Assembly: GCA_015295905.1 (NCBI GenBank) | Contig: DVEB01000267.1 | Coordinates: forward strand, 1 to 60,890 | From: Synechococcales cyanobacterium M55_K2018_004 | Lineage (GTDB): Bacteria; Cyanobacteriota; Cyanobacteriia; Elainellales; Elainellaceae | Direction of reading: 5' to 3' | DNA: 60,890 bases | In this document: one piece after another, positions 1-60,890 of the stretch | How positions within the stretch are numbered: position 1 is the stretch's first letter | Layout: every line of letters begins with the position of its first letter | The notes under the pieces: generated by a model | Database searches by the model: none | What the model saw: the letters and a program-made list of their open reading frames with translations, nothing else | What the model was told of the DNA's origin: nothing | Translations under genes and position numbers: made by a program

Positions 1-55
1 CCGTGCGCGACGCACACGGAACAGCAAGGGTTTCAGCGTATCCCGAATTCACGTT
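1..55. repeat. Family A element, truncated by window edge
   Basis: The window opens inside a family A element: the closing arm of the GC-rich first hairpin (GGAACAGCAAGGG), then the G-type terminus read inward (CCCGAATTCACGTT). The missing half lies outside the window. Confidence 0.75.
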
Positions 56-143
56 TATTAAGCAATCGCTTTGTTAAACAATGTAACAATCCTGACGGCA
101 TGACAGCATGCCATCTTGACAGCCCCCAGCCAAGTGACTATGC

Positions 144-527
144 TTGTCTGACATACCCGGGTATCGATCATTTATTCGTTCTATGCAAGACAAGCACAAG
201 GTAACCCTGTATCTCCCCCCCGAACTTCACAAGCAGCTCAAAATCAAGGCTGCTATTGAGTCAGAGCCAATGTCTGCGATCGCTGAGCGGGCAATTGTTT
301 TCTACCTGACACATTCCGAGGTGGTAGATGAGGTAGAAATGTCCCACGGGCAGACGCATCGAGTTTACAGTTGTCCTGGTTGCGACTCTCCCTATGTCAT
401 TCGAGATGGTGAGCTAGTTGCGATCGCGGCTCAGCCGGAAATCCTCGATGATGAAGAGTTGCCTCTGAGCAAGGTAATTGCTTCCAACGTTGGCTCTCAG
501 GGAGAGGGTGAGTTGGTTCCTTGTTAG
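144..527 (+). CDS. Ribbon-helix-helix-like conserved cyanobacterial protein
   Basis: Small protein of 127 residues from a TTG start at 144. A shorter form of 114 residues could start at the ATG at 183 (MQDKHKVTLYLP), which is where similarity to DNA-binding ribbon-helix-helix (CopG/Arc-like) proteins appears to begin: a beta strand KVTLYLPPEL, then helices rich in Ala, Glu and Ile. The middle has a CPGC pair (VYSCPGCDSPY), possibly a zinc or redox site, followed by an acidic tail. It lies 175 bp upstream of the ycf46-like gene on the same strand. Being an RHH transcription factor is inference from the N-terminus only; no target is known. Neither candidate start has a clear ribosome-binding site. 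Confidence 0.7.
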   Translation: MSDIPGYRSFIRSMQDKHKVTLYLPPELHKQLKIKAAIESEPMSAIAERAIVFYLTHSEVVDEVEMSHGQTHRVYSCPGCDSPYVIRDGELVAIAAQPEILDDEELPLSKVIASNVGSQGEGELVPC

Positions 528-701
528 ATGTTCAAGTTTGTTAGTTCAGGTTTGCTCATCTGTTTCTCCGTAAGACTCCATAGGAGTAGGGTTCCAGTAT
601 TCGTCACGCCTGACTTTTGATTCAGGTTGGTATCAGAGATTGAACTCTGTCCGATCAGCCTCTTCCCTATCCTTGCAACGTTTTCTAGTAGGTCATGGAT
701 C

Positions 702-2210
702 ATGAAAGAAGATCTCAGCATCTTAATCCAGGCGCAATATCCGTTGATCTACCTGGTTACCTCCGAGGAAGAGCGGGCAGAGCAAACGATTGCTGCGATC
801 GCCCAGTCTAAGCCTCAACGTCGAGTCTTCATTTGGACCGTTACTCACGGCATTGTTGAGTATGGTCAGCCTCGCAATGTCACCCAGCATAATACGGTCT
901 CTCCGGAAGCTGCTGTCGAGTGGGTGATTCGGCAACGTGAGCCTGGCATCTTCGTTTTCAAAGACCTCCACCCCTTCATTGACTCCCCCGCAGTAACCCG
1001 CTGGTTGCGCGATGCAGTGGCCAGCTTTAAAGATTCCCAAAAAGCAATTATTCTCATGTCTCCGGTGCAGAATGTGCCGATCGAGCTTGAGAAAGAAGTT
1101 GTTGTTCTGGATTATCCATTGCCAAACATGGCAGAACTCAACGAAGTTCTGTCACAGCAGCTTGAACTGACTCGTAGCCGCCGTATCACGACTGAGACGC
1201 GCGAGAAGCTGTTGAAGGCAGCGCTAGGGCTAACGCGAGATGAGGCTGAGAAAGTTTATCGCAAGGCTCACGTCACCGCTGGACGCCTAACCGAGGCAGA
1301 GGTTGATATCGTGCTGTCGGAGAAGAAGCAGCTTATCCGGCGCAATGGCATCCTTGAATACATTGAAGAGGATGAAACCCTTGATTCGGTAGGGGGATTG
1401 GAGGAACTGAAGCACTGGTTGCGCCAGCGTTCTAATGCCTTCACTGAGCGTGCACGGGAGTATGGCCTGCCTCAGCCTAAGGGGATGTTGATTCTGGGAG
1501 TTCCGGGTTGCGGTAAGTCCCTAATTGCCAAGACCACGTCTCGTTTGTGGGGATTGCCGCTGCTGCGATTGGATATGGGGCGCGTCTATGATGGGTCTAT
1601 GGTGGGTCGCTCTGAGGCGAATCTCCGCAATGCCCTCAAGACGGCTGAGTCGATTTCTCCGGCCATTCTCTTCATCGATGAGATCGATAAAGCTTTTGCG
1701 GGTAGTACTGGTTCGGCTGACTCAGACGGTGGCACGTCTAGCCGCATCTTCGGCAGCTTTCTGACCTGGATGCAGGAGAAGAGTTCTCCCGTGTTTGTGA
1801 TGGCAACGGCTAACCGAGTTGAGCGGTTACCAGGCGAATTCCTCCGCAAGGGGCGTTTTGACGAACTCTTCTTTGTGGATTTGCCAAATGCTGAGGAGCG
1901 TAAGGAGATCTTCCGCATCCACCTCTCCAAGCGTCGTCGAGACATTGCTCGGTTTGATTTAGACCAGTTGGTCAGCGTGTGCGACGGCTTCTCTGGCGCA
2001 GAAATTGAGCAAGCTCTGGTAGCGGCTATGTATGAAGCCTTTGCTCAAGACCGTGAGTTTACTCAACTCGATATTATTGCTGCGATTAAGGCAACGCTCC
2101 CACTTTCAAAGACGATGAGCGAGCAGGTTACTGCCCTACGGGACTGGGCAAGGCAGCGCGCGCGACCTGCGGCAGCATCCATTGCTGAATATCAGCGATT
2201 GGAGTTCTAA
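702..2210 (+). CDS. ycf46: Ycf46-like AAA+ ATPase
   Basis: A 502-residue AAA+ ATPase of the Ycf46 family, found in cyanobacteria and red-lineage plastids. The cyanobacterial member has been linked to regulation of photosynthesis and inorganic carbon use. The N-terminal domain (about residues 1-220) starts MKEDLSILIQAQYPLIYLVT, typical of the family. The ATPase core carries Walker A GVPGCGKS (about 266-273), Walker B FIDEID (D326, E327) and an arginine-finger region RKGRFDE. The ATG at 702 was chosen because it begins the conserved N-terminus; the upstream extension to 627 looks non-coding. The next gene is the ycf35-like gene, and the pairing of two conserved plastid/cyanobacterial ORFs suggests a functional link, though 162 bp separate them. 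Confidence 0.93.
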   Translation: MKEDLSILIQAQYPLIYLVTSEEERAEQTIAAIAQSKPQRRVFIWTVTHGIVEYGQPRNVTQHNTVSPEAAVEWVIRQREPGIFVFKDLHPFIDSPAVTRWLRDAVASFKDSQKAIILMSPVQNVPIELEKEVVVLDYPLPNMAELNEVLSQQLELTRSRRITTETREKLLKAALGLTRDEAEKVYRKAHVTAGRLTEAEVDIVLSEKKQLIRRNGILEYIEEDETLDSVGGLEELKHWLRQRSNAFTERAREYGLPQPKGMLILGVPGCGKSLIAKTTSRLWGLPLLRLDMGRVYDGSMVGRSEANLRNALKTAESISPAILFIDEIDKAFAGSTGSADSDGGTSSRIFGSFLTWMQEKSSPVFVMATANRVERLPGEFLRKGRFDELFFVDLPNAEERKEIFRIHLSKRRRDIARFDLDQLVSVCDGFSGAEIEQALVAAMYEAFAQDREFTQLDIIAAIKATLPLSKTMSEQVTALRDWARQRARPAAASIAEYQRLEF

Positions 2211-2243
2211 CAGGCTTTCTCTCCTGCTCCCAACAGGAGGAAA

Positions 2244-2260
2244 GGCTAGCAACTTGCTAG
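2244..2260. other. Small hairpin between ycf46 and ycf35
   Basis: A perfect inverted repeat GCTAGC-AACTT-GCTAGC lies 34 bp after the ycf46 stop, preceded by a CTCCTG...CAGGAG hairpin. There is no T-run, so this is more likely an mRNA-processing or stability structure than a Rho-independent terminator. Confidence 0.4.
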
Positions 2261-2372
2261 CAGTTTAAGAAAATACGCCGTTCTCCGTTGGCCCTCCAAA
2301 GGTTGGACAAGGCGGCATTAATCACCTCGAACGTTGTCGTTTCTCTCAGTTTCTCTACAGGAGGAAATCCAA

Positions 2373-2726
2373 ATGTCTCACTTTAGCACTCTGCGCACCA
2401 AGATCACCGATGCTGAGATCCTGAAGCAGTCTCTGCGCGATCTGGGCATCACTGTGAAAACCGATGCCGATGTGCGTGGCTACAATGGACAGCGCGTTCG
2501 CTCTGACATCGTTGCAGTTCTGGAAGGCGAGTATGACCTGGGCTGGTCTCGCAATGCTGACGGTTCCTTCGACCTGATCGCTGACCTCTGGGGCGTTGCT
2601 AAGAAGCACAACCAGACTGAGCTGATCAACTCGATCAACCAAAAGTATGCTGTGAACAAGACCCTGGCTGAAGTGAAGCGCCCCGGTCTGCAAAATGCAA
2701 ACGTGAAGTTGGTTGTTCAAAAGTAG
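2373..2726 (+). CDS. ycf35: Ycf35 (DUF1257) protein
   Basis: A 117-residue protein of the DUF1257/Ycf35 family, conserved in cyanobacteria and plastids; its molecular function is not established. The sequence starts MSHFSTLRTKITDAEIL and has the family features of a short alpha/beta fold, a central GYNGQ and a DLWGVAKKH segment. The ATG at 2373 has a strong ribosome-binding site, AGGAGGAA, at 2359-2366, which rules out the longer reading from 2334. The gene is GC-balanced and appears highly optimised (few rare codons), suggesting good expression. A terminator follows directly. Confidence 0.93.
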   Translation: MSHFSTLRTKITDAEILKQSLRDLGITVKTDADVRGYNGQRVRSDIVAVLEGEYDLGWSRNADGSFDLIADLWGVAKKHNQTELINSINQKYAVNKTLAEVKRPGLQNANVKLVVQK

Positions 2727-2751
2727 TCCTTCTGAGCGTTCCCAATTAGTC

Positions 2752-2784
2752 TGGGTTAGCCCAACATGGGTTAACCCGTTTTTT
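2752..2784 (+). terminator. Rho-independent terminator after ycf35
   Basis: Stem GGGTTAGCCC / GGGTTAACCC (one wobble pair) with a 4-nt loop, followed by a run of six T's. It sits 26 bp after the ycf35 stop on the same strand. Confidence 0.8.
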
Positions 2785-2852
2785 GTTTGCGCTTGACTCA
2801 AACGCCTGGTTTTTGGAAGATACGACTTGGTTGCGAGGGCTTTCGGGATTTT

Positions 2853-3722
2853 ATGGCTAATCTTTCGGCAGGCAATATTGAACAGTTAAACGCACTCATT
2901 CGGGAGTGTGGTCACCAAGCTCGGCGGATGGCTGCGGAATCCTTTCAGGTGTTTGAGAAGGGGCTTGAGGATTACGTCACAACTGTCGATCGGCTGCTGG
3001 ATGAACAATTGGCACGGGGAGTCACTGCTCTTTTCCCAACCGATGATGTCATCACCGAGGAGAACCCTAATTCTCAACAGGCGTTTGCAAACGCACAAGG
3101 CCGTCTCTGGATGATTGACCCCATCGATGGCACGGAAGACTTTATCAAGGGCGGGTCCCACTACTCAGTGATGGTGGGGCTATGGGAGCGGGGGGTTCCC
3201 CAGTTGGGTTGGATCTATGCACCAGTATTTGACCAGCTCTACTTTGGCGGCAAACAGATGGGGCTGTTTAGGCTAGATGGCACCCTGCCACAGCCAACCG
3301 TGACACCACTAGTTCCCCAGGAGCCAGCCTCGCCTTCCAGGGGCTATTGCCCGGTCATTATTGGCGATCGCGACGTACGGCAGTATGGCGAGGCGATCGC
3401 CCAGTTAATCCCAGAAGCCCAGTTTTCTTCTCTCGGTAGCTTTGGCCTCAAGGTCATGGAGGTGATCCAGGGGCGAGCCGGCATCTATGTCTACTTCAAC
3501 CGGCGCGTGAAGTTATGGGACACCGTTGGCCCCGTTGCTCTAGCCCAAGCGGCTGGATTGGTGTGTTGTGACCTAGAGGGGAAACCGTTGGAGTTTACCC
3601 CGGAGGTCGTCGATACAGAGACGTTGATTCACCGGCAAACGATCATGATTGGTTGGCCTGTCTACGTTGAAACGTTGCGATCGCGCCTGCAACAGGCTGT
3701 CATGCAAAAGCAGAGCCGATGA
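2853..3722 (+). CDS. Inositol monophosphatase family protein (CysQ/SuhB-like)
   Basis: Mg2+-dependent sugar-phosphate or nucleotide phosphatase of the inositol monophosphatase superfamily, 289 residues. Visible metal/phosphate motifs are EEN (about 70-72), DPIDGTEDF (D89, D92) and WDTVGP (D223), the three signature blocks. The substrate cannot be read from sequence: inositol phosphate, fructose-1,6-bisphosphate or 3'-phosphoadenosine 5'-phosphate (CysQ role) are all possible. The ATG at 2853 gives the expected N-terminus; the longer frame from 2787 runs into the ycf35 terminator region. It stands alone between a terminator and a 204-bp gap. Confidence 0.88.
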   Translation: MANLSAGNIEQLNALIRECGHQARRMAAESFQVFEKGLEDYVTTVDRLLDEQLARGVTALFPTDDVITEENPNSQQAFANAQGRLWMIDPIDGTEDFIKGGSHYSVMVGLWERGVPQLGWIYAPVFDQLYFGGKQMGLFRLDGTLPQPTVTPLVPQEPASPSRGYCPVIIGDRDVRQYGEAIAQLIPEAQFSSLGSFGLKVMEVIQGRAGIYVYFNRRVKLWDTVGPVALAQAAGLVCCDLEGKPLEFTPEVVDTETLIHRQTIMIGWPVYVETLRSRLQQAVMQKQSR

Positions 3723-3845
3723 CCCGAAAAGAACTCACCTCTGTATGATCCCAATCTTTTTGTGGGTACGATAATTAAGTCAGGTCAGCTGCGTCTACTG
3801 CACAATGGATTCACTGAGGTGGTTTGAGTTCCACTGTGGTAATCT

Positions 3846-3882
3846 TCTTCCTCCCAGAAGCGCGTCTTCCTCCTAGAAGCGC
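3846..3882. repeat. Short tandem duplication (19-bp period)
   Basis: TCTTCCTCC(C/T)AGAAGCGC occurs twice at 3846-3863 and 3865-3882, with one mismatch, 45 bp before the Crp-like gene. Confidence 0.75.
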
Positions 3883-3926
3883 ACCATGATGGGTAGGTCT
3901 ACGACTCTCCTATTAAACCCGTCTCC

Positions 3927-4610
3927 ATGCAGACCATAGCCTTTAGCGAACTATTTCCGCTGTTTAATTCTGCCAGCCCCGAAACGCTTGAGTGGCTGAT
4001 GTCCAACGCGGTTGAGCACGAATACCCCGCTGGCCGGGCCGTTTTGATGGAAGATGCCTGGGGCAACGCTGTTTACTTCGTCGAATCTGGTTGGGTGAAG
4101 GTTCGTCGTCATGCCGGAGAAGAGGTTGTGACGCTGGCAATCTTAGGTCGGGGAGATTTTTTTGGTGAAATGGCGATTTTGGATGAATCGCCCCGTTCCA
4201 CCGACGTGGTTGCCTTGTCTCCGGTTAAGCTTTTGAGTATCTCGGCGCAGCGGTTTATCCAGACCTTGTTTAAGGACTCGCAACTCCACCATCGGATGCT
4301 GCAACTCATGGTGCGGCGATTGCGCCAGACTAACTTTCGCTTTCAACTCCGTCATCAGCCGCCAGCAATTAAGTTGGCCAATACGCTGGTGGCTCTGGCA
4401 GAAAACTATGGTCGCAAGACAGCCCAAGGGCCAGAGATCTTTAATATTCCAGTCAAAGATCTGGCGGATGTGGCAGATATCACGGTGGATGAAGCGATCA
4501 AAATTATGGAGAAATTGGAAAGTAAAGCCTGGATCAAGATTGATCCGGCTCGTCAAGTCATCCACCTAGTCAATATGCGGCAAATTACCCATCTGTCCCA
4601 ACGCATGTAA
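3927..4610 (+). CDS. Crp/Fnr-family transcription regulator
   Basis: A 227-residue regulator: N-terminal cyclic-nucleotide-binding-type beta-roll (about 10-130) and C-terminal winged helix-turn-helix (about 150-215, IFNIPVKDLADVADITVDEA). The phosphate-binding-cassette-like segment FFGEMAIL...PRSTDV keeps Glu and Arg at the positions used by cAMP-binding members, so ligand binding is plausible but unproven. It resembles the cyanobacterial SYCRP group more than NtcA, whose recognition helix it lacks. It is monocistronic, with a hairpin element (family B) 35 bp after the stop. Confidence 0.85.
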   Translation: MQTIAFSELFPLFNSASPETLEWLMSNAVEHEYPAGRAVLMEDAWGNAVYFVESGWVKVRRHAGEEVVTLAILGRGDFFGEMAILDESPRSTDVVALSPVKLLSISAQRFIQTLFKDSQLHHRMLQLMVRRLRQTNFRFQLRHQPPAIKLANTLVALAENYGRKTAQGPEIFNIPVKDLADVADITVDEAIKIMEKLESKAWIKIDPARQVIHLVNMRQITHLSQRM

Positions 4611-4631
4611 AGGGCAGTTGCAGGGCGTTAT

Positions 4632-4715
4632 TGAATCCAAATATGATTTTTTGATGGGGAGGTGTGCGGTGCACACCTCCCCATCAAAAAATCGTTGGCC
4701 AAATCAGCAATGCCG
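4632..4715. repeat. Family B palindromic element, copy 1
   Basis: A perfect 23-bp inverted repeat with a 3-nt loop at 4645-4693 (GATTTTTTGATGGGG... closed by ...CCCCATCAAAAAATC), embedded in flanks TTGAATCCAAATAT and AAATCAGCAATGCC. The same flanks and arm ends recur at 28351-28434. It may act as a bidirectional terminator between the Crp-like gene and the M61 peptidase. Confidence 0.8.
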
Positions 4716-4781
4716 GCAGTGGCAGCACATTGCTTTAAAGCTAGGCTGAGGCTATAGTGCCTTTTCATTATTGGGATCGCC

Positions 4782-6599
4782 ATGCCCGACGCTTTCACCG
4801 AAACGACACCAGTCCGACCCCTCTCTACCAACGCTACTGCGGCAGTGCTGCACTACACGGTGGCAATGCCTCGCCCTGAAACCCATTTATTTGAAGTGAC
4901 ACTGCAGGTGGCGGGGTGGCGATCGCCTAGATTGGATTTGAAGATACCCGTGTGGACCCCTGGTTCCTACCTTGTGCGAGAGTATGCCCGCCATGTGCAG
5001 GACTTTAGTGCCGCAGCCATACTCGGCGATCGGGCAAAACCTGAGAAACTGCCCTGGCAAAAAGTGAGTAAAAACCACTGGCAGATCCAAACCGAAGGAA
5101 TCTCAGATCTGACAGTGCATTATCGCGTGTTTGCCAACGAATTAACCGTTCGCACCAATCATCTTGATAGTACCCACGGTTACTTTAACGGTGCAGCCCT
5201 GTTTTTCTATATCCCTGGATTGCAGCAGCAGCCCATCCGGGTAACTATCGTGCCACCCAGAGCCGAATGGCGCATCTCCACAACGTTGCCACCTGTCCTA
5301 GATGAGCCCCATACCTTTGTTGCCCCAGATTTTGACACGCTTGTAGACTGTCCTGTTGAAGTGGGAGAGCACGCTGTCTATCACTTTGAGGTCTTGGGTA
5401 AGCCGCATCAGTATGCCATCTGGGGAACAGGTAATGCAGATCTAGAGAGGATCATTGCAGATACGCGCAAAATTATTGAAGTCGAGGCCGAACTGTTTGG
5501 TGGGTTACCCTACGAGCGTTACTTGTTTCTGCTGCACCTGTCGAGTCAGGGGTTTGGTGGCCTGGAGCATAAGAACTCTTGTACACTCAACTATTCTCGC
5601 TTCGGCTTTCGGGCTAGTGATCGCTACAACCGCTTTATGCAACTGGTGGCTCACGAGTTTTTCCATCTCTGGAACGTCAAGCGCATTCGTCCCAAAGCAC
5701 TCGAGACGTTTGACTACGACAAGGAAAATTACACACCGTCTCTGTGGTTTAGTGAGGGGACAACTAGCTACTATGACCTCATGATTCCCTACCGGGCCGG
5801 CATTTACGATGCCAAGACCTACTTGAAGGAACTCAGTAAGGAAATTACCCGGTTTTTGACGACCCCCGGACGCAACGTGCAACCACTGGCGGAGTCGAGT
5901 TTTGATGCATGGATCAAGCTGTATCGTCGGGATGCTAACAGCGACAATAACCAGATCTCTTACTACCTCAAGGGCGAGATGGTGTCCTTGCTGCTGGATC
6001 TGCTGATTCGCGATCGCACTCAGAATCACCATTCCCTGGATGATGTGTTGCGGCAACTGTGGGAGCAGTTTGGCAAGGACGAGATTGGCTTCACACCCGA
6101 ACAGTTGCAGCAGGTGATTGAATCTGTAGCGGGCACCAACTTAGACGCCTTCTTCTATCACTGCTTGTACACCACGGAAGAACTGCCCTTTGACACCTAC
6201 TTAGATCTGTTTGGCCTGCGGCTGCAACCCGAAGACGTGACCCATCACCCTCCTTTTACAGGTATGACGGTGAAGACCGAACACGGACGGGAGGTTGTGA
6301 AATTTGTCATCTACGATTCCCCTGCCCAACGAGCAGGGGTGGATATTGGCGATGAGGTACTAGCACTTAACAGCCTACGGGTGACCGCAGAGCAATGGGG
6401 CGATCGCCTGAAGGACTACCAACCAGGTGACACGATTGAATTGACTATCTTTCACCAGGATGAGCTAAAGACTTGTTCGGTTCAGCTCGAAGCCCCCCGC
6501 CCCACGTCTTACCAACTGGTGCCACTGGCGCAGCCTACGGAGCAGCAACAGCAAAATTTTAGTGACTGGTTGGGGGTTGATCTGGCGGATGTCCGTTAA
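4782..6599 (+). CDS. M61-family metallopeptidase with PDZ domain
   Basis: Zinc aminopeptidase of family M61 (glycyl aminopeptidase group), 605 residues, close to family length. An N-terminal beta-sandwich (about 20-190) precedes the catalytic domain with HEFFH (H291, E292, H295) and a downstream zinc-ligand glutamate in WFSEGTTSYY (E325). A PDZ domain follows at about 480-570 (AQRAGVDIGDEVLALN). M61 enzymes remove N-terminal Gly/Ala or act on small peptides; the PDZ domain probably guides substrate. No signal peptide is visible, so it is likely cytoplasmic. The stop codon TAA overlaps the end of a family A element. Confidence 0.93.
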   Translation: MPDAFTETTPVRPLSTNATAAVLHYTVAMPRPETHLFEVTLQVAGWRSPRLDLKIPVWTPGSYLVREYARHVQDFSAAAILGDRAKPEKLPWQKVSKNHWQIQTEGISDLTVHYRVFANELTVRTNHLDSTHGYFNGAALFFYIPGLQQQPIRVTIVPPRAEWRISTTLPPVLDEPHTFVAPDFDTLVDCPVEVGEHAVYHFEVLGKPHQYAIWGTGNADLERIIADTRKIIEVEAELFGGLPYERYLFLLHLSSQGFGGLEHKNSCTLNYSRFGFRASDRYNRFMQLVAHEFFHLWNVKRIRPKALETFDYDKENYTPSLWFSEGTTSYYDLMIPYRAGIYDAKTYLKELSKEITRFLTTPGRNVQPLAESSFDAWIKLYRRDANSDNNQISYYLKGEMVSLLLDLLIRDRTQNHHSLDDVLRQLWEQFGKDEIGFTPEQLQQVIESVAGTNLDAFFYHCLYTTEELPFDTYLDLFGLRLQPEDVTHHPPFTGMTVKTEHGREVVKFVIYDSPAQRAGVDIGDEVLALNSLRVTAEQWGDRLKDYQPGDTIELTIFHQDELKTCSVQLEAPRPTSYQLVPLAQPTEQQQQNFSDWLGVDLADVR

Positions 6600-6721
6600 G
6601 GTGAATTAGGGATAGGCTTAAACCCTTGCTGTTCCCTATGCGGCGCACGCGGAACAGCAGGGGATTTGGGTCACCGCGTCGGGCGCAGTGACCCAAATCC
6701 CTTCCAACTCGACCTGACGTA
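6598..6721. repeat. Family A element, copy overlapping a stop codon
   Basis: Degenerate G-type end (AAGGTGAATTAGGG), hairpin 1 (CCCTTGCTGTTCC.../...GGAACAGCAGGGG), hairpin 2 (GGGTCACCGCG.../...GTGACCC) and C-type end (CGACCTGACGT). It begins inside the TAA stop of the M61 gene and lies in the tail-to-tail gap with the TPR gene. Confidence 0.8.
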
Positions 6722-6724
6722 GCA

Positions 6725-7564
6725 TTAATGCAGAAGTCTTTGAAACGCCTGACAATGACGGATGCCATCAAAGCTTGGGTTAGTTTGAGCCATCACCCGA
6801 TAGAGGTTGGGACTGAGTATCAAAGCACGGTATAAATACTTGACTGCCATCTCAACATCCTGTTGCAAAGCGTAGGCACTGGCTTTGCCAAACCAGGCTT
6901 CGGGGTTGTCCTCACGATGGCGGAGTGACTGATCAAAACTTTCAATGGCCTCTGAGTAGCGCGCCATCTTGGTCAAGATCACGCCCCGGTAGTTCCAAGC
7001 GTAATAGCAGCTCGGCTTAATTTGCAGGGTGCGATTGAGGCTGTGGAGGGAGTCTTCGTAACGCTGCAATGAGGCTAGGGAAATTGCCCGATTATACCAG
7101 GCATGGTAGTTGTCTGAGCGCAGCTCAACCGCTCGGTCAAAACTGTAGACTGCATCCCGATACTTGTAAATGCAGTTATAGGCGTAACCCAGGTTATACC
7201 AAGCTTTGTGGTCGCGCGGGTTGAGCTTGAGGGAGCGCTCCAAACTAGCGATCGCCTCTTGATAGTGAGCCTGTTTGGCGTAGGCAACCCCTCTGCCATG
7301 CCACGCTAGCGCATCTTTCGGGTTGAGGTGCAGGGCACGGTCGAAGCTGGCGATCGCCTCTGCCTGAAAGCCCAATTCATGCAAAGCATAGCCTCGTTTT
7401 GTCCAAGCTTCAGAGTGATTGGGGTGAGTTTTCAAGAAGCGATCAAACCGCGAAACGGCTCCTTCAAAGCGACCCACCACAAACAGGGCAGTTCCCTGGC
7501 TCAACCAGGTATTGGCATCTAAGGCGCTGGTATCTAAGGCACTGGCATCAAACGTTTGATTCAT
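6725..7564 (-). CDS. Tetratricopeptide repeat protein
   Basis: A 279-residue protein made almost wholly of TPR units with 34-residue spacing. About six are readable, for example AWTKRGYALHELGFQAEAIA, AWHGRGVAYAKQAHYQEAIA, AWYNLGYAYNCIYKYRDAV and AWNYRGVILTKMARYSEAIE. Such solenoids serve as protein-protein scaffolds; no enzyme domain, signal peptide or membrane segment is present. The N-terminus carries a small internal duplication (DASALDTSALDAN). It is convergent with the M61 gene across a family A element. The partner is unknown. Confidence 0.85.
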   Translation of the reverse strand: MNQTFDASALDTSALDANTWLSQGTALFVVGRFEGAVSRFDRFLKTHPNHSEAWTKRGYALHELGFQAEAIASFDRALHLNPKDALAWHGRGVAYAKQAHYQEAIASLERSLKLNPRDHKAWYNLGYAYNCIYKYRDAVYSFDRAVELRSDNYHAWYNRAISLASLQRYEDSLHSLNRTLQIKPSCYYAWNYRGVILTKMARYSEAIESFDQSLRHREDNPEAWFGKASAYALQQDVEMAVKYLYRALILSPNLYRVMAQTNPSFDGIRHCQAFQRLLH

Positions 7565-7721
7565 AGCATACCCGTAGCCGGATTTGTCACCCGGCCTTGT
7601 ACATTGGTAGACTCCCCGATCTGAATGTAAAAATTATAACCAGCAACGGTTAGAGGATTTTTGAGTTCAGGAAAAAATCGCTGAGTCATGATGAGGATTG
7701 TGTAAATGCTTCTCTTCCTTC

Positions 7722-7763
7722 TTTCCTACTACCCTGTACGCATTTCCTACTACCCTGTACGCA
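7722..7763. repeat. Perfect 21-bp tandem duplication
   Basis: TTTCCTACTACCCTGTACGCA is present twice head-to-tail (7722-7742, 7743-7763) in the roughly 300-bp gap between the divergent TPR gene and the kinase remnant. Nothing else is recognisable in that gap. Confidence 0.9.
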
Positions 7764-7864
7764 TCGGTATTCCCCACTTCATTGCTGATCGGTGTCCGAC
7801 AAATCGCTGATTTTTTTGCTATGAAAGGGGGATAGCAGTGTTCGCCCTAGTAAACAGTAGCGCC

Positions 7865-8127
7865 ATGGCCCACGATTCTTTCTGGCAAGCGCAAAGCGAG
7901 GTAAAAGGGATGGAACCATTGGTTGGTCAAGTCTTACACAGTCGCTATCAGATTGAGGCTCTGCTGGGTCAGCCAATGGGGCGAAGAACGTTGCTAGCCA
8001 CCGATCGGCACTCTGGCAGTCGGGTGGCTGGTTTGCTGCCCTCTTTGCCACCGGACACTTGGCCATAGGTCTGGTGATGATCGGTGGCATTCTGCTTATC
8101 CCATTAGGTAAGGTGAAGTTTAGGTAA
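7865..8127 (+). pseudogene. Remnant of a Ser/Thr protein kinase gene (internal deletion)
   Basis: The reading frame at 7911 encodes MEPLVGQVLHSRYQIEALLG followed by GRRTLLATDRHSG, the N-lobe start and glycine-loop region of cyanobacterial Hanks-type kinases. It then loses similarity and stops at 8066-8068. In another frame, 8020-8127 reads SGWFAALFATGHLAIG then LVMIGGILLIPLGKV, a C-terminal hydrophobic segment with its own stop. I infer that one large internal deletion, with junction near 8010-8030, removed the catalytic domain and shifted the frame. The ATG at 7865 or 7911 could have been the start. No catalytic motif (HRD, DFG) remains, so no kinase activity is expected. Confidence 0.6.
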
Positions 8128-8136
8128 GGTGAAGTT
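8105..8136. repeat. Perfect 16-bp tandem duplication
   Basis: TAGGTAAGGTGAAGTT occurs twice in direct succession (8105-8120, 8121-8136), spanning the stop codon of the kinase remnant. Confidence 0.9.
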
Positions 8137-8265
8137 GCAGATCGCAGCGACCACAATTGCCCTGCGGTAATTTTAACAACGCACACTCCCGCCACACAGT
8201 AAAATTGACCCCGACAGCGTTCTTTCGCCCTGGAATGGCGAACCTTTATCCCTGGGGACTGGTTT

Positions 8266-9660
8266 ATGGCAGAACAGCGCATTGAAAAAGACTCGATGGG
8301 AGAACGGGAACTTCCACCCGATGCCTACTACGGTATTCAAACCCTACGAGCCGTCGAGAACTTTCCTATCAGTGGCATCAAGCCTCTGGCGACTTATGTG
8401 GATGCCTGCCTGTTGATTAAAAAGGCAACGGCGATCGCCAACACCGAGTTAAACTGCATTCCCCCCGATATTGGCCAAGCCATTGTGCAGGCGGCAGACG
8501 AAATTTTGCAGGGGAGCCTGCGCGACCAGTTTGTGGTGGATATTTACCAGGCGGGTGCAGGCACGTCCCACCACATGAACGTCAATGAAGTGCTGGCAAA
8601 CCGGGCGCTAGAAATCTTGGGCGATCGCCGGGGCAACTATCGACGGGTTAGCCCCAACGACCATGTGAACTTTGGACAATCTACCAATGATGTGATCCCA
8701 ACTGCAATTCGGGTTGGTGGCTTACTGGCGCTAGAACACACGCTATACCCTGCGCTAGCCGGGGCGATCGCCACTCTGGATACCTTGGCAGAAGCAAACC
8801 AGGACGTCGTGAAATCAGGCCGTACCCATTTGCAAGATGCGGTTCCCGTCCGTATGGGCGAAACTTTCCGCGCCTGGGCACAAATCCTGGCGGATCATCT
8901 GATCCGCATCGAGTCTGCCGCTCAGGACCTGATGGTGCTAGGCCTAGGCGGCAGTGCCGCCGGGACTGGCCTCAACACCCACCCGCGATACCGCTTCCGA
9001 GTCGCTGAAATTCTTTCGGAGTTGATTGGTATGCCGCTGAAACCAGCGCCTCACCTAATGGCCGCAATGCAGAGCATGGCCCCGTTTGTGAGCGTATCGG
9101 GTGCTATTCGCAACCTGGCGCAAGACCTGGTGAAGATCTCCCATGACCTGCGACTGATGGATTCGGGGCCAATGACGGGCCTGAAGGAAATCCAGTTACC
9201 ACCGGTGCAGCCTGGTTCTTCCATCATGCCGGGGAAGTATAACCCAGTGCTGGCGGAGATGACTTCCATGGTGTGCTTTCAGGTGATGGGTTATGATGCA
9301 GCGATCGCCTTGGCTGCTCAGGCGGGACAGTTGGAACTGAATGTGATGATGCCACTGATCGCCTACGACCTGATCCACAGTATCGAAATCCTGGGGAACA
9401 CCATCGCGGCGCTGACAGAAAAGGCTCTGAAAGGCATTGTGGTGCGGCGCGATCGCTGCCTCGCCTACGCAGAAGCAAGCCTCTCTCTGGTGACCGCCCT
9501 CAACAACCACATTGGCTACTTGAACGCGGCGGCTGTGGCCAAGGAGGCTTTAGAGACTGGCAAACCCCTGCGCCAAATTGTTCTGGAAAAAGGGTTGTTG
9601 ACCGAAGCCGAGCTAGCAGAAGTGTTAGACCTGGCAAAGATGAGCAAAATGCCAGAGTAA
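8266..9660 (+). CDS. aspA: Aspartate ammonia-lyase
   Basis: Converts L-aspartate to fumarate and ammonia; cytoplasmic homotetramer of the aspartase/fumarase superfamily. The 464 residues match family length. The signature GSSIMPGKYNP (about 317-327) holds the catalytic serine loop, and SGRTHLQDA and STNDVIPTA are the other two conserved blocks forming the composite active site. Class II fumarase is the alternative, but the N-terminus (RIEKDSMGERELPPDAYYG) and overall pattern favour aspartase. It is monocistronic; its 3' end is partly duplicated 74 bp downstream. Confidence 0.9.
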   Translation: MAEQRIEKDSMGERELPPDAYYGIQTLRAVENFPISGIKPLATYVDACLLIKKATAIANTELNCIPPDIGQAIVQAADEILQGSLRDQFVVDIYQAGAGTSHHMNVNEVLANRALEILGDRRGNYRRVSPNDHVNFGQSTNDVIPTAIRVGGLLALEHTLYPALAGAIATLDTLAEANQDVVKSGRTHLQDAVPVRMGETFRAWAQILADHLIRIESAAQDLMVLGLGGSAAGTGLNTHPRYRFRVAEILSELIGMPLKPAPHLMAAMQSMAPFVSVSGAIRNLAQDLVKISHDLRLMDSGPMTGLKEIQLPPVQPGSSIMPGKYNPVLAEMTSMVCFQVMGYDAAIALAAQAGQLELNVMMPLIAYDLIHSIEILGNTIAALTEKALKGIVVRRDRCLAYAEASLSLVTALNNHIGYLNAAAVAKEALETGKPLRQIVLEKGLLTEAELAEVLDLAKMSKMPE

Positions 9661-9741
9661 TTGACTTCGATAGTAGGTAAAGATTCTTCTAACTGAATGT
9701 AAAGCTGGCGAAGATGAGCAAAATGCCAGAGTAATTGACTT
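9631..9741. repeat. Duplicated 3' end of aspA (37 bp, 74-bp period)
   Basis: The last 30 bases of aspA plus 7 bases beyond the stop (9631-9667) recur at 9705-9741 with one mismatch (CTGGCAAAG versus CTGGCGAAG). The second copy lies in non-coding DNA. Confidence 0.9.
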
Positions 9742-9780
9742 AATTACACCACCTAAACGAGTGCCGAAAAACATCAAGTC

Positions 9781-9905
9781 AACGTGAATTGCGGATCAGC
9801 TGAAACCCTTGCTGTTCCGTGCGTATCGCGCACGGAACAGCAAGGATTTTGGAACACCGCGCCGGGCATGGTGCCCCAAAGCCCGCTGCACCAGAACTGA
9901 CGTTA
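9781..9905. repeat. Family A element, full-length copy
   Basis: AACGTGAATT end, hairpin 1 (CCCTTGCTGTTCCGTGCG.../...), hairpin 2 (degenerate, GGAACACCGCGCC.../GGTGCCCC) and CCAGAACTGACGTT end. Its right 29 bp (9877-9905) are identical to 10627-10655 on the other side of the cyclase-domain gene. Confidence 0.85.
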
Positions 9906-9972
9906 AACCCAAATGATTGGCAGAGTGCTCACCACTGCTTCAGCCTTTATTGACTATGCCTCCCCATTGACT

Positions 9973-10593
9973 ATGCACCCCCACCCGACCGACCCCCCCA
10001 ATACTGAAACCGAGTTAGAGCGACTGCTCCAGACACGAAACCGCTATCCAGAACTGACTGAGGCGATCGACGCTCAAATTCGAGCGACGTTCATGCGCAC
10101 TTACGCCATTCTGGTCATGGATTCTAGTGGCTTCTCGCGCCTCTCTCAGCAACGAGGAATCATTGCAGCACTAGCAGAAATTGAACGACTACGAGGGGTA
10201 GTGGTACCCGTTATTCAAGCGCATCAAGGGAGCGTCTTTAAGATAGAGGTGGATAACGTTTATGCGGTCTTTCCCAACGTGGAGTTAGCAATCGCAGCCT
10301 CCCACGCCATGATCCAGCAAGCGGCTTCTATAGATCAGCACGTCAGCATTGGCATTGGCTACGGTGAACTGCTGATGATTGCTGAGGGCGATCGCTACCG
10401 GGATGTGTACGGCGAGGAGATGAACCTGGCTTCCAAGTTAGGAGAGGACTTGGCAGGCGTGGACGAAGTACTCCTAACCGATGCTGCTTTTGCGAACCTG
10501 AATTGTCAGCGAGAGCAGTGGGAGAAGCAAACGATGAGCATCTCTAGCCTAGAGTTGCAGGTCTACCGACAACGCAACAACCATTCTTGTTGA
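9973..10593 (+). CDS. Class III nucleotidyl cyclase-domain protein
   Basis: A 206-residue, apparently stand-alone class III adenylate/guanylate cyclase homology domain. The metal-binding aspartates are in place (D50 in VMDSSGF, D94 in EVDNVYAVF), and the transition-state asparagine is in NLASKLGED, but the usual arginine four residues later is lysine. The substrate-specifying Lys/Asp pair is not clear. cAMP or cGMP synthesis is therefore possible but not certain. ATG 9973 (MHPHPTDPP) was preferred over 9913, which starts within repeat-flanking DNA. The gene is bracketed by two family A ends sharing 29 identical bases. Confidence 0.75.
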   Translation: MHPHPTDPPNTETELERLLQTRNRYPELTEAIDAQIRATFMRTYAILVMDSSGFSRLSQQRGIIAALAEIERLRGVVVPVIQAHQGSVFKIEVDNVYAVFPNVELAIAASHAMIQQAASIDQHVSIGIGYGELLMIAEGDRYRDVYGEEMNLASKLGEDLAGVDEVLLTDAAFANLNCQREQWEKQTMSISSLELQVYRQRNNHSC

Positions 10594-10594
10594 T

Positions 10595-10655
10595 AACGTC
10601 TGTTAGAGTTCAGCGTATCCTGCATTCAAAGCCCGCTGCACCAGAACTGACGTTA
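10595..10655. repeat. Family A element, internally deleted copy
   Basis: Begins AACGTCTGTTAGAG one base after the cyclase-domain stop and ends CCAGAACTGACGTT. Both internal hairpins are gone; a TTCAGCGTATCCTG segment from the G-type arm is joined to the C-type arm. Confidence 0.75.
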
Positions 10656-10673
10656 TTTACGTTCATACCCTCG

Positions 10674-10922
10674 TCAACCCCCACTGACTGGCGGAATCAA
10701 AACCACCTCATCACCATCTTGCAAAACAGTCTCCGGTTCAACAAACTGGAGGTTGACACCAAAGCGAGTGAGGTCGCGCCATTGTTGGAGTTGGGGGTGT
10801 TGGCTCAGGAGGCGATCGCGCACCTCCCTCACCACCGTTCCCTCTGGCAACTCCAACACCAATTCCGGGACACCACAGGCATCTTGATAGGCAGCAAACA
10901 ACTTAACCGTCACTTGCAGCAT
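10674..10922 (-). CDS. moaD: MoaD/ThiS-family sulfur carrier protein
   Basis: An 82-residue ubiquitin-like sulfur carrier ending in Gly-Gly (IPPVSGG), the C-terminus that is adenylated and thiocarboxylated. The text (VKLFAAYQDACG, LPEGTVVREVRDRLL, LQFVEPETVLQDGDEV) fits the small subunit of molybdopterin synthase better than ThiS. It would donate sulfur for molybdenum cofactor synthesis with MoaE, which is not in this window. The ATG at 10922 (MLQVTVKLF) gives the usual start. It is followed on the same strand by a family A copy and has no operon partner. Confidence 0.85.
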   Translation of the reverse strand: MLQVTVKLFAAYQDACGVPELVLELPEGTVVREVRDRLLSQHPQLQQWRDLTRFGVNLQFVEPETVLQDGDEVVLIPPVSGG

Positions 10923-11039
10923 AAACACTCTCTTCTGAATCGTACCCCTCGATCGCATGCGGGTGACATGCCTGGAACGCAGCGCGCCCTCTCAGTTCCT
11001 TTGGTGAGTGACATGAACGAATCAATCTTGCGGATTGCT

Positions 11040-12233
11040 TTAGGGCTTCAGGTCACCAACTAACGTGGCCAAAAGTTCCTTGTCCCCAACAGATCGACGT
11101 TGCTCAATCGGGACATAGGTGGCTCCCCGAAAACCGGTATAGATCTGCGTCGGACGGAAAATACGGTTCTCGTTCAACTGCTCCTTCCAATGAGCCAACC
11201 ACCCTGCCACACGAGAAATCGCAAAAACTGGGGTAAAAAGGTCACTGGGAATACCCAGCTTCCGATAAACCAGTCCAGAGTAGAAATCGACATTCGGGTA
11301 AATTCCTTTGTGACCTAACTTCTCCTGCACAACTTTCTCTAGCTCCACCGCGATATCGTAATAATCATCGCGTCCAAACTTCTCAAACAACTGCTCCGCA
11401 AGCTGTTGCAGAATAATGGCACGAGGGTCTTTGACCTTATAGACTCGGTGACCGAATCCCATAATTTTGCTACGGTTCTCCAGGGCGCTTTCCACAAAGG
11501 GACGCACATTCTCGACGGAACCGATTTCCTCCAGCATCAAGATCACCTCTTCGCTGGCTCCTCCGTGTAATGGCCCAGCCAAGGTGCCCACAGCAGAGGC
11601 AATGACCGCGTAGGGATCCGTAAGCGTTGAAGCCGTTACCATCGCCGAGAAGGTCGAGGCATTGATGGTATGTTCTGCATGAAGAATCAGCCCCGTATCA
11701 AAGATCTTTGCTGCCAAGGGATCCGGCTCCCGCTCTGTCAGCATATAAAGAAAGTTTGCGGAGTAGTCCAGGTCATCGCGGGGTTGAATTGGATCGTTCC
11801 CTTTCCGCATCAGTTGAAAGGCAGCCACCATTGTGGGGATTTTAGCTAGCAACCGAACAACCGCAGCCCGGATGTAGGCTGGATCATCCAGCGCCCGCCG
11901 GGAGTAAAACAACCCCAGCGCTGCAGCACAAGCCTGTAGCGCATCCATGGGATGACCACTTTCGGGGAAGCACTTCATCATGTCGCGGATGCGATACTTC
12001 AAGCGCCGATGGTAGCGAATTTCGTGCTCAAATTCGTAAAGCTCATCCTTGGTTGGAAGTTCGCCCCAAATTAGCAGGTAAGCAGTCTCAAGGAAGTTAC
12101 TTTTTTTTGCAAGTTCCTCAATGCCGATGCCCCGATACTCCAGAATGCCATGCGTGCCATCGACAAAACTAATACTGGATTGGGTCGCCGGAACACCCTC
12201 TAGACCCGGTCTGTATTCACAAGCAACTGTCAT
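11040..12233 (-). CDS. gltA: Citrate synthase
   Basis: Condenses acetyl-CoA and oxaloacetate to citrate, entry step of the oxidative TCA branch feeding 2-oxoglutarate for nitrogen assimilation. The 397 residues are typical for the bacterial type. The catalytic blocks are visible: LILHAEHTINAS, GPLHGGASEEV (the conserved histidine) and GFGHRVYKVKDPRA (histidine plus citrate-binding arginine). Cytoplasmic. ATG 12233 fits the family start (MTVACEYRPGLEGV). The 440-bp upstream gap should hold its promoter, but no clear -35/-10 was identified. icd, which acts two steps later, is also in the window but not adjacent. Confidence 0.96.
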   Translation of the reverse strand: MTVACEYRPGLEGVPATQSSISFVDGTHGILEYRGIGIEELAKKSNFLETAYLLIWGELPTKDELYEFEHEIRYHRRLKYRIRDMMKCFPESGHPMDALQACAAALGLFYSRRALDDPAYIRAAVVRLLAKIPTMVAAFQLMRKGNDPIQPRDDLDYSANFLYMLTEREPDPLAAKIFDTGLILHAEHTINASTFSAMVTASTLTDPYAVIASAVGTLAGPLHGGASEEVILMLEEIGSVENVRPFVESALENRSKIMGFGHRVYKVKDPRAIILQQLAEQLFEKFGRDDYYDIAVELEKVVQEKLGHKGIYPNVDFYSGLVYRKLGIPSDLFTPVFAISRVAGWLAHWKEQLNENRIFRPTQIYTGFRGATYVPIEQRRSVGDKELLATLVGDLKP

Positions 12234-12505
12234 AAATTTTCACCGTACATTCCGATAAACATGTGCTTGATGAGACCCATCTGGAAATGGTGTAACGAGA
12301 TTCCCAACGTTAATTCACTAAACAGCTCAGTGGGTCTGTGCCAATATTCTACGTCTCACATGAGGGTTGTTCTGTCTGTTCTAAGGCAGTCTTCCAATTT
12401 GCGCTCCAATTAGGACAGAGTCTTTGCAAAACTCCTTCGCAAAACTCCATAGCCTACAGTGATTTCCATGTCCATATTTACAGCGCTACGCGCATCGGTT
12501 AAGAC

Positions 12506-12629
12506 AACGCCAGTTCAGGTTAGGCAGGTTTTGGGACACCGCGCACAGTGCGGTGTCCCAAAACCCTAGATGTTCGGTGCACAACGCACACCGAACATCT
12601 AGGGTTTCAGCGTATCCTGAATTGACGTT
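12506..12629. repeat. Family A element in gltA-VOC gap
   Basis: AACGCCAGTTCAGG end, hairpin GGGACACCGCGC.../GCGGTGTCCC, hairpin CCCTAGATGTTCGGTG.../CACCGAACATCTAGGG, and CTGAATTGACGTT end. The arms differ from other copies but stay complementary. The rest of the 440-bp gap (12234-12505) holds nothing recognisable apart from probable gltA promoter DNA. Confidence 0.85.
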
Positions 12630-12674
12630 AATGTACAAAGCAACACTGTTCAGACGGCAGGTATCGCATTCACA

Positions 12675-13238
12675 CTAATTCGAGATTTCAGCCATCTCAA
12701 TGACTTTGCCGTCCCAATCTTTTACGAGGAAATTGAGAGGCTTGTCGCGGCGAATTTTGTATTGAGCACCGCGAGATACGACGCGCATCAGCACTTGTTC
12801 AAGGCAATCATGGTCAAAACAAACGTGACGCTGCCGATTCTTTTCTCCTGGGGATGCCCCAGAGATGACGTGAAGCTGCGTATTCTTTTTCAACTGATAC
12901 CACAAGCCATCCTGGTTCAAGGTATGAGTTGTGCTCCTGCCCCCCGTTGACAAATACATGGGGTCAAGCCCTGCAGTGCCTAACGTTTGCTCATAGTTGT
13001 AGTAATAGTGGAGTGGCACATCTGCGGCAGGTAGATCTAAGACGCCTTCGTAAAAGCGACGAGCCAACTCTAGATCAGACACCATCATGGTGTAAACCTT
13101 GGGGGCACTAGTCAAAAACATCCACATGGCTCCTGCATAGGCAATTAGGAGCATGACCATGATCCCCTGAGTGGAGAGCAGGCCATCGATGGGAAACGCT
13201 GCAATCACCGTGACAACCGTTGAAGTTACTGGTGGCAT
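12675..13238 (-). CDS. VOC (glyoxalase/dioxygenase-fold) protein with N-terminal membrane segment
   Basis: A 187-residue protein: hydrophobic N-terminus with one likely membrane helix (about 22-46, IMVMLLIAYAGAMWMFL), then a vicinal-oxygen-chelate domain (about 47-187; VYTMMVSDLELARRFYEGVL, later VCFDHDCLEQ and a terminal DWDGKVIEMAEIS). The VOC fold covers glyoxalase I, extradiol dioxygenases and antibiotic-binding proteins; metal ligands would be H and E at the usual strand positions (HVCFDH, VIEMAE). The substrate is unknown. Conserved cyanobacterial type by memory of similar sequences. Monocistronic. Confidence 0.78.
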   Translation of the reverse strand: MPPVTSTVVTVIAAFPIDGLLSTQGIMVMLLIAYAGAMWMFLTSAPKVYTMMVSDLELARRFYEGVLDLPAADVPLHYYYNYEQTLGTAGLDPMYLSTGGRSTTHTLNQDGLWYQLKKNTQLHVISGASPGEKNRQRHVCFDHDCLEQVLMRVVSRGAQYKIRRDKPLNFLVKDWDGKVIEMAEISN

Positions 13239-13480
13239 GAACTATTGAGGAAAACACAAAGGACAGGGAAAGGGCGACTTTATGATTGGAAGACACCCTA
13301 CTTTCAATAGTATCAACTTAGTCTCAACGACTCGGAAATGCTAGAGCCAGCTTCACAGAGATCTTAGGCTCTTTTGATGAAATCTTAGGCTCCGGCGATC
13401 GCATCCACCCCTACCAAACAAGAGCAAAACCGAAGAGAGCCAGAGCGTCTCCTAGCCAGGGGATGAAGGAAACTTAAGGT

Positions 13481-13605
13481 AACGTCAGTTCTGGTTAAGA
13501 GGGATTTTGGGGCACCGCGCCGGGCGCGGTGCCCCAAAACCCTTGATGTTCCGTGCGCGTCGCGCACGGAACATCAAGGGTTTCAGCCTATCCGGAATTC
13601 ACGTT
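13481..13605. mobile_element. Family A element with 7-bp flanking direct repeat
   Basis: Full copy: AACGTCAGTTCTGG end, hairpin GGGGCACCGCGCC.../GGTGCCCC, hairpin CCCTTGATGTTCCGTGCGCG.../..., GGAATTCACGTT end. The 7-mer TAAGGTA lies directly outside both ACGT termini (…TTAAGGTA|ACGT … ACGT|TAAGGTACAG), the expected footprint of a transposition target duplication. Confidence 0.8.
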
Positions 13606-13698
13606 AAGGTACAGTGAAGGCAAGGTTACTACCCCAGTGAACCTTAGCACTTGTTTGAAAACTCGACCTCTTAATATAGCAGCGGTATAGCGGTATAT

Positions 13699-13750
13699 GA
13701 GAGTTTTGGGGCATCGCGTCGTGCACGGTGCCCCAAAACTCTCTTAACCA
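13699..13750. repeat. Family A fragment (hairpin 2 only)
   Basis: Hairpin GAGAGTTTTGGGGCA.../...TGCCCCAAAACTCTC-like followed by TTAACCAGTAATCAG, a decayed C-type end. The rest of the 584-bp gap 13239-13822 is featureless. Confidence 0.6.
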
Positions 13751-13822
13751 GTAATCAGAGATTCCCCCCCAGGGCAAGCCAGATCGCTGTGTCTTGTGTC
13801 CTTCCTGAAAGGGTAGTTGATC

Positions 13823-14257
13823 TTAAGCAGCAGCGGGCTGAGACCAGGACATCTGAAGCATCCGGCGCCCTAACTCCAGATCCTTGGGCGAGCACTGCCA
13901 GTCAGGATGAGCACTCATCAACAAACTATCAAGCGTTTCTTGATCAAACAGGTGCCAGACCAAAGCGCCCTGAAATTCGGCTTCGATCGCATAACAGTTT
14001 TGGCTGACACAATAAATGGTGGAGTGACCTGAAATGTGCGATAAGGGCATCTGCTCACCAGGTTGTAAGGCGCGAAAGGTGAGCATGGCACGCTTGAAGG
14101 ATTCAAAAGACTCAGGAAGCAGTCCAGGTAGTACAGCGATCGCCTCTTGGTCGCCGTTCACTGCTAGCCAATAGTGACGAGTGGGATCAATCCCTTCTAA
14201 CCAAGGAGACTCATCATCGAGACGATAGCGGGGAGCCAATGGAAAGAAGGATTTCAT
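13823..14257 (-). CDS. Conserved hypothetical protein, 144 residues
   Basis: Not recognised. A soluble, compact protein starting MKSFFPLAPRYRLDDESPWL, with aromatic and acidic residues spread evenly, an SHISGHSTIYCVSQNCYAIE strand-rich centre and a helix-rich C-terminus. There is no signal peptide, membrane segment or metal-site cluster. Coding is supported by a full-length frame with HIP1-style bases in codon context and no competing frame. It lies alone between two repeat-rich gaps (584 and 575 bp). Confidence 0.6.
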   Translation of the reverse strand: MKSFFPLAPRYRLDDESPWLEGIDPTRHYWLAVNGDQEAIAVLPGLLPESFESFKRAMLTFRALQPGEQMPLSHISGHSTIYCVSQNCYAIEAEFQGALVWHLFDQETLDSLLMSAHPDWQCSPKDLELGRRMLQMSWSQPAAA

Positions 14258-14529
14258 AGCTGCAATTCCTGGAGTCGCTTAACGATGAACAAGGGCAATC
14301 GCTCAGACTCAATACCGCATCAAAATCCAATGCCATGTCGAACTTGAGCATGAACTCGATACAGAGATTGATTAGCCTTGGTTTTCATTGATATTTAATA
14401 TGATTAAGATCACGCCTGAAAAGCAATCGAACTTAGCAAAACTTATACTATCGATCACCTCAGGGTTTGTACCACGTCCTCTATGGTGGAGAGGATTGTA
14501 GCCACAATCCTCATCTTGGGCTTCTCAGT

Positions 14530-14640
14530 ATGGTTTTAGCCTGCCACGGGCGGGCTAAAACCATACTCAGATCGGAGAGTCGCACCCTGCAGGTGCGACT
14601 GTCGTTTTCAGTTTTTATACTTTCACACTGAGAATTGCCG
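14530..14640. repeat. Family E palindromic element, copy 1
   Basis: Two hairpins: GGTTTTAGCCTGCC.../...GGGCTAAAACC (14532-14562) and AGTCGCACC.../GGTGCGACT (14578-14600), ending CACACTGAGAATTGCC. In reverse orientation the same blocks (AATTxTCAGTGTG, GGTTTTAGCCCGxCCGTGGC) occur at 50574-50705. Confidence 0.65.
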
Positions 14641-14651
14641 TGATTTTAGGA

Positions 14652-14775
14652 AATGTCAGTTCGGGTTAAGCGGGTTTTGAGGCACCGCGCGCGGCGCGGT
14701 GCCCCAAAACCCTTGCTGTTCCGGGCGCGACGCGCCCGGAACAGCAAGGGTTGCAGCTTATCCCGAATTCACGTT
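14652..14775. repeat. Family A element upstream of tRNA-Gly
   Basis: AATGTCAGTTCGGG end, both hairpins, CCCGAATTCACGTT end. The hairpin 1 arms are CCGGGCGCG/CGCGCCCGG instead of the common CCGTGCGCG/CGCGCACGG, a paired change. Confidence 0.85.
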
Positions 14776-14832
14776 GAAAAAATGCTTGACATTGCTGTCC
14801 AGTTCTGCAACTATTGAAATTGCGCAAAATTT

Positions 14833-14904
14833 GCGGGTGTAGCTCAGTGGTAGAGCGTCACCTTGCCAAGGTGAATGTCGCGCGTTCGAATCGCGTCACC
14901 CGCT
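14833..14904 (+). tRNA. trnG-GCC: tRNA-Gly (anticodon GCC)
   Basis: 72-nt cloverleaf: acceptor GCGGGTG/CACCCGC, D-arm GCTC/GAGC with AGTGGTA loop, anticodon stem TCACC/GGTGA with loop TTGCCAA (anticodon GCC), T-arm GCGCG-TTCGAAT-CGCGT and discriminator T. CCA is not encoded. Decodes GGC/GGT. Confidence 0.97.
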
Positions 14905-14907
14905 TAA

Positions 14908-14946
14908 GGGCTCCTCTTAAACTAAAAAGGTTTAGAGGAGCCTTTG
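14908..14946 (+). terminator. Terminator of the tRNA-Gly gene
   Basis: Stem GGCTCCTCT(TAAAC) / (GTTT)AGAGGAGCC separated by TAAAAAG, followed by TTTGATTT, starting 4 nt after the tRNA. Confidence 0.85.
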
Positions 14947-14977
14947 ATTTAAGAGGTATGAGAAACGTCTCTCCCTT

Positions 14978-15103
14978 AACGTCAGTTCGGGTCAATAGGA
15001 GGTTGGAGGTGCACCACACGGTGCAGTGTCCCCAAACCTCTTGATTTTCCGGGTGCGTTGTACATCAAAAATCAAGGGGTTTAGCTTACCCCAAACTCAC
15101 GTT
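14978..15103. repeat. Family A element, divergent copy
   Basis: AACGTCAGTTCGGG end, weakened hairpins (GAGGTTGGAGGTGCACC.../...; CTTGATTTTCCG.../...AAAATCAAGG), CCAAACTCACGTT end. It lies 20 bp beyond the 3' end of the amidohydrolase gene. Confidence 0.75.
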
Positions 15104-15123
15104 AATTGCCCCAGTCAATTGTC

Positions 15124-16356
15124 CTAGTCCACTCCCCAATTGAACGCCTTGCTGGCATACAAAAGTTTGCCCTGACGCACCGTTGCCAGCACATCTTCTG
15201 GAGTGACACGGGTGACAATGGATGCAGGGATATGGCGGCTGGCCCGCAGATGGGGCTGGGTGAAGTCCAGCACCACTAGGTCAGCAGGGAGCCCCGTTTC
15301 CAGGTAGCCATAGGTATCGCCGCCCAACAAGGGACGAATGTTACTCGTCACCATTTTGAGGATGTCAGTGGGGTCAGGACGCACTGCATCACCGTACTGG
15401 CTCTTGGCTACTTTGTAAGTGAAGTCCAGTTCGGCAAACAGGTTGGGGCTATTCAGCAGGCCGTTGTCAGTCCCCAGCAGCAGATTGGCCTCGCTTTCCA
15501 AAAGTTGGGCAATTGGGGGCAGCGGCAATCCTAAGTTGGCATTAGCACGCGGGTTTAGCACCACGTTGCTGTGGTGTTGCGACAGGAGAGCAATTTCCTC
15601 AGCATTGGCAACTGTGGCGTGGATGATCAGGTGGGGCGCAAACAGGTCAAGAGCACGTTCCAGGTCTCCCCGTCCGGCGATCGCCAGACTAGTCTCGCGA
15701 TATGCCGCATTCTCTAAGCAGTGAATTGCCCTCAGCTTACTGTGGGCACGAGTCATCTGACGAATCTGCATCCAGGCGGCATCGGTCAGGTCGTTCATGG
15801 TGCTTTCCGAGAAGCCATCAGCCACGGCGAGCAGTTCTTCCAACTCCACGAGGGCCTCTGGCGACAGTGGTGCCAGGTTTTTCTGTAACTGAGCTTCTGT
15901 GAAGGGAAGAGTGTTGAACTGTCCCAGGATGAGCGATCGCACTCCTGTAGCCTCGGACGCTTGGCGCAGCAGTTGGCAGCCATACACCCCCTGTTCCCGG
16001 AAATCTAGGTGGCCAATGGTTCCTGTCCGGGCCATGTAGTGCAGGTGGGCAGTCATGTGTCTCAGGTGTTCGGCCTCAGGTTGCTTGGCCAGTTCCCGAT
16101 ACTTATAGCCATTGGGACGAAAGAAACCCGCTTCTAGGGTAAGGCCGGTCGCCCCATCGGGCAGGCAGGAGTCGCCGATGTGAGTGTGGCTGTTATACAT
16201 TCCTGGCATCACCACCCAAGTGGGATGTTCTACCGTGAGGCGGGGCTCCCCCAAGACAAGCTGCGTGATCCGATCGCCCTCTACCACCAGACGATTGCAG
16301 GCATGGGGCTGTAGATCAGGGCCATACAGGACGATACAGTCCGTCAGTTCCCACAT
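15124..16356 (-). CDS. Amidohydrolase family metal-dependent hydrolase
   Basis: A 410-residue TIM-barrel hydrolase of the amidohydrolase superfamily, subtype near chlorohydrolase/SAH-deaminase-like enzymes. Metal and catalytic motifs: NSHTHIGD near the start of the barrel, RAIHCLENAA, LIIHATVANAEE and the terminal aspartate in LLGTDNGLL. An N-terminal beta segment (LYGPDLQPHACNRLVVEGD) and C-terminal LPADLVVLDF complete the composite beta-sandwich. The substrate, perhaps a deaminated purine, pterin or adenosine derivative, cannot be fixed. ATG 16356 (MWELTDCIVLY) was chosen; the frame upstream to 16443 has no family-like sequence. Confidence 0.85.
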   Translation of the reverse strand: MWELTDCIVLYGPDLQPHACNRLVVEGDRITQLVLGEPRLTVEHPTWVVMPGMYNSHTHIGDSCLPDGATGLTLEAGFFRPNGYKYRELAKQPEAEHLRHMTAHLHYMARTGTIGHLDFREQGVYGCQLLRQASEATGVRSLILGQFNTLPFTEAQLQKNLAPLSPEALVELEELLAVADGFSESTMNDLTDAAWMQIRQMTRAHSKLRAIHCLENAAYRETSLAIAGRGDLERALDLFAPHLIIHATVANAEEIALLSQHHSNVVLNPRANANLGLPLPPIAQLLESEANLLLGTDNGLLNSPNLFAELDFTYKVAKSQYGDAVRPDPTDILKMVTSNIRPLLGGDTYGYLETGLPADLVVLDFTQPHLRASRHIPASIVTRVTPEDVLATVRQGKLLYASKAFNWGVD

Positions 16357-16634
16357 AATATGACCTGATAAAAAGTGGCAATCATACCAATGCTTCGCAC
16401 TCTCATGGCTTCCCTCAAGGGAGCAACGTCCCCTTGCTCCCATCTGTCGCCCTAGTTTTTGGAATTGGGATAAAACGTGGCTCTGTAAAGATGCCTACAC
16501 AGATACAACATAGATACAGTAGTATTTTGAGAGATTTCCCCTGCTGGCGGATTGCCAGGGAAAAACCGCCTCTGTCTGTTGGCGTATGGGGCTGTAGGCG
16601 TATGGGTGGCCAGGCCGCCCACATGCTATCCAGT

Positions 16635-18656
16635 TTATTCTGTCGCTGGTTGGCTCTGTTGCTGCCAGGCTAGCCGTTGCAACTGAGCCTCCGCGTAAGC
16701 TTCTGTGTTCTGAGGAATGGCCTCCAGCAGGGCGATCGCCCCGGCCAAATCGTAGGCTGCTTGTCCCTGGGCGGCTCGCAGCACTTGCACACTCCACTGG
16801 TTCATCAGGCGCTCAGCATTGGGACGAGCGGGGCTACGAGGGGGCACCCGGTCAGCAATGCGGATGGCATCCAGCAAGGTACTGGGAGAACCGACGTTAG
16901 CCGTCGCGATCGCCTGTTGCAGCCGGCTTTCTCCCTCGGTCAACACGCGCCAGTTCTGGATTTCATTCTGGGCTTCGTCGTATAGCGCCCGCCCAGCTTG
17001 AATGCGACTGGCAACTGCGATCGCCTCTGGAATATTGCCGCCCGCTGCCAGTTGGCGCGCCCTCGTCAGGATGGGTTGATCCTGCGCTTCCTGGATCTGC
17101 TGCGTCCAGGTGCGAATGCGCGATCGCGCTTCATTGTAGAGGGCTCGTCCTTCCCGAATCTGGCTGGCCACATTGACCGCCGTTTGGATGGACGATAAGT
17201 TCCCCGATGCGGCCAGTTGTTCTGCTTGGTCCAGCAACGGTCGGTCTTCCTGTTGCTCAATTTCTCGCGTCCACTGGCGGATCAACCCGCGTGCCTCATC
17301 ATAGCGGGGGTTACTGGGCGGCACCTGACGAGCATTGGCGATCGCCGAGCGCAGGTCATCCACCGACCCCGACCCCGCAAACTGCCGTGCCATGTCTAGG
17401 TACATCACATCCTGGATCTCTAACTGCCAGCGAGCGATCAGTCGCTGTGCCCGACCGTAGAGGGGGCGATCGCGACCTACCCGTTGCGCTTGAAAGATGG
17501 CAGATTCCAGGTCAGAAACCGTGCCATTCCAGGCTTGAGCTTGCGCCTGGGCCAACAGATTAAAGTCCTTTGCTTCCTCCTGCAGGTTGGCTGCCGCTGG
17601 AATTTGCTGCAAAATATCGAGCGCTTGGTTAAAGTCGCGTCGCGCCAGGGCATCCTCTGCCAAGTCCAGCATTTTTTGCCCGATCTGGGTGATTGTGCGA
17701 CGGGCCGCTGGGTACGCCGGACTGCTAGGCTTGATTTCTTGCACCAGCTTGATCGCCTGCAACAGGTTGGCAAGCCCACCCCGTGACATCAACCGACGGA
17801 TGTTTCCTAGCCGATTGCCATCCTCACGGGAAGCGGTGATCAAATCGTTAAGTTCCTGATACTTCGTGGTCTCCCAGTAACGATTCCCCACATCTAGCAG
17901 TTGCACCGCCAAGTCAAAAGCTTTGCGGGGATCTTGGTTAAGCAGGGCTGCCTCGGCCTGCTGGTAAATCTTTTCTGCGTCGCTCCAGGTCTTTTCCCAG
18001 GCAGTGATACGATCGCTCACTTGGCCATGGGCTGATGTGTCTTGCGGAATTCGTTTGGCCACAGAGATTGCGCCCTGCAAGTCTCCTGCATGGAACATAT
18101 CATCTGCCAGTTCTAGAATCTCCTGAGACCACAGCTCTACCGAGCGATCGACTTCCGGACGTAGGGGGTGGTCGGGAGGCAGGTCTTTAACCAGGGCGAT
18201 CGCCGCTAGCAGGTCATCCACATTCTGCTTGTTGGCAGCTAGTTGGGCACAGTAGAGCCGCAAGGATGCTGAGGCCGTGGGCCAAAAGATCGAGGGACAG
18301 TTGGGAATAGCAGGCAGTTTCAGCAGAATTGCCGCTGCCAACACCCCTGTGCCGATGAAGCCCAGCGTCCCCAGAATCGACCAAAATTGCCAGGTCTTGA
18401 GGAAGCCGACGGGCAACCTGCGCCGTCTAGGACGCGCCATAGGGGGACGCTCCAGATAGAGAGGCGGTGTGGTCTGGGGTAATGCCTCAGGAACAACACG
18501 GGGAGGGAGATCAGACATCAAGGGTACCCCAGACACGGATTGCACAGGCGGTGAATTTACCGGGGCGCAATCGGCCAGGTTGTTCTGGGCAACCTGCCGG
18601 GAGACGCTAGCTTTACGCCTCTGTTGCGGGTTTAAGTGGTCGCGTTCTCTGGTCAT
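16635..18656 (-). CDS. Large single-pass membrane protein with repeated TPR-like motifs
   Basis: About 673 residues from the ATG at 18656 (MTRERDHLNPQQRRK); an upstream ATG at 18695 is possible. The basic, proline-rich N-terminus (about 1-85) leads to one membrane helix (about 91-113, FWSILGTLGFIGTGVLAAAI), placing the rest outside the cytoplasm or in the lumen. The C-terminal 500 residues repeat a unit of about 45-50 residues ending in patterns like GRALYDEAQNEIQNW, GRALYNEARSRIRTW and NPRYDEARGLIRQW, separated by A-I-A-x-A-x-x-I helices. This looks like a helical solenoid. Related cyanobacterial proteins are often named chromosome-segregation ATPase, but no ATPase motif is present. The function is unknown. 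Confidence 0.82.
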   Translation of the reverse strand: MTRERDHLNPQQRRKASVSRQVAQNNLADCAPVNSPPVQSVSGVPLMSDLPPRVVPEALPQTTPPLYLERPPMARPRRRRLPVGFLKTWQFWSILGTLGFIGTGVLAAAILLKLPAIPNCPSIFWPTASASLRLYCAQLAANKQNVDDLLAAIALVKDLPPDHPLRPEVDRSVELWSQEILELADDMFHAGDLQGAISVAKRIPQDTSAHGQVSDRITAWEKTWSDAEKIYQQAEAALLNQDPRKAFDLAVQLLDVGNRYWETTKYQELNDLITASREDGNRLGNIRRLMSRGGLANLLQAIKLVQEIKPSSPAYPAARRTITQIGQKMLDLAEDALARRDFNQALDILQQIPAAANLQEEAKDFNLLAQAQAQAWNGTVSDLESAIFQAQRVGRDRPLYGRAQRLIARWQLEIQDVMYLDMARQFAGSGSVDDLRSAIANARQVPPSNPRYDEARGLIRQWTREIEQQEDRPLLDQAEQLAASGNLSSIQTAVNVASQIREGRALYNEARSRIRTWTQQIQEAQDQPILTRARQLAAGGNIPEAIAVASRIQAGRALYDEAQNEIQNWRVLTEGESRLQQAIATANVGSPSTLLDAIRIADRVPPRSPARPNAERLMNQWSVQVLRAAQGQAAYDLAGAIALLEAIPQNTEAYAEAQLQRLAWQQQSQPATE

Positions 18657-18774
18657 ATCCTCATCCCACACTTGAGCGATCGCCGCCCCAATCAATGCAC
18701 GTTACAATCAATGCACTTTAAAAGAACGAACGCTCCTTAGGAACAGAAATTACATAACCCGGGGGACTCGTGCT

Positions 18775-18843
18775 GCCCTCACCCCCCTGCCCCCTCTCCC
18801 AAGTTTGGGAGAGGGGGCAGGAGTTGGGGGGTGGGAGTGAGGG
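18775..18843. repeat. Long GC-rich palindrome
   Basis: An imperfect inverted repeat of C- and G-runs (CCCTCACCCCCCTGCCCCC TCTCCCA.../...TGGGAGAGGGGGCAGG...). This motif class is scattered in many bacterial genomes and may be a terminator or an intergenic palindromic repeat. A 70-codon ORF across it is an artefact. Confidence 0.6.
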
Positions 18844-19130
18844 CTTACAAGAACATCCAATGATCGCAGTTCTTAAGTCCATGGGTCTTAAGAACAACCG
18901 TTCGTGAGGAAAGACCCCCTCCCCACACAAGGGTATGCATCAAACCGATGTTCAATGGCATCAGCCTTGCCGATTGCTGGTCGCAAACCATTTGCTTGCA
19001 AGTTATTTGTGCATCAGCGCTGTAACAAATCAATCGATATCAGGTTGCGTGAATAGATGCAATCGTACTCCTCATTTGCAAGAAATGTCACCATTTATCG
19101 GGATGTGAACCAAAATTTTATCAATCTAAT

Positions 19131-19286
19131 CCTTAGCATCAGTTCTGGTGAAGCGGGTTTTGAGGCACTGCGCTATGTGCAGTGCCTCAAAACCCGCTTC
19201 ACCCGCATCCCATTCACTACTTGCTTGGAAAATGCGCACCGTGCATTTTCCAAGCAAACAAGCGGCCCAAACGCCTATCTGAACTA
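19131..19286. repeat. Family A-like element with heavily changed arms
   Basis: The C-type end AGCATCAGTTCTGG is followed by a near-perfect hairpin GAAGCGGGTTTTGAGGCACT.../...AGTGCCTCAAAACCCGCTTC (19151-19201) and a second perfect hairpin TTGCTTGGAAAATGC.../...GCATTTTCCAAGCAA (19222-19258). The second hairpin shares no sequence with the usual hairpin 1, yet sits in the same place. The other 470 bp of the 18657-19326 gap show only the palindrome listed separately. Confidence 0.65.
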
Positions 19287-19326
19287 GGTAACCTCCTAGA
19301 GGCGACCACCATTCTTCAGCAGCTTG

Positions 19327-20223
19327 CTATGCTTCGGCCTGGAGTTCCAAGATCAGCTGCTCTAGTTGGTCGCTGTTGGCACGATAGACTTCATTACAGA
19401 AATGACAAGTAGCCTCCGCCCCATTGTCTTTCTCAATCATGTCGCGCAGTTCGTCCTGACCCAGGATTTTGAGGGCACCTAACATGCGGTCAAAGGAACA
19501 GCCGCAATGGAAACGGAGCATCTGCGTATCGGGCATGATTTGCAGTCCCATATCTCCCAGCAGGTCTGCAAAGATCTGTTGCAGTGATTTGCCTGCTTGC
19601 AAGAGTGGTGTGAAGCCTGTGAGTGCTGCCATGCGAGACTCTAGGGTTTCTACCAGTGCCTCATCCCGTGCGGCTCTGGGAAGAACCTGCACCAGCACCC
19701 CCCCTGCTGCCGTCACGCCTTCAGCCCCAACAAACACACCGACCATAAGAGCTGAGGGCGTCTGCTCAGAGCTAACCAGGTAAGAGGCAACATCGTCGCC
19801 AATTTCACCCGACACCAACTGCACTGTACTGGAGTAGGGATAGCCATACCCTACATCGCGCACAACGTAGAGGTAGCCATCGCTGCCAACTGCACCACCC
19901 ACATCCAGCTTGCCCTTGGCATTGGGGGGCAACTCAACATCTGGGTTGTCTACATAACCACGCACCGTTCCATCTAACCCGGCATCCACCAGAATGCCAC
20001 CCAAAGGACCATTCCCTTTGACCCGAATATTGACCCGCGACTCAGGCCGCTTCATGCTGGAAGCCAACAGGAGTCCTGAAGCCATGGTGCGACCGAGAGC
20101 CGCCGTCGCAACGTAGGAAAGCTGGTGGCGCTGTCTGGCCTCTTCGGTCAAACGGGTGGTGATGACCCCCACCACTCGGATGCCTCCGTTTGCTGCGGTC
20201 GCTCGAATTAACTGATCCGCCAT
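19327..20223 (-). CDS. hslO: 33 kDa redox-regulated chaperone Hsp33
   Basis: Holdase chaperone activated by oxidative unfolding, cytoplasmic. The 298 residues match the family. The C-terminal zinc redox switch is complete: C240-x-C242 (FHCGCSFD) and C273-x-x-C276 (TCHFCNE). The N-terminal substrate-binding core begins MADQLIRATAANGGIRVVGV, typical of the family. It is downstream of pepA on the same strand; the 148-bp gap contains a strong hairpin, so co-transcription is doubtful. Confidence 0.96.
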   Translation of the reverse strand: MADQLIRATAANGGIRVVGVITTRLTEEARQRHQLSYVATAALGRTMASGLLLASSMKRPESRVNIRVKGNGPLGGILVDAGLDGTVRGYVDNPDVELPPNAKGKLDVGGAVGSDGYLYVVRDVGYGYPYSSTVQLVSGEIGDDVASYLVSSEQTPSALMVGVFVGAEGVTAAGGVLVQVLPRAARDEALVETLESRMAALTGFTPLLQAGKSLQQIFADLLGDMGLQIMPDTQMLRFHCGCSFDRMLGALKILGQDELRDMIEKDNGAEATCHFCNEVYRANSDQLEQLILELQAEA

Positions 20224-20286
20224 GAATGTAAAGTCTTCTTAACAAGAATAGTTTTATTCTAACGTGCCAAGACGGCAGACCTGTTT

Positions 20287-20350
20287 AACCGGAATTCGAT
20301 CATCACCGTTTGAGGGGTGTCGCGCGTTGCACGACACCCCTCAAACGGTG
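20287..20350. terminator. Strong hairpin downstream of pepA (family A-like)
   Basis: A 47-bp near-perfect inverted repeat CACCGTTTGAGGGGTGTCG.../...CGACACCCCTCAAACGGTG at 20304-20350, preceded by TTAACCGGAATTCG, which resembles a decayed family A end. It lies 22 bp beyond the pepA stop and would stop or protect its transcript. No T-run. Confidence 0.55.
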
Positions 20351-20371
20351 GCTCTTGGAGCGGTCAATCCT

Positions 20372-21844
20372 TTAGGACAAGACCCAACTGACGAGCGATC
20401 GCACCCCAAACCCGGTGCCGCCTGGGTTGTGGTAGCCGTTCTCCTTATCCGTCCAGACGGGGCCAGCAATATCGAGGTGGATCCAGGGAGTTTCCTTGAC
20501 GAACTGCTTCAGGAACAGGGATGCCGTAATCGCTCCCCCTGGACGGGGGCCAGTATTCTTCATATCGGCGACAACGGACTTCATGCCCTCAAAGTACTTC
20601 TCCTCCATCGGCATCCGCCAGTACTTGTCACCGGAGTGCTGCGCCGCTTCCAAAAACTGGTTTGCCAGATCATCGTTGGGACTCCAGAGTCCAGCGATGT
20701 CGTCCCCCAAGGCAACGACGCAGGCGCCCGTAAGTGTTGCCAGATCTACAATTGCATCAACCCCTAGCTTTTCGGTAAACACCAGCGCATCGGCCAGAGT
20801 CAGACGACCTTCGGCATCGGTGTTATTGATCTCAATCGTTTTACCGTTGGAGGCGGTGAGGATGTCGCCGGGGTGAATCGCATGACCACTGATCATGTTT
20901 TCGGTTACGGCACTGATGAAGTGAACCTCAACATCGGGCTTGAGTTGTCCAATGGCTTTGGCGGCCCCCAGGGTGGCAGCCGCTCCCCCCATATCGGTCT
21001 TCATCATTTCAATGCCACTGCCTGCCCCTTTGATATTCAGTCCTCCGCTGTCAAAGGTCAGCCCTTTACCCACGATCGCCACTTTTTTGCGCGGTGTACC
21101 GACTGGACGGTAGGTGAGATGGATGAACTTGGGGGGCATATCAGAAGCCTGGGCAACACCCAAAAAGGCTCCCATACCAAGCTTTTCACAGTCTTCTTTT
21201 TCCAGAATTTCCAGCTCCATGCCATACTCGTTGGCGATCGCCGCAGCCGTTTCCGCCATCGTAATCGGCGTCACAATGTTTGCTGGAGCAGACACTAATT
21301 CTCGGGCCAGGATCACCCCCAGGGCAATTTGTTGACCTTTCGTGATAGCAGCATCCTGACCGGCAAAACCAAGGAGTTCCACCCGTTCTAGTTTTGGGGG
21401 CTTTTCGTCACTGTCAGACTTGAAGCGGGTGTCTTGGTGCAGGGCAAGTTCAATGCCCTCGACCACCGCTTGCACAGAGGCTGCCGCATTTCCATTCCAG
21501 GTCGGCAGGCTGAGGCCAAGGGTTTTCACTCTCTCTTTTTGGGCAATGCGGGCAGCAGCAGCAGCAGCACGACGGAGCGTTTCAGGCGTCAGGTGTTCGA
21601 CTTTACCCAAGCCAACCAGTCCCACTTTGCGCACCGGACTCTGACTGCCTACACGGGCGCTGATACTGCTCTCTGCTTTACCCTTAAATTCTGCTTCGCT
21701 TATGATTTCCTGCAACGTCCCCGCCAGTTTGTGGTCTAGCGTCGTCAGATCGCCAGTCAGTTCCACGCCATCTTCAAACAGGCCAATCACCAGACAATCT
21801 CCCGTCCACTCGGCGCGGGGGGTATCAATCCCTCGAAATTCCAT
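20372..21844 (-). CDS. pepA: Leucyl aminopeptidase (M17)
   Basis: Cytosolic two-metal aminopeptidase releasing N-terminal residues, hexameric in known members. 490 residues, standard length. The M17 signature NTDAEGRL holds metal ligands Asp and Glu and the bicarbonate-site Arg. Upstream ligands lie in [15 protein letters not shown] and [13 protein letters not shown]. The N-terminal domain (about 1-160) is the less conserved hexamerisation domain. The ATG at 21844 is supported by [13 protein letters not shown] with no better downstream choice. Monocistronic. Confidence 0.95.
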
Positions 21845-21983
21845 TGCTTTCAGTACCTGATACGTCTTTTAGAGGTCTACATCTCCCAGTATTGCTCAAC
21901 TTGAGCCAACCGCACTGATTTCCTCGGAGAAGGGAAATTGCAGCTAGTTAACACTATCACCTCTAGCAAGAGGAGCACCGCAA

Positions 21984-22045
21984 TTATGGCGCTAGGCGCT
22001 CATGATGCAATCAACGTTTTGACCAATGTGTTCAGCACTATACCC
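21984..22045. repeat. Family C element fragment
   Basis: Starts with the family C head ATTATGGCGCTAGGCGCTCATGATG, then loses the usual hairpin, and ends against a family A copy at 22048. Confidence 0.6.
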
Positions 22046-22047
22046 GT

Positions 22048-22170
22048 AACGTCAGTTCGGCATACGCTGAACGCCTCGATGTTCCCTGTGCGCTGTGTAG
22101 GAAACATCGAGGCGCTTGGGGCACCGCACGATGCATAGTGTTCAAACGCCTCTTAATCCGAACTGACGTT
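22048..22170. mobile_element. Family A element with perfect 13-bp terminal inverted repeats
   Basis: AACGTCAGTTCGG at the left and CCGAACTGACGTT at the right are exact inverted repeats. The internal hairpin CGCCTCGATGTTCC.../GGAAACATCGAGGCG is intact; hairpin 2 (TTGGGGCACCGC.../...) has decayed. It is separated by 5 bp from the next copy. Confidence 0.85.
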
Positions 22171-22175
22171 GTTTT

Positions 22176-22299
22176 AACGTGAATTCGGGATACGCTGAAA
22201 CCCTTGCTGTTCCGTGGGCGACGCCCACGGAACAGCAAGGGTTTTGGGTCACCACACCGGGCGCGGTGACCCAAAACTCTCTTAACCAGAACTGACGTT
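22176..22299. mobile_element. Family A element with 7-bp flanking direct repeat (tandem with previous copy)
   Basis: AACGTGAATTCGGG end, hairpins CCCTTGCTGTTCCGTGGGCG.../... and GGGTCACCACACC.../...GGTGACCC, ACCAGAACTGACGTT end. The 7-mer TGTTTTA lies outside both ACGT termini. The neighbour copy at 22048 shares one of these flanks, so this copy most likely inserted next to an older one. Confidence 0.85.
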
Positions 22300-22312
22300 G
22301 TTTTAGGGTTGA

Positions 22313-22954
22313 TTATTTTTGAGGGCGGCGTTTTGCGGTCATCAGGCGTTGGGCGATCGCCCCTAGAATCCCAATTCCAGCCAGCACGCTGAGGCCGATC
22401 GCCCATGCCGGAGCAATCAGGGAGGCGGCAGGTGCAGGGGAGGCTGTCTGGCTTGTGGACGCAGGCGTAGCAGTCTCTGCCGTGGGGAGGGGGGAGGCGG
22501 TGGGTTGACCTGCGGCAACAGTGACATCGAAGCGTAGTTCGAAGGGTTGGAAGTTGCCTGCGGTTTTGGGGGCACCTCGCAAGACTAGAACGTAAGCGCC
22601 AACCTGGGGGAAGGTAACGGTTGCACCGGGGATATTGCTGAAGCCCTCGGCAGAAATAGGTCTGAGGGAGAGTTCTGCGAGGGCAGGAGTGCCGGGTTGG
22701 TAGGGTTGAGGGTAGAGCGTGAGACGGCAGTTGCACTGGCCTAGGGGAATTTGCTCGCCGCCTTGGCGGGTGAGGGCAAACCAGACGAGGCTGGGTTCTC
22801 CGGCGCGGGGGGTATCGCTGGGTTCGATGTGTTTAGTCGCGCCAATTTCGCCAGAAATCTTCACTTTGTGCGCGATCGCTGGGGTTGAGCCGAGGGTGAT
22901 TAGGAACATGGCAGGGACGGTGAGACCGATCGCCCGTTTTGTTGGAGTAAACAT
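22313..22954 (-). CDS. Exported C-terminally anchored protein, unknown function
   Basis: 213 residues from ATG 22954: signal peptide (about 1-29, ending STPAIA-HKV), a beta-rich periplasmic domain (about 30-150, with GQCNCRLTLYPQP and a Pro-rich surface), a Ser/Thr/Pro/Ala linker and a C-terminal membrane helix (about 180-203, AWAIGLSVLAGIGILGAIAQ) with a basic tail. It lies 186 bp downstream of the polytopic HCxGMCGP protein on the same strand, with a family A copy between. Beta-sandwich, membrane-anchored proteins next to such transporters are often copper or redox related; that is only contextual here. Confidence 0.75.
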   Translation of the reverse strand: MFTPTKRAIGLTVPAMFLITLGSTPAIAHKVKISGEIGATKHIEPSDTPRAGEPSLVWFALTRQGGEQIPLGQCNCRLTLYPQPYQPGTPALAELSLRPISAEGFSNIPGATVTFPQVGAYVLVLRGAPKTAGNFQPFELRFDVTVAAGQPTASPLPTAETATPASTSQTASPAPAASLIAPAWAIGLSVLAGIGILGAIAQRLMTAKRRPQK

Positions 22955-22958
22955 GACG

Positions 22959-22988
22959 CTGGTTAAATCTGTTCTGGTTAAATCTGTT
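22959..22988. repeat. Perfect 15-bp tandem duplication
   Basis: CTGGTTAAATCTGTT is present twice in succession (22959-22973, 22974-22988), directly upstream of the exported protein's start. Confidence 0.9.
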
Positions 22989-23017
22989 GCGTTTTGGCTA
23001 ACGTGATTTTTTTGGCT

Positions 23018-23135
23018 AACGTGAATTCGAGACAAGCTGAAACCCTTGCTGTTCTAAAAGCGTGTCTTGCCTGAAACATCAAGGGTGTTGAGACACCGCG
23101 CAGTGTCCCAACCCCTACTGAACCCGACCTAACGT
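23018..23135. repeat. Family A element between exported protein and polytopic protein genes
   Basis: AACGTGAATTCGAG end, degenerate hairpins (CCCTTGCTGTTC.../...; GAGACACCGCGCAGTGTCC) and CGACCTAACGTT end, 5 bp from the stop codon of the 23141 gene. Flanks TTGGCTA (left) and TTGGTTA (right, offset one base) suggest an aged target duplication. A duplicated TTTGGCTAACGTGATT lies just left. Confidence 0.75.
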
Positions 23136-23140
23136 TTTGG

Positions 23141-24475
23141 TTACTTTTTGTCGCATTCGCCACTTTTACAGGCTCCAGTCGGGAGTTGTGCCTGAGATGC
23201 TGCCGATTTGCGGGTCGTTGGCGTCCCTACTTTGGCAGCACTGCTGGATAGAGGGGCAGCATAGTATGGCTGCAGCGCTAACCATGCCCAAAACTGGGGC
23301 GATCGCAGCAACAGCACGGCCAGCAGCAGCACCCCCACCAGTCCACTCCGCAGCCAGTGCACCCCAGTCAGATGCAAGCCTCCTAGATAGCTGGCGCCAG
23401 TCAAGATGCAGTGAATACCTGCCAGCAGCAGTGCAGGCACAGCCAGCAAATGCAGTGTTCGCCAGTGCTGACCCAGACGCCGTTGCATGGAGTCAATGCT
23501 AGTGAGGGCGAGGGGAACCATCAGACTCAGGGCGATTGCACCCAGGCCGATTCCCCACCGATGCTGCGGCACCATAAACCAGAAAGCGTGCAGGTTCCAG
23601 CCCCAGCTATGCTCCAGCATATGGGCAGTATGGGCGATCGCCAGCACAAAGGCCCCTACCCCCAAGCCCCGGCGCACCTGCAACAGCCCTGACCAGCAGC
23701 GACTGAGGGGACGCGCCACCAAGGCCAAGGCCAATAAGATCAGAGCACCGTGCCCAGTGTAGTCGGCCATGAGGTCGCCGCTGCGGAAGAGGGTAAGCAG
23801 GCCAATGGTGAGGGTCACCCAGCCACCCAATCGAAATAACTGACTGCGGCGATCGCCACTCAAAGCCGATGCCGAAACCCCAATTCCCAACATCATGGGC
23901 AGAGTACCCAGCCCAAACGCCAGCAAGGTGGCTCCACCGCGCCACAGGCTGCCAGTTTCTGCGGCTTTAATCTGGGCAGCGTAGAGGAAACCGCAGGGAA
24001 TCAGGCCCCAGACAGTGCCTAGCAATAGGGGCGTGAGGGGGTGCGATCGCATCGAAAGGCGAGTCATGGCGTTACCCAACCGCTGGTGCAGACCATCTTG
24101 CAGCAACGGGTGCACAAATGGGATGTGGGGAAGCAGCCTAGGGTTAATTTGCACCACCCCAAACCAGACCAGGAACACCCCCGTCAGGATGGTCATTGCC
24201 TGCCGCAAGGAACTGCCAATGCCTGCCACCTGTCCCCCGGCGATCAACACCGACCCCAAGGCACCAATCGCCGCACCAACCAGTGCGTAGCTGATCAGCC
24301 GTCCTAGGTTGAGCAAACCGTGAAACAGGACTCGCTGGCAGCGGTCAGGCGTTTCCCCCATGTGGGTGTGGCTTTGTGAGAGGGCAAAGGCTGCTGCCAG
24401 AGGACCGCACATTCCCACACAATGACCAAAACTTCCTAAAAATCCCAAGCTGAAGATCAGCAACAGGTCAAGCAT
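23141..24475 (-). CDS. Polytopic membrane fusion: HCxGMCGP (DsbD_2/TauE-like) domain plus ferric-reductase-like heme domain
   Basis: 444 residues with about 11 membrane helices. The N-terminal half (about 1-215) begins MLDLLLIFSLGFLGSFGHC followed by VGMCGPLAA, the signature of the DsbD_2/UreH (SafE-like) group, which includes proteins linked to copper delivery for cytochrome oxidase. It has a second conserved block WGLIPCGFLYAA. The C-terminal half (about 225-395) resembles YedZ/ferric-reductase-like bis-His heme proteins: IAHTAHMLEHSWGW, WRTLHLLAVPALLLAGIHC. The extreme C-terminus is a Cys motif, CKSGECDKK. I infer a redox or metal (possibly copper) role. It lies upstream of the exported anchored protein and 660 bp from the divergent petRP-like pair. 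Confidence 0.82.
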   Translation of the reverse strand: MLDLLLIFSLGFLGSFGHCVGMCGPLAAAFALSQSHTHMGETPDRCQRVLFHGLLNLGRLISYALVGAAIGALGSVLIAGGQVAGIGSSLRQAMTILTGVFLVWFGVVQINPRLLPHIPFVHPLLQDGLHQRLGNAMTRLSMRSHPLTPLLLGTVWGLIPCGFLYAAQIKAAETGSLWRGGATLLAFGLGTLPMMLGIGVSASALSGDRRSQLFRLGGWVTLTIGLLTLFRSGDLMADYTGHGALILLALALVARPLSRCWSGLLQVRRGLGVGAFVLAIAHTAHMLEHSWGWNLHAFWFMVPQHRWGIGLGAIALSLMVPLALTSIDSMQRRLGQHWRTLHLLAVPALLLAGIHCILTGASYLGGLHLTGVHWLRSGLVGVLLLAVLLLRSPQFWAWLALQPYYAAPLSSSAAKVGTPTTRKSAASQAQLPTGACKSGECDKK

Positions 24476-25135
24476 GACGGTTTAACGGAATCTAATGAAT
24501 GGCAGTGAGGCATAATGCATGATGCAGATTGGCGGTCAGTCCTGAGGAATCACCGGAACTGAAATCCTGCTAGAATCGCGATTTACTAGGATGCATCAGG
24601 GATACATCGGCACCTTGGCATCGTAACCTCATGTTGAGTGTCATTTGCCCAAAAAGTTTGCTCAAAAAAGAATCAGGGCCAGCACTGACTAGAGAGTGAA
24701 CCAGCTCACGCGGACTCAGTGAAATGGTTCCTCTTTCTGTTGTGCCAGCCCTGGAGGGGTCACAAAATCTTGACGGCAGGCTTATCAGCCAGTCTCCCAA
24801 ACGCTTCACTGTCGGCTCAGGTTAGGGATGCCTGCCAGACCTAGACGGTCGCAACCAACCTAACCCATCTCCCCATCCTTAACTCCAGCAGCACCAAGCC
24901 GCTAAGCATCAAACCATGACACGGTCGCCAACAGGAGCCTGCAAAGACATCCATCAGTCTTTCCTATGATGACGAAACAGGACAACTGCGTCAAAAGACA
25001 GTCTGTCAAACTTTGCGAAAAGGTAGATTTTGACGCGATCGCCTATCTCTTCCGCTACCCTAAATTAGAAAGATCCTACGCATCTCTGCACCTCTTGCTC
25101 TCAAGTTCTCTCAAAAAAATCGCTTAAAAATTGAT
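24476..25135. other. 660-bp gap with no recognisable gene
   Basis: The divergent promoter region of the polytopic gene and the petR-like gene. A 79-codon minus-strand ORF (24570-24809) has no family likeness and is interrupted by simple composition, so it is not called. No family A-E repeat is present, unusual for a gap of this size here. Confidence 0.5.
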
Positions 25136-25555
25136 ATGGCTCCTCTGCCCGACTTTCGACCTAGGCAACTATCGCTTGGCCCCCTCGAAGCTGAAATCTT
25201 GGAAATCCTCTGGCAACGCGGTGCCGCCACCGTGAAGGAGATCCACAATCAAATCTTGGAAGACCCCGACCGGGAGTTAGCCTACGCCTCGGTTACTACT
25301 GTTCTGCGTCGCCTCACCGAGAAGGGCTGGTTAGTCTGCAACACAGCAGACCGAGCCTTCGTTTGGCAACCTCGTGTGACGCGAGAAGAGGCTACGATTT
25401 TGAAGGCACACAACCAGTTGCAAGAGTTTTTGCAGGTTGGTAATCCTGACATTGTGGCTGCCTTCGCCGACGAACTCGACCACACCAGTCTAGACAAGCT
25501 GGAGGCGATCGCTCAACGCATCAAGGCTGCTCGTGAGGCAAGGGAGAAGAGCTAA
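25136..25555 (+). CDS. petR: BlaI/MecI-family repressor, probable PetR
   Basis: A 139-residue winged-helix repressor (LGPLEAEILEILWQRGAATVK; recognition region YASVTTVLRRLTEKGWL) with a C-terminal dimerisation helix region. Paired with the M56 protease gene in the arrangement of Synechocystis petR-petP, where PetR represses the plastocyanin gene and supports cytochrome c6 expression until PetP removes it when copper is present. That assignment rests on family and gene order; petE and petJ are not in the window. The stop overlaps the next start (TAATG), so the pair is translationally coupled. Confidence 0.85.
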   Translation: MAPLPDFRPRQLSLGPLEAEILEILWQRGAATVKEIHNQILEDPDRELAYASVTTVLRRLTEKGWLVCNTADRAFVWQPRVTREEATILKAHNQLQEFLQVGNPDIVAAFADELDHTSLDKLEAIAQRIKAAREAREKS

Positions 25556-26421
25556 TGCATCTGCACCTCATCCTGCTATCGCTCATCCTCTGTACTGCTC
25601 TGCGTGCAACCCCGCTGCAGTTGCAGGGAAACACGCTGGCGTGGGCAGTGCGATGGCAACAGGCGATGCTTCGTTTCTTGATACCACCATTGCTACTGTT
25701 TGTCACGGCGATTGCTGTTCTGTGCATGGGGCACCACGGTACTATGCTGGGCCTCAGCGTCGGCTGGCTCGGTTGCCACTTGGCACTTGCTTTTCTGGGC
25801 TGGGCGATCGCGCTACTAGTCTGGCAGTTTTGGCGGGGATGGCGATCGCTCCAACAACTCCAGGCTTATTCCACCCAGAACATCGACAACGCGACAGTCC
25901 ATCTGCTGGAGAGTGCCATCCCCTATGCGGCTCAGGTTGGCTTTTGGCAACCGCGATTAGTGGTCTCCAGCGGTTTCCTCAACGATTTCACACCAGAGCA
26001 AGTGCAGGCAGTCCTGGCTCATGAGCAAGCCCACACTTACTACCGTGACACCTTTTGGTTCTTCTGGTTAGGCTGGTTGCGCCAACTGACTGCCTGGTTG
26101 CCCAACTCCCAGCCCCTTTGGGATGAGTTGCTATTGCTGCGGGAACTGCGGGCCGACCAATGGGCGGCTCAACGCGTTGACCCACTCCTGTTGGCCGAGA
26201 CCTTACTCAAAATGGTGAACCCCCCGGCACTCCCTAGTCAGGATTGGTGTGCTGCCTTTGGCACAGCGGCGGTGAGCGATCGCTTAGACCAGCGAATCAA
26301 TGCACTGCTGCAAGAATCCACGCTGCCTGAAGCACAGCCAGTTATTCAGATTGACCTAATAGGTTGGTTGCATCTTTTTATGGTCTTTGCACCACTGCTC
26401 ACCCTAGCTCTACACCACTGA
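25555..26421 (+). CDS. petP: M56 (BlaR1-like) membrane metalloprotease, probable PetP
   Basis: 288 residues, with two N-terminal membrane helices (about 1-20 and 38-60), a third near 65-92, a zinc protease motif HEQAH (H156, E157, H160) and a C-terminal membrane helix (about 270-288). It lacks a sensor penicillin-binding domain, as expected for PetP rather than BlaR1. Proposed role: copper-dependent cleavage or removal of the partner repressor. Overlaps the upstream gene by one base (TAATG). A third glutamate ligand is likely in LRELRADQWAAQ. Confidence 0.85.
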   Translation: MHLHLILLSLILCTALRATPLQLQGNTLAWAVRWQQAMLRFLIPPLLLFVTAIAVLCMGHHGTMLGLSVGWLGCHLALAFLGWAIALLVWQFWRGWRSLQQLQAYSTQNIDNATVHLLESAIPYAAQVGFWQPRLVVSSGFLNDFTPEQVQAVLAHEQAHTYYRDTFWFFWLGWLRQLTAWLPNSQPLWDELLLLRELRADQWAAQRVDPLLLAETLLKMVNPPALPSQDWCAAFGTAAVSDRLDQRINALLQESTLPEAQPVIQIDLIGWLHLFMVFAPLLTLALHH

Positions 26422-26442
26422 GGGACTGGCGTGCAGATCAAA

Positions 26443-26504
26443 TAAGGGTTTGGGGCACAGCACCGGGCGCCATGCCCCAAAACCCGCTTAACCAGAACTG
26501 ACAT
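26443..26504. repeat. Family A fragment (right half)
   Basis: Hairpin 2 (GGGTTTGGGGCA.../...TGCCCCAAAACCC) and decayed end CCAGAACTGACATG, in the tail-to-tail gap between petP and the CBS-CP12 gene. Confidence 0.7.
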
Positions 26505-26551
26505 GACATCGTGTCCTCGGTGGCCATCAAGAATGGGCAAGCTCAGCGAGG

Positions 26552-27163
26552 CTAGACCTCGTACATGCGGGCCTCCAGGGCTTCAGGAAACTCTTCACAG
26601 TACTGCTCAAAGGCTGTTTTTTCGGGTCGTTCGGCCCGCTGATGGGCGGCCTCTGCCTGTAGTTCTTCCACCGTTTCCCAGGCAATCATACACTCTGTAG
26701 ACGTTGCTCCATACTGGGCACAGGTTTCGCGGGCAGCGATAATTGCCTGCTGAATACGTTCCTCCAGCTTGAGGGCTGGGGGTGCTTCGATCAAATTGCC
26801 CTTGATCAAAATATCGGTCATCGAAATGGCACCAATCAGCTGCTCTTGAATCACTGGTGCACAGTGGATCCCTGTGTTCGCAAACAATCGCGCCACGTAT
26901 TCAATCCCCAAGTTGGGATTCACCACAATGCAAGGCTTCGACATGATCTCGAAAACTCGGGTCGTGTGGGGGTTTTTGCCATACGCAATGACCTTGGTAA
27001 TCACATCCGTTTCTGTCACAATGCCGTAGGCGTCCTCGTCATGCCGCCGCTCCACAATCAGATAGCGCGAACCTGTTTCGTTCATGCGGGCGATCGCCTT
27101 TGCCACGGTTTCAGACCCACGAATCAGCCCTACATCCCGCACCATCACGTCGCTTGCTTTCAT
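26552..27163 (-). CDS. CBS-CP12 fusion protein
   Basis: 203 residues: two CBS motifs (about 1-130; KASDVMVRDVG, RYLIVERRHDEDAYGIVTET, EIMSKPCIVVNPN, GAISMTDILIKG) fused to a CP12 domain (about 133-203). CP12 is the redox scaffold that sequesters GAPDH and phosphoribulokinase in the dark; CBS pairs bind adenine nucleotides. The fusion, known from cyanobacteria including Microcystis, should couple energy charge to Calvin-cycle control. The CP12 N-terminal Cys pair (ETCAQYGATSTEC) and the core WETVEELQAEAAHQR are intact. In the C-terminal pair the second Cys is Ala (YCEEFPEALEARMYE). ATG 27163 has an AGGAG ribosome-binding site. Confidence 0.93.
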   Translation of the reverse strand: MKASDVMVRDVGLIRGSETVAKAIARMNETGSRYLIVERRHDEDAYGIVTETDVITKVIAYGKNPHTTRVFEIMSKPCIVVNPNLGIEYVARLFANTGIHCAPVIQEQLIGAISMTDILIKGNLIEAPPALKLEERIQQAIIAARETCAQYGATSTECMIAWETVEELQAEAAHQRAERPEKTAFEQYCEEFPEALEARMYEV

Positions 27164-27541
27164 CTCGTCACTCCTACCACCAAAACATGAATGCTGTAAT
27201 ACAGCACTAAGATAACCTGAATTTGCCAAACGATTCGTGTGCTAAAGTTCACGCTATTGTTATCACTTGGAGTCTGCACTCAAGCGCCTCGATCATCCTG
27301 AAACAGGAGGCCCATTGTCCTGCATGCGCTACAAAACCGAGCACACAAAGGGATTTTGCAGCACGCTCAGGACAGTCCCCGTACTAGTTTAACTCACTCA
27401 AACAATCACATTTGGATGCAGCAATGCCTAGGACAGTTAGGCTAAAGTCCAGTCTCTCTCAGCAATGCTCATTTTGAATGTCTGATGTGATTTTCATCCT
27501 AAGAATTGCTGAGTATTTCTTGATGGAGGGGAGCGATCGCC
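27164..27541. other. Divergent promoter region, 378 bp
   Basis: Lies between the divergent CBS-CP12 and histidine-phosphatase genes. No repeat, palindrome or RNA gene is recognisable. It should carry both promoters, but I cannot place -35/-10 boxes with confidence. Confidence 0.4.
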
Positions 27542-28297
27542 ATGAAATTGCTAAAGTTGATGTTTGTCCGCCATGCCCAGTCAGTGGGCAACCAGCAGAA
27601 GCGGATGCAGGGCTGGGGCGAGTTTCCCCTCAGCGACGAGGGCAGGGGACAGGCCGAAAAATTGGCACAACGGTTGCTGGCGGAAGCATGGCACCCCACG
27701 CACATCTACAGCAGTCCTCTCAAACGAGCTGCCCAGACTGCCGAAATTTTGCTAGCCCGTTTTCTAGCAGAGCCGTTGCCTGCGGCAGTGAGCGACTTGG
27801 TAGATGGTGAAATTGATGCACCGTTCGATGTACTGACGCGCTGGGGCGATCGCTCTGAAATTCAGGTCACCTACGCCGATGAACTCAAGGAGTTTCAGAA
27901 TGGCATCCTGACCGGACTCACTTGGGCAGAAGCACGCTCCCAGTATCCTGAGCTATGTGAACGACTGGAAGCTTCCCCCGACTGGATCCAGATTCCTGGT
28001 GCCGAAAGCCTGCACGATGCCCGCAGTCGTGCCCAACGATTTATCCACCAAGTGATCCACCAACACAGCGGCGGAGACTGTGTGTTGGTGGTAACCCATA
28101 GCTGGATCCTGCAACACCTGATCGCCGAACTTCTGGGCAGCGATCGCTCCTGGCGCATTCCTGCCCGGAATACTGCGTTGTTTGAGTTCTGGATTGAGCG
28201 ATCGCGTTGGCCTAAGAATGATCACAATCGGTTCAATACCGATCTGTGGCAGATCCGCCGCTTCAACGACCACCAACACCTGCTCCTGCCAGGGTGA
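27542..28297 (+). CDS. Histidine phosphatase superfamily protein (phosphoglycerate-mutase-like)
   Basis: 251 residues. The catalytic phospho-histidine motif is at the N-terminus (FVRHAQSVGN, H11), with the second catalytic histidine in VVTHSWILQH and the proton-donor region DGEIDAPFD. A cobalamin-type phosphatase, a GpmB-like phosphatase or a sugar-phosphate phosphatase are alternatives; sequence alone does not decide. ATG 27542 is preceded by a purine-rich GGAGGGGAG. It ends 1 bp before a family D remnant. Confidence 0.85.
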   Translation: MKLLKLMFVRHAQSVGNQQKRMQGWGEFPLSDEGRGQAEKLAQRLLAEAWHPTHIYSSPLKRAAQTAEILLARFLAEPLPAAVSDLVDGEIDAPFDVLTRWGDRSEIQVTYADELKEFQNGILTGLTWAEARSQYPELCERLEASPDWIQIPGAESLHDARSRAQRFIHQVIHQHSGGDCVLVVTHSWILQHLIAELLGSDRSWRIPARNTALFEFWIERSRWPKNDHNRFNTDLWQIRRFNDHQHLLLPG

Positions 28298-28330
28298 TAC
28301 CGACTCCGTCGGTGGTTGAGTCGGTTGTCA
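28296..28330. repeat. Family D fragment (reverse orientation)
   Basis: ATACCGACTCCGTCGG...GAGTCGGTTTG-like core only, overlapping the stop of the phosphatase gene. Confidence 0.6.
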
Positions 28331-28350
28331 ATGGAGCAATTTTCAGCGTC

Positions 28351-28434
28351 GCTTAATCCAAATATGATTTTTTGAGTCAGGGGCACACTCCGTACATTCC
28401 TCACTCAAAAAATCATTGCTTCAATCAGCAACGC
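28351..28434. repeat. Family B palindromic element, copy 2
   Basis: Shares TAATCCAAATATGATTTTTTGA and AATCATTGC...AATCAGCAACGCC flanks with copy 1 at 4632-4715. Only the outer arm GATTTTTTGAGT/ACTCAAAAAATC is complementary here; the centre has diverged. Confidence 0.7.
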
Positions 28435-28466
28435 CCAATTTTCTTTTCTATTATCTTCTATAGGCC

Positions 28467-29117
28467 ATGGGTTATTTTTATCAACAAAACAATGTTTTTC
28501 CCATTGCTTATCTCAATGATTTGCGTGGTGCAATTCTGTCCTGCCCATATTTCACAGTCAATAATTTAAACCGTGACTTTGTGGGCACACGTGGCTTTTC
28601 GGTTGTTTTTCGGCGATCGCACCTTGCTCAAGTCGAGCGGCAGTTTCCTTACTTCAAACCCTACTTAGAAACAGCCCTGCTGCAAAACTGTAATGCCTTT
28701 TATCTCAACCCCCTCATGCTTCAGCAGGGATCCCGCGTCGATCCGCACATCGATCGGTCGCTGCGTTCCTACTGCAAAACGGTTGAGCCACCTGCCATGG
28801 TGAGCGTTCTTTACGTGCAGGTGCCCCCCGATTTGCAGGGTGGCGAGTTAGTCTTGCGCAATCACCGTCAGCAAATCGCCCAGATCAAGCCGCAGGTCAA
28901 TACCCTGGTATCTTTTCAGGGAGATCTGACCCATGCAGTCAATGCAGTCGCAGGCACGGGGCAGCGGCTGAGCTTAGTCTGTGAGCAATACAGCCTAGAG
29001 GAAGCAGTGTTGCAGGAGATTCCAGAATTTACCGTCGAGTCGAGAGCGGCGATCGCAAAAGTCCCAGACCAGCATTGCCGCCATCGCAAGTCAAGGTCGG
29101 CAGACTCCAAACGGTGA
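28467..29117 (+). CDS. 2-oxoglutarate/Fe(II)-dependent oxygenase
   Basis: 216 residues in the prolyl-4-hydroxylase-like (2OG-FeII_Oxy) fold. The facial triad is visible: H94-x-D96 in DPHIDRS and H156 in GDLTHAV, with the 2-oxoglutarate-binding Arg at R167 (GQRLSLV). No signal peptide. The substrate is unknown; a protein, peptide or small metabolite is possible. It begins 30 bp after a family B element. The C-terminal 25 residues are basic (HCRHRKSRSADSKR), unusual for the family. Confidence 0.85.
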   Translation: MGYFYQQNNVFPIAYLNDLRGAILSCPYFTVNNLNRDFVGTRGFSVVFRRSHLAQVERQFPYFKPYLETALLQNCNAFYLNPLMLQQGSRVDPHIDRSLRSYCKTVEPPAMVSVLYVQVPPDLQGGELVLRNHRQQIAQIKPQVNTLVSFQGDLTHAVNAVAGTGQRLSLVCEQYSLEEAVLQEIPEFTVESRAAIAKVPDQHCRHRKSRSADSKR

Positions 29118-29219
29118 TGATACCGTGAAATCACAATTTCTTCGGCAGCTTGGAGATTGAGTCAGGGAGGCCAATATTCCTGCCGAGTCGCCTGATCTAT
29201 AGCGCTATACAGCTAGGTT

Positions 29220-29301
29220 AACGTGAATTCGGAACAGCAAGGGTTTGGGGGCACCGCGCCGGGCGCGGTGCCCCCAAACCCTCTTAACCCGAACTGACGT
29301 T
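29220..29301. mobile_element. Family A element (82 bp, hairpin 1 deleted) with 7-bp direct repeat
   Basis: AACGTGAATTCGG end, truncated hairpin 1 (AACAGCAAGGG only), intact hairpin 2 (GGGTTTGGGGGCACCGCGCC.../...), CCGAACTGACGTT end. TAGGTTA flanks both ACGT termini. It sits inside the tail of a family C element. Confidence 0.85.
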
Positions 29302-29362
29302 AGGTTAGGACAACGGTTTCCATAAAAAACGTTTGACATCATGAGCGCATAGCGCCATAAAA
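29302..29362. repeat. Family C element (reverse), split by family A
   Basis: Reads in reverse as TTTATGGCGCTATGCGCTCATGATG, then AAACG...CCGTTGTCCTAACCT, matching the head and tail of other family C copies, with the hairpin reduced. The family A copy at 29220 interrupts its tail. Confidence 0.65.
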
Positions 29363-29374
29363 TTCACCGCTCCC

Positions 29375-30505
29375 TCAAGCAGGAGTAATATCACGTCGCC
29401 ATACCCTTCCATTTGAACCATGAATAAATTCGGGCAAGGTACTTTGATCAACCACTGCCATTGACTTTGCATTGTATGTAGTGTAAACCGTGTCTGCTGC
29501 GGCCAAGTTCACATCAATGACTGTCAGTGTCTTCATGGCAGGCAGGTCACTCCCAATCAACGGTCGCATCCCACTGCCCAAAATGCCGCAGTGTAAGGTT
29601 TGTAGCTTGCCGACATGACCAGGATAGTAGGCGTGATGATGGCCGCTGATGTAGGTGTGGACGTTGTATTGCTCTAGCAGCGATCGCAATTCCTCGGCAT
29701 TGTCCAGGTACTCGCCTGCGTCTTCTCGACCGACAGCGATCGCATACAACGGCAGATGACCGATCACCATCCGCAGCTTGGCAGCCTGGGCCGTGGCAGA
29801 GGCTAAACTCTGCTCAACCCAGGCCAGTTGCTCTGCCGGAATTTTTGCGGTCGAAGCATCCCATACTAAGAAAAATAAGCCATTCTGCTCGAAACTGTAG
29901 TAGAAGGGAAAACCAGCGCGATCGACAAACTTCACCCCTGGATTGTGCTTGGCGTCGCGCCAGTAGGCGGCGGCTAAGTCGCGCTCCTGGGCAAACAGAA
30001 AATTCCCCTTCAGGGAAAGTGCCCCCGATGCATCATGGTTCCCCAACGTAAAGCCATAGGGAATGTTGGCCGCACGCAGAGGAGCCGCAATATGGACATC
30101 AAAGGCTGCCCACATGGCTCGAATTTGCGCTGCGGTGAGGGAGGGTTTTTGCCCCGCCACCATGTCGCCACCACACAGTACTAGATCGGGACGCCAACTG
30201 GGGATGAGGGCGATCGCCCGGTCCACCTCTGGTTCGTATTCGGTCGAACCATACTGACTGTTAAGGTCGCTAATCACAACCAAGCGCACATCCCCCCTGG
30301 GGGGGTTCACAATCCCTGCCTCAGCTAACTGGTCAAAGGGAGAGGCAGGAGTAGGGAGGGGGGCTGGTGAGGGAACTGCTGTGACCGGCGTCACAGAGGG
30401 AGATTGATGAGCTGTTGGCAAGGGCGTGACGCAGGACGATAACACACTCCCGCCTAGCGCTCCTAACCCCCATAAAAGTTGTCGTCGCCGTAATCTCATG
30501 CCCAT
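29375..30505 (-). CDS. Metallophosphoesterase lipoprotein
   Basis: About 376 residues. The N-terminus MGMRLRRRQLLWGLGALGG then SVLSSC has a twin-arginine-like RRR and a lipobox ending in Cys25, so it is probably a Tat-exported lipoprotein. A Pro/Thr linker precedes the calcineurin-like phosphoesterase domain with all five motifs: ISDLNSQ, CGGDMV, LGNHDA, IGHLPL and SGHHHAYY. It would hydrolyse phosphomono- or diesters outside the cytoplasm. Start could also be ATG 30499. Confidence 0.88.
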   Translation of the reverse strand: MGMRLRRRQLLWGLGALGGSVLSSCVTPLPTAHQSPSVTPVTAVPSPAPLPTPASPFDQLAEAGIVNPPRGDVRLVVISDLNSQYGSTEYEPEVDRAIALIPSWRPDLVLCGGDMVAGQKPSLTAAQIRAMWAAFDVHIAAPLRAANIPYGFTLGNHDASGALSLKGNFLFAQERDLAAAYWRDAKHNPGVKFVDRAGFPFYYSFEQNGLFFLVWDASTAKIPAEQLAWVEQSLASATAQAAKLRMVIGHLPLYAIAVGREDAGEYLDNAEELRSLLEQYNVHTYISGHHHAYYPGHVGKLQTLHCGILGSGMRPLIGSDLPAMKTLTVIDVNLAAADTVYTTYNAKSMAVVDQSTLPEFIHGSNGRVWRRDITPA

Positions 30506-30544
30506 CACACCCGTTGACTAGAGGTTTTCTGAGACGTTAATGAC

Positions 30545-31042
30545 TCACGCATCAACCATGGTAAAGGTAATGCCATAGAGGCTAGATAAATCACAGGTTT
30601 CATGATCTACGACATTGGTGTCTGCCAGTTCAAGGTTGTAGAAATCCACGTAGTCAAAGTCAAAGTAGGGACCAGCGTGCCAGGTGCCCAGGTGCAATTT
30701 GACAAAGCAATTGCCTGGAATCCGAAAGGCTGCGATCGCCCCTAGTTCGGGCTTCGCTGCCTGACTGGGCGGAGCCACTCCCAAAAACCACTCCTTGCCC
30801 TCCAGTGATCCCAGGCATTGGGTGCAGTGTTGGTGGCGGGTAATGCGCCAGAATTGCCGTCCCCGCTGGCGCAACCGCATGATGTAGAAGCGCGGCGTCC
30901 CTCGGTCTAACACAAGTTGGGCATCTTCCTGGTCAAAGGGTTTGCCATCAACCGATGCGGTGATGACTTGCCCGTAAGGACGAAAGTTTTCAGGCGTAAT
31001 TGGCTGTAATGGCAGCGATCGCACGGAAGGAGTAGAGGTCAT
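30545..31042 (-). CDS. Ureidoglycolate lyase family protein
   Basis: 165 residues of the ureidoglycolate lyase (AllA) cupin-like family: LQPITPENFRPYGQVI at the start, then a central block of basic and aromatic residues (RQFWRITRHQHCTQCLGS) and KLHLGTWHAGPYFD, containing the expected active-site His. In purine breakdown the enzyme splits ureidoglycolate into glyoxylate and urea. No other allantoin gene is nearby, so the physiological role is uncertain. ATG 31042 was chosen; the extension to 31180 is non-conserved. It starts 37 bp upstream (in gene order) of the phosphoesterase lipoprotein, so both may share a transcript. Confidence 0.82.
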   Translation of the reverse strand: MTSTPSVRSLPLQPITPENFRPYGQVITASVDGKPFDQEDAQLVLDRGTPRFYIMRLRQRGRQFWRITRHQHCTQCLGSLEGKEWFLGVAPPSQAAKPELGAIAAFRIPGNCFVKLHLGTWHAGPYFDFDYVDFYNLELADTNVVDHETCDLSSLYGITFTMVDA

Positions 31043-31217
31043 AGCAGCAAAGCAGTGGGGATGGCGCAGAGACAAAACCAAAACAGGTGAAAGCTCATTC
31101 CAAAACCTAGAGCGACAGATGAGAGAGGAAGAGAGCATTGCCCCCTGATGGGGGACGTTGTTCCCCACTCCACCTGCCATACGATCGGTCGTACGGGTTT
31201 ATGGAATCGCCAGAGTT

Positions 31218-31331
31218 GATCTATAGCGTTTCTGGCGCTAGCGAAGTACGGGGGTGCAGGGGGCATCGCTCCCTGCGTGGGGGTTCTGCCTCCACGCCCC
31301 TGCACTTCGCCCAAGTGAAAACCGCTATCAA
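31218..31331. repeat. Nested palindromic element (about 110 bp)
   Basis: Outer arms CTATAGCGTTT.../...AAAACCGCTAT, middle arms GCGAAGTACGGGGGTGCAGG.../...CCCCTGCACTTCGC, inner arms GGGGGCATCGCTCCCTGCGTGGGG. Present once in the window. The 532-bp gap 31043-31574 has otherwise only the hairpin at 31511. Confidence 0.7.
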
Positions 31332-31510
31332 ACCACACCAGAAGCCCAAAATGAGAATGATTGCAGCCATGACTAATGGCTAGAGTTAAGGCTTTAGCAG
31401 TCAAGCCTGTGCAGGAGCGATCGCACCAATGATTGAATCAATTGCGATTGATTTGGTCAACCTTAAATTCTTAAAATTTGGATTAAATGGCGCAAAAACC
31501 TAATTAGTGC

Positions 31511-31541
31511 GGCGAAATGCGCTTCGAGAGCGCATTTCGCC
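31511..31541. terminator. Perfect hairpin downstream of gpsA
   Basis: GGCGAAATGCGCT and its exact complement around a TCGAG loop, 33 bp beyond the gpsA stop. No T-run follows in the gpsA direction, so termination is only probable. Confidence 0.5.
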
Positions 31542-31574
31542 ATGCCTCCAGGCAGGATTAGTCCAATCTCCAAG

Positions 31575-32510
31575 TCAACCCCATACTTCAGGTTTCAAAT
31601 CTCGCTCCATCAGAGCCTCCACAGCTTGCTGGGGGGTAATTCTCTGGTTGAGTAACAGGTAAACTTGGAGGGAAATAGGGGTTGGGATGCCTTCCCTCAG
31701 GGCCAAGTCTGCCAGCACGTTGGCAGTATTCACCCCCTCTGCTGTCCCCTCAATTTCATTCAGCACCGCCGTCAGGCTTTTTCCTCGAGCCAACCCAATG
31801 CCAACCTGATAGTTGCGGCTGAGGGGACTGTTGCAGGTTGCCAGCAGATCTCCCAGTCCCGACAACCCCCAGAATGTTTCAGGTTCACCCCCTAAATGAG
31901 TCCCAATCCGAGTAATCTCGGTCAGAGCACGGGTAATCAGGGCTGCCTTGGCGTTCGCTCCCAAGTTCAGTCCATCGCATACGCCAACGGCGATCGCAAT
32001 CACATTTTTGAGGGTGCCGCCCAACTCTGTCCCCACGGGATCACGGTTGGTGTAGACACGAAACCGCTCCGACGCAAAGACCCGCTGGACTCGCTGGGCC
32101 GCTGCCTCGTCATGACTAGAGACCACTGTTGCAGCCGGCAATCCCGCTGCAATCTCCTTCGACAGGTTGGGGCCAGACAGCACCACTAAGGGGTGGTCAG
32201 GGAAGGTCTTCTGCCAAATTTGGGCGGCGGTCATGCCGGTTGCTGGGTCTAGCCCTTTGGTGGCACTGACTAGAATGGTGGAGCTTGGCAGTGACAGTGC
32301 TTTGACCTGCTGGGCTACTTCCGGGACGCCTTTCATGGACACTGCCGACACCAGCAGCGGGGTCTCAGCGATCGCCTCGGCCAAACTCAGCCCCCCTCGC
32401 CGCGACCACAGCCGCACTGTGTGCTGATTGCGGGTTGCCAACATCGCCAACACCGAGCCCCAGGCGCCTGCCCCAAGGACGGTCAAAAGGGTTGAGGGAG
32501 CAGCAGACAT
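31575..32510 (-). CDS. gpsA: Glycerol-3-phosphate dehydrogenase [NAD(P)+]
   Basis: Reduces dihydroxyacetone phosphate to sn-glycerol 3-phosphate for membrane lipid synthesis; cytoplasmic. 311 residues. Rossmann motif TVLGAGAWGSVLA at the N-terminus, then VSATKGLDPATG, the catalytic-lysine region TLKNVIAIAVGVCDGLNLG, and GLGDLLATC near the C-domain. It is somewhat shorter than E. coli GpsA because the loop after LWSRR is reduced, as is common in cyanobacteria. ATG 32510 (MSAAPSTLL) was preferred; the longer frame to 32621 runs through a family D repeat and a 15-bp tandem repeat. Confidence 0.94.
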   Translation of the reverse strand: MSAAPSTLLTVLGAGAWGSVLAMLATRNQHTVRLWSRRGGLSLAEAIAETPLLVSAVSMKGVPEVAQQVKALSLPSSTILVSATKGLDPATGMTAAQIWQKTFPDHPLVVLSGPNLSKEIAAGLPAATVVSSHDEAAAQRVQRVFASERFRVYTNRDPVGTELGGTLKNVIAIAVGVCDGLNLGANAKAALITRALTEITRIGTHLGGEPETFWGLSGLGDLLATCNSPLSRNYQVGIGLARGKSLTAVLNEIEGTAEGVNTANVLADLALREGIPTPISLQVYLLLNQRITPQQAVEALMERDLKPEVWG

Positions 32511-32520
32511 GACCGATACC

Positions 32521-32550
32521 TTTTTAGATTTTGGATTTTTAGATTTTGGA
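32521..32550. repeat. Perfect 15-bp tandem duplication
   Basis: TTTTTAGATTTTGGA twice in succession (32521-32535, 32536-32550), 11 bp before the gpsA start. It lies in the leader region and could affect translation. Confidence 0.9.
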
Positions 32551-32573
32551 TGTGTGATTTGATACAGAATCCA

Positions 32574-32670
32574 TCTGTAAAGTGGCAGTTTATCGTGGTG
32601 TAAAAGGTGTGCTGCGCGCACGTTTTACACCACAACAAGCCGACTCAATAACCGACGGAGTCGATATGAG
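32574..32670. repeat. Family D element, full copy
   Basis: TCTGTAAAGTGGCAGTTTAT, hairpin GTGGTGTAAAA...GCTGCGCGC...TTTTACACCAC, then CCGACTCAATAACCGACGG and GAGTCGATATGAG. The same order is seen at 37096-37206 and 56486-56578. Confidence 0.85.
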
Positions 32671-32775
32671 ATGGCAGCCGTCTGATGGTGCCATGCATCC
32701 GATGGGCTGTTTGCCTCATCCTGTGTGGGTATGAGCAGACTCCCATCGGCCCTTCTCGCTGGGCGCAGTGTGCTT

Positions 32776-32958
32776 TCAGTGAGCAATCTTCAGGCCATCA
32801 ACCATCGGCATGAACAGTGACAAAAGTACAGACAAATCGACTGGAGCAGGTACCATTTCTCCCCGAAAGTCGAGCAGTTGCACCAGCAGCAGGTAGGCAA
32901 TACTGAGCAGGAGCGCGATCGCCCCGGTCACAATCGCTATAAGTTTCGATCGTCCCAT
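32776..32958 (-). CDS. Small single-pass membrane protein, 60 residues
   Basis: Begins MGRSKLIAIVTGAIALLLSI, with one membrane helix (about 6-27), then LLDFRGEMVPAPVDLS and a second weakly hydrophobic stretch. Small proteins with this N-terminus and DFRGEMVPAP motif recur in cyanobacteria as far as I recall; the function is unknown. The start at 32958 drops a poor MCP extension. Upstream of it (32959-33442) runs the 484-bp gap before gvpA. Confidence 0.6.
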   Translation of the reverse strand: MGRSKLIAIVTGAIALLLSIAYLLLVQLLDFRGEMVPAPVDLSVLLSLFMPMVDGLKIAH

Positions 32959-33442
32959 CGGACACACCAGTTGAGCAAGTTTCCTCTCTATTCTTCCAGA
33001 GTTTTTGTCGTCCTGACATCGTCCCTAGATGTTGGATGATCTGTTTTGCTTCGGAGCATCCGATTAAAGCGCTAGAGACTTTGTGCTCATGGCATTCTCG
33101 CCGTTGATCGACTCTACTTTTTATGGCGTTTTGAGATATTCGGGTTAGTTCCTTTTTTTTGACGGGAAAGATAGACTCATGCACCCCAAAGGAACGTGAA
33201 TTCAACCAACACTCTTCCGGATGGGGGATGCAATGTCTGTTTACAGAGCGCGGAGCCTGTTGCACATTTTATCTCCGTATTCTCCGTAGATGTAAGAAGC
33301 TTCTCCAAAGAATTTCCGCAATTTTGCTGGCAGTTTGTCCAACGCATCTGTCTATTCTTTGTGAAGGAAGCGCTCTCCTCTGTATTTTCCTCTGGAAAGA
33401 CAGGCAGTAAACCCAACCCTATCAAGCATTAGGTGAAACATC
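32959..33442. other. Upstream region of the gas vesicle cluster
   Basis: 484 bp holding the gvpA promoter and leader. No family A-E repeat is present. A ribosome-binding-site-like AGGTGA at 33431 precedes the gvpA ATG. I cannot place the promoter with confidence. Confidence 0.5.
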
Positions 33443-33661
33443 ATGGCAGTTGAAAAGGTAAACTCTTCCTCCTCTCTGGCTGAAGTAGTCGATCGCATTC
33501 TCGATAAGGGCATTGTTGTGGATGCCTGGGTGCGTGTGTCGCTGGTCGGCATTGAACTGCTGGCGATCGAAGCTCGTGTGGTGATTGCTTCCGTTGAGAC
33601 CTACCTGAAGTATGCAGAAGCTGTGGGTCTGACTGCTCAAGCTGCGGTTCCGGCGGCTTAA
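33443..33661 (+). CDS. gvpA: Gas vesicle structural protein GvpA
   Basis: 72-residue main shell protein that assembles into the ribbed gas-permeable wall. It starts [20 protein letters not shown] and contains [20 protein letters not shown] and [20 protein letters not shown], near-invariant in cyanobacteria. First gene of the cluster; only one copy is present here, whereas many cyanobacteria carry several. A 163-bp gap follows before gvpC, where other clusters have an attenuating hairpin; none strong is seen here. Confidence 0.98.
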
Positions 33662-33824
33662 TCGCTCTCTGTTTCGGTCTCCTCGCCTTTATAGAGAAAC
33701 CTTTGCCTTCTGTGTGTTCTCACGAGGGTGAGGAGCATCTTTTCTGGAATGGTGAGTTCTGGGGAGTCGGCATGGCTCCCCGTTTCTTCCCCCAATTTGC
33801 CTACCTCATGGCAGGAGGTTTTCA

Positions 33825-34748
33825 GTGACGGCTCTCAAAGACCAGTGGTATGCGCAGCGGCTCCAACGCCAGCAGGAACTCGCGCAACGTCAGCAAACTG
33901 TGGCTGAGCTACTCTCTCGCTTTCAGCAAGAACGTCAGATTGTTGCCGATGCATTGCGCGATCGCCTCTCCAACTTCTGTCAATCACTCCAGCAAGGCAC
34001 TCAGGCACATCTTGCTGTGGTGCAACAGCAGCGGCAGGAAATGGCGGCAGAACTGATGGCAGACTTACACCAGTTTAAGAAAATTCTTCAGCAACAAACC
34101 GCCCAAACGCTCTCGGTGATCGCTGCTGAGCGATCGCTGATGGCACAGCAACTATTGCAAGATCTGACTACTTCCCGTGCCTCCCTGTCGGTCTCTGTGG
34201 CGGAACTGCGATCGCTCATCCAACAGGGGATACGCGCACTCCAGGCAGAAGTCGATGCCCTGCGTCGTGCCACCCACATTCGACTGGACGAGTTTCAGCA
34301 ACAACGACAAGACCGCGCTGCTGCGATCGCTCAAGACCTGGCAAACTTTATGGACAGCTTGCACGCCGATGTGCAGTCTTACTTGGACGATCTAGCGGTG
34401 CTACGGCAAAAACGCGCCGAAGCAATCAGCACCCTGCTGCAACAAGCCCAGTTAGAGCGGGCGATCGCCATGGAAACGCTGTTCCAGGAATTCGCCGAAT
34501 TTCGCATCGAACTGCGGCAGTCCCGCCTGCGTCTGCGAGAGATGGTCTGGGGCAGTAGTCTGATCCCGTCTCAAAGTCAGGCTGTTCCTGCTAAAGCACC
34601 CGCCACTGCTGTTGCCAGTCTTGCGTCTGCGGCCAAATCTCCAGCCGCAGTTCCCGCTGCCAAGCCCGCGCCTCCGCCTGTCGGCCCTCGCTTAAGTCCT
34701 CTAAGCCCGCAGCCAAGGCTATTGCCAAAGCTCCCAAGGCTAGAGTAG
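33825..34748 (+). CDS. gvpC: Gas vesicle protein GvpC (main frame, truncated by frameshift)
   Basis: Outer-surface strengthening protein of gas vesicles. As read, 307 residues: N-terminal TALKDQWYAQRLQRQQELAQ, then about five to six 33-residue amphipathic repeats rich in Gln, Leu, Ala and Arg (for example LLSRFQQERQIVADALRDRL, LLQDLTTSRASLSVSVAELR), then an Ala/Pro linker ending in an off-frame tail (PRLLPKLPRLE). A start codon GTG at 33825 is preceded by AGGAGG at 33812. Another frame continues to 35080 with a conserved domain, so the native protein was probably about 418 residues. See the separate 3' feature. Confidence 0.9.
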   Translation: MTALKDQWYAQRLQRQQELAQRQQTVAELLSRFQQERQIVADALRDRLSNFCQSLQQGTQAHLAVVQQQRQEMAAELMADLHQFKKILQQQTAQTLSVIAAERSLMAQQLLQDLTTSRASLSVSVAELRSLIQQGIRALQAEVDALRRATHIRLDEFQQQRQDRAAAIAQDLANFMDSLHADVQSYLDDLAVLRQKRAEAISTLLQQAQLERAIAMETLFQEFAEFRIELRQSRLRLREMVWGSSLIPSQSQAVPAKAPATAVASLASAAKSPAAVPAAKPAPPPVGPRLSPLSPQPRLLPKLPRLE

Positions 34749-35080
34749 CTCCCAGCCTATCTGCGATCGCCTCCAAACCGCCGAGTTCCCCACCTCTTTC
34801 CCAAACACTCCCACTTGTCCCCCCCGTCTCTCCCCCCCCTATACCCGACTCCATTCATCCCACCTCCACCACCCAACCCACCGATCCCCTCGACAACCCC
34901 ATCGAGAAGGAAATCTATCGCTACCTATGTGAACACACAGGAGCCCGCTTGACCGAAATTGAGTCTGCTCTGGAAATTAACCGTTTTCAAGCCGTTGAAG
35001 CCCTGCGTTCGCTGATCAAAAAAGCCCTAGTCAGCCAGCGTGACCGTATGTATTCTATCCATGAGGATCTGAGCCAGTGA
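34749..35080 (+). pseudogene. gvpC: Displaced 3' part of gvpC (-1 frame): linker plus winged-helix-like domain
   Basis: In the frame one base back from gvpC, an open reading runs through SSKPAAKAIAKAPKARVAPS, a Pro/Ser linker, then EKEIYRYLCEHTGARLTEIE and INRFQAVEALRSLIKKALVS (34904-35035), to a TGA at 35078-35080. That stop overlaps the gvpN GTG start by 3 bases (GTGA), the arrangement expected of intact coupled genes. The domain matches the GvpN C-terminus. A one-base deletion (or two-base insertion), or an assembly error, between about 34560 and 34748 explains it. Confidence 0.85.
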
Positions 35081-36654
35081 CTACCGTACTGAAAGCCAGC
35101 CCCCGCCGATTTGTCAGCACCCCTGCCATCGAACGAGTCGCCAATCGCGCCCTGCGATACCTGCAATCTGGCTACTCTGTTCACCTGCGTGGCTCTGCCG
35201 GAACCGGCAAAACCACCCTTGCCATGCACCTAGCAGACCTGCTGGCACGCCCCATTATGCTGTTGTTTGGCGACGATGAATTCAAAACCTCTGACCTGAT
35301 CGGCAATCAAATGGGATATACCCGCAAGAAAGTGGTGGATAACTTCATCCACAGCGTGGTCAAGGTCGAGGATGAATTGCGACAAAACTGGGTAGACTCC
35401 CGCCTCACCCTCGCTTGCCGCGAGGGGTTTACCCTGGTCTACGACGAGTTCAACCGTTCTCGTCCTGAAGTCAACAACGTGCTGCTGTCAGCATTAGAGG
35501 AAAAATTGCTGGTGTTGCCCCCTAGCAACAGCCGCTCTGAATATATTCGCGTTGACCCCAACTTCCGTGCTATCTTCACCTCGAATCCGGAGGAATACGT
35601 GGGAGTCCATGCAACGCAGGACGCATTGCTAGATCGATTAATCACAATCAACATCCCAGAACCCGATGAATTGACGCAGACGGAAATTGCCGCTCAAAAA
35701 ACTGGGATCGACCGTGAGAGCGCCCAAATTATTGTGCGGCTGGTGAGGGCATTCCGCAGCCGCACTGGCAACGAAAAAACGTCGGGATTGCGGTCTTCTC
35801 TGATCATTGCGAAGATCTGTCACGAACACGGCATCATTGCCACACCCGAAAATGCAGACTTCCGGGAAGTGTGTCAGGATGTCTTGCTGTCGCGGGCAGG
35901 GTTACCGTTGCACGAAGCGACTCAACGGCTGTGGGAAGTCTTTAACGAACACATTGTGGGAAATTTAATCGGTATTTCTGAGCTGGAATTCATGCCTGAA
36001 AATCAGCCCATTAATGCTGAAAATTCTCAAACGTTGCTGCAGAAGACCGTCAATAGTGACATCAATCGTGAGACCAATAGTGAGATTAATTCTGTGGCAT
36101 GGGATGCATCAACGTTTGATGTGACACAAGCGGTTGAATCATCTCACTACGTCGGTGTCGATTCCACCAAAAATCATCCACTCGAACCGCAACTAACTGT
36201 CTCTCAAGATCCTGAATTCAGAACGGTTGAGTCTGAAGGGGCGATCGCTGTCATTGCGCCAGAGGTCTTGGCAGAAGAGCCGATGGCTGCCACTAGAACC
36301 GGACTCTATCCCTTAGAATCCACGGCTGCGATCGCCACTCCCATCGACCCTGCGGAGCGAGCGGAAACGGCTTTCCCTGATGCCATTGATCTGTACGCTG
36401 AAGCGGCAGGGATGGCACCAGCTGAACTCAACACGGCTGAGGACACAGAACTGCGATCGCCCACCGTGCCCTACGAACAAGAAGTCTACGATTATCTACA
36501 ACGCCACCCCAATGCTCGCCCTTCCGAAGTTGAGGCTGCCCTAGGCATCAGTCGTTTCCATACGGTGAATGCCATGCAGGTCCTTAGTGAAAAGGGACTA
36601 GTGGCTCCTACTGCCAGTCATCACGATCGCGCTCGCTCTCGTCATCGAGGATAA
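35077..36654 (+). CDS. gvpN: Gas vesicle AAA+ ATPase GvpN with C-terminal winged-helix-like domain
   Basis: MoxR-type AAA+ ATPase needed for efficient gas vesicle growth. Walker A GSAGTGKT (39-46), Walker [13 protein letters not shown] (D123, E124) and sensor motif [10 protein letters not shown]; the ATPase core occupies about 1-290. At 525 residues it is longer than typical GvpN (about 350). The extra part is a low-complexity acidic linker (about 300-460) and a C-terminal domain (about 467-510, [34 protein letters not shown]). The GTG start overlaps the displaced gvpC stop. Confidence 0.95.
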
Positions 36655-36657
36655 GCT

Positions 36658-36993
36658 ATGAGTTTTACTGCCCCTGCTCCTGCATCGCCCCAACGCATGC
36701 CCACTGCCACTCAGGGATCAACCCTGGCAGATGTACTGGAACGCGTTTTAGACAAAGGCATTGTCATTGCAGGAGACATTTCTGTTTCCGTTGGTTCCAC
36801 AGAACTGTTGAGTATCCGCATTCGATTGTTAGTTTCCTCGGTAGACAAAGCGAAGGAGATTGGCATTAACTGGTGGGAGAGCGATCCTTACCTGAGTACA
36901 AAATCTCAACACTTGCTGGAAGAAAACCAACGCTTGCAGGCTAGGCTGGAAGTTTTGGAGCAGCAGTTGCGATCGCTGAACGCCGCTTTTTAG
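36658..36993 (+). CDS. gvpJ: Gas vesicle protein GvpJ
   Basis: 111-residue minor shell protein of the GvpA superfamily: LADVLERVLDKGIVIAGDIS, then SVGSTELLSIRIRLLVSSVD, with a C-terminal coiled-coil tail (EENQRLQARLEVLEQQLRSL) that GvpA lacks. It is thought to act in nucleation or tip assembly. Starts 3 bp after gvpN, so co-transcribed. GvpM is the alternative name in other organisms. Confidence 0.93.
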   Translation: MSFTAPAPASPQRMPTATQGSTLADVLERVLDKGIVIAGDISVSVGSTELLSIRIRLLVSSVDKAKEIGINWWESDPYLSTKSQHLLEENQRLQARLEVLEQQLRSLNAAF

Positions 36994-37095
36994 GAGAATT
37001 TGCTGGCTCTCCCAGACAGGGTGTGTCTGTCACCAGTCACGGGCATCTTCACCCAGAGATGGGAGAATTTGCTCAGCAGGAGTAATGCGGAATTC

Positions 37096-37206
37096 GTCTG
37101 TAAAGTAGCAGTTTGTCATGGTGTAAAACGCGCGCTGCGTGCACGTTTTACACTATGACAAACCACCATGACAAACCGACTCAATAACCGACAGAGTCGG
37201 TATAAG
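37096..37206. repeat. Family D element inside gvp cluster
   Basis: TCTGTAAAGTAGCAGTTTGTC, hairpin TGGTGTAAAACGCGCG.../...CGTTTTACACTA, an internal duplication of ACCATGACAAACC, then CCGACTCAATAACCGACAG and GAGTCGGTATAAG. Confidence 0.85.
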
Positions 37207-37208
37207 TT

Positions 37209-37325
37209 GACGTCAGTTTGGGTTAAGCGGGTTTTGGGGCACCGCGCGATGCTTCAAAACCTGCGCTTTTGCAAGCGAGCCGCGCCCGCAAAATCGCAGA
37301 TTTCAGCGTCTCCCGAATTCACGTT
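37209..37325. mobile_element. Family A element inside gvp cluster, near-perfect target repeat
   Basis: ACGTCAGTTTGGG end, degenerate hairpins and CCCGAATTCACGT end. Flanks are TAAGTTG (left) and TAAGCTG (right), 6 of 7 identical. Note that the seventh base is G on both sides, which supports a 7-bp rather than 5-bp target duplication. Confidence 0.8.
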
Positions 37326-37336
37326 AAGCTGAGATC

Positions 37337-37816
37337 ATGTCTACTCCTGAACACGGCCATCCTCCCATTCAAATCCACCCTGCTCAGGCAAAACCTGAGC
37401 AAAAAGGCGCTAATGCAGGGCTGGCACCGCTGTTGCTCACCGTGGTTGAACTGGTGCGGCAACTGATGGAAGCCCAGGTCATCCGTCGGATGGAAGCGGG
37501 ACAATTGAGTGATGACGACTTGGATCGAGCCGCTGACAGTCTGCGCAAGCTGGAAGAACAAGTAGTACAGCTTTGTGAGATTTTTGAAATTGATCCGGCT
37601 GATCTAAATATTGATTTAGGAGAAATTGGCACGCTGCTGCCAAAATCGGGATACTATCCCGGTGAAACATCACCGCATCCCTCAATCCTGGAATTACTCG
37701 ATCGTCTTCTCAACACAGGAGTCGTTGTTGAAGGAGATGTGGATTTAGGATTAGCACAATTAAATCTCATTCATGCAAAATTGCGTTTAATTCTGACCTC
37801 AAAGCCAATCGAGTAG
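37337..37816 (+). CDS. gvpK: Gas vesicle protein GvpK
   Basis: 159-residue accessory protein required for gas vesicle formation; the family links nucleation to shell growth. The N-terminal part (about 1-35) is variable; the core is LLLTVVELVRQLMEAQVIRR and DLDRAADSLRKLEEQVVQLC. The C-terminus carries a GvpA-like segment, ILELLDRLLNTGVVVEGDVD. The start lies 12 bp after a family A element, so its leader is partly repeat-derived. Confidence 0.95.
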   Translation: MSTPEHGHPPIQIHPAQAKPEQKGANAGLAPLLLTVVELVRQLMEAQVIRRMEAGQLSDDDLDRAADSLRKLEEQVVQLCEIFEIDPADLNIDLGEIGTLLPKSGYYPGETSPHPSILELLDRLLNTGVVVEGDVDLGLAQLNLIHAKLRLILTSKPIE

Positions 37817-37936
37817 TTGCTTGCTTAGTACAAACACCAGATGGGTTCAGTCACACTGGGCGTAATATGTCTCATGCTGTCATCATTTTCAAACTTTTGC
37901 CAAATTTGTTGGATTGGCAATGACTCTGGGTACGCT

Positions 37937-37972
37937 TTCTATAGTCACGCAATGTTCTATAGTCACGCAATG
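37937..37972. repeat. Perfect 18-bp tandem duplication
   Basis: TTCTATAGTCACGCAATG twice in succession in the 328-bp gvpK-gvpF gap, which shows no other feature except a 10-bp repeat near 38061-38086. Confidence 0.9.
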
Positions 37973-38144
37973 AACCCATAGATAGAGCAACCGCAGGGTT
38001 GGCTAGGACGAGGGGCAGCGGTTCCACTCCTATGTGGGGTCAACCCCTCTATCCTCCCTTGTCCTCATCAGTCTTCATCAGTCTTCGAGTGCTATATCTG
38101 CCTCCTATTTGAGAACTGCCCCCCCAACTCACCTCCCTAGAACT

Positions 38145-38882
38145 ATGACCAACCATCTTTATCTCTACGGAATTTTCCCTGCCCCTGGTCCCCAAAATCT
38201 AGAATTAGAAGGCTTAGACAAGCAGCCCGTCCAAGCTCAGGACATTGATGGGTTTGTTTTTCTCTACTCCAGAGCACAGCAGGAGAAGTATCTCGCCAGC
38301 CGCAGGAACCTGCTGGGACACGAGCGAGTTCTAGAGCAGGCGATGGAGCAAGGCTATCGGACTCTGTTGCCGCTGAGATTTGGTCTGACGATTGATAGTT
38401 GGAACACCGTCCAGGAACAACTGATTGCATCAAAGGGAGATGCCCTGCATCGACTGTTTGACAAGCTGCAAGGACAACGCGAAGTCAGTGTTAAAGTTTT
38501 TTGGGAGCATGAGCGTGAGTTGGCGTTGTTGATGGCAGAAAATACTCAACTACGGCAAGAACGCGATCGCCTGGAAGGAAAATCGCTGAGCATGGATGAA
38601 ATTGTCCGTATTGGACAGGCAATTGAACAAGCAATGGGCGATCGCAGGCAATGGATTGTAGAACAATTCCGCAATACGCTCAATCCGCTGGCGGTTGACG
38701 TTGTAGAAAATAAGCTCATGTCAGAAGCGATGATCTACAATGCAGCGTATCTGATTCCTTGGGAAGCAGAACCCATCTTTGCCCAAGCCGTTGAAGCGCT
38801 GGATGCCCAGTTCGACGATCGCCTAAAGCTGCGCTACAACAACTTTACAGCTCCCTTTAACTTTGCACAAATTGAGAACTGA
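38145..38882 (+). CDS. gvpF: Gas vesicle protein GvpF (GvpF/GvpL family)
   Basis: 245-residue accessory protein that binds GvpA and is found at the gas-facing surface in Microcystis-type structures. The conserved start is MTNHLYLYGIFPAPGPQNLE. The N-terminal domain (about 1-110) includes YRTLLPLRFGLTIDS; a coiled-coil-like linker (AENTQLRQERDRLEGKSLS) and a C-terminal domain with a predicted ferredoxin-like fold follow. ATG 38145 was chosen; the extension to 38034 has no family likeness. Confidence 0.94.
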   Translation: MTNHLYLYGIFPAPGPQNLELEGLDKQPVQAQDIDGFVFLYSRAQQEKYLASRRNLLGHERVLEQAMEQGYRTLLPLRFGLTIDSWNTVQEQLIASKGDALHRLFDKLQGQREVSVKVFWEHERELALLMAENTQLRQERDRLEGKSLSMDEIVRIGQAIEQAMGDRRQWIVEQFRNTLNPLAVDVVENKLMSEAMIYNAAYLIPWEAEPIFAQAVEALDAQFDDRLKLRYNNFTAPFNFAQIEN

Positions 38883-38909
38883 TATCACAACCTTTACGCC
38901 TAACGTCCT

Positions 38910-39140
38910 ATGTTTCTTGACCTCCTCCTTGCCCCTGTCACTGCTCCCATCAACGGCATGAACTGGATCGCCGGAAAAATTTTGGAACAGGCAGAACCCT
39001 ACCTCGATCAAAAAGAGAATTTGAAGAAACAACTGCTCTCTCTGCAACTGGCCTTCGATATGGGTGAAATTGAAGAGGAGGAGTTTGAGGCTCAGGAGGA
39101 GGAATTGCTGCTGGCGATCGCCGCTCTTGAGGAGGAATAA
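38910..39140 (+). CDS. gvpG: Gas vesicle protein GvpG
   Basis: 76-residue accessory protein, N-terminal MFLDLLLAPVTAPINGMNWI, strongly acidic C-terminus (EIEEEEFEAQEEELLLAIAA), typical of GvpG. Starts 27 bp after gvpF. It is the last gvp gene on this strand; gvpV and gvpW, often next in cyanobacteria, are not in the window. Confidence 0.94.
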   Translation: MFLDLLLAPVTAPINGMNWIAGKILEQAEPYLDQKENLKKQLLSLQLAFDMGEIEEEEFEAQEEELLLAIAALEEE

Positions 39141-39172
39141 TTGCCTCCGCGTCGGGTGGCAACTGATGCTAT

Positions 39173-39187
39173 ACCAGAACTGACGTT
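39173..39187. repeat. Solitary family A terminus
   Basis: ACCAGAACTGACGTT alone, 32 bp after the gvpG stop; the remnant of a deleted element. Confidence 0.6.
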
Positions 39188-39230
39188 GAGCAGTGACACC
39201 AATTCCACAAGCCAGAGCACTAGGTAGGGG

Positions 39231-40259
39231 TCAAGGAGGCGTTGTCCCTTGGTGGGAGCTTTCTTCCTCCACCCCCCCGGCCCCAGCCGGGAAATCTGGA
39301 GCAGCCGTTGCAGTGGCGATCGCCCCTTGTCGCAACTGCCGCTTGATGGCAACTGCCGCGATCATCAACGCCAGCCAGTAGGGACTGTAGACTAGCAGCC
39401 ACAGGCCCAATTTCATCAAAGCCACGGTGAACTTGCCGACAGAGTTTGTCGCCTGTTCCCAAGTTTCCTGCATCTGGGTTTCGAGGCTGCGTTCGGGTGG
39501 TACTGTGGCGATCGCTTCTTGCAAATTGACGCTGATAGTGGAATAGGCGACTCGGTTTTTCAGGTCATTCACTTGAGCATCAATTTGTTCAATCAAGTTG
39601 CGTACATTACTAACCTCCTGAGCCACTCGCAGCACATCCGCCATATCACCAGAGCGATTCATAATTTTGAGCAACATGGCTTCTGTGTTGCGTAAATTTT
39701 TCAGTCGCGCCTGAAAATCGACCAATTGAGTAGAAACATCTTCCGCCGTGATGCTCTGTTGTTGTACTGCGCCTAATTTTCTGAGTTCAGCCAAGCTGGC
39801 TTCCAGCCTAGTTTGGGGGACGCGCAACTGCACCACAGCCGTGTGGCGATCGCCGCTGCTGTAGGTCCCCACCCCTTCAGGAGATTGCGCACCAGGAGCC
39901 TGGTCCTGCAGGTTGACAATCTCCCCCTGATTCTGTCGGGCGATCGCACTCACCCGCTCCAAACTCCGCTCCACAGAATCCACCGTGATGCTCAGACTGG
40001 CCGTCTTAACCAGTTGGGGAACGACCATTGCAGCCGAAGGCATGGCCTGCTTTTGGGCGTCTGGTGGAGAAACTGCCTCCAGAGCAGGCGCAGTTGCGGG
40101 CAGGCTGTCCTGAGTAGGAGCCGCACGATTGCCCATCGCGTCACCTGCACTAGAGGAGGACTGTATCCCTGCTGGAGTACAGGCCGCGATCGCCAGTCCT
40201 CCCATCAAAGCCACCAGACCGACTGTCGATTGACGGCGCAAGGTTAAGCCTGTTTTCAT
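39231..40259 (-). CDS. DUF4349 lipoprotein
   Basis: 342 residues from ATG 40259, with GGAG 9 bp upstream. Signal with lipobox (GGLAIAAC, Cys27), a Ser/Ala/Pro linker, a DUF4349 domain (about 85-255; LVKTASLSITVDSVERSLER, RVPQTRLEASLAELRKLG, coiled-coil VRNLIEQIDAQVNDLKNRVA), then one C-terminal membrane helix (about 285-310). DUF4349 proteins are envelope proteins of unknown role, with a predicted coiled-coil arm. Convergent with gvpG. Confidence 0.87.
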   Translation of the reverse strand: MKTGLTLRRQSTVGLVALMGGLAIAACTPAGIQSSSSAGDAMGNRAAPTQDSLPATAPALEAVSPPDAQKQAMPSAAMVVPQLVKTASLSITVDSVERSLERVSAIARQNQGEIVNLQDQAPGAQSPEGVGTYSSGDRHTAVVQLRVPQTRLEASLAELRKLGAVQQQSITAEDVSTQLVDFQARLKNLRNTEAMLLKIMNRSGDMADVLRVAQEVSNVRNLIEQIDAQVNDLKNRVAYSTISVNLQEAIATVPPERSLETQMQETWEQATNSVGKFTVALMKLGLWLLVYSPYWLALMIAAVAIKRQLRQGAIATATAAPDFPAGAGGVEEESSHQGTTPP

Positions 40260-40412
40260 CTCCACAACTCCTTAACTCCAAAGGCTGGACTTTCTGGTTC
40301 CCAACCGGGCGATCTGTTGCCAGTATGGCGGTCTGTCCTGGGGGAAAGGGGCTGGTTACGAATTATGCAACGGCACAGAGGATGACAGGTGCGATCGCCA
40401 CCCGCCTCAGTC

Positions 40413-40501
40413 GATTATGGTGCTACGCACTCATGCGTAAAAAGCGTTTTGTGGGCAACCCCGCGCAGCGGGGTTGCCCACAAAACGCTTTGTCCTAACC
40501 T
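40413..40501. repeat. Family C element, full copy
   Basis: Head ATTATGGTGCTACGCACTCAT, a perfect 22-bp-arm hairpin at 40441-40491 (AAAGCGTTTTGTGGGCAACC.../...) with loop GCGCA, tail TGTCCTAACCT. A 47-bp family A remnant begins at the next base. Confidence 0.85.
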
Positions 40502-40548
40502 AACGTGAATTCCGATCAGCTGAAACCCGTTGAACCAGAACTGACGTT
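40502..40548. repeat. Family A mini-copy (both hairpins deleted)
   Basis: AACGTGAATTCCGATCAGCT joined to GTTGAACCAGAACTGACGTT. Only the two ends remain. The rest of the 390-bp gap 40260-40649 is family C and featureless DNA. Confidence 0.8.
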
Positions 40549-40649
40549 ACTCAGCTTTCATGCAAATCTGTGCAAACGGTTGGCCTGTCCTCTGGCAGGT
40601 TCTTGGGTTAAAGGGCAAACTAGACAGGAACTCGTTGCTATTCCCGGTG

Positions 40650-43394
40650 ATGTTGCGTCGATGTATCCTGCTATTTCTGGTGACTCTCGCGTTGGTGCTT
40701 GGTTGTCAGGCCATCCGAGCCTCTGCGCCATTGCCCATTGCCGATGTCACGCAACCAGCAGCGACGTTGACAGTTCAGCCAGTGGAGAATCCCTCCCCAT
40801 TCATTTGGTGGGAAGCAGAGAAGCCGACAGCAACCAATTTTCCCCCGGCTGCCCAGAACCCCTTCGCACCGCAAAATGCTTTTGAAGCCAGTGTTTTGTC
40901 TGAACACGCCTGGATTGGTATCGATGGGCCACGACGCGAGCCTGCGTTTCTGGAATATCAGGTCAACGTCCCCACGGCAGGCACCTACGCTTTCTACAGT
41001 CGCAAGTTCTGGCAGCATGGCCCCTTTCGCTGGCGCTGGGATGACCAGTCCTGGAACGAGGCCACGCGCGACCTTTACCTGATGGACACGGCAGAGTTGC
41101 GGCAGTTTATTGGGGCCAACTGGGTGGAATTGGGGACAGTCACTTTATCGGCAGGCCCCCACAGGCTGAGGATTGAACTGACTCGTAACGAGGGGGCAGC
41201 CGCTTTTGATTGTTTCATCCTCACCCAGGGAGCATTTCAGGCCCGTGGGCCACTGCGTCCTGACCAGCGGTATGAGGCCAATATTCCGGGGTGGTGGTTG
41301 TTTGACCCCAAGCGAGATACGGGGCAGGTCAGTCCTATCGACCTACGTCACCTCAATGAACAGTTTGCGGGAGAGAAAGGACACATCCGGGTGCAGGGCG
41401 ATCGCTTCATTCACGAAAAAACTGGGGAAGTTGTGCGCTTCTGGGCCATCAATGGAGGAGATTTGAACCAGTCACCCGCCCAGATGCAACAGATGGCGCG
41501 GTTTCTGGCCAAGCGGGGAGTCAACTTGGTGCGAGTACATACCCACTTTTGGGGAGACGATCTGCGTCAGATTAACTCCGAAAAACTCAATCAATTCTTC
41601 GCATGGGTAGCCGCCCTGAAGCGGGAGGGGATTTACACTAGCCTGTCGATCTATTTCCCACTGTGGCTCAAACTAGATGCGACCAGCGGCTTTGCTGGGT
41701 ATACCGGACAGCATCCCTTCTCGTTACTATTCTTCAACTCTGAGTTTCAACAGATTTACTTTAGTTGGTGGCGATCGCTCCTCACCATCCGCAACCCCTA
41801 CACAGGGCTGACCCTAGCAGAAGACCCTGCCCTGGCGATGGCAGAATTGGTCAACGAAGATTCCTACCTGTTCTGGACATTCCGCCCCTACGAAACGATT
41901 CCCGCAGAGCAGATGGCCATTCTAGAACGCCAGTTTGGCGACTGGTTGCGGCGCAAGTATGGGTCGTTGCAAGGGGCGATTGCGGCTTGGTCTGCGGTTG
42001 AACCTGTGCGGGGCGATGCCCCCCAGCAAGGCAGGATGGGCTTTTTACCGCTCTACGCAATTGTGAACCAGCGCACGACTCGTCGCGCCCAAGATACTGT
42101 TGCTTTTCTCTATGAAAGCCAGAGGCAATTTTTTCAACAGGCAATTCGCTATCTAAAAGAAGACCTGGGATATCAGGGACTCGTCTATGGCTCCAACTGG
42201 CAGACTGCCGATGCCCAAATCCTGACCCCCATCGACAAGTACAGCAATGCTGTGGGTGACTTTTTTGACCGACATGGATACTTCAACGGCGAACACAAGG
42301 GCGATCGCGCCAGTTTCTCCCTCAACAATGGCGACCTGTATCAAGACAGGACATCTCTCCGGTTTGACAAAAACGCGACGCCCGACTCCCCCTTGATGGA
42401 TTTGCAGTACGACGGCAAACCCTCCACGATTTCGGAGATTAACTGGTCAATGCCAAACCGGTTCCGGGCTGAGTTTCCTTTTCTGGCCGCCACCTATGGA
42501 CTGTTGCAAGACTCCGACGGCATCTTCTTTTTCGCCACAGGCAACCACTCCTGGGAAAGCACACTAGGAAAGTTTGCGATCGCTCATCCCAGCATCCTGG
42601 GCCAGTTTCCGGCAACGGCACTGGTCTATCGCAAAGGACTGCTGCGCCCGGGTGAAACCGTGGTGGATGTCACCCTCGACCCGGCTCAATTGATGGCGTT
42701 GGCCGGCGCACCCCTGAGCGCCCCGCAGAATTTTGACGAGTTGCGATCGCAGGACATCCCCCCCGATCAGACAGTTCACTCGAACCAGGGAGCGCAGATC
42801 GACCCGCTGGCTTTTTGGGTGGGACAGGTGAAGTTCCGTTTTGGCGGCTCCCCAAATTCGGGCAACCTCGCCAACCGCATCACCAACCTCGCCCCCTACA
42901 TCGACCGACCTAGACAGATTCTGCACAGCACCACGGGAGAACTAACCTGGGACTACCGCACTGGCTTGGTGACTGTGAATGCTGACCAAGTGCAGGGGGC
43001 CGCTGGCTTTTTGCGGCAGGCTGGCAAAATTGCGCTACAGGATGTGCGCTTATCTTCTGACCTGGACTACGGCACAATGCTGTTGGTGTCGCTGGATGGC
43101 AAGGCGATCGCCAGCTCCGATCGGTTGTTGTTGCAAGTCATGTCGGAAGACCAGAACTTCGGCTGGCGCACCTCCGGTTTCCCCGAACGCACCATTGAGA
43201 GCGTGGGCAGGCCGCCGCTGGTCGTTCGTAATCTGACCGGCAGGGTACGGTTGAAACGACAGGATGCTGCTCGACTACGGGTGACTGCCCTCGATGAGAA
43301 TGGCGATCGGCTCCAGACCATTGGCAATGCCGCGCAGATCACCCTGCAACCACAGGTCTTCTACTACCTGATCGAGCGCCCCAGTGCCGGGTGA
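40650..43394 (+). CDS. Glycosidase-like lipoprotein (GH-A clan barrel with carbohydrate-binding-type domains)
   Basis: 914 residues. The N-terminus MLRRCILLFLVTLALVLGC gives a lipoprotein signal (Cys19). A beta-sandwich (about 40-200) resembles carbohydrate-binding modules (EYQVNVPTAGTYAFYSRKFW, GPHRLRIELT). The middle (about 225-600) is a TIM barrel with LAKRGVNLVRVHTHFWGDD and MAELVNEDSYLFW, whose Asn402-Glu403 matches the acid/base pair of clan GH-A (GH5-like mannanase/cellulase) enzymes. The C-terminal part (about 610-914) is beta-rich. The substrate is unknown. The extension to 40560 is unlikely. Confidence 0.78.
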   Translation: MLRRCILLFLVTLALVLGCQAIRASAPLPIADVTQPAATLTVQPVENPSPFIWWEAEKPTATNFPPAAQNPFAPQNAFEASVLSEHAWIGIDGPRREPAFLEYQVNVPTAGTYAFYSRKFWQHGPFRWRWDDQSWNEATRDLYLMDTAELRQFIGANWVELGTVTLSAGPHRLRIELTRNEGAAAFDCFILTQGAFQARGPLRPDQRYEANIPGWWLFDPKRDTGQVSPIDLRHLNEQFAGEKGHIRVQGDRFIHEKTGEVVRFWAINGGDLNQSPAQMQQMARFLAKRGVNLVRVHTHFWGDDLRQINSEKLNQFFAWVAALKREGIYTSLSIYFPLWLKLDATSGFAGYTGQHPFSLLFFNSEFQQIYFSWWRSLLTIRNPYTGLTLAEDPALAMAELVNEDSYLFWTFRPYETIPAEQMAILERQFGDWLRRKYGSLQGAIAAWSAVEPVRGDAPQQGRMGFLPLYAIVNQRTTRRAQDTVAFLYESQRQFFQQAIRYLKEDLGYQGLVYGSNWQTADAQILTPIDKYSNAVGDFFDRHGYFNGEHKGDRASFSLNNGDLYQDRTSLRFDKNATPDSPLMDLQYDGKPSTISEINWSMPNRFRAEFPFLAATYGLLQDSDGIFFFATGNHSWESTLGKFAIAHPSILGQFPATALVYRKGLLRPGETVVDVTLDPAQLMALAGAPLSAPQNFDELRSQDIPPDQTVHSNQGAQIDPLAFWVGQVKFRFGGSPNSGNLANRITNLAPYIDRPRQILHSTTGELTWDYRTGLVTVNADQVQGAAGFLRQAGKIALQDVRLSSDLDYGTMLLVSLDGKAIASSDRLLLQVMSEDQNFGWRTSGFPERTIESVGRPPLVVRNLTGRVRLKRQDAARLRVTALDENGDRLQTIGNAAQITLQPQVFYYLIERPSAG

Positions 43395-43407
43395 TCCAGG
43401 TTTGCGT

Positions 43408-43440
43408 AAACCGACTCAATCTCCGACGGAGTCGGTATGA
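43408..43440. repeat. Family D fragment
   Basis: AAACCGACTCAATCTCCGACG then GAGTCGGTATGAG, the right-hand core only, 13 bp after the glycosidase-like stop. Confidence 0.65.
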
Positions 43441-43500
43441 GGAGAGCTTGGCGCAGCAGAAACACCTGTATAGTGGGGAAAATCCTTCTGTTGAATCGTG

Positions 43501-46128
43501 ATGAACGTGAATTTTGCAACGCCAGCTTGGTGGAGTGTGGTACAACCCTGGGGCGATCGCCCCCAGGCGCCCCCACCATCTCCCTGCCCCCCTGCCGCTG
43601 GTCTGGCAAAATGGGCCCGAGTGAACCGACGTTTCCACGTGAAACACCAATGGCGGTCTGGTCTGGTCGCTGCTTTACTGGCGATCGCCCTTGGCGCCGT
43701 CCCAGATCTGCTACGGCCCCAAGCGGCTCGCAGCGCAGATTCCCTGATTGTCTCCATCGGTCCCCTAGAGCTGTCACTCACCACTGAAGCGCTGGAGGAG
43801 TTTGCCGCAACGGGGAGAGTCACCAAAGAGCTAAATGTCTATTCCCGTTACCTAACGGCAGAACAGTTGGCCCAGTTTCGCCAGGTGTTGCAGCGGCGGT
43901 TTGCGGTGAATCCAGTCGTGGTCGCCCAGTTCACCTACTCCCCTATGGGCGAGCGGTTGTTACAGCAGTTGGGCAATGTGATTCGCACCGATGCCCGCCA
44001 GCAAGGATTCTTTGCCCTGCGCTCTGCCCTCATCCTGTCGGCGGCAGACCGGCAAGGGGCCAGCGTGTTAGGGTTTATTCGCAACTATCCTACCCCTAGT
44101 ATCCGCATCAGCGGCGGTCAGTTGCTCGACTTCAGTCGCCAACTGACGACCCTGTTGGACTATTGTGATGCCACACTGCGGGCGATCGCCCAAGCAGCAA
44201 CCAACGAAATCGCCACCACTCCAGCGACAGACTTTGCCAGCTTGCCCGACCTCCAGCGTCCTGGTCCCCTGCGGGTGACCCGCCGCACCCTGAGACTCAG
44301 CCGCGATCGACGATTGCCCTCCGGTCGCCGCGTTTCCCGTCCCTTCCAGGTGGATATTTACCTACCGGAGGGGACGACTCAGCCAGCTTCCGTGGTGGTC
44401 ATCTCCCACGGATTAGGGTCCAGTCCCGCTGCCTTTGCCTACCTGGGGCGACACTTGGCCTCCCACGGATTTGTTGCCGTGCTGCCACAACACATCGGCA
44501 GTGACGCCACACGCCAGCAGGCCGTCCTTCAGGGAATATTGGGCAGTCCGGCCACACCTGCGGAGTTTGTCGATCGCCCCCTCGATATTCGCTTCACACT
44601 GGATACCCTAGAACGATTGTCTACTACCGATCTGACCTACCGGGGGCGAATGAACCTACAGCAGGTCGGGGTGATTGGGCATTCCTTTGGGGGATATACA
44701 GCCCTAGCCCTCGCTGGGGCAGACCTCAACTTCCGGCGCATCCACGAACTCTGCACCTCCGCCCCCCCAACTCTGAACGTTTCGCCTCTGCTGCAATGCC
44801 TCGTAGACCTGCTGCCCCCCTTCAACTTTCAACTGCGCGACCCACGGGTGAAAGCAGCGATCGCCATCAGTCCCCTCACCAGCGTTGTGTTTGGCCCAGA
44901 AACCCTGCCTCAGGTGCAGGTGCCTGTGATGATGGTTGCTGGCAGTAGTGATGTGGTCGCTTCCGCCGTGCTGGAGCAAATCCATCCCTTTTTGTGGTTG
45001 CAGGCTCCTCAGAAATACCTGGCAGTGGCAATTCCCAGCGGTCATACCTTTGCGGATGACACACCTGCGGGTCAAGGGGCCTTTGACCAGCTTGGCGAAT
45101 TTTTGTCAGGGCCAAACCCAGCGCAGGCGCGGCAATACATCAACGCCCTGAGTGTGGCGTTGATGCAGCGCCACCTCAACAACCGTCCAGAGTTTGATGC
45201 GTACCTGTCGGCAGGGTATGCCCGCAGCATCAGCCGGGAACCGCTGGAACTGGAACTAGTGCGATCGCTGACCGCCACACAACTCGAGGCTGCGTTTGGC
45301 GGGCCAGCACCGCTTGCCATCGTGCCGCAGTTGCGAGCAGTAACTATCCCCAACCGCTCGGAGTCTGTCCTGGCAGAGGTTAGGCGGACAGGGGTGCTGC
45401 GGGCGGCGGTGCGGCAGGAGGCATTCCCCTTCAGCAGCAGTCGCAGCGGACAACCCATCGGCTTTTGCGTCGATCTGTTGAACGGACTGGCCGCGCAACT
45501 GCAACAACAGCTCAATCGACCAGTGCAGCTAGATCTGACCAGCTTGACTAGCCTCGACACGCGGTTTCAGGATGTGCAGCGGGGGCGCGTGCAGATTGAG
45601 TGTGGCCCCAACACGATCCAGCCCAACCTGTCCGGTGTGACCTTTTCAGCCCCCTTCTTGATCTCAGGAACGCAACTACTGGTTCATCGTGGACAAGCCG
45701 CTCCAGACCAACTCCTCAACCTGAGCGGTAGGCGGGTCGGGGTTTTACGCAATGCCCTAACCGAACAGGTTGTGATCAGACAATTTCCGGCGGCGAATCT
45801 GGTGCGGTTGCCCAACCAAGCGGGCGTCGGCCTAGGGGTGCGATCGCTTGTTGGAGGACAGATCGACGCCTTCGCCAGTGATGGGGTGTTGCTGCTGGCC
45901 GAGGTCATCCGCCAAAACCTGCCGCTGCAGAACTATAGCCTTGTCCCTGAAACCCCGCTCTCCTGTGAGGTGTACGGCATGGCTCTACCCAACAATGACC
46001 CAGCTTGGCAGCGGTATGTCGATGATTTCCTCGCCACCCCCCAGACACAACAAACGACAGCGCGCTGGTTTACCGACCTGTTGCCCTACGTCCTGCTGAG
46101 TGTGGACTACTGCATCGAGCAAGAATGA
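43501..46128 (+). CDS. DUF1400-alpha/beta hydrolase fused to extracellular solute-binding domain (SBP_bac_3-like)
   Basis: About 875 residues. After a Pro-rich N-terminus, a hydrophobic export helix (about 52-72, GLVAALLAIALGAVPDLL) leads to a DUF1400 domain (about 78-180), a domain found in front of cyanobacterial alpha/beta hydrolases. The hydrolase (about 270-590) has VVVISHGLGSSPAAFAYLGR, nucleophile elbow GHSFGG (Ser396 counted from GTG 43498), VMMVAGSSDVV and IPSGHTFAD. The C-terminus (about 625-875) is a periplasmic amino-acid-binding type domain (VLRAAVRQEAFPFSSSRSGQ, GFCVDLLNGLAAQLQQ, IECGPNTI, GRRVGVLRNAL). No ABC permease lies nearby. ATG 43501 or GTG 43498 are both possible. Confidence 0.85.
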   Translation: MNVNFATPAWWSVVQPWGDRPQAPPPSPCPPAAGLAKWARVNRRFHVKHQWRSGLVAALLAIALGAVPDLLRPQAARSADSLIVSIGPLELSLTTEALEEFAATGRVTKELNVYSRYLTAEQLAQFRQVLQRRFAVNPVVVAQFTYSPMGERLLQQLGNVIRTDARQQGFFALRSALILSAADRQGASVLGFIRNYPTPSIRISGGQLLDFSRQLTTLLDYCDATLRAIAQAATNEIATTPATDFASLPDLQRPGPLRVTRRTLRLSRDRRLPSGRRVSRPFQVDIYLPEGTTQPASVVVISHGLGSSPAAFAYLGRHLASHGFVAVLPQHIGSDATRQQAVLQGILGSPATPAEFVDRPLDIRFTLDTLERLSTTDLTYRGRMNLQQVGVIGHSFGGYTALALAGADLNFRRIHELCTSAPPTLNVSPLLQCLVDLLPPFNFQLRDPRVKAAIAISPLTSVVFGPETLPQVQVPVMMVAGSSDVVASAVLEQIHPFLWLQAPQKYLAVAIPSGHTFADDTPAGQGAFDQLGEFLSGPNPAQARQYINALSVALMQRHLNNRPEFDAYLSAGYARSISREPLELELVRSLTATQLEAAFGGPAPLAIVPQLRAVTIPNRSESVLAEVRRTGVLRAAVRQEAFPFSSSRSGQPIGFCVDLLNGLAAQLQQQLNRPVQLDLTSLTSLDTRFQDVQRGRVQIECGPNTIQPNLSGVTFSAPFLISGTQLLVHRGQAAPDQLLNLSGRRVGVLRNALTEQVVIRQFPAANLVRLPNQAGVGLGVRSLVGGQIDAFASDGVLLLAEVIRQNLPLQNYSLVPETPLSCEVYGMALPNNDPAWQRYVDDFLATPQTQQTTARWFTDLLPYVLLSVDYCIEQE

Positions 46129-46217
46129 GTGTTTCGTGGGTAAGGGCGGGGGGCCGAGTTGTGTCTAGGTGATAGACCTCTCTAAGAGCGCACTCTATGA
46201 GAGATGGGCACTGCTCG

Positions 46218-47336
46218 TTACTTTGTCGGAGTCATATTGGGCTGTTCACTGGCCTCACTGCCCCCCACCACGCCGGTGGTGATCAAGGGCAGGGCATCGT
46301 CCGCAGGAGCAGCCCGCAGGGCATCAAACGTGCCCTTAATGAATCCAGCAATGGGGACTGCCACCACTAGCCCCAGAATGCCGCCAACCTTCAGGCCAAT
46401 ATCTAGAGAGATCAGCATCCACACTGGGTTGAGTCCTGTGAACTCCCCAACAATTCTAGGAGCCAGGATATTTTCAATGCCCCAGGAAACAGCGAGGGCT
46501 GCAATCAGGACCTTCATGCCCAGCCAGAAGTTTTGCAACGCCAGCAGCGAACTGACCGTGATGATGGTTGTAGTGCCGCCGAAGGGGATCAGGCTGGCAG
46601 CCCCAATGCCAAAGCCAAACAGCTCCGCCAGGGGAATTCTTAGGATCAGCAGGGTAGCGGTCTGAGCAACCCCAATAATCACCGCCATCGTCACCTGTCC
46701 GGCGATGAAGCGTTCAAAGTTGTTGGGCAGAGATTCGCGGATCTGTGCCCCCCACTGGGTCGGTAGCCAGCTCAATAGCCCACTCCAGAGGCGATCGCCG
46801 CGCAACACCAAAAAGATGGAGAACACCAGAGTTAGCAGAATGTTCACAATGCTGCCGATGGCGCTGAAGGTGAGGCTAATCACCTGACTGGTGAGCGATC
46901 GCAACCCCAGGGTGAAGCGTTCGATCACCTGATTCAGTTGCGTACTGAAGTCGATCGGCAACTGTTGCGCTACTGCCCAGGTCTCTAGCGACTTCAACTG
47001 TTGCTGCCCCGACTTGATCCACTCTGGCAGACGGTTGAGCAACTCATTGGCCTGCTTGAGGATGAGTGGCCCCAGGAACAACACCAGCACACCGAGGGTG
47101 ACTAGAAACAGCAGGAGGACTACCCCCACCGAAATGGAACGGTGCAACCCCCGTTCCTGCAGAAAGCGGATAGGGTAGTCTAGCAAAAACGCGATCACCG
47201 TTGCCGTGATCAGCGTGCTGGGCAACGGCTGCAACTCGTTAACTAAGCGCAGCAACAGCCAGCCATTCAAAAAGATGATGGGAAATGTCAGACCAATTGT
47301 GAACTGACGCGGAAGTTTGTTCAACGCCTCGAACAT
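46218..47336 (-). CDS. AI-2E family transporter
   Basis: 372-residue polytopic membrane protein with about eight helices, of the AI-2E (TqsA/YdiK/PerM) family. The N-terminus MFEALNKLPRQFTIGLTFPI carries the first helix; the central soluble segment (LLNRLPEWIKSGQQQLKSLE) and the conserved end GGILGLVVAVPIAGFIKG are typical. Family members export autoinducer-2 or act as Na+/H+ antiporters; the cyanobacterial substrate is unknown. ATG 47336 was chosen. Convergent with the hydrolase fusion across 89 bp. Confidence 0.88.
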   Translation of the reverse strand: MFEALNKLPRQFTIGLTFPIIFLNGWLLLRLVNELQPLPSTLITATVIAFLLDYPIRFLQERGLHRSISVGVVLLLFLVTLGVLVLFLGPLILKQANELLNRLPEWIKSGQQQLKSLETWAVAQQLPIDFSTQLNQVIERFTLGLRSLTSQVISLTFSAIGSIVNILLTLVFSIFLVLRGDRLWSGLLSWLPTQWGAQIRESLPNNFERFIAGQVTMAVIIGVAQTATLLILRIPLAELFGFGIGAASLIPFGGTTTIITVSSLLALQNFWLGMKVLIAALAVSWGIENILAPRIVGEFTGLNPVWMLISLDIGLKVGGILGLVVAVPIAGFIKGTFDALRAAPADDALPLITTGVVGGSEASEQPNMTPTK

Positions 47337-47479
47337 AGCGATGCTAAACCTAGCCTGCAAAGGCAGAGGGACAAATGCACACGAACGGTAAATGAGGGGA
47401 AGTTGTGGTTCACCAGCTACCGTTCCTTTAATGCTAACGTCAGATGGGCATTTGCTTCCCACTCAAAAAATCCTAGGTT

Positions 47480-47603
47480 AACGTCAGTTCTAGTTCAGCG
47501 GGTTTTGGGTCACCGCGCCGGGCGCGGCGACCCAAAACCCTTGCTGTTCCGTGCGCGACGCGCACGGAACAGCAAGGGTTTCAGCGTATCCCGAATTCAC
47601 GTT
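47480..47603. mobile_element. Family A element, canonical full copy
   Basis: AACGTCAGTTCTAG end, hairpin GGGTCACCGCGCC.../GGCGACCC, hairpin CCCTTGCTGTTCCGTGCGCG.../..., CCCGAATTCACGTT end. Flanks are TAGGTTA and TAGATTA (6 of 7). The 406-bp gap 47337-47742 has otherwise a 10-bp tandem GGGTATCTGG at 47651-47670. Confidence 0.85.
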
Positions 47604-47742
47604 AGATTAAGTCAGCACCGGCAATTTTGCCAATGATTACCAATGACTTAGGGTATCTGGGGGTATCTGGGGAGTTTGGCGCTCTGGCTGCGGTGGGCAG
47701 AGAGTCACGCTACAGTAGATCAGCACGATTATTGACAAGCGC

Positions 47743-48591
47743 ATGAGCGGTTCTCCAGCAGACGGTCAACCCGGTGAGCACAAGCATCCCTGCGAAGGTA
47801 TGGGCGATCGCCCCTGCTCCGATCCAACCGACCCCTCCACCGTCTCTCCCTCCAGCAACCTAGAGGCTGAGTTTCTAGAAATGGAGGCTGTCCTCAATCA
47901 ACCTGTGATCCCTCGTCCGCCCAAACATCTGCCCCACCCGCAGGAGATCCGCGTCCGCCCGACCCTCGCACTAGTGGAAACGGCTTTCCTGGCCAGCACC
48001 GCCAGTCTGCTGTGGTTAGCCAGCTACTACCTGAGCGTGGTGCCCTGGATGCGGATTGTTTTCCCCCTACCTATTGCCCTAGTCTATCTGCGTTGGGGCA
48101 GTCGGTCAGCCTGGATGTCTACCCTGGTGACGGGGTTGCTGCTGTCTGTGCTCATGGGGCCATACCTCAGCCTCTTATTTCTGATTCCCTTTGGGATTCT
48201 GGGGGTGCAACTGGGTTTTCTGTGGCGGCGGGGGGCGAGTTGGGAGCTTTCCATCGCCGTCGGTACGATTGTGGCCTCCCTTAGCTTTTTCTTTCGGGTG
48301 TTTCTGATCTCTGTCTTTGTAGGGGAAGACCTGTGGGTATACCTGACTAGTCGCATCACTGACCTGCTGGAGTGGGTGGTCACCAATCTGGTCAACTGGG
48401 GGATTTTGGGGATTGGTGCCCTAGGACAGGTAAACCTGACGATGGTGCAACTTCTGGCGGTGGGTGCGGTGCTGCTGAGCGACGTGGTGTATTTGTTTAC
48501 CGTCCACCTGGCGGGCTGGATGCTGCTCCAACGCGTTGGCAACCCGATTCCCGATCCGCCCAAGTGGATACAGGTTTTGCTGGATGAGTAG
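47743..48591 (+). CDS. DUF2232 membrane protein
   Basis: 282 residues. A soluble, Pro-rich N-terminus (about 1-70) precedes about six membrane helices (LVETAFLASTASLLWLASYY, LPIALVYLRWGSRSAWMSTL, GLLLSVLMGPYLSLLFLIPF and others). DUF2232 proteins are thought to be related to substrate-capturing (S) components of ECF-type transporters or to YybS; function unproven. It overlaps the TIGR00303 gene by 8 bp, indicating translational coupling; a cobamide/nicotinate-related role is therefore worth considering. Confidence 0.85.
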   Translation: MSGSPADGQPGEHKHPCEGMGDRPCSDPTDPSTVSPSSNLEAEFLEMEAVLNQPVIPRPPKHLPHPQEIRVRPTLALVETAFLASTASLLWLASYYLSVVPWMRIVFPLPIALVYLRWGSRSAWMSTLVTGLLLSVLMGPYLSLLFLIPFGILGVQLGFLWRRGASWELSIAVGTIVASLSFFFRVFLISVFVGEDLWVYLTSRITDLLEWVVTNLVNWGILGIGALGQVNLTMVQLLAVGAVLLSDVVYLFTVHLAGWMLLQRVGNPIPDPPKWIQVLLDE

Positions 48592-49714
48592 CGCGATTCA
48601 GGTCTACACACAAGCCGCACTAGCAGAGCGTTGGTTGCAAGCGAGCTGGGCAAAGCCCAGTGTGTTTGCCTGTGTGCTGGGGTTTACAGAGACTGGGCTA
48701 ATTCCAGGGATCTCAGCCGCAGGGGCTAGTCCAGCGGATCGCGAGTTTACCGCGATCGCCGATGCTGAGTTTCTATACTACGGTCCCCAGGTTGCTCCTT
48801 GCTTTCCCCTGCCCCCACTGATGGCTGGGGTTTCCCCAACACTGATCTCGCGGGCGGTGATTGCTGGGCTGGGGTTGCCTCTATACCTTTTGGATGCTGG
48901 GTTACGCCATCCCCCCACGGTGCCAGCGATCGCCCTGCAAGGTAGCCCTGCCCAGTGCGTCCGCACTGGGGCCGCCCTGCCCCTGTCGCTCGTTGAACAC
49001 CTGTTTCAGCAGGGACGGCACTGGGGGGCAACGCTGGCCAGCCAAGTGCCGGAAGGGTACTTAATTTTGGGAGAATGCGTAGTTGGGGGCACAACAACGG
49101 CACTGGCAATCCTGACGGCGTTGGGCTGGGATGTGGCTGGCAAGGTGAACAGTAGCCATGCTATCTGTAATCACCAGCAGAAGTGGGAAATTGTCCAGCA
49201 CGGATTGACTCAGGCAGGACTGCAAACGCTTGACCCACGGCACCCCCCCTCGCCGTTTCAGGTGGTTGCCGCCGTGGGAGACCCGATGCAACCAGTGGTG
49301 GCGGGGATGGCGATCGCCGCTAGTCGTTGCAGTCAAGTCTTGCTGGCAGGCGGCACCCAAATGCTGGCGGTGTATGCGTTGATACGAGCGATCGCCCAGC
49401 ACCATCACCTGGAGTGGAACCCTGCTGCGGTGGTAGTGGGCACCACCCGCTGGGTCGCTGAAGACCCCACAGGCGACACCGTAGGACTGGCGGCTATGTT
49501 AGAGGCACCCCTGCTGGCAACAACCCTGGACTTTACCAAGGCTCGCTTTGCAGCCCTGCGCGCTTACGAACGTGGCTTTGTCAAAGAAGGAGTCGGGGCA
49601 GGCGGGTGTGCGATCGCCGCCCACTTGCAAGGCTGGGACGCAGCCCACCTGCGACGCCAAGTTGAAGCATTGCTAGAAGAACGGCAGCGCTTAGAAGCCA
49701 CTGGAGTCCGCTAA
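48584..49714 (+). CDS. TIGR00303 family protein (CobT-like phosphoribosyltransferase paralogue)
   Basis: 376 residues, related to nicotinate-nucleotide-dimethylbenzimidazole phosphoribosyltransferase (CobT), which attaches the lower ligand precursor in cobalamin synthesis. Family-like features: GECVVGGTTTALAILTALGW, SSHAICNHQQKW and LLAGGTQMLAVYALI. The start MSSAIQVYTQAALAERWLQA at 48584 overlaps the DUF2232 stop. No cobalamin riboswitch or other cob gene is seen. Cyanobacteria commonly make pseudocobalamin, so a role with adenine or another base is possible. Confidence 0.85.
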   Translation: MSSAIQVYTQAALAERWLQASWAKPSVFACVLGFTETGLIPGISAAGASPADREFTAIADAEFLYYGPQVAPCFPLPPLMAGVSPTLISRAVIAGLGLPLYLLDAGLRHPPTVPAIALQGSPAQCVRTGAALPLSLVEHLFQQGRHWGATLASQVPEGYLILGECVVGGTTTALAILTALGWDVAGKVNSSHAICNHQQKWEIVQHGLTQAGLQTLDPRHPPSPFQVVAAVGDPMQPVVAGMAIAASRCSQVLLAGGTQMLAVYALIRAIAQHHHLEWNPAAVVVGTTRWVAEDPTGDTVGLAAMLEAPLLATTLDFTKARFAALRAYERGFVKEGVGAGGCAIAAHLQGWDAAHLRRQVEALLEERQRLEATGVR

Positions 49715-49724
49715 GGAATATAGA

Positions 49725-49817
49725 ATTATGGCGCTACGCGCTCATGATGTAACAATTATTCTGTGGGAAACCCGGCGCGGCAGGGTTTCCCACAAAATAA
49801 TTTGTCCTAACCTATGT
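49725..49817. repeat. Family C element, full copy
   Basis: Head ATTATGGCGCTACGCGCTCA, hairpin TTATTCTGTGGGAAACCC.../GGGTTTCCCACAAAATAA, tail TTTGTCCTAACCTATGT. It starts 10 bp after the TIGR00303 stop and runs into family A ends. Confidence 0.8.
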
Positions 49818-49847
49818 AACGTGAATATCGAGTAACGTGAATATCGA
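49816..49847. repeat. Perfect 16-bp tandem duplication of a family A terminus
   Basis: GTAACGTGAATATCGA is present twice head-to-tail (49816-49831, 49832-49847), duplicating the outer end of the adjoining family A element. Confidence 0.85.
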
Positions 49848-49908
49848 GGGTTTTGGGGCACCGCGCCCGACCCGGTGCCCCAAAACCCGCTTAACCAGCA
49901 CTGACGTT
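49834..49908. repeat. Family A element, hairpin 1 deleted
   Basis: AACGTGAATATCGAG end, hairpin 2 (GGGTTTTGGGGCACCGCGCC.../...GGTGCCCCAAAACCC), ACCAGCACTGACGTT end. A loose arm GGGTTCAGCGTATCCTG then AATTCACGT is left at 49949-49970. Confidence 0.8.
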
Positions 49909-50009
49909 ATGTCTATAGCGCTATAACATCAGCCCAGATTCAGAGGGGTTCAGCGTATCCTGAATTCACGTCCCGTTAATAGGGGTTTGGTCGCAAACCC
50001 GCAAGAGTC

Positions 50010-50429
50010 ATGGAAGAACTGGCAGCAGAATTTTGGCAAGGCGTTGAAGAATTTAATACCCAACAGTTCTACGACTGTCACGACACTCTGGAAGCAATCT
50101 GGATGGAGGCAATGGAACCCCAACGCACGTTTTATCAAGGAATTTTGCAGATGGCAGTGGCACTTTATCACCTGAGTCAGCAAAACTGGCGAGGAGCCGT
50201 GATTTTGCTTGGAGAAGGGATAAAGCGCTTGCATCCCTACGAACCAGAGTATGGAACAGTGGATGTGGCTGACCTGCTCAACCAAGGGGAGACGTTACTA
50301 ACTAAGCTCCAGGCGACAGGGCCAGAGGCTGCGGCTTCTCTCTGGCAACAATTGCTTGCGAATCCCTCTGGCTCTCCAAGCCTGCCGGCCATTCGTCGCG
50401 TGTTACCCCCGGTCAACCTGAATTGCTGA
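50010..50429 (+). CDS. DUF309 protein
   Basis: 139 residues of the helical DUF309 family, with the conserved H-x3-E-x2-W motif YDCHDTLEAIWME near residues 23-34 and a second helix pair FYQGILQMAVALYHL. Function unknown; the His/Glu arrangement hints at a metal or nucleotide site. Cytoplasmic. ATG 50010 fits the family start (MEELAAEFWQGVEEFN). Confidence 0.87.
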   Translation: MEELAAEFWQGVEEFNTQQFYDCHDTLEAIWMEAMEPQRTFYQGILQMAVALYHLSQQNWRGAVILLGEGIKRLHPYEPEYGTVDVADLLNQGETLLTKLQATGPEAAASLWQQLLANPSGSPSLPAIRRVLPPVNLNC

Positions 50430-50440
50430 GCCGTAGTGAA

Positions 50441-50474
50441 TGCTGGAATTGGATGCTGGAATTGGATGCTGGAA
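50441..50474. repeat. 13-bp tandem repeat, 2.6 copies
   Basis: TGCTGGAATTGGA at 50441-50453 and 50454-50466, then TGCTGGAA, 12 bp after the DUF309 stop. Confidence 0.85.
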
Positions 50475-50573
50475 CCCGATTGCCGAATCACCGTCTCAGT
50501 ATCTGGAGTCTCCTTGATTTTGTCTGAGGCCCTCTCCCGAATTTCTAACGGAGCCAGGCTGATGGAGTAATTC

Positions 50574-50705
50574 TGACAGCAATTTTCAGTGTGGGCTGCT
50601 GGTGAGGTTTTAGCCCGTCCGTGGCGAGCAACACCACACCAGACGTTGGATATTCATTGCAAACCTCCAACGTCTGGTTTTCATTACCGGGAATTGCTGT
50701 CATTC
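50574..50705. repeat. Family E palindromic element, copy 2
   Basis: GACAGCAATTTTCAGTGTG, GGTTTTAGCCCGTCCGTGGC, and a perfect hairpin CCAGACGTTGGA.../TCCAACGTCTGG (50639-50676), ending GGGAATTGCTGTC, which is complementary to the start. It occupies much of the 400-bp gap before the lpt genes. Confidence 0.7.
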
Positions 50706-50829
50706 TGAGTGGAACAATGCAATTTGTAATGTGAGCAGGTAAGATTGCAGGGGATTTGGCCGTGCTAACAGCGCGTCAATGCAAAATTGGCATTTGATTG
50801 GCTTGGCAATCCTGGTTTTTTGGGGTCTG

Positions 50830-51348
50830 ATGAAAAAAAGGAAGTTGCTGTCGACTATGGCTAGGCTGCGATCGCACATTATCGGTTTCGGAGGCATGGT
50901 GCTGGGGGCGATCGCCATGCTCACATCGTTTGCTCCCGGCACTCTCAGGGCAGTGGCTCAAACCGGGGGCGATCGCCAACCCTTGCAACTGCGGGCTGAC
51001 ATCCAAGAGGCCAACGCAGTGACGGGCGTTGTTACCGCTCGTGGCAATGTCCGCATCAACTACCCTGCCCGTGGCATCCAGGCGACCGCAGTGCAGGCTC
51101 AATACTTCAGCCGCGAACGGCGAATTGTATTGAGTGGTAATGTCTACGTTCTGCAAAATGGAAATAGCCTGCGTGCCGAAACAATCACCTATCTTGTAGA
51201 CGAAGGCCGCTTCGTGGCGTTGCCCGACCAAGGGCGACAAGTGGAAGCAATCTATCTAGTGCCAGACCCTAATCCTTCCATCAGCACTCCCTCTACTCCG
51301 ACGCCGCCCCCAATTCCTGCGCCACCCTCGCTCCCCCCTATCCCTTAA
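50830..51348 (+). CDS. lptA: LptA/OstA-like periplasmic protein
   Basis: About 172 residues from ATG 50830; ATG 50779 and 50857 are alternatives. An export signal (about 15-40, FGGMVLGAIAMLTSFAPG) precedes an OstA-like beta-jellyroll segment (about 50-140; LQLRADIQEANAVTGVVTAR, GNVRINYPARGIQATA, RRIVLSGNVYVLQNGNSLRA) and a Pro-rich tail. LptA bridges the periplasm for lipopolysaccharide transport. Followed by lptB and an lptF/G gene on the same strand, which supports the assignment. Confidence 0.88.
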   Translation: MKKRKLLSTMARLRSHIIGFGGMVLGAIAMLTSFAPGTLRAVAQTGGDRQPLQLRADIQEANAVTGVVTARGNVRINYPARGIQATAVQAQYFSRERRIVLSGNVYVLQNGNSLRAETITYLVDEGRFVALPDQGRQVEAIYLVPDPNPSISTPSTPTPPPIPAPPSLPPIP

Positions 51349-51500
51349 GGGTTTGCCAGACTGGTGGTATGCACTTAGCGCCCTCTTAGCAGTGATCCTG
51401 AGCAGCAATCTCTCCGGTCTATCTATCTCCCCAGATTCTGCCCTGCCTCTGCTAAGATCAGAGCCGATTCCCCTTGCCCGGTGTCTCTGCGAGGAAGCCG

Positions 51501-52229
51501 TTGAAGATTTTTTTAGAAAATGTCCAGAAGCTCTACGCTAAGCGGTTGATCGTGAACCGGGTCAGCCTGACAGTCTCAACGGGTGAAGTCGTGGGGCTGT
51601 TGGGGCCAAACGGTGCTGGGAAAACCACCACCTTCTACATGGCGACAGGGATCGAAAAACCGGACCAGGGACGGGTCTGGCTCAACGAGCAGGACATCAC
51701 TCCTCTGTCGATTCAGGAGCGTGCCCGTCTGGGGATTGGCTACCTGGCCCAGGAACCCAGTATTTTTCGGAATTTGAGTGTGCAGGACAATATTCTACTG
51801 GTCTTGCAGCAAACGGGGGTGCCGCGTCAGGAACATCAGTCACGCCTGCGACGGCTGCTTCAGGAGTTTCGCCTAGAAAAGGTGGCAGCTACGCCCGGGG
51901 CCAGAGTTTCTGGAGGAGAGCGACGGCGGACTGAAATTGCCCGGGCGCTGGCAGCAGGCAAGGCAGGGCCAAAGTTTCTGCTGCTGGATGAACCCTTTGC
52001 AGGGGTTGACCCGATCGCCGTTGCAGAGATTCAAAGCATCATTGCCCGACTGCGCGATCGCCACCTAGGGATCTTAATTACCGACCATAACGTCCGCGAA
52101 ACCCTCGCCATCACTGATCGTTCCTACATCATGCGCGATGGTCAAATCCTCGCCTCCGGCAGTTCTGAAGAACTCTACCGCAACCCCCTGGTGCGGCAAT
52201 ACTATCTCGGTGACAACTTCCAACCCTAA
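51501..52229 (+). CDS. lptB: LPS export ABC ATPase LptB (TTG start)
   Basis: 242-residue cytoplasmic ATPase that powers LPS extraction. Walker A GPNGAGKTT (35-43), Q-loop LAQEPSIF, signature SGGERRRTEIAR, Walker B FLLLDEPFAGVDP, H-loop ITDHNV. I place the start at TTG 51501 (MKIFLENVQKLYAKRLI), because it gives the family N-terminus and has GAGGAAG 5 bp upstream; the longer frame from 51474 also starts with TTG. No ATG is available near the conserved start. Confidence 0.94.
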   Translation: MKIFLENVQKLYAKRLIVNRVSLTVSTGEVVGLLGPNGAGKTTTFYMATGIEKPDQGRVWLNEQDITPLSIQERARLGIGYLAQEPSIFRNLSVQDNILLVLQQTGVPRQEHQSRLRRLLQEFRLEKVAATPGARVSGGERRRTEIARALAAGKAGPKFLLLDEPFAGVDPIAVAEIQSIIARLRDRHLGILITDHNVRETLAITDRSYIMRDGQILASGSSEELYRNPLVRQYYLGDNFQP

Positions 52230-52246
52230 CGCTTCTCCCCAACCCC

Positions 52247-53425
52247 ATGAGTGCTGGTATTTCGTCTCGAAAACCTCTTTTCTATCGGTGGAATCATTTT
52301 TTGCAGCTTCCCGTTATGGATCGCTACATCCTGCAAGAGATGGTACCACCGTTTCTGTTTGGGGTCGGCACGTTTTCTTCCTTGGGGGTGTCGGTTGGGT
52401 CATTGTTTTATCTGGTAAACCAAGTGGTGGACGCAGGGCTGCCCCTCACAACAGCCATGCACATCCTCCTGTTGCGCCTGCCAGAATTTGTCGTCTACTC
52501 GTTTCCTGCCTCAACATTGTTGGCGGGTCTGATGACCTTCAGCCGATTTTCCAGTGATAGCGAAATGATCGCTCTGCGGGGGTGCGGGGTGAGCATTTAC
52601 CGCATGGCGATCGCTCCCCTGTTCTTTTGTCTGCTCGTGACAGGGTTGACCTTCACCTTCAACGAATCGCTCGTTCCAGCGGCCAACTACGAAGCCAAAA
52701 GTATTCTCAGGCAGGCATTGAAGGACAACCGTCCTGCCTTTCGGCAACGAGATATTGTCTATCAGGAATTTGGTGACACCCAGGTTGATGGTGAGAAGCG
52801 GCGCTCGCTCCAGCGTATCTTCTACTCCCGCGAGTTTGATGGTCAACAGATGAAAGGGCTGACGATTCTGGACTTCTCCCGCGAGGGATTAGACCAGATC
52901 GTGAGCGCCAACTCTGCTGTGTGGAACTTTGAACAAGGCGTGTGGGACTTTTATGACGGCACGATCTACATCGTTTCCGCCGATGGTTCCTTCCGAAACA
53001 TTGTTAAGTTTGACCACCAACAGCTCAAGCTGCCACGAGCGCCCCTTGACTTGGCGCAAAATACCCGCGACTACAATGAGATGAACATTGCCCAGTCGCT
53101 AGAGTATCTGGAAGTCTTGCAACAGACTGGCAATGAGGCCAAAATCCGAGAACTCAAGGTGCGTATCCAACAAAAATATGCACTCCCTTTCGTCTGTGTG
53201 GCATTTGGGTTGGTGGGGGTAGCACTGGGCGCACAACTCCGTCGCACTGGTCGTGCCACTGGTTTTGCCATCAGCATTCTGCTCATCTTCACCTACTACT
53301 TAATGGCGTTTATTTTTGGGGCGATCGCCCAGACGGGTGGCCTCTCTCCCTTCTGGGGGGCCTGGTTACCTAACCTCTTTGGTCTGTTGATTGCAGCAGT
53401 ATTGCTGCACCGTGCCTCCCGCTAG
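52247..53425 (+). CDS. LptF/LptG family permease
   Basis: 392-residue inner-membrane component of the LPS exporter (YjgP/YjgQ family): three N-terminal helices (MVPPFLFGVGTFSSLGVSVG; LPEFVVYSFPASTLLAGLMT), a periplasmic beta-jellyroll (about 140-290) and three C-terminal helices (LPFVCVAFGLVGVALGAQ; GFAISILLIFTYYLMAFIFG; LPNLFGLLIAAVLL). Cyanobacteria often carry a single LptF/G-type subunit. Starts 17 bp after lptB. The N-terminal 20 residues may be excess; ATG 52317 (MDRYILQEMVPP) is an alternative start. Confidence 0.92.
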   Translation: MSAGISSRKPLFYRWNHFLQLPVMDRYILQEMVPPFLFGVGTFSSLGVSVGSLFYLVNQVVDAGLPLTTAMHILLLRLPEFVVYSFPASTLLAGLMTFSRFSSDSEMIALRGCGVSIYRMAIAPLFFCLLVTGLTFTFNESLVPAANYEAKSILRQALKDNRPAFRQRDIVYQEFGDTQVDGEKRRSLQRIFYSREFDGQQMKGLTILDFSREGLDQIVSANSAVWNFEQGVWDFYDGTIYIVSADGSFRNIVKFDHQQLKLPRAPLDLAQNTRDYNEMNIAQSLEYLEVLQQTGNEAKIRELKVRIQQKYALPFVCVAFGLVGVALGAQLRRTGRATGFAISILLIFTYYLMAFIFGAIAQTGGLSPFWGAWLPNLFGLLIAAVLLHRASR

Positions 53426-53441
53426 CCTGCTGACACACCCG

Positions 53442-54359
53442 ATGTTTCGTCGTCCCCGCCCATCGCGAATTTCCCCAGATCCGGTGACGGAGCGCCCCCC
53501 TGTGCCACCTGCTCGGCAACGATCGATCCAGCCGTTGGCATTATGGACGATCGCCCTGCTCATTCTGGGTTCTGGCAGTCTGCTCTACGGGCTACAGCGA
53601 GGTTGGTTGCCCAACTTCAAGACGGCCCCACCCGGAATCGGTAGCCCTGCCCCCACCCCTGCTTTTTTACCAGCTAGTCCTTCAGCCAGTCAGGGCTCCA
53701 TGAGGGCGATCGCCCCTTTACCAAGCTCTGTTCCACCGTCAATGGTTGTTCCGTCAACGACGTTTAAGGAAGGCCAGTTACCTGGGGAAGCGGCTGCCTC
53801 AGGGACAGGTGTCTTCAGCCAGCCCCCCCCTCATGCCATTGCTCTTCCAAGCGTGCCAGTCGCCCCTACTCAGGTGCTTGCTCCTTTACCAAATCAACCA
53901 ACGCTGCTGAACTCAACCCTTCAGGGCAACAGTTTGCTGACAGTCAATGCGACCGCCGGGGGAAGTACTGCCCCCAGCCACCCGCTTCCCCATCCCCTAG
54001 CAACTGCCCTACACCGACTGGCTGAAGCACCTGCGGCAGAACCACTCAGCTTCGCACCAGTGTCCTCCAGCCGCGTCCCGACTTTCGGCTTAGCCGCTGG
54101 AGCTGCTCCGCCGACCCAGCAAATGTCTCCCCCTGTCGGCTCAACGGGGTATATTGTGCCTCAGGAGGTGCGATCGCCCACCACCGCCACCCAGCCGGGC
54201 ACACCGTCGATGGAGGACGTGATTGATCCGTTTGCTGACTTAGAGCCATCGTCCGCCCAAGCACCAATTCCCGAACCGCCGCCTTTCTCTGTACCAGGAC
54301 GCACCATTGGCAATGGAGAGATGGGGACTTTCTCCAACCCCGGCATTCAACCGGATTAA
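53442..54359 (+). CDS. Pro/Ala/Ser-rich single-pass membrane protein
   Basis: 305 residues from ATG 53442. A short basic cytoplasmic N-terminus (MFRRPRPSRISPDPVTE), one membrane helix (about 32-52, LALWTIALLILGSGSLLYGL), then a long low-complexity periplasmic tail of Pro, Ala, Ser and Gln. No known domain. It begins 17 bp after the LptF/G stop, so it is probably co-transcribed with the lpt genes. Whether it takes part in LPS export, or is merely downstream, is unknown. Low-complexity composition makes homology detection hard. Confidence 0.7.
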   Translation: MFRRPRPSRISPDPVTERPPVPPARQRSIQPLALWTIALLILGSGSLLYGLQRGWLPNFKTAPPGIGSPAPTPAFLPASPSASQGSMRAIAPLPSSVPPSMVVPSTTFKEGQLPGEAAASGTGVFSQPPPHAIALPSVPVAPTQVLAPLPNQPTLLNSTLQGNSLLTVNATAGGSTAPSHPLPHPLATALHRLAEAPAAEPLSFAPVSSSRVPTFGLAAGAAPPTQQMSPPVGSTGYIVPQEVRSPTTATQPGTPSMEDVIDPFADLEPSSAQAPIPEPPPFSVPGRTIGNGEMGTFSNPGIQPD

Positions 54360-54362
54360 AAG

Positions 54363-54425
54363 AGCGTCTGTTCGGGTCAACAGGGTTTGGGTCATCGCGC
54401 AGTGCCCCAAACCCTGAGAGGCGTT
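54363..54425. repeat. Family A remnant overlapping the icd stop
   Basis: AGCGTCTGTTCGGGTCAACA, hairpin GGGTTTGGGTCATCGCGCAG.../...CCCCAAACCC, then GAGGCGTT. The last bases form part of the icd TAA stop codon (54424-54426). Confidence 0.65.
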
Positions 54426-55845
54426 AGAAGTGACGGATAATGGCATCCGCGAACTCCGAGCATTTCAGCGGCGGGTTCACTGGAGGATCCATCAAGCGGG
54501 CCAAGTCGTAGGTGACTTCGCGGTTTGAGATAGCTGCCCCAATGCCTTGCTTGATGAGGTCAGCCGCCTCCTGCCAGCCCAAGTATTCCAGCATCATCAC
54601 ACCAGAGAGAATCACCGAACCAGGGTTAATGCGATCGAGTCCGGCGTGCTTGGGGGCAGTGCCATGAGTCGCTTCAAAGATGGCACAACTGTCGCCAATG
54701 TTGGCTCCTGGCCCCATACCCAGGCCCCCAACGATCGCCGCCGCTGCATCTGAGAGGTAGTCGCCATTCAGGTTCATGGTCGCCAGGATGGAATACTCAT
54801 CTGGGCGCGTCTGGATTTGCTGGAAGATGCTATCGGCAATCCGGTCATTCACCATCACCTTGTCCTTCCACTGCCCCTTGCCGTGGGTCTCCCAAATGGC
54901 GTTTAAGACGGCTTCCACCTCAGCACAGACTTGCTCTTTCTTTTCGACCGTCAGATTATCGTAGCCAGGATCGATCATGCGGGCATTATCCTCAATGCTG
55001 AGATCGGGATTCTTCTCCTTGTTACTGAGAATCCATGACTCTCGTTCCGTCACACAGTCGTCGCGGAACTCTGTGGTTGCTAGTTCATAGCCCCAGTCAC
55101 GAAAGGCCCCCTCGGTATACTTCATGATGTTGCCCTTGTGAACCAGCGTCACCATTTGCTTCTCTTTGGGGAGCCTCAGGGCGTGGCGCATGGCCCGTCG
55201 TACTAGGCGCTGGGAACCCTTTTTGCTGATGGGTTTGATGCCAATGCCTGAATCGAGGGGAATCCGCTTATTCTTATGCTCCGGAGTGGCCGGGATCAGG
55301 TCTTCGTTGAGGATCTTGATGAGGCGATCGCCCACCTCACTTCCCTGCTTCCACTCAATCCCCAGGTAGATGTCTTCGGTATTCTCCCGGTAAATAATCA
55401 CATCTAGCTTTTCGGGCGTTTTGTGGGGAGAGGGCGTTCCAGCGTAGTATTTGCAAGGACGGATGCAGGCATACAGGTCAAAAATTTGTCGCAAGGCGAC
55501 GTTGAGCGATCGAATGCCGCCGCCAATCGGTGTAGTCAGGGGGCCTTTGATAGCAACGCCATACTCTCGAATCGCCGTCAGGGTATCTTCCGGCAAGTAT
55601 TGGTAGGTGCCGTAGAGGTCACAGGCTTCGTCCCCAGCGTAGACCTTGAACCAAACAATCTTACGTTCTCCGCCATAGGCTTTCGCAACTGCTGCGTCAA
55701 ACACCTTCTGAGCCGCAGGCCAAATATCAACACCCGTACCATCACCCCGGATAAAAGGGATGATGGGGTCATTGGGAACAATCGGTTCTCCATCCTTAAA
55801 GGTAATCCGTGTTCCTTCGGTCGGGGGGGTAATTTTTTCGTACAT
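54424..55845 (-). CDS. icd: Isocitrate dehydrogenase, NADP-dependent
   Basis: Oxidises isocitrate to 2-oxoglutarate with NADP+, the main source of the carbon skeleton for nitrogen assimilation in cyanobacteria. 473 residues from ATG 55845 ([20 protein letters not shown]), the usual cyanobacterial length with an insert relative to E. coli. Substrate-site motif [20 protein letters not shown], phosphorylation-type Ser in IRSLNV, and NADP-site/metal segment [24 protein letters not shown] lies about 13 bp upstream. A longer reading from 55965 exists but has poor family fit. Confidence 0.95.
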
Positions 55846-56274
55846 CGTTGTGGCGACTCCTGGTTGAATCACACTAGCCAGGGGCATCATATCCCCAATC
55901 TTTGCCGCTTGATCGTTCATCCTGATCATTCGGGACTTACGGAAAATAAAATCCCCCTGATGCATGACGGCTACTGCCTAACCCATCCTACAGGGGGGCC
56001 TAATTTCACATTGCAAATCCTTTAAGGAGTACGGGAGACCGGCTGTCATTACAGCGTTGCCAATCCGAGTCAATGCTTTTTTTGAATACGAGACATACTC
56101 CCCAAAAGTGGATTGGGCTGAAGCAACACCGATTGAGCTAACCCACGACTCCTAAACCCACAACTCCTGCATCCAAGCGACGATCCTGAGTAAACGCGGA
56201 ACCCCCATAGATTCAGGCGGTGGATAGCACCCACGCTAACCTATCGGGGACTCGCATTTAGTTAGTATCTAAGT

Positions 56275-56322
56275 TTGCGGGATGTGTCCCCTAAAACCGC
56301 AGTTTTTAAGATTTTTTTGGGA
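56275..56322 (+). terminator. Terminator-like hairpin of an unassigned transcript
   Basis: TGCGGGA...TCCC...CCGCA stem followed by GTTTTTAAGATTTTTTT on the plus strand. No plus-strand gene ends here, so it may close a small RNA starting near 56150, or be chance. Confidence 0.4.
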
Positions 56323-56377
56323 AGCCTTGCACGGCAAACGTCATATCAAACCAACAGGCTTTGTTCGCCTGTCAGTG

Positions 56378-56480
56378 AATGTGAATTCGGGATAACCTGA
56401 AACCCTTGATGTGCCGTGCGGAACCATCAAGGGTTTTGGGACACCGTGCAGTGCGCAGTGTCCCAAAACCCTCTCTACAG
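56378..56480. repeat. Family A element, right end replaced by family D
   Basis: AATGTGAATTCGGG end, shortened hairpin 1 (CCCTTGATGTGCCG.../ACCATCAAGGG), hairpin 2 (GGGACACCGTGCAG.../...GTGTCCC), but no C-type end; family D starts 6 bp later. Confidence 0.75.
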
Positions 56481-56485
56481 AAGCC

Positions 56486-56578
56486 GTCTGTAAAGTAGCA
56501 GTTTGTCGTGGTGTAAAACGTGCGCTGCGCGTTTTACACCACGACAAATCGACTCAATAACCGACGGAGTCGGTATCA
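56486..56578. repeat. Family D element, full copy
   Basis: TCTGTAAAGTAGCAGTTTGTC, perfect hairpin CGTGGTGTAAAACG.../CGTTTTACACCACG, then TCGACTCAATAACCGACGG and GAGTCGGTAT. Confidence 0.85.
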
Positions 56579-57146
56579 ACCCAAACTGCCGTTCAGGAGT
56601 TGGCCTGCAACAAAACTCAAGCTTTGCCTGAACCCAGAAGCAGCGCAACCTCAGATCAGAATCTGTTAGTCGAATGTTATTTGTGGGAAGGTTAATGCTG
56701 TATAGCCCTATTGATTCTGTTCGATCCCCAGACACACTCCCATCTGATGTGGAAGTTCTTCAATCTCCCTAAGATGACTGACGAAACTCTGCAAGTTGTC
56801 TAGTCCTGTGAGTCAATGCAGGACGAAATGAGATAAAAAAAGAATTTGTGTTCTGTTGCGTGTGTGTAAATCGGTTAAAGGTCATGAGATTGTGGTTCCA
56901 GATGATGAGTCGAGCATGGCAACTGTCTCCAAGGCGACGGTGTTGAGTGCTCACTCCAGCACTGGCAACGAAGATTCTCTAGCCCTGAGCAACGAGGTAG
57001 CGTCGTGCCCTAGGTTTTGATGCACAAGTTTAATTAGTACCCAAGTTCTAATGCGCAAGGTTCTAATGCATAAAAATTAGACTCAGGACGATCATCGCCC
57101 CAAAGGTGTATCGCTGATGTCTGGCGGTGTTTACACAGGAGCCGTA

Positions 57147-57827
57147 ATGAAACGAATTTTAATTGTTGATGACGACATTACCTTGAGAACAGCCCTGGTT
57201 CGCTACCTTCAGAACCGTGGCTATTTGGTTATAGAGGCCCGCTCAGGAGCCGAAGGACTCACCCTGTTTGAGCAAAATCCTCCCGATCTGGTGGTTTCTG
57301 ATGTGCTCATGCCCACGATGGATGGCTTGGAGTTTTGCCGCCGTCTACGGGCGACCCGCTCTGGTCAACTTGTCCCCTTTATCTTTCTGTCTAGCCGCAA
57401 GGAGGTGGATGACCGGGTGCAGGGGCACCAGATGGGGGCAGATGACTACTTGGTGAAGCCGTTTGAGCCGAAGGAACTGGTCGCCAAAATTGAGGCGCAA
57501 CTGGAGCGATCGCGCCGTATCCATACAGAGATTGTCCGTTTGATGCAGCAAAACACGACGGTTGCCCAGGCCGAACCCTCAACGGTTACAACCACAACTG
57601 CAACCACTCAGTTGCCACTCACACCCGCAGAGGAGAAGGTGTTCTGGGAGGTGATCCAGGGCTACACCAATAAGCAAATTGGCGATCGCCTCTTTGTCAG
57701 TCCGCGCACAGTGCAGACGCACCTGAGCAACATTCTGAGCAAGCTACAGCTTGAAAACCGCTCCCAACTGATCCGCTACGCCTTTGAGCGGGGCTACCGT
57801 CCTCCCACCGAAGGAGCCGAAGACTAG
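57147..57827 (+). CDS. NarL/FixJ-type response regulator
   Basis: 226 residues: receiver domain (about 1-125) with acidic pocket D8-D10, phosphoacceptor D52 (VVSDVLMP), conserved Thr/Ser region FLSSRK and Lys in DDYLVKPF; then a Thr-rich linker (about 140-158) and a LuxR-type helix-turn-helix (about 160-215, LTPAEEKVFWEVIQGYTNKQ, VSPRTVQTHLSNIL). It acts as a phosphorylation-controlled transcription factor. No sensor kinase is adjacent. ATG 57147 has CAGGAG 8 bp upstream; the ORF start at 57117 does not. Confidence 0.92.
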   Translation: MKRILIVDDDITLRTALVRYLQNRGYLVIEARSGAEGLTLFEQNPPDLVVSDVLMPTMDGLEFCRRLRATRSGQLVPFIFLSSRKEVDDRVQGHQMGADDYLVKPFEPKELVAKIEAQLERSRRIHTEIVRLMQQNTTVAQAEPSTVTTTTATTQLPLTPAEEKVFWEVIQGYTNKQIGDRLFVSPRTVQTHLSNILSKLQLENRSQLIRYAFERGYRPPTEGAED

Positions 57828-57899
57828 GCGCTCTGCCATCCTCCTTCAGCCCCTGGCGAGGATTCACCCTATAGTCATCAACCCACGTCTATTCGTGAT

Positions 57900-58661
57900 T
57901 CAGCAGTGTCGCTGGATCCACTCCCGCAGCACAACTAGCGACTTGGGTAGGCCCATCGAGTCGCTGTGTTCCAGAAACAGCAACACTCGCTCTGCGGGTA
58001 AGCAGGGAAAAACCGCACTCCGATTGGCTTCAATATACTCCTGCCCCCGCAGTTGGTAGATGAACAGGTCGCCCTTCAGCACGTCTTCTCCTTGCTTGGT
58101 GAAGTAGTACCAGATTTCGGGAATTCCCAGTTGGGCGTAGGCCGGAAATTTGTTGAGCAAGCTTTTGGTAATGGCAACTTCCACTAGAATGTCCGGCACT
58201 GGATCGGGGGGGAGGTGCAGTTCGGCGGGTCTGCCCCCCTTAGCCAGTTCGTCCGGTTTTGTGGGCACACCCGCAGGCGGCTGGGTTTGCACATAGTAAC
58301 AGGCATCTGGCTCCGCACCGAAGTGGTAATCGGGTGACAGTAGTAGGACGGGAGCAATGGCCGTAATGGGCGATCGCAGTTCATCGCCCAGCACCAGCAC
58401 CAACGAGTCGATCAACTTGCGGCACCGCTCATGCTCTGGCATGGGGTTCATCATTTCCAGCTTGTGCCGCAGGTAGGTGAGACGGGTGGTGCGCTCCAAA
58501 CCCATCTCATCCAGCAGCGTCATATATTGCTGCCAGGTCACATCGGGGAGGACAATACGCTTCTCTCCTGGTGGATCCTGTGCCTTCCAGAAGGGCGAAA
58601 AGCTGAGGCCAAAGTTAGGCAGAAAAGCAGATTGTCCTGCCCCTTTCTTGCGTTTAAACAT
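57900..58661 (-). CDS. Uma2 family (DUF820) restriction-endonuclease-like protein
   Basis: 253 residues of the Uma2/DUF820 family, very abundant in cyanobacteria and built on a PD-(D/E)xK nuclease fold: YLRHKLEMMNPMPEHER, SPDYHFGAEPDACYYV (metal Asp region) and VPDILVEVAITKSLLNKFPA (the D-x-E...K core). The biological role is uncertain; many copies may be mobile or regulatory. ATG 58661 has GAGGAAAAG upstream. Tail-to-tail with the response regulator. Confidence 0.88.
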   Translation of the reverse strand: MFKRKKGAGQSAFLPNFGLSFSPFWKAQDPPGEKRIVLPDVTWQQYMTLLDEMGLERTTRLTYLRHKLEMMNPMPEHERCRKLIDSLVLVLGDELRSPITAIAPVLLLSPDYHFGAEPDACYYVQTQPPAGVPTKPDELAKGGRPAELHLPPDPVPDILVEVAITKSLLNKFPAYAQLGIPEIWYYFTKQGEDVLKGDLFIYQLRGQEYIEANRSAVFPCLPAERVLLFLEHSDSMGLPKSLVVLREWIQRHC

Positions 58662-58725
58662 CACTCTTTTCCTCGCGGGCAACCGCCCGACTGGAATGGC
58701 GGGCAGTATCCCTATCCTATGTCCT

Positions 58726-58849
58726 AACGTCCGTTCGAGTTAAGAGGGTTGTGGAGCACTGCGCCAGGCACGGTGCCCCACAACCTTTGATTTGCTGTGG
58801 GCGTCGCGCACGGCAAAGCGAGGATTTCAGCGTATCCCGAATGCACGTG
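58726..58849. repeat. Family A element, copy with shifted arms
   Basis: AACGTCCGTTCGAG end, hairpin GGGTTGTGGAGCACTGCGCC.../...GGTGCCCCACAACC, imperfect hairpin TTTGATTTGCTGTGGGCG.../..., CGAATGCACGTG end. Confidence 0.8.
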
Positions 58850-60741
58850 AACTGAAGCGAGTTATCATCCCAAGTAGATTGGACGTAGATTACAGGGTTA
58901 CTACCACGATACGCAAACACTCACGGTTTAATTTCAACGACTATTCCAACGGGTTGGTCTTGCTGCTGCTGACCGGCCTGCTGGTGGTGCTGATGGGGCT
59001 GCTTGCTTCGCCTGCCGCAACGGTTTTTCTGTTTGGCGAATCTCGACCTCAATTGTTGACCGATCCGTTTCTGCAACTGCCCACAGCAGATTCAGTACGC
59101 GTGGTCTGGTTTACAGAATTCGCTGGCACTCAGCATCGCGTGGAGTACGGCGACAATTTGCAGCACCAGGCGATCGCCCAGACTACGAAGCTAAGCCGCA
59201 TGCGGGAAGACCAGAAATCGCGGGTGGGTGCGCAAGTCGAAGATGGGCAGGTCTACCAGCGGCCCGTAGCTCGCAACATCTGGCGGCATGAGGCGATCGT
59301 GTCTGGTCTGACAGCGGGTGTGCGAGTGCCCTACCGAGTGGTGAGTCAGCGGGACGATGGACGATGGGTTAAGAGCGATCGCTTTACCCTGACTGCCCTC
59401 CCCCCTGCCGGACAACCCCTCAAGATTCTGCTGACCTCCGACCATCAACAGATGCCCCTTACTGCCACGAACTTGCAGAAGGTGGTGGAAACCGTGGGTC
59501 AAGTAGATGCCGTGTTTCTTGCAGGAGATCTGGTCAATATTCCCGATCGCGCCTCCGAGTGGTTTGACGAAAATCAGGGAGGAGCCTTTTTCCCCTCGCT
59601 CCAGGGGCGAGCCAACCGGACAATAGAACGGCAGGGCACAACCACGACCTACCGGGGCGGAGCCATCATCCAATCGGCTCCGCTGTTCCCTGCCACCGGA
59701 AACCATGAAGTAATGGGGCGATTTTCGCTGGAAACGGGACTGAATGAGCAGTACAACGACCCCTATCCCCTAGCGGAGGCCGCCAGAATTTACCTCAAGC
59801 AAGCAAACAGGATCAACCCCAACAATGATCCCAACGTTCGCGCCGCTTGGCTGAAGGACCATTCCTTCAATACCGATAGCTTCGAGGAAATCTTTTCTCT
59901 ACCCTCCGAAAGTCCAGGAGGCGAAAAATACTTTGCCCTCACCTTTGGCGATGTGCGGTTGATCTCGCTCTACGCCACCAATATCTGGCGTGTCCCTAGC
60001 CTCAACCCCGATGCCCGTGGCAAATATCGGGAGCGCGACGAAGACTTGACTAACTCAGAGAACTGGGGCTTTGGACAACACATCTTTGAACCGATTTCCA
60101 AAGGTAGCCCCCAATACAACTGGTTGCAAGCAGAACTGGCCAGCCCTGCCTTTCGTCAGGCCAAATACAGGGTGGTGATGTTCCATCATCCTGCCCACTC
60201 CCTGGGGGACAATATTGTTCCAGCCTACACAGATCCCGTGCAATTCATCGATCGGGATGAGCAAAACCAAATCCAGTCCGTTCGGTACGAGTATCCGTTA
60301 CAGAACGATTACCTGATGCGAGACGTGCTCCCACTGTTGGAACAAGCTGGTGTGCAATTGGTTTTCTACGGACATGACCACGTTTGGAATCGCTTCATTG
60401 GTCCCGGCAACGTCAATTACCTGGAATCTTCAAACGTTGGCAACACTTACAATGCTTTTCTGGGGAAGAAGCGCCGTGCCGTACCAATTGGCTTCCGCGA
60501 AAAGTATCCTGCCACGGGCGACCCCAACGGTTTGCTGCCTATTTTCCCTAACCTCAGACCCTTCCTCGATGAGGCCGGGCGACCTCTGCCCTACCTCGCC
60601 AGCAACGACATCACGGCCTTCAGCATCTTGGACACTGGCACGGGGACGGTCAGCAGTTATGCATTCGATGCCCGTCAGCCCAACTCGGCTGTCTTTAAGT
60701 TTGATGAGTTTCCGCTGATTGTCCCCAAGGCAGAGGGGTAA
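58792..60741 (+). CDS. Membrane-anchored metallophosphoesterase (purple-acid-phosphatase-like)
   Basis: Up to 649 residues; the frame opens at a TTG inside a family A copy. The true start is more likely TTG 58879 or an internal site, as no good ATG precedes the membrane helix (about 52-75 from 58792, GLVLLLLTGLLVVLMGLLAS). A fibronectin-like N-domain (about 85-200) precedes the phosphoesterase core: TSDHQQ, LAGDLVN, ATGNHEVM, MFHHPAH and FYGHDHVWNR, the full two-metal set. It is probably exposed to the periplasm, releasing phosphate from esters. Independent of the lipoprotein phosphoesterase at 29375. Confidence 0.88.
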   Translation: MLWASRTAKRGFQRIPNARELKRVIIPSRLDVDYRVTTTIRKHSRFNFNDYSNGLVLLLLTGLLVVLMGLLASPAATVFLFGESRPQLLTDPFLQLPTADSVRVVWFTEFAGTQHRVEYGDNLQHQAIAQTTKLSRMREDQKSRVGAQVEDGQVYQRPVARNIWRHEAIVSGLTAGVRVPYRVVSQRDDGRWVKSDRFTLTALPPAGQPLKILLTSDHQQMPLTATNLQKVVETVGQVDAVFLAGDLVNIPDRASEWFDENQGGAFFPSLQGRANRTIERQGTTTTYRGGAIIQSAPLFPATGNHEVMGRFSLETGLNEQYNDPYPLAEAARIYLKQANRINPNNDPNVRAAWLKDHSFNTDSFEEIFSLPSESPGGEKYFALTFGDVRLISLYATNIWRVPSLNPDARGKYRERDEDLTNSENWGFGQHIFEPISKGSPQYNWLQAELASPAFRQAKYRVVMFHHPAHSLGDNIVPAYTDPVQFIDRDEQNQIQSVRYEYPLQNDYLMRDVLPLLEQAGVQLVFYGHDHVWNRFIGPGNVNYLESSNVGNTYNAFLGKKRRAVPIGFREKYPATGDPNGLLPIFPNLRPFLDEAGRPLPYLASNDITAFSILDTGTGTVSSYAFDARQPNSAVFKFDEFPLIVPKAEG

Positions 60742-60754
60742 AAGTAACGTGAAT

Positions 60755-60849
60755 GATATGGCGCTACGCGCTCATGATGTCAAACGCTTTGTGTGGGAAA
60801 CTCTGCTGCGCAAAGCTTTCCACACAAAGCGCTGTCTTAATCTATGCAC
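60755..60849. repeat. Family C element, full copy
   Basis: Head GATATGGCGCTACGCGCTCA, hairpin CGCTTTGTGTGGGAAA.../...TTTCCACACAAAGCG, tail CTTAATCTATG. A family A end AACGTGAAT lies just before it, at 60745. Confidence 0.8.
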
Positions 60850-60890
60850 GTTACGCAGTGACCCAAAACCCTTGCTGTTCCGTGCGCGAC
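60850..60890. repeat. Family A element, cut by window end
   Basis: CACGTTACGCAGTGACCC then CCCTTGCTGTTCCGTGCGCG; the element continues outside the window. Confidence 0.65.

Follow-up and report, generated by a model that had tools for sequence, protein, structure and literature searches.

Homologous C-terminal domains with a predicted winged-helix fold on the gas vesicle proteins GvpC and GvpN of cyanobacteria

The gas vesicle proteins GvpC and GvpN of Synechococcales cyanobacterium M55_K2018_004 end in homologous domains of approximately 50 residues, both encoded on the + strand and each carried on a long linker. This agrees with an earlier reading of the sequence alone, which had claimed that the same domain ends both proteins. 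The genes lie in a window of 60,890 nucleotides, which is the whole stretch of DNA that was analysed. Many other cyanobacteria have the domain on both proteins as well. In the cyanobacterial models that are studied best, GvpC is without the tail. A small, modular, soluble winged helix-turn-helix (wHTH) on each protein would provide a direct handle on GvpC-GvpN recruitment, by which GvpN, an AAA+ ATPase, may come to a vesicle as it grows.

Results

The features of the gvp locus are collected in Table 1. Scores above the NCBIfam cut-offs identify gvpN and a cyanobacterial gvpC, and the latter gene sits between gvpA and gvpN. The GvpA-like segment of the gvpK product spans its residues 116-154.

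Table 1. Positions in the window of the gvp genes and of the parts of gvpC and gvpN.
Feature	Coordinates	Strand	Evidence
gvpA, shell rib protein	33443..33661	+	Pfam Gas_vesicle, 60.7 bits (cut-off 25)
gvpC core: N-terminal segment, 33-residue-type repeats, 'VWG' motif, start of linker	33825..34748	+	ORF list, translation, TIGR02641 gvpC_cyan_rpt, 20.2 bits (cut-off 18.8)
'VWG' motif after last GvpC repeat	~34542-34550	+	Translation
Overlap of gvpC core frame and tail frame	34595..34748	+	Frame analysis; relatives unsplit
GvpC linker, Pro/Ala/Ser/Lys-rich	34551..34891	+	Charge count
GvpC C-terminal winged-helix domain (predicted) and stop	34892..35080 (domain proper 34904-35071)	+	AF2, fold matches, E 2.7e-29
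gvpN, AAA+ ATPase, 525 aa	35077..36654	+	NCBIfam TIGR02640, 396.3 bits (cut-off 266.8)
GvpN linker, residues 305-465	35989..36471	+	pLDDT <50 over 330-460; charge
GvpN C-terminal HTH domain (predicted), residues ~466-510	about 36472..36606	+	Predicted structure; homology
gvpJ (GvpA-like)	36658..36993	+	Pfam Gas_vesicle, 57.5 bits
gvpK with Gas_vesicle segment at C-terminus	37337..37816	+	Pfam GvpK, 113.6 bits; Gas_vesicle, 50.6 bits
gvpF/L	38034..38882	+	Pfam GvpL_GvpF, 222.5 bits
gvpG	38910..39140	+	Pfam GvpG, 82 bits

The similarity of the two tails extends over the 44 aligned positions first reported, with 20 identities in an ungapped count rather than 21. Smith-Waterman alignment of the GvpC and GvpN tails gives a score of 97, whereas none of 5000 shuffles exceeds 54 (z about 20), and a profile-profile comparison gives a probability of 99.9 (E 2.2e-31). 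A tblastn search of the whole source genome with the GvpC domain returned, apart from the query itself, only the tail of GvpN (E 1.7e-6); no third copy was found. An E..R core signature is common to both copies, and the GvpC copy is the better conserved of the two (mean distances of 0.41 and 0.60, respectively). In the GvpC copy the recognition helix begins with a retained Arg and Gln, and the QRDRxY wing is invariant. In GvpN copies the core residues persist (Glu 0.88, Arg 0.97), whereas the wing is degenerate or missing and the conservation of the recognition helix is mostly gone. Since GvpN copies have largely lost the conserved wing, the two copies would not be equivalent halves of a dimer, and a symmetric GvpC-GvpN tail dimer is unlikely.

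Given the GvpC tail and 48 natural relatives of it, AlphaFold2 predicts three helices (residues 3-14, 20-27, and 31-43) followed by two β-strands (residues 47-50 and 53-56) with a pLDDT of 89.8. The model of GvpN has an AAA+ core, a disordered region at residues 330-460 (pLDDT <50), and then three tail helices at residues 467-476, 482-489, and 493-505 (pLDDT 88-97), with no wing formed in the source-genome copy. The suggestion of a winged-helix module on both proteins is therefore upheld for GvpC, whose predicted tail has both the three helices and the β wing, but only for the three-helix core of GvpN; the predicted folds of the two tails agree with one another rather than being unrelated. The solved structures nearest to the GvpC tail are winged helices (7bzh, Z 11.2; MecR2, 11.2; 1sfx, 10.9; VIA). 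DNA-binding wHTHs of the MarR, ArsR, TrmB, and Z-alpha types are among the closest fold matches, and ScpB (3w6j) was matched as well. In sequence, the likeness to these proteins is faint: a search of the PDB with the GvpC-tail profile gave weak matches throughout, the best of them to 1sfx (E 0.17). Against TrmB (PF01978) the GvpC tail scores 23.5 bits and GvpN 22.9 bits, below the gathering cut-off of 25.6, and against MarR_2 (PF12802) GvpN scores 24.4 bits, below the cut-off of 27, with no match to the GvpC tail. As modelled, the tail domain is a wHTH that lies outside the TrmB and MarR_2 families as defined. It has a Glu at a position of the HTH core where a small residue is expected.

The two linkers had been described as long and of low complexity, and both are indeed predicted to be disordered. 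With its two reading frames joined, the GvpC linker of the source genome comprises ~112 aa with a net charge of about +7, and the GvpN linker is acidic, with a net charge of -21 over ~160 residues. Across 58 paired genomes, GvpC linkers are basic (mean charge +5.2, mean length 74 residues) and GvpN linkers are acidic (mean charge -13.1, mean length 83 residues), a difference in charge with a Wilcoxon p of 3e-11 (n=58). Acidic disordered linkers are common in bacteria anyway. We infer that tethers charged in this way would help the two tails to come together. The tail domains themselves are near neutral, with average charges of -0.1 for GvpC and -0.3 for GvpN, and cyanobacterial MarR_2 control domains are more positive than either (+1.4, n=25, p 0.017 and 0.001). 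GvpN proteins without the wHTH at three loci (L148-L150) end in short acidic peptides that recur between genomes (e.g. ESLIKLLEMSELSEDDLP).

The GvpC tail had been assigned to the -1 frame, and this displacement is real: the core and the tail of gvpC lie in different, overlapping frames, the tail frame being open from 34595 to 35080. As sequenced, the gene would need a frameshift to yield the tail, and the site of this shift falls most naturally at about 34660-34720, within the overlap. In every relative examined (56 of 56 named loci, the phylum sample, and the source genome's family), gvpC is one uninterrupted frame across the junction. Family relatives carry the tail domain inside open frames of 294-468 aa, and two family matches that were flagged with a TAA in the matched stretch have surrounding open frames that hold the complete domain. 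The overlap contains neither a slippery heptamer nor a homopolymer of 4 or more, and programmed frameshifting was rejected given this and the single frame of gvpC in the relatives. Because the relatives are unsplit, a slippery site is lacking, the tail is undecayed (it keeps the family-invariant L, E, R, V, L, and Y), and the stop codon of the tail frame overlaps the GTG start of gvpN (GTGA), the split is private to this genome and is either a recent indel or a sequencing or assembly error. Thus, with its tail out of frame with its core, the GvpC half of the pair in the source genome is either recently broken or mis-sequenced.

Among 386 cyanobacterial genomes screened, 56 have a GvpN that scores over the cut-off. 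The domain is present on both proteins in 19 of these, on GvpN only in 7, on GvpC only in none, and on neither in 30, a co-occurrence with a Fisher p of 1.5e-9 when phylogeny is ignored. Tails in this phylum sample were read at the loci, with 30 genomes searched whole and 13 of the 30 'neither' genomes examined at the locus only. To label four genomes (G278, G376, G334, and G125) as GvpN-only would be wrong, as each has a tailed gvpC elsewhere in the cluster. When the GvpC tail served as query in a wider scan, which covered 84,980 species of bacteria and archaea and reaches close relatives only, 56 loci were returned, some of them from the same genomes as the phylum sample. All 56 are cyanobacterial and carry the domain on the gene in the gvpC position; GvpN is in view at 55 and has its copy in about 49 of them. 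The domain occurs in 27 of the 36 genomes of the source genome's family, and in several of these (L148-L154) GvpC alone carries it. No convincing copy was found outside gvp loci, either in the 36 family genomes at E<=0.01 or in 30 genomes at E<=0.1, where only three matches, with E values of 0.02-0.03, lie elsewhere.

The sequence-only reading held that standard GvpC and GvpN lack the domain. This is correct for proteins of the Anabaena and Microcystis types, but many cyanobacteria carry it, and the domain occurs on both proteins in many genomes besides the source. Given that single-copy genomes exist, the pair of tails is not obligatory, and strict pairing was rejected since such genomes occur in both directions. 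GvpC of the Anabaena type stops just after the W/F-G motif that elsewhere precedes the linker. In four Nostocales with rearranged clusters (L140-L143), gvpA-gvpC lies about 6 kb from gvpN and the wHTH tail of GvpC is kept, indicating that operon adjacency is not the cause of the shared tail. One genome (G262) has two gvp clusters (L016 and L057); GvpN of one cluster has a diverged tail domain, and in the other cluster GvpC and GvpN each carry the domain. In another cyanobacterial group (L049:5641-6693(-) and L053:5294-6457(-)), GvpC ends in a third kind of conserved segment, VRDLLA-GA--L-VDPS-IL-TL--M, and GvpN has no tail.

On a tree of 122 rows and 57 columns, the GvpC and GvpN copies separate with 5 label changes, compared with a mean of 41 after shuffling; resolution is low, and the starred branches force only 1 label change. 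Because the copies separate in this way, they are consistent with old duplicates that arose in one duplication, rather than recent copies. Gene conversion between the copies was rejected, the GvpC-GvpN distance being 0.58 within a genome and 0.59 between genomes. Distances of the two copies are correlated beyond the distance of the GvpN core (partial r 0.31; label-permutation maximum 0.16), which may point weakly to co-evolution, phylogeny being not fully corrected for in this statistic or in those of presence and absence. The GvpN copy is often decayed where GvpC has no tail. Relic GvpN tails lie beyond the stop codon at two loci (L007 and L008), the copy is split by a frameshift at a third (L013), and it is truncated at two more (L017 and L021). 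As these sequences read, the domain has been lost repeatedly in cyanobacteria, apparently also in the planktonic species that are studied best.

Discussion

With somewhat less than even confidence, we propose that the paralogous wHTH modules on GvpC and GvpN constitute a tethered docking system specific to gas vesicles. That the tails may dimerise or meet a common partner during assembly had already been suggested in the sequence-only reading. GvpC would coat the vesicle surface, and its basic linker would let the C-terminal module extend outwards. There this module would pair with those of other GvpC molecules, with the module that GvpN carries on an acidic linker, or with both. GvpN would thereby be held at the GvpC coat, or would open the coat locally, where new GvpA is inserted. 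The presence of the domain on both proteins, its restriction to gvp loci, the opposite charges of the tethers, the correlated distances of the copies, and the frequent decay of the GvpN copy beside a tail-less GvpC would all favour such docking. The 7 GvpN-only genomes and the several GvpC-only family members count against it, as does the fact that the winged-helix fold is most often DNA-binding. If docking works in this way, the module would offer a natural docking tag for engineered gas vesicles in ultrasound imaging.

It is also conceivable, although we consider it rather unlikely, that the modules never touch one another and instead bind the same third component, such as GvpF, GvpK, GvpJ, or the edge of the GvpA shell, which would gather coat and ATPase in one place. 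A third component would easily explain why some genomes keep only one of the two copies. The haloarchaeal GvpC C-terminal domain has GvpF, H, I, L, N, and O as binding partners (PMC9501494), and the E..R core signature is kept in both cyanobacterial copies. However, only the GvpC copy conserves its exposed recognition helix and wing, so a surface by which both copies bind would need to be on another part of the domain.

We regard as unlikely a role for the tails in binding DNA or RNA, by which they would anchor vesicles on the nucleoid or on the mRNA of the vesicle proteins, or act as regulators of the gvp operon. The closest solved folds are DNA-binding wHTHs, and the Arg, the Gln, and the invariant wing of the GvpC copy would suit such a function. 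Furthermore, two unrelated GvpC lineages have DNA-binding-type modules in the same position: the wHTH and, in Halobacterium, a C2H2 zinc-finger sequence at the C-terminus of the pNRC100 gvpC product (L137:1667-2815; Pfam ROS/MUCR, 28.3 bits, cut-off 25.4), ROS/MUCR being a DNA-binding family. Nevertheless, the tail domains are near neutral beside the more positive MarR_2 controls, the GvpN copy sits on an acidic tether with its wing and recognition-helix conservation mostly gone, and some winged helices mediate contacts between proteins, as in ScpB. We also hold to be quite improbable a self-association of the GvpC tail that cross-links GvpC and so locks the coat mesh, or that clusters vesicles, with the GvpN copy acting as a competitor or a decaying duplicate. 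The greater conservation of the GvpC copy, the existence of GvpC-only genomes, the binding of haloarchaeal C-terminal domains to one another, and a proposed haloarchaeal GvpC mesh (PMC9501494) speak for it; genomes that keep an intact domain on GvpN alone speak against it, as do the aerotopes of tailed benthic and tail-less planktic Planktothrix, which in the one phenotype comparison found are described as alike in abundance and size (PMC5259702). Finally, we see only a slim chance that the coat displays many copies of a nucleic-acid-binding winged helix and thereby links vesicles with the nucleoid or with gvp mRNA, the wing-less GvpN paralogue competing for or releasing this link during growth, an arrangement that the haloarchaeal zinc finger may parallel.

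The sequence-only reading presented the shared domain as unusual, and in this it was partly anticipated, since a shared C-terminal stretch was already noted in 2017 for Planktothrix (PMC5259702). According to that description, the C-terminus of GvpC40 in non-planktic strains resembles GvpC of Geitlerinema PCC 7407 over 60 aa and includes a 28-aa stretch that is 64% identical to Planktothrix GvpN, and planktic strains have a shorter GvpC (PMC5259702). Judged by this description, the Planktothrix stretch is almost certainly the same domain, and the existence of the shared sequence is not new. The account concerns one genus and gives no fold, tethers, cyanobacteria-wide survey, or mechanism. In the open-access literature searched, we found no description of the fold, extent, loss pattern, or charged tethers, and nothing relevant that links gas vesicles with a winged helix or helix-turn-helix.

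Three known systems bear comparison with these tails. TrmB/MarR-type wHTHs (PF01978 and PF12802; AF2008, 1sfx) have the same predicted fold with weak sequence similarity, but the tail domain scores below the Pfam cut-offs, is near neutral, and is always C-terminal on gas vesicle proteins. The Anabaena-type proteins share the GvpC repeats ending in a W/F-G motif and the AAA+ core of GvpN; they differ in that GvpC is without linker or wHTH and the GvpN tail is diverged, truncated, or a relic. In haloarchaea, GvpN binds the C-terminal domain of GvpC (PMC9372576), a domain unrelated to the wHTH, and in Halobacterium salinarum this module binds GvpN and itself (PMC9372576, PMC9501494). Like the cyanobacterial protein, H. 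salinarum GvpC consists of repeats, a low-complexity linker, and a small C-terminal module. Unlike it, the module is a C2H2 zinc-finger sequence, the linker is acidic, and GvpN has no such tail. Homology with the haloarchaeal domain was rejected given its zinc-finger sequence, and ROS_MUCR gave no match to the GvpC frames of the source genome. The unrelated haloarchaeal domain may nonetheless do the same job as the docking modules proposed here, and on the best reading cyanobacteria would have met a recruitment problem of the haloarchaeal type with a duplicated wHTH. Since the two architectures converge on repeats, linker, and small module, GvpC may generally carry a C-terminal hub.
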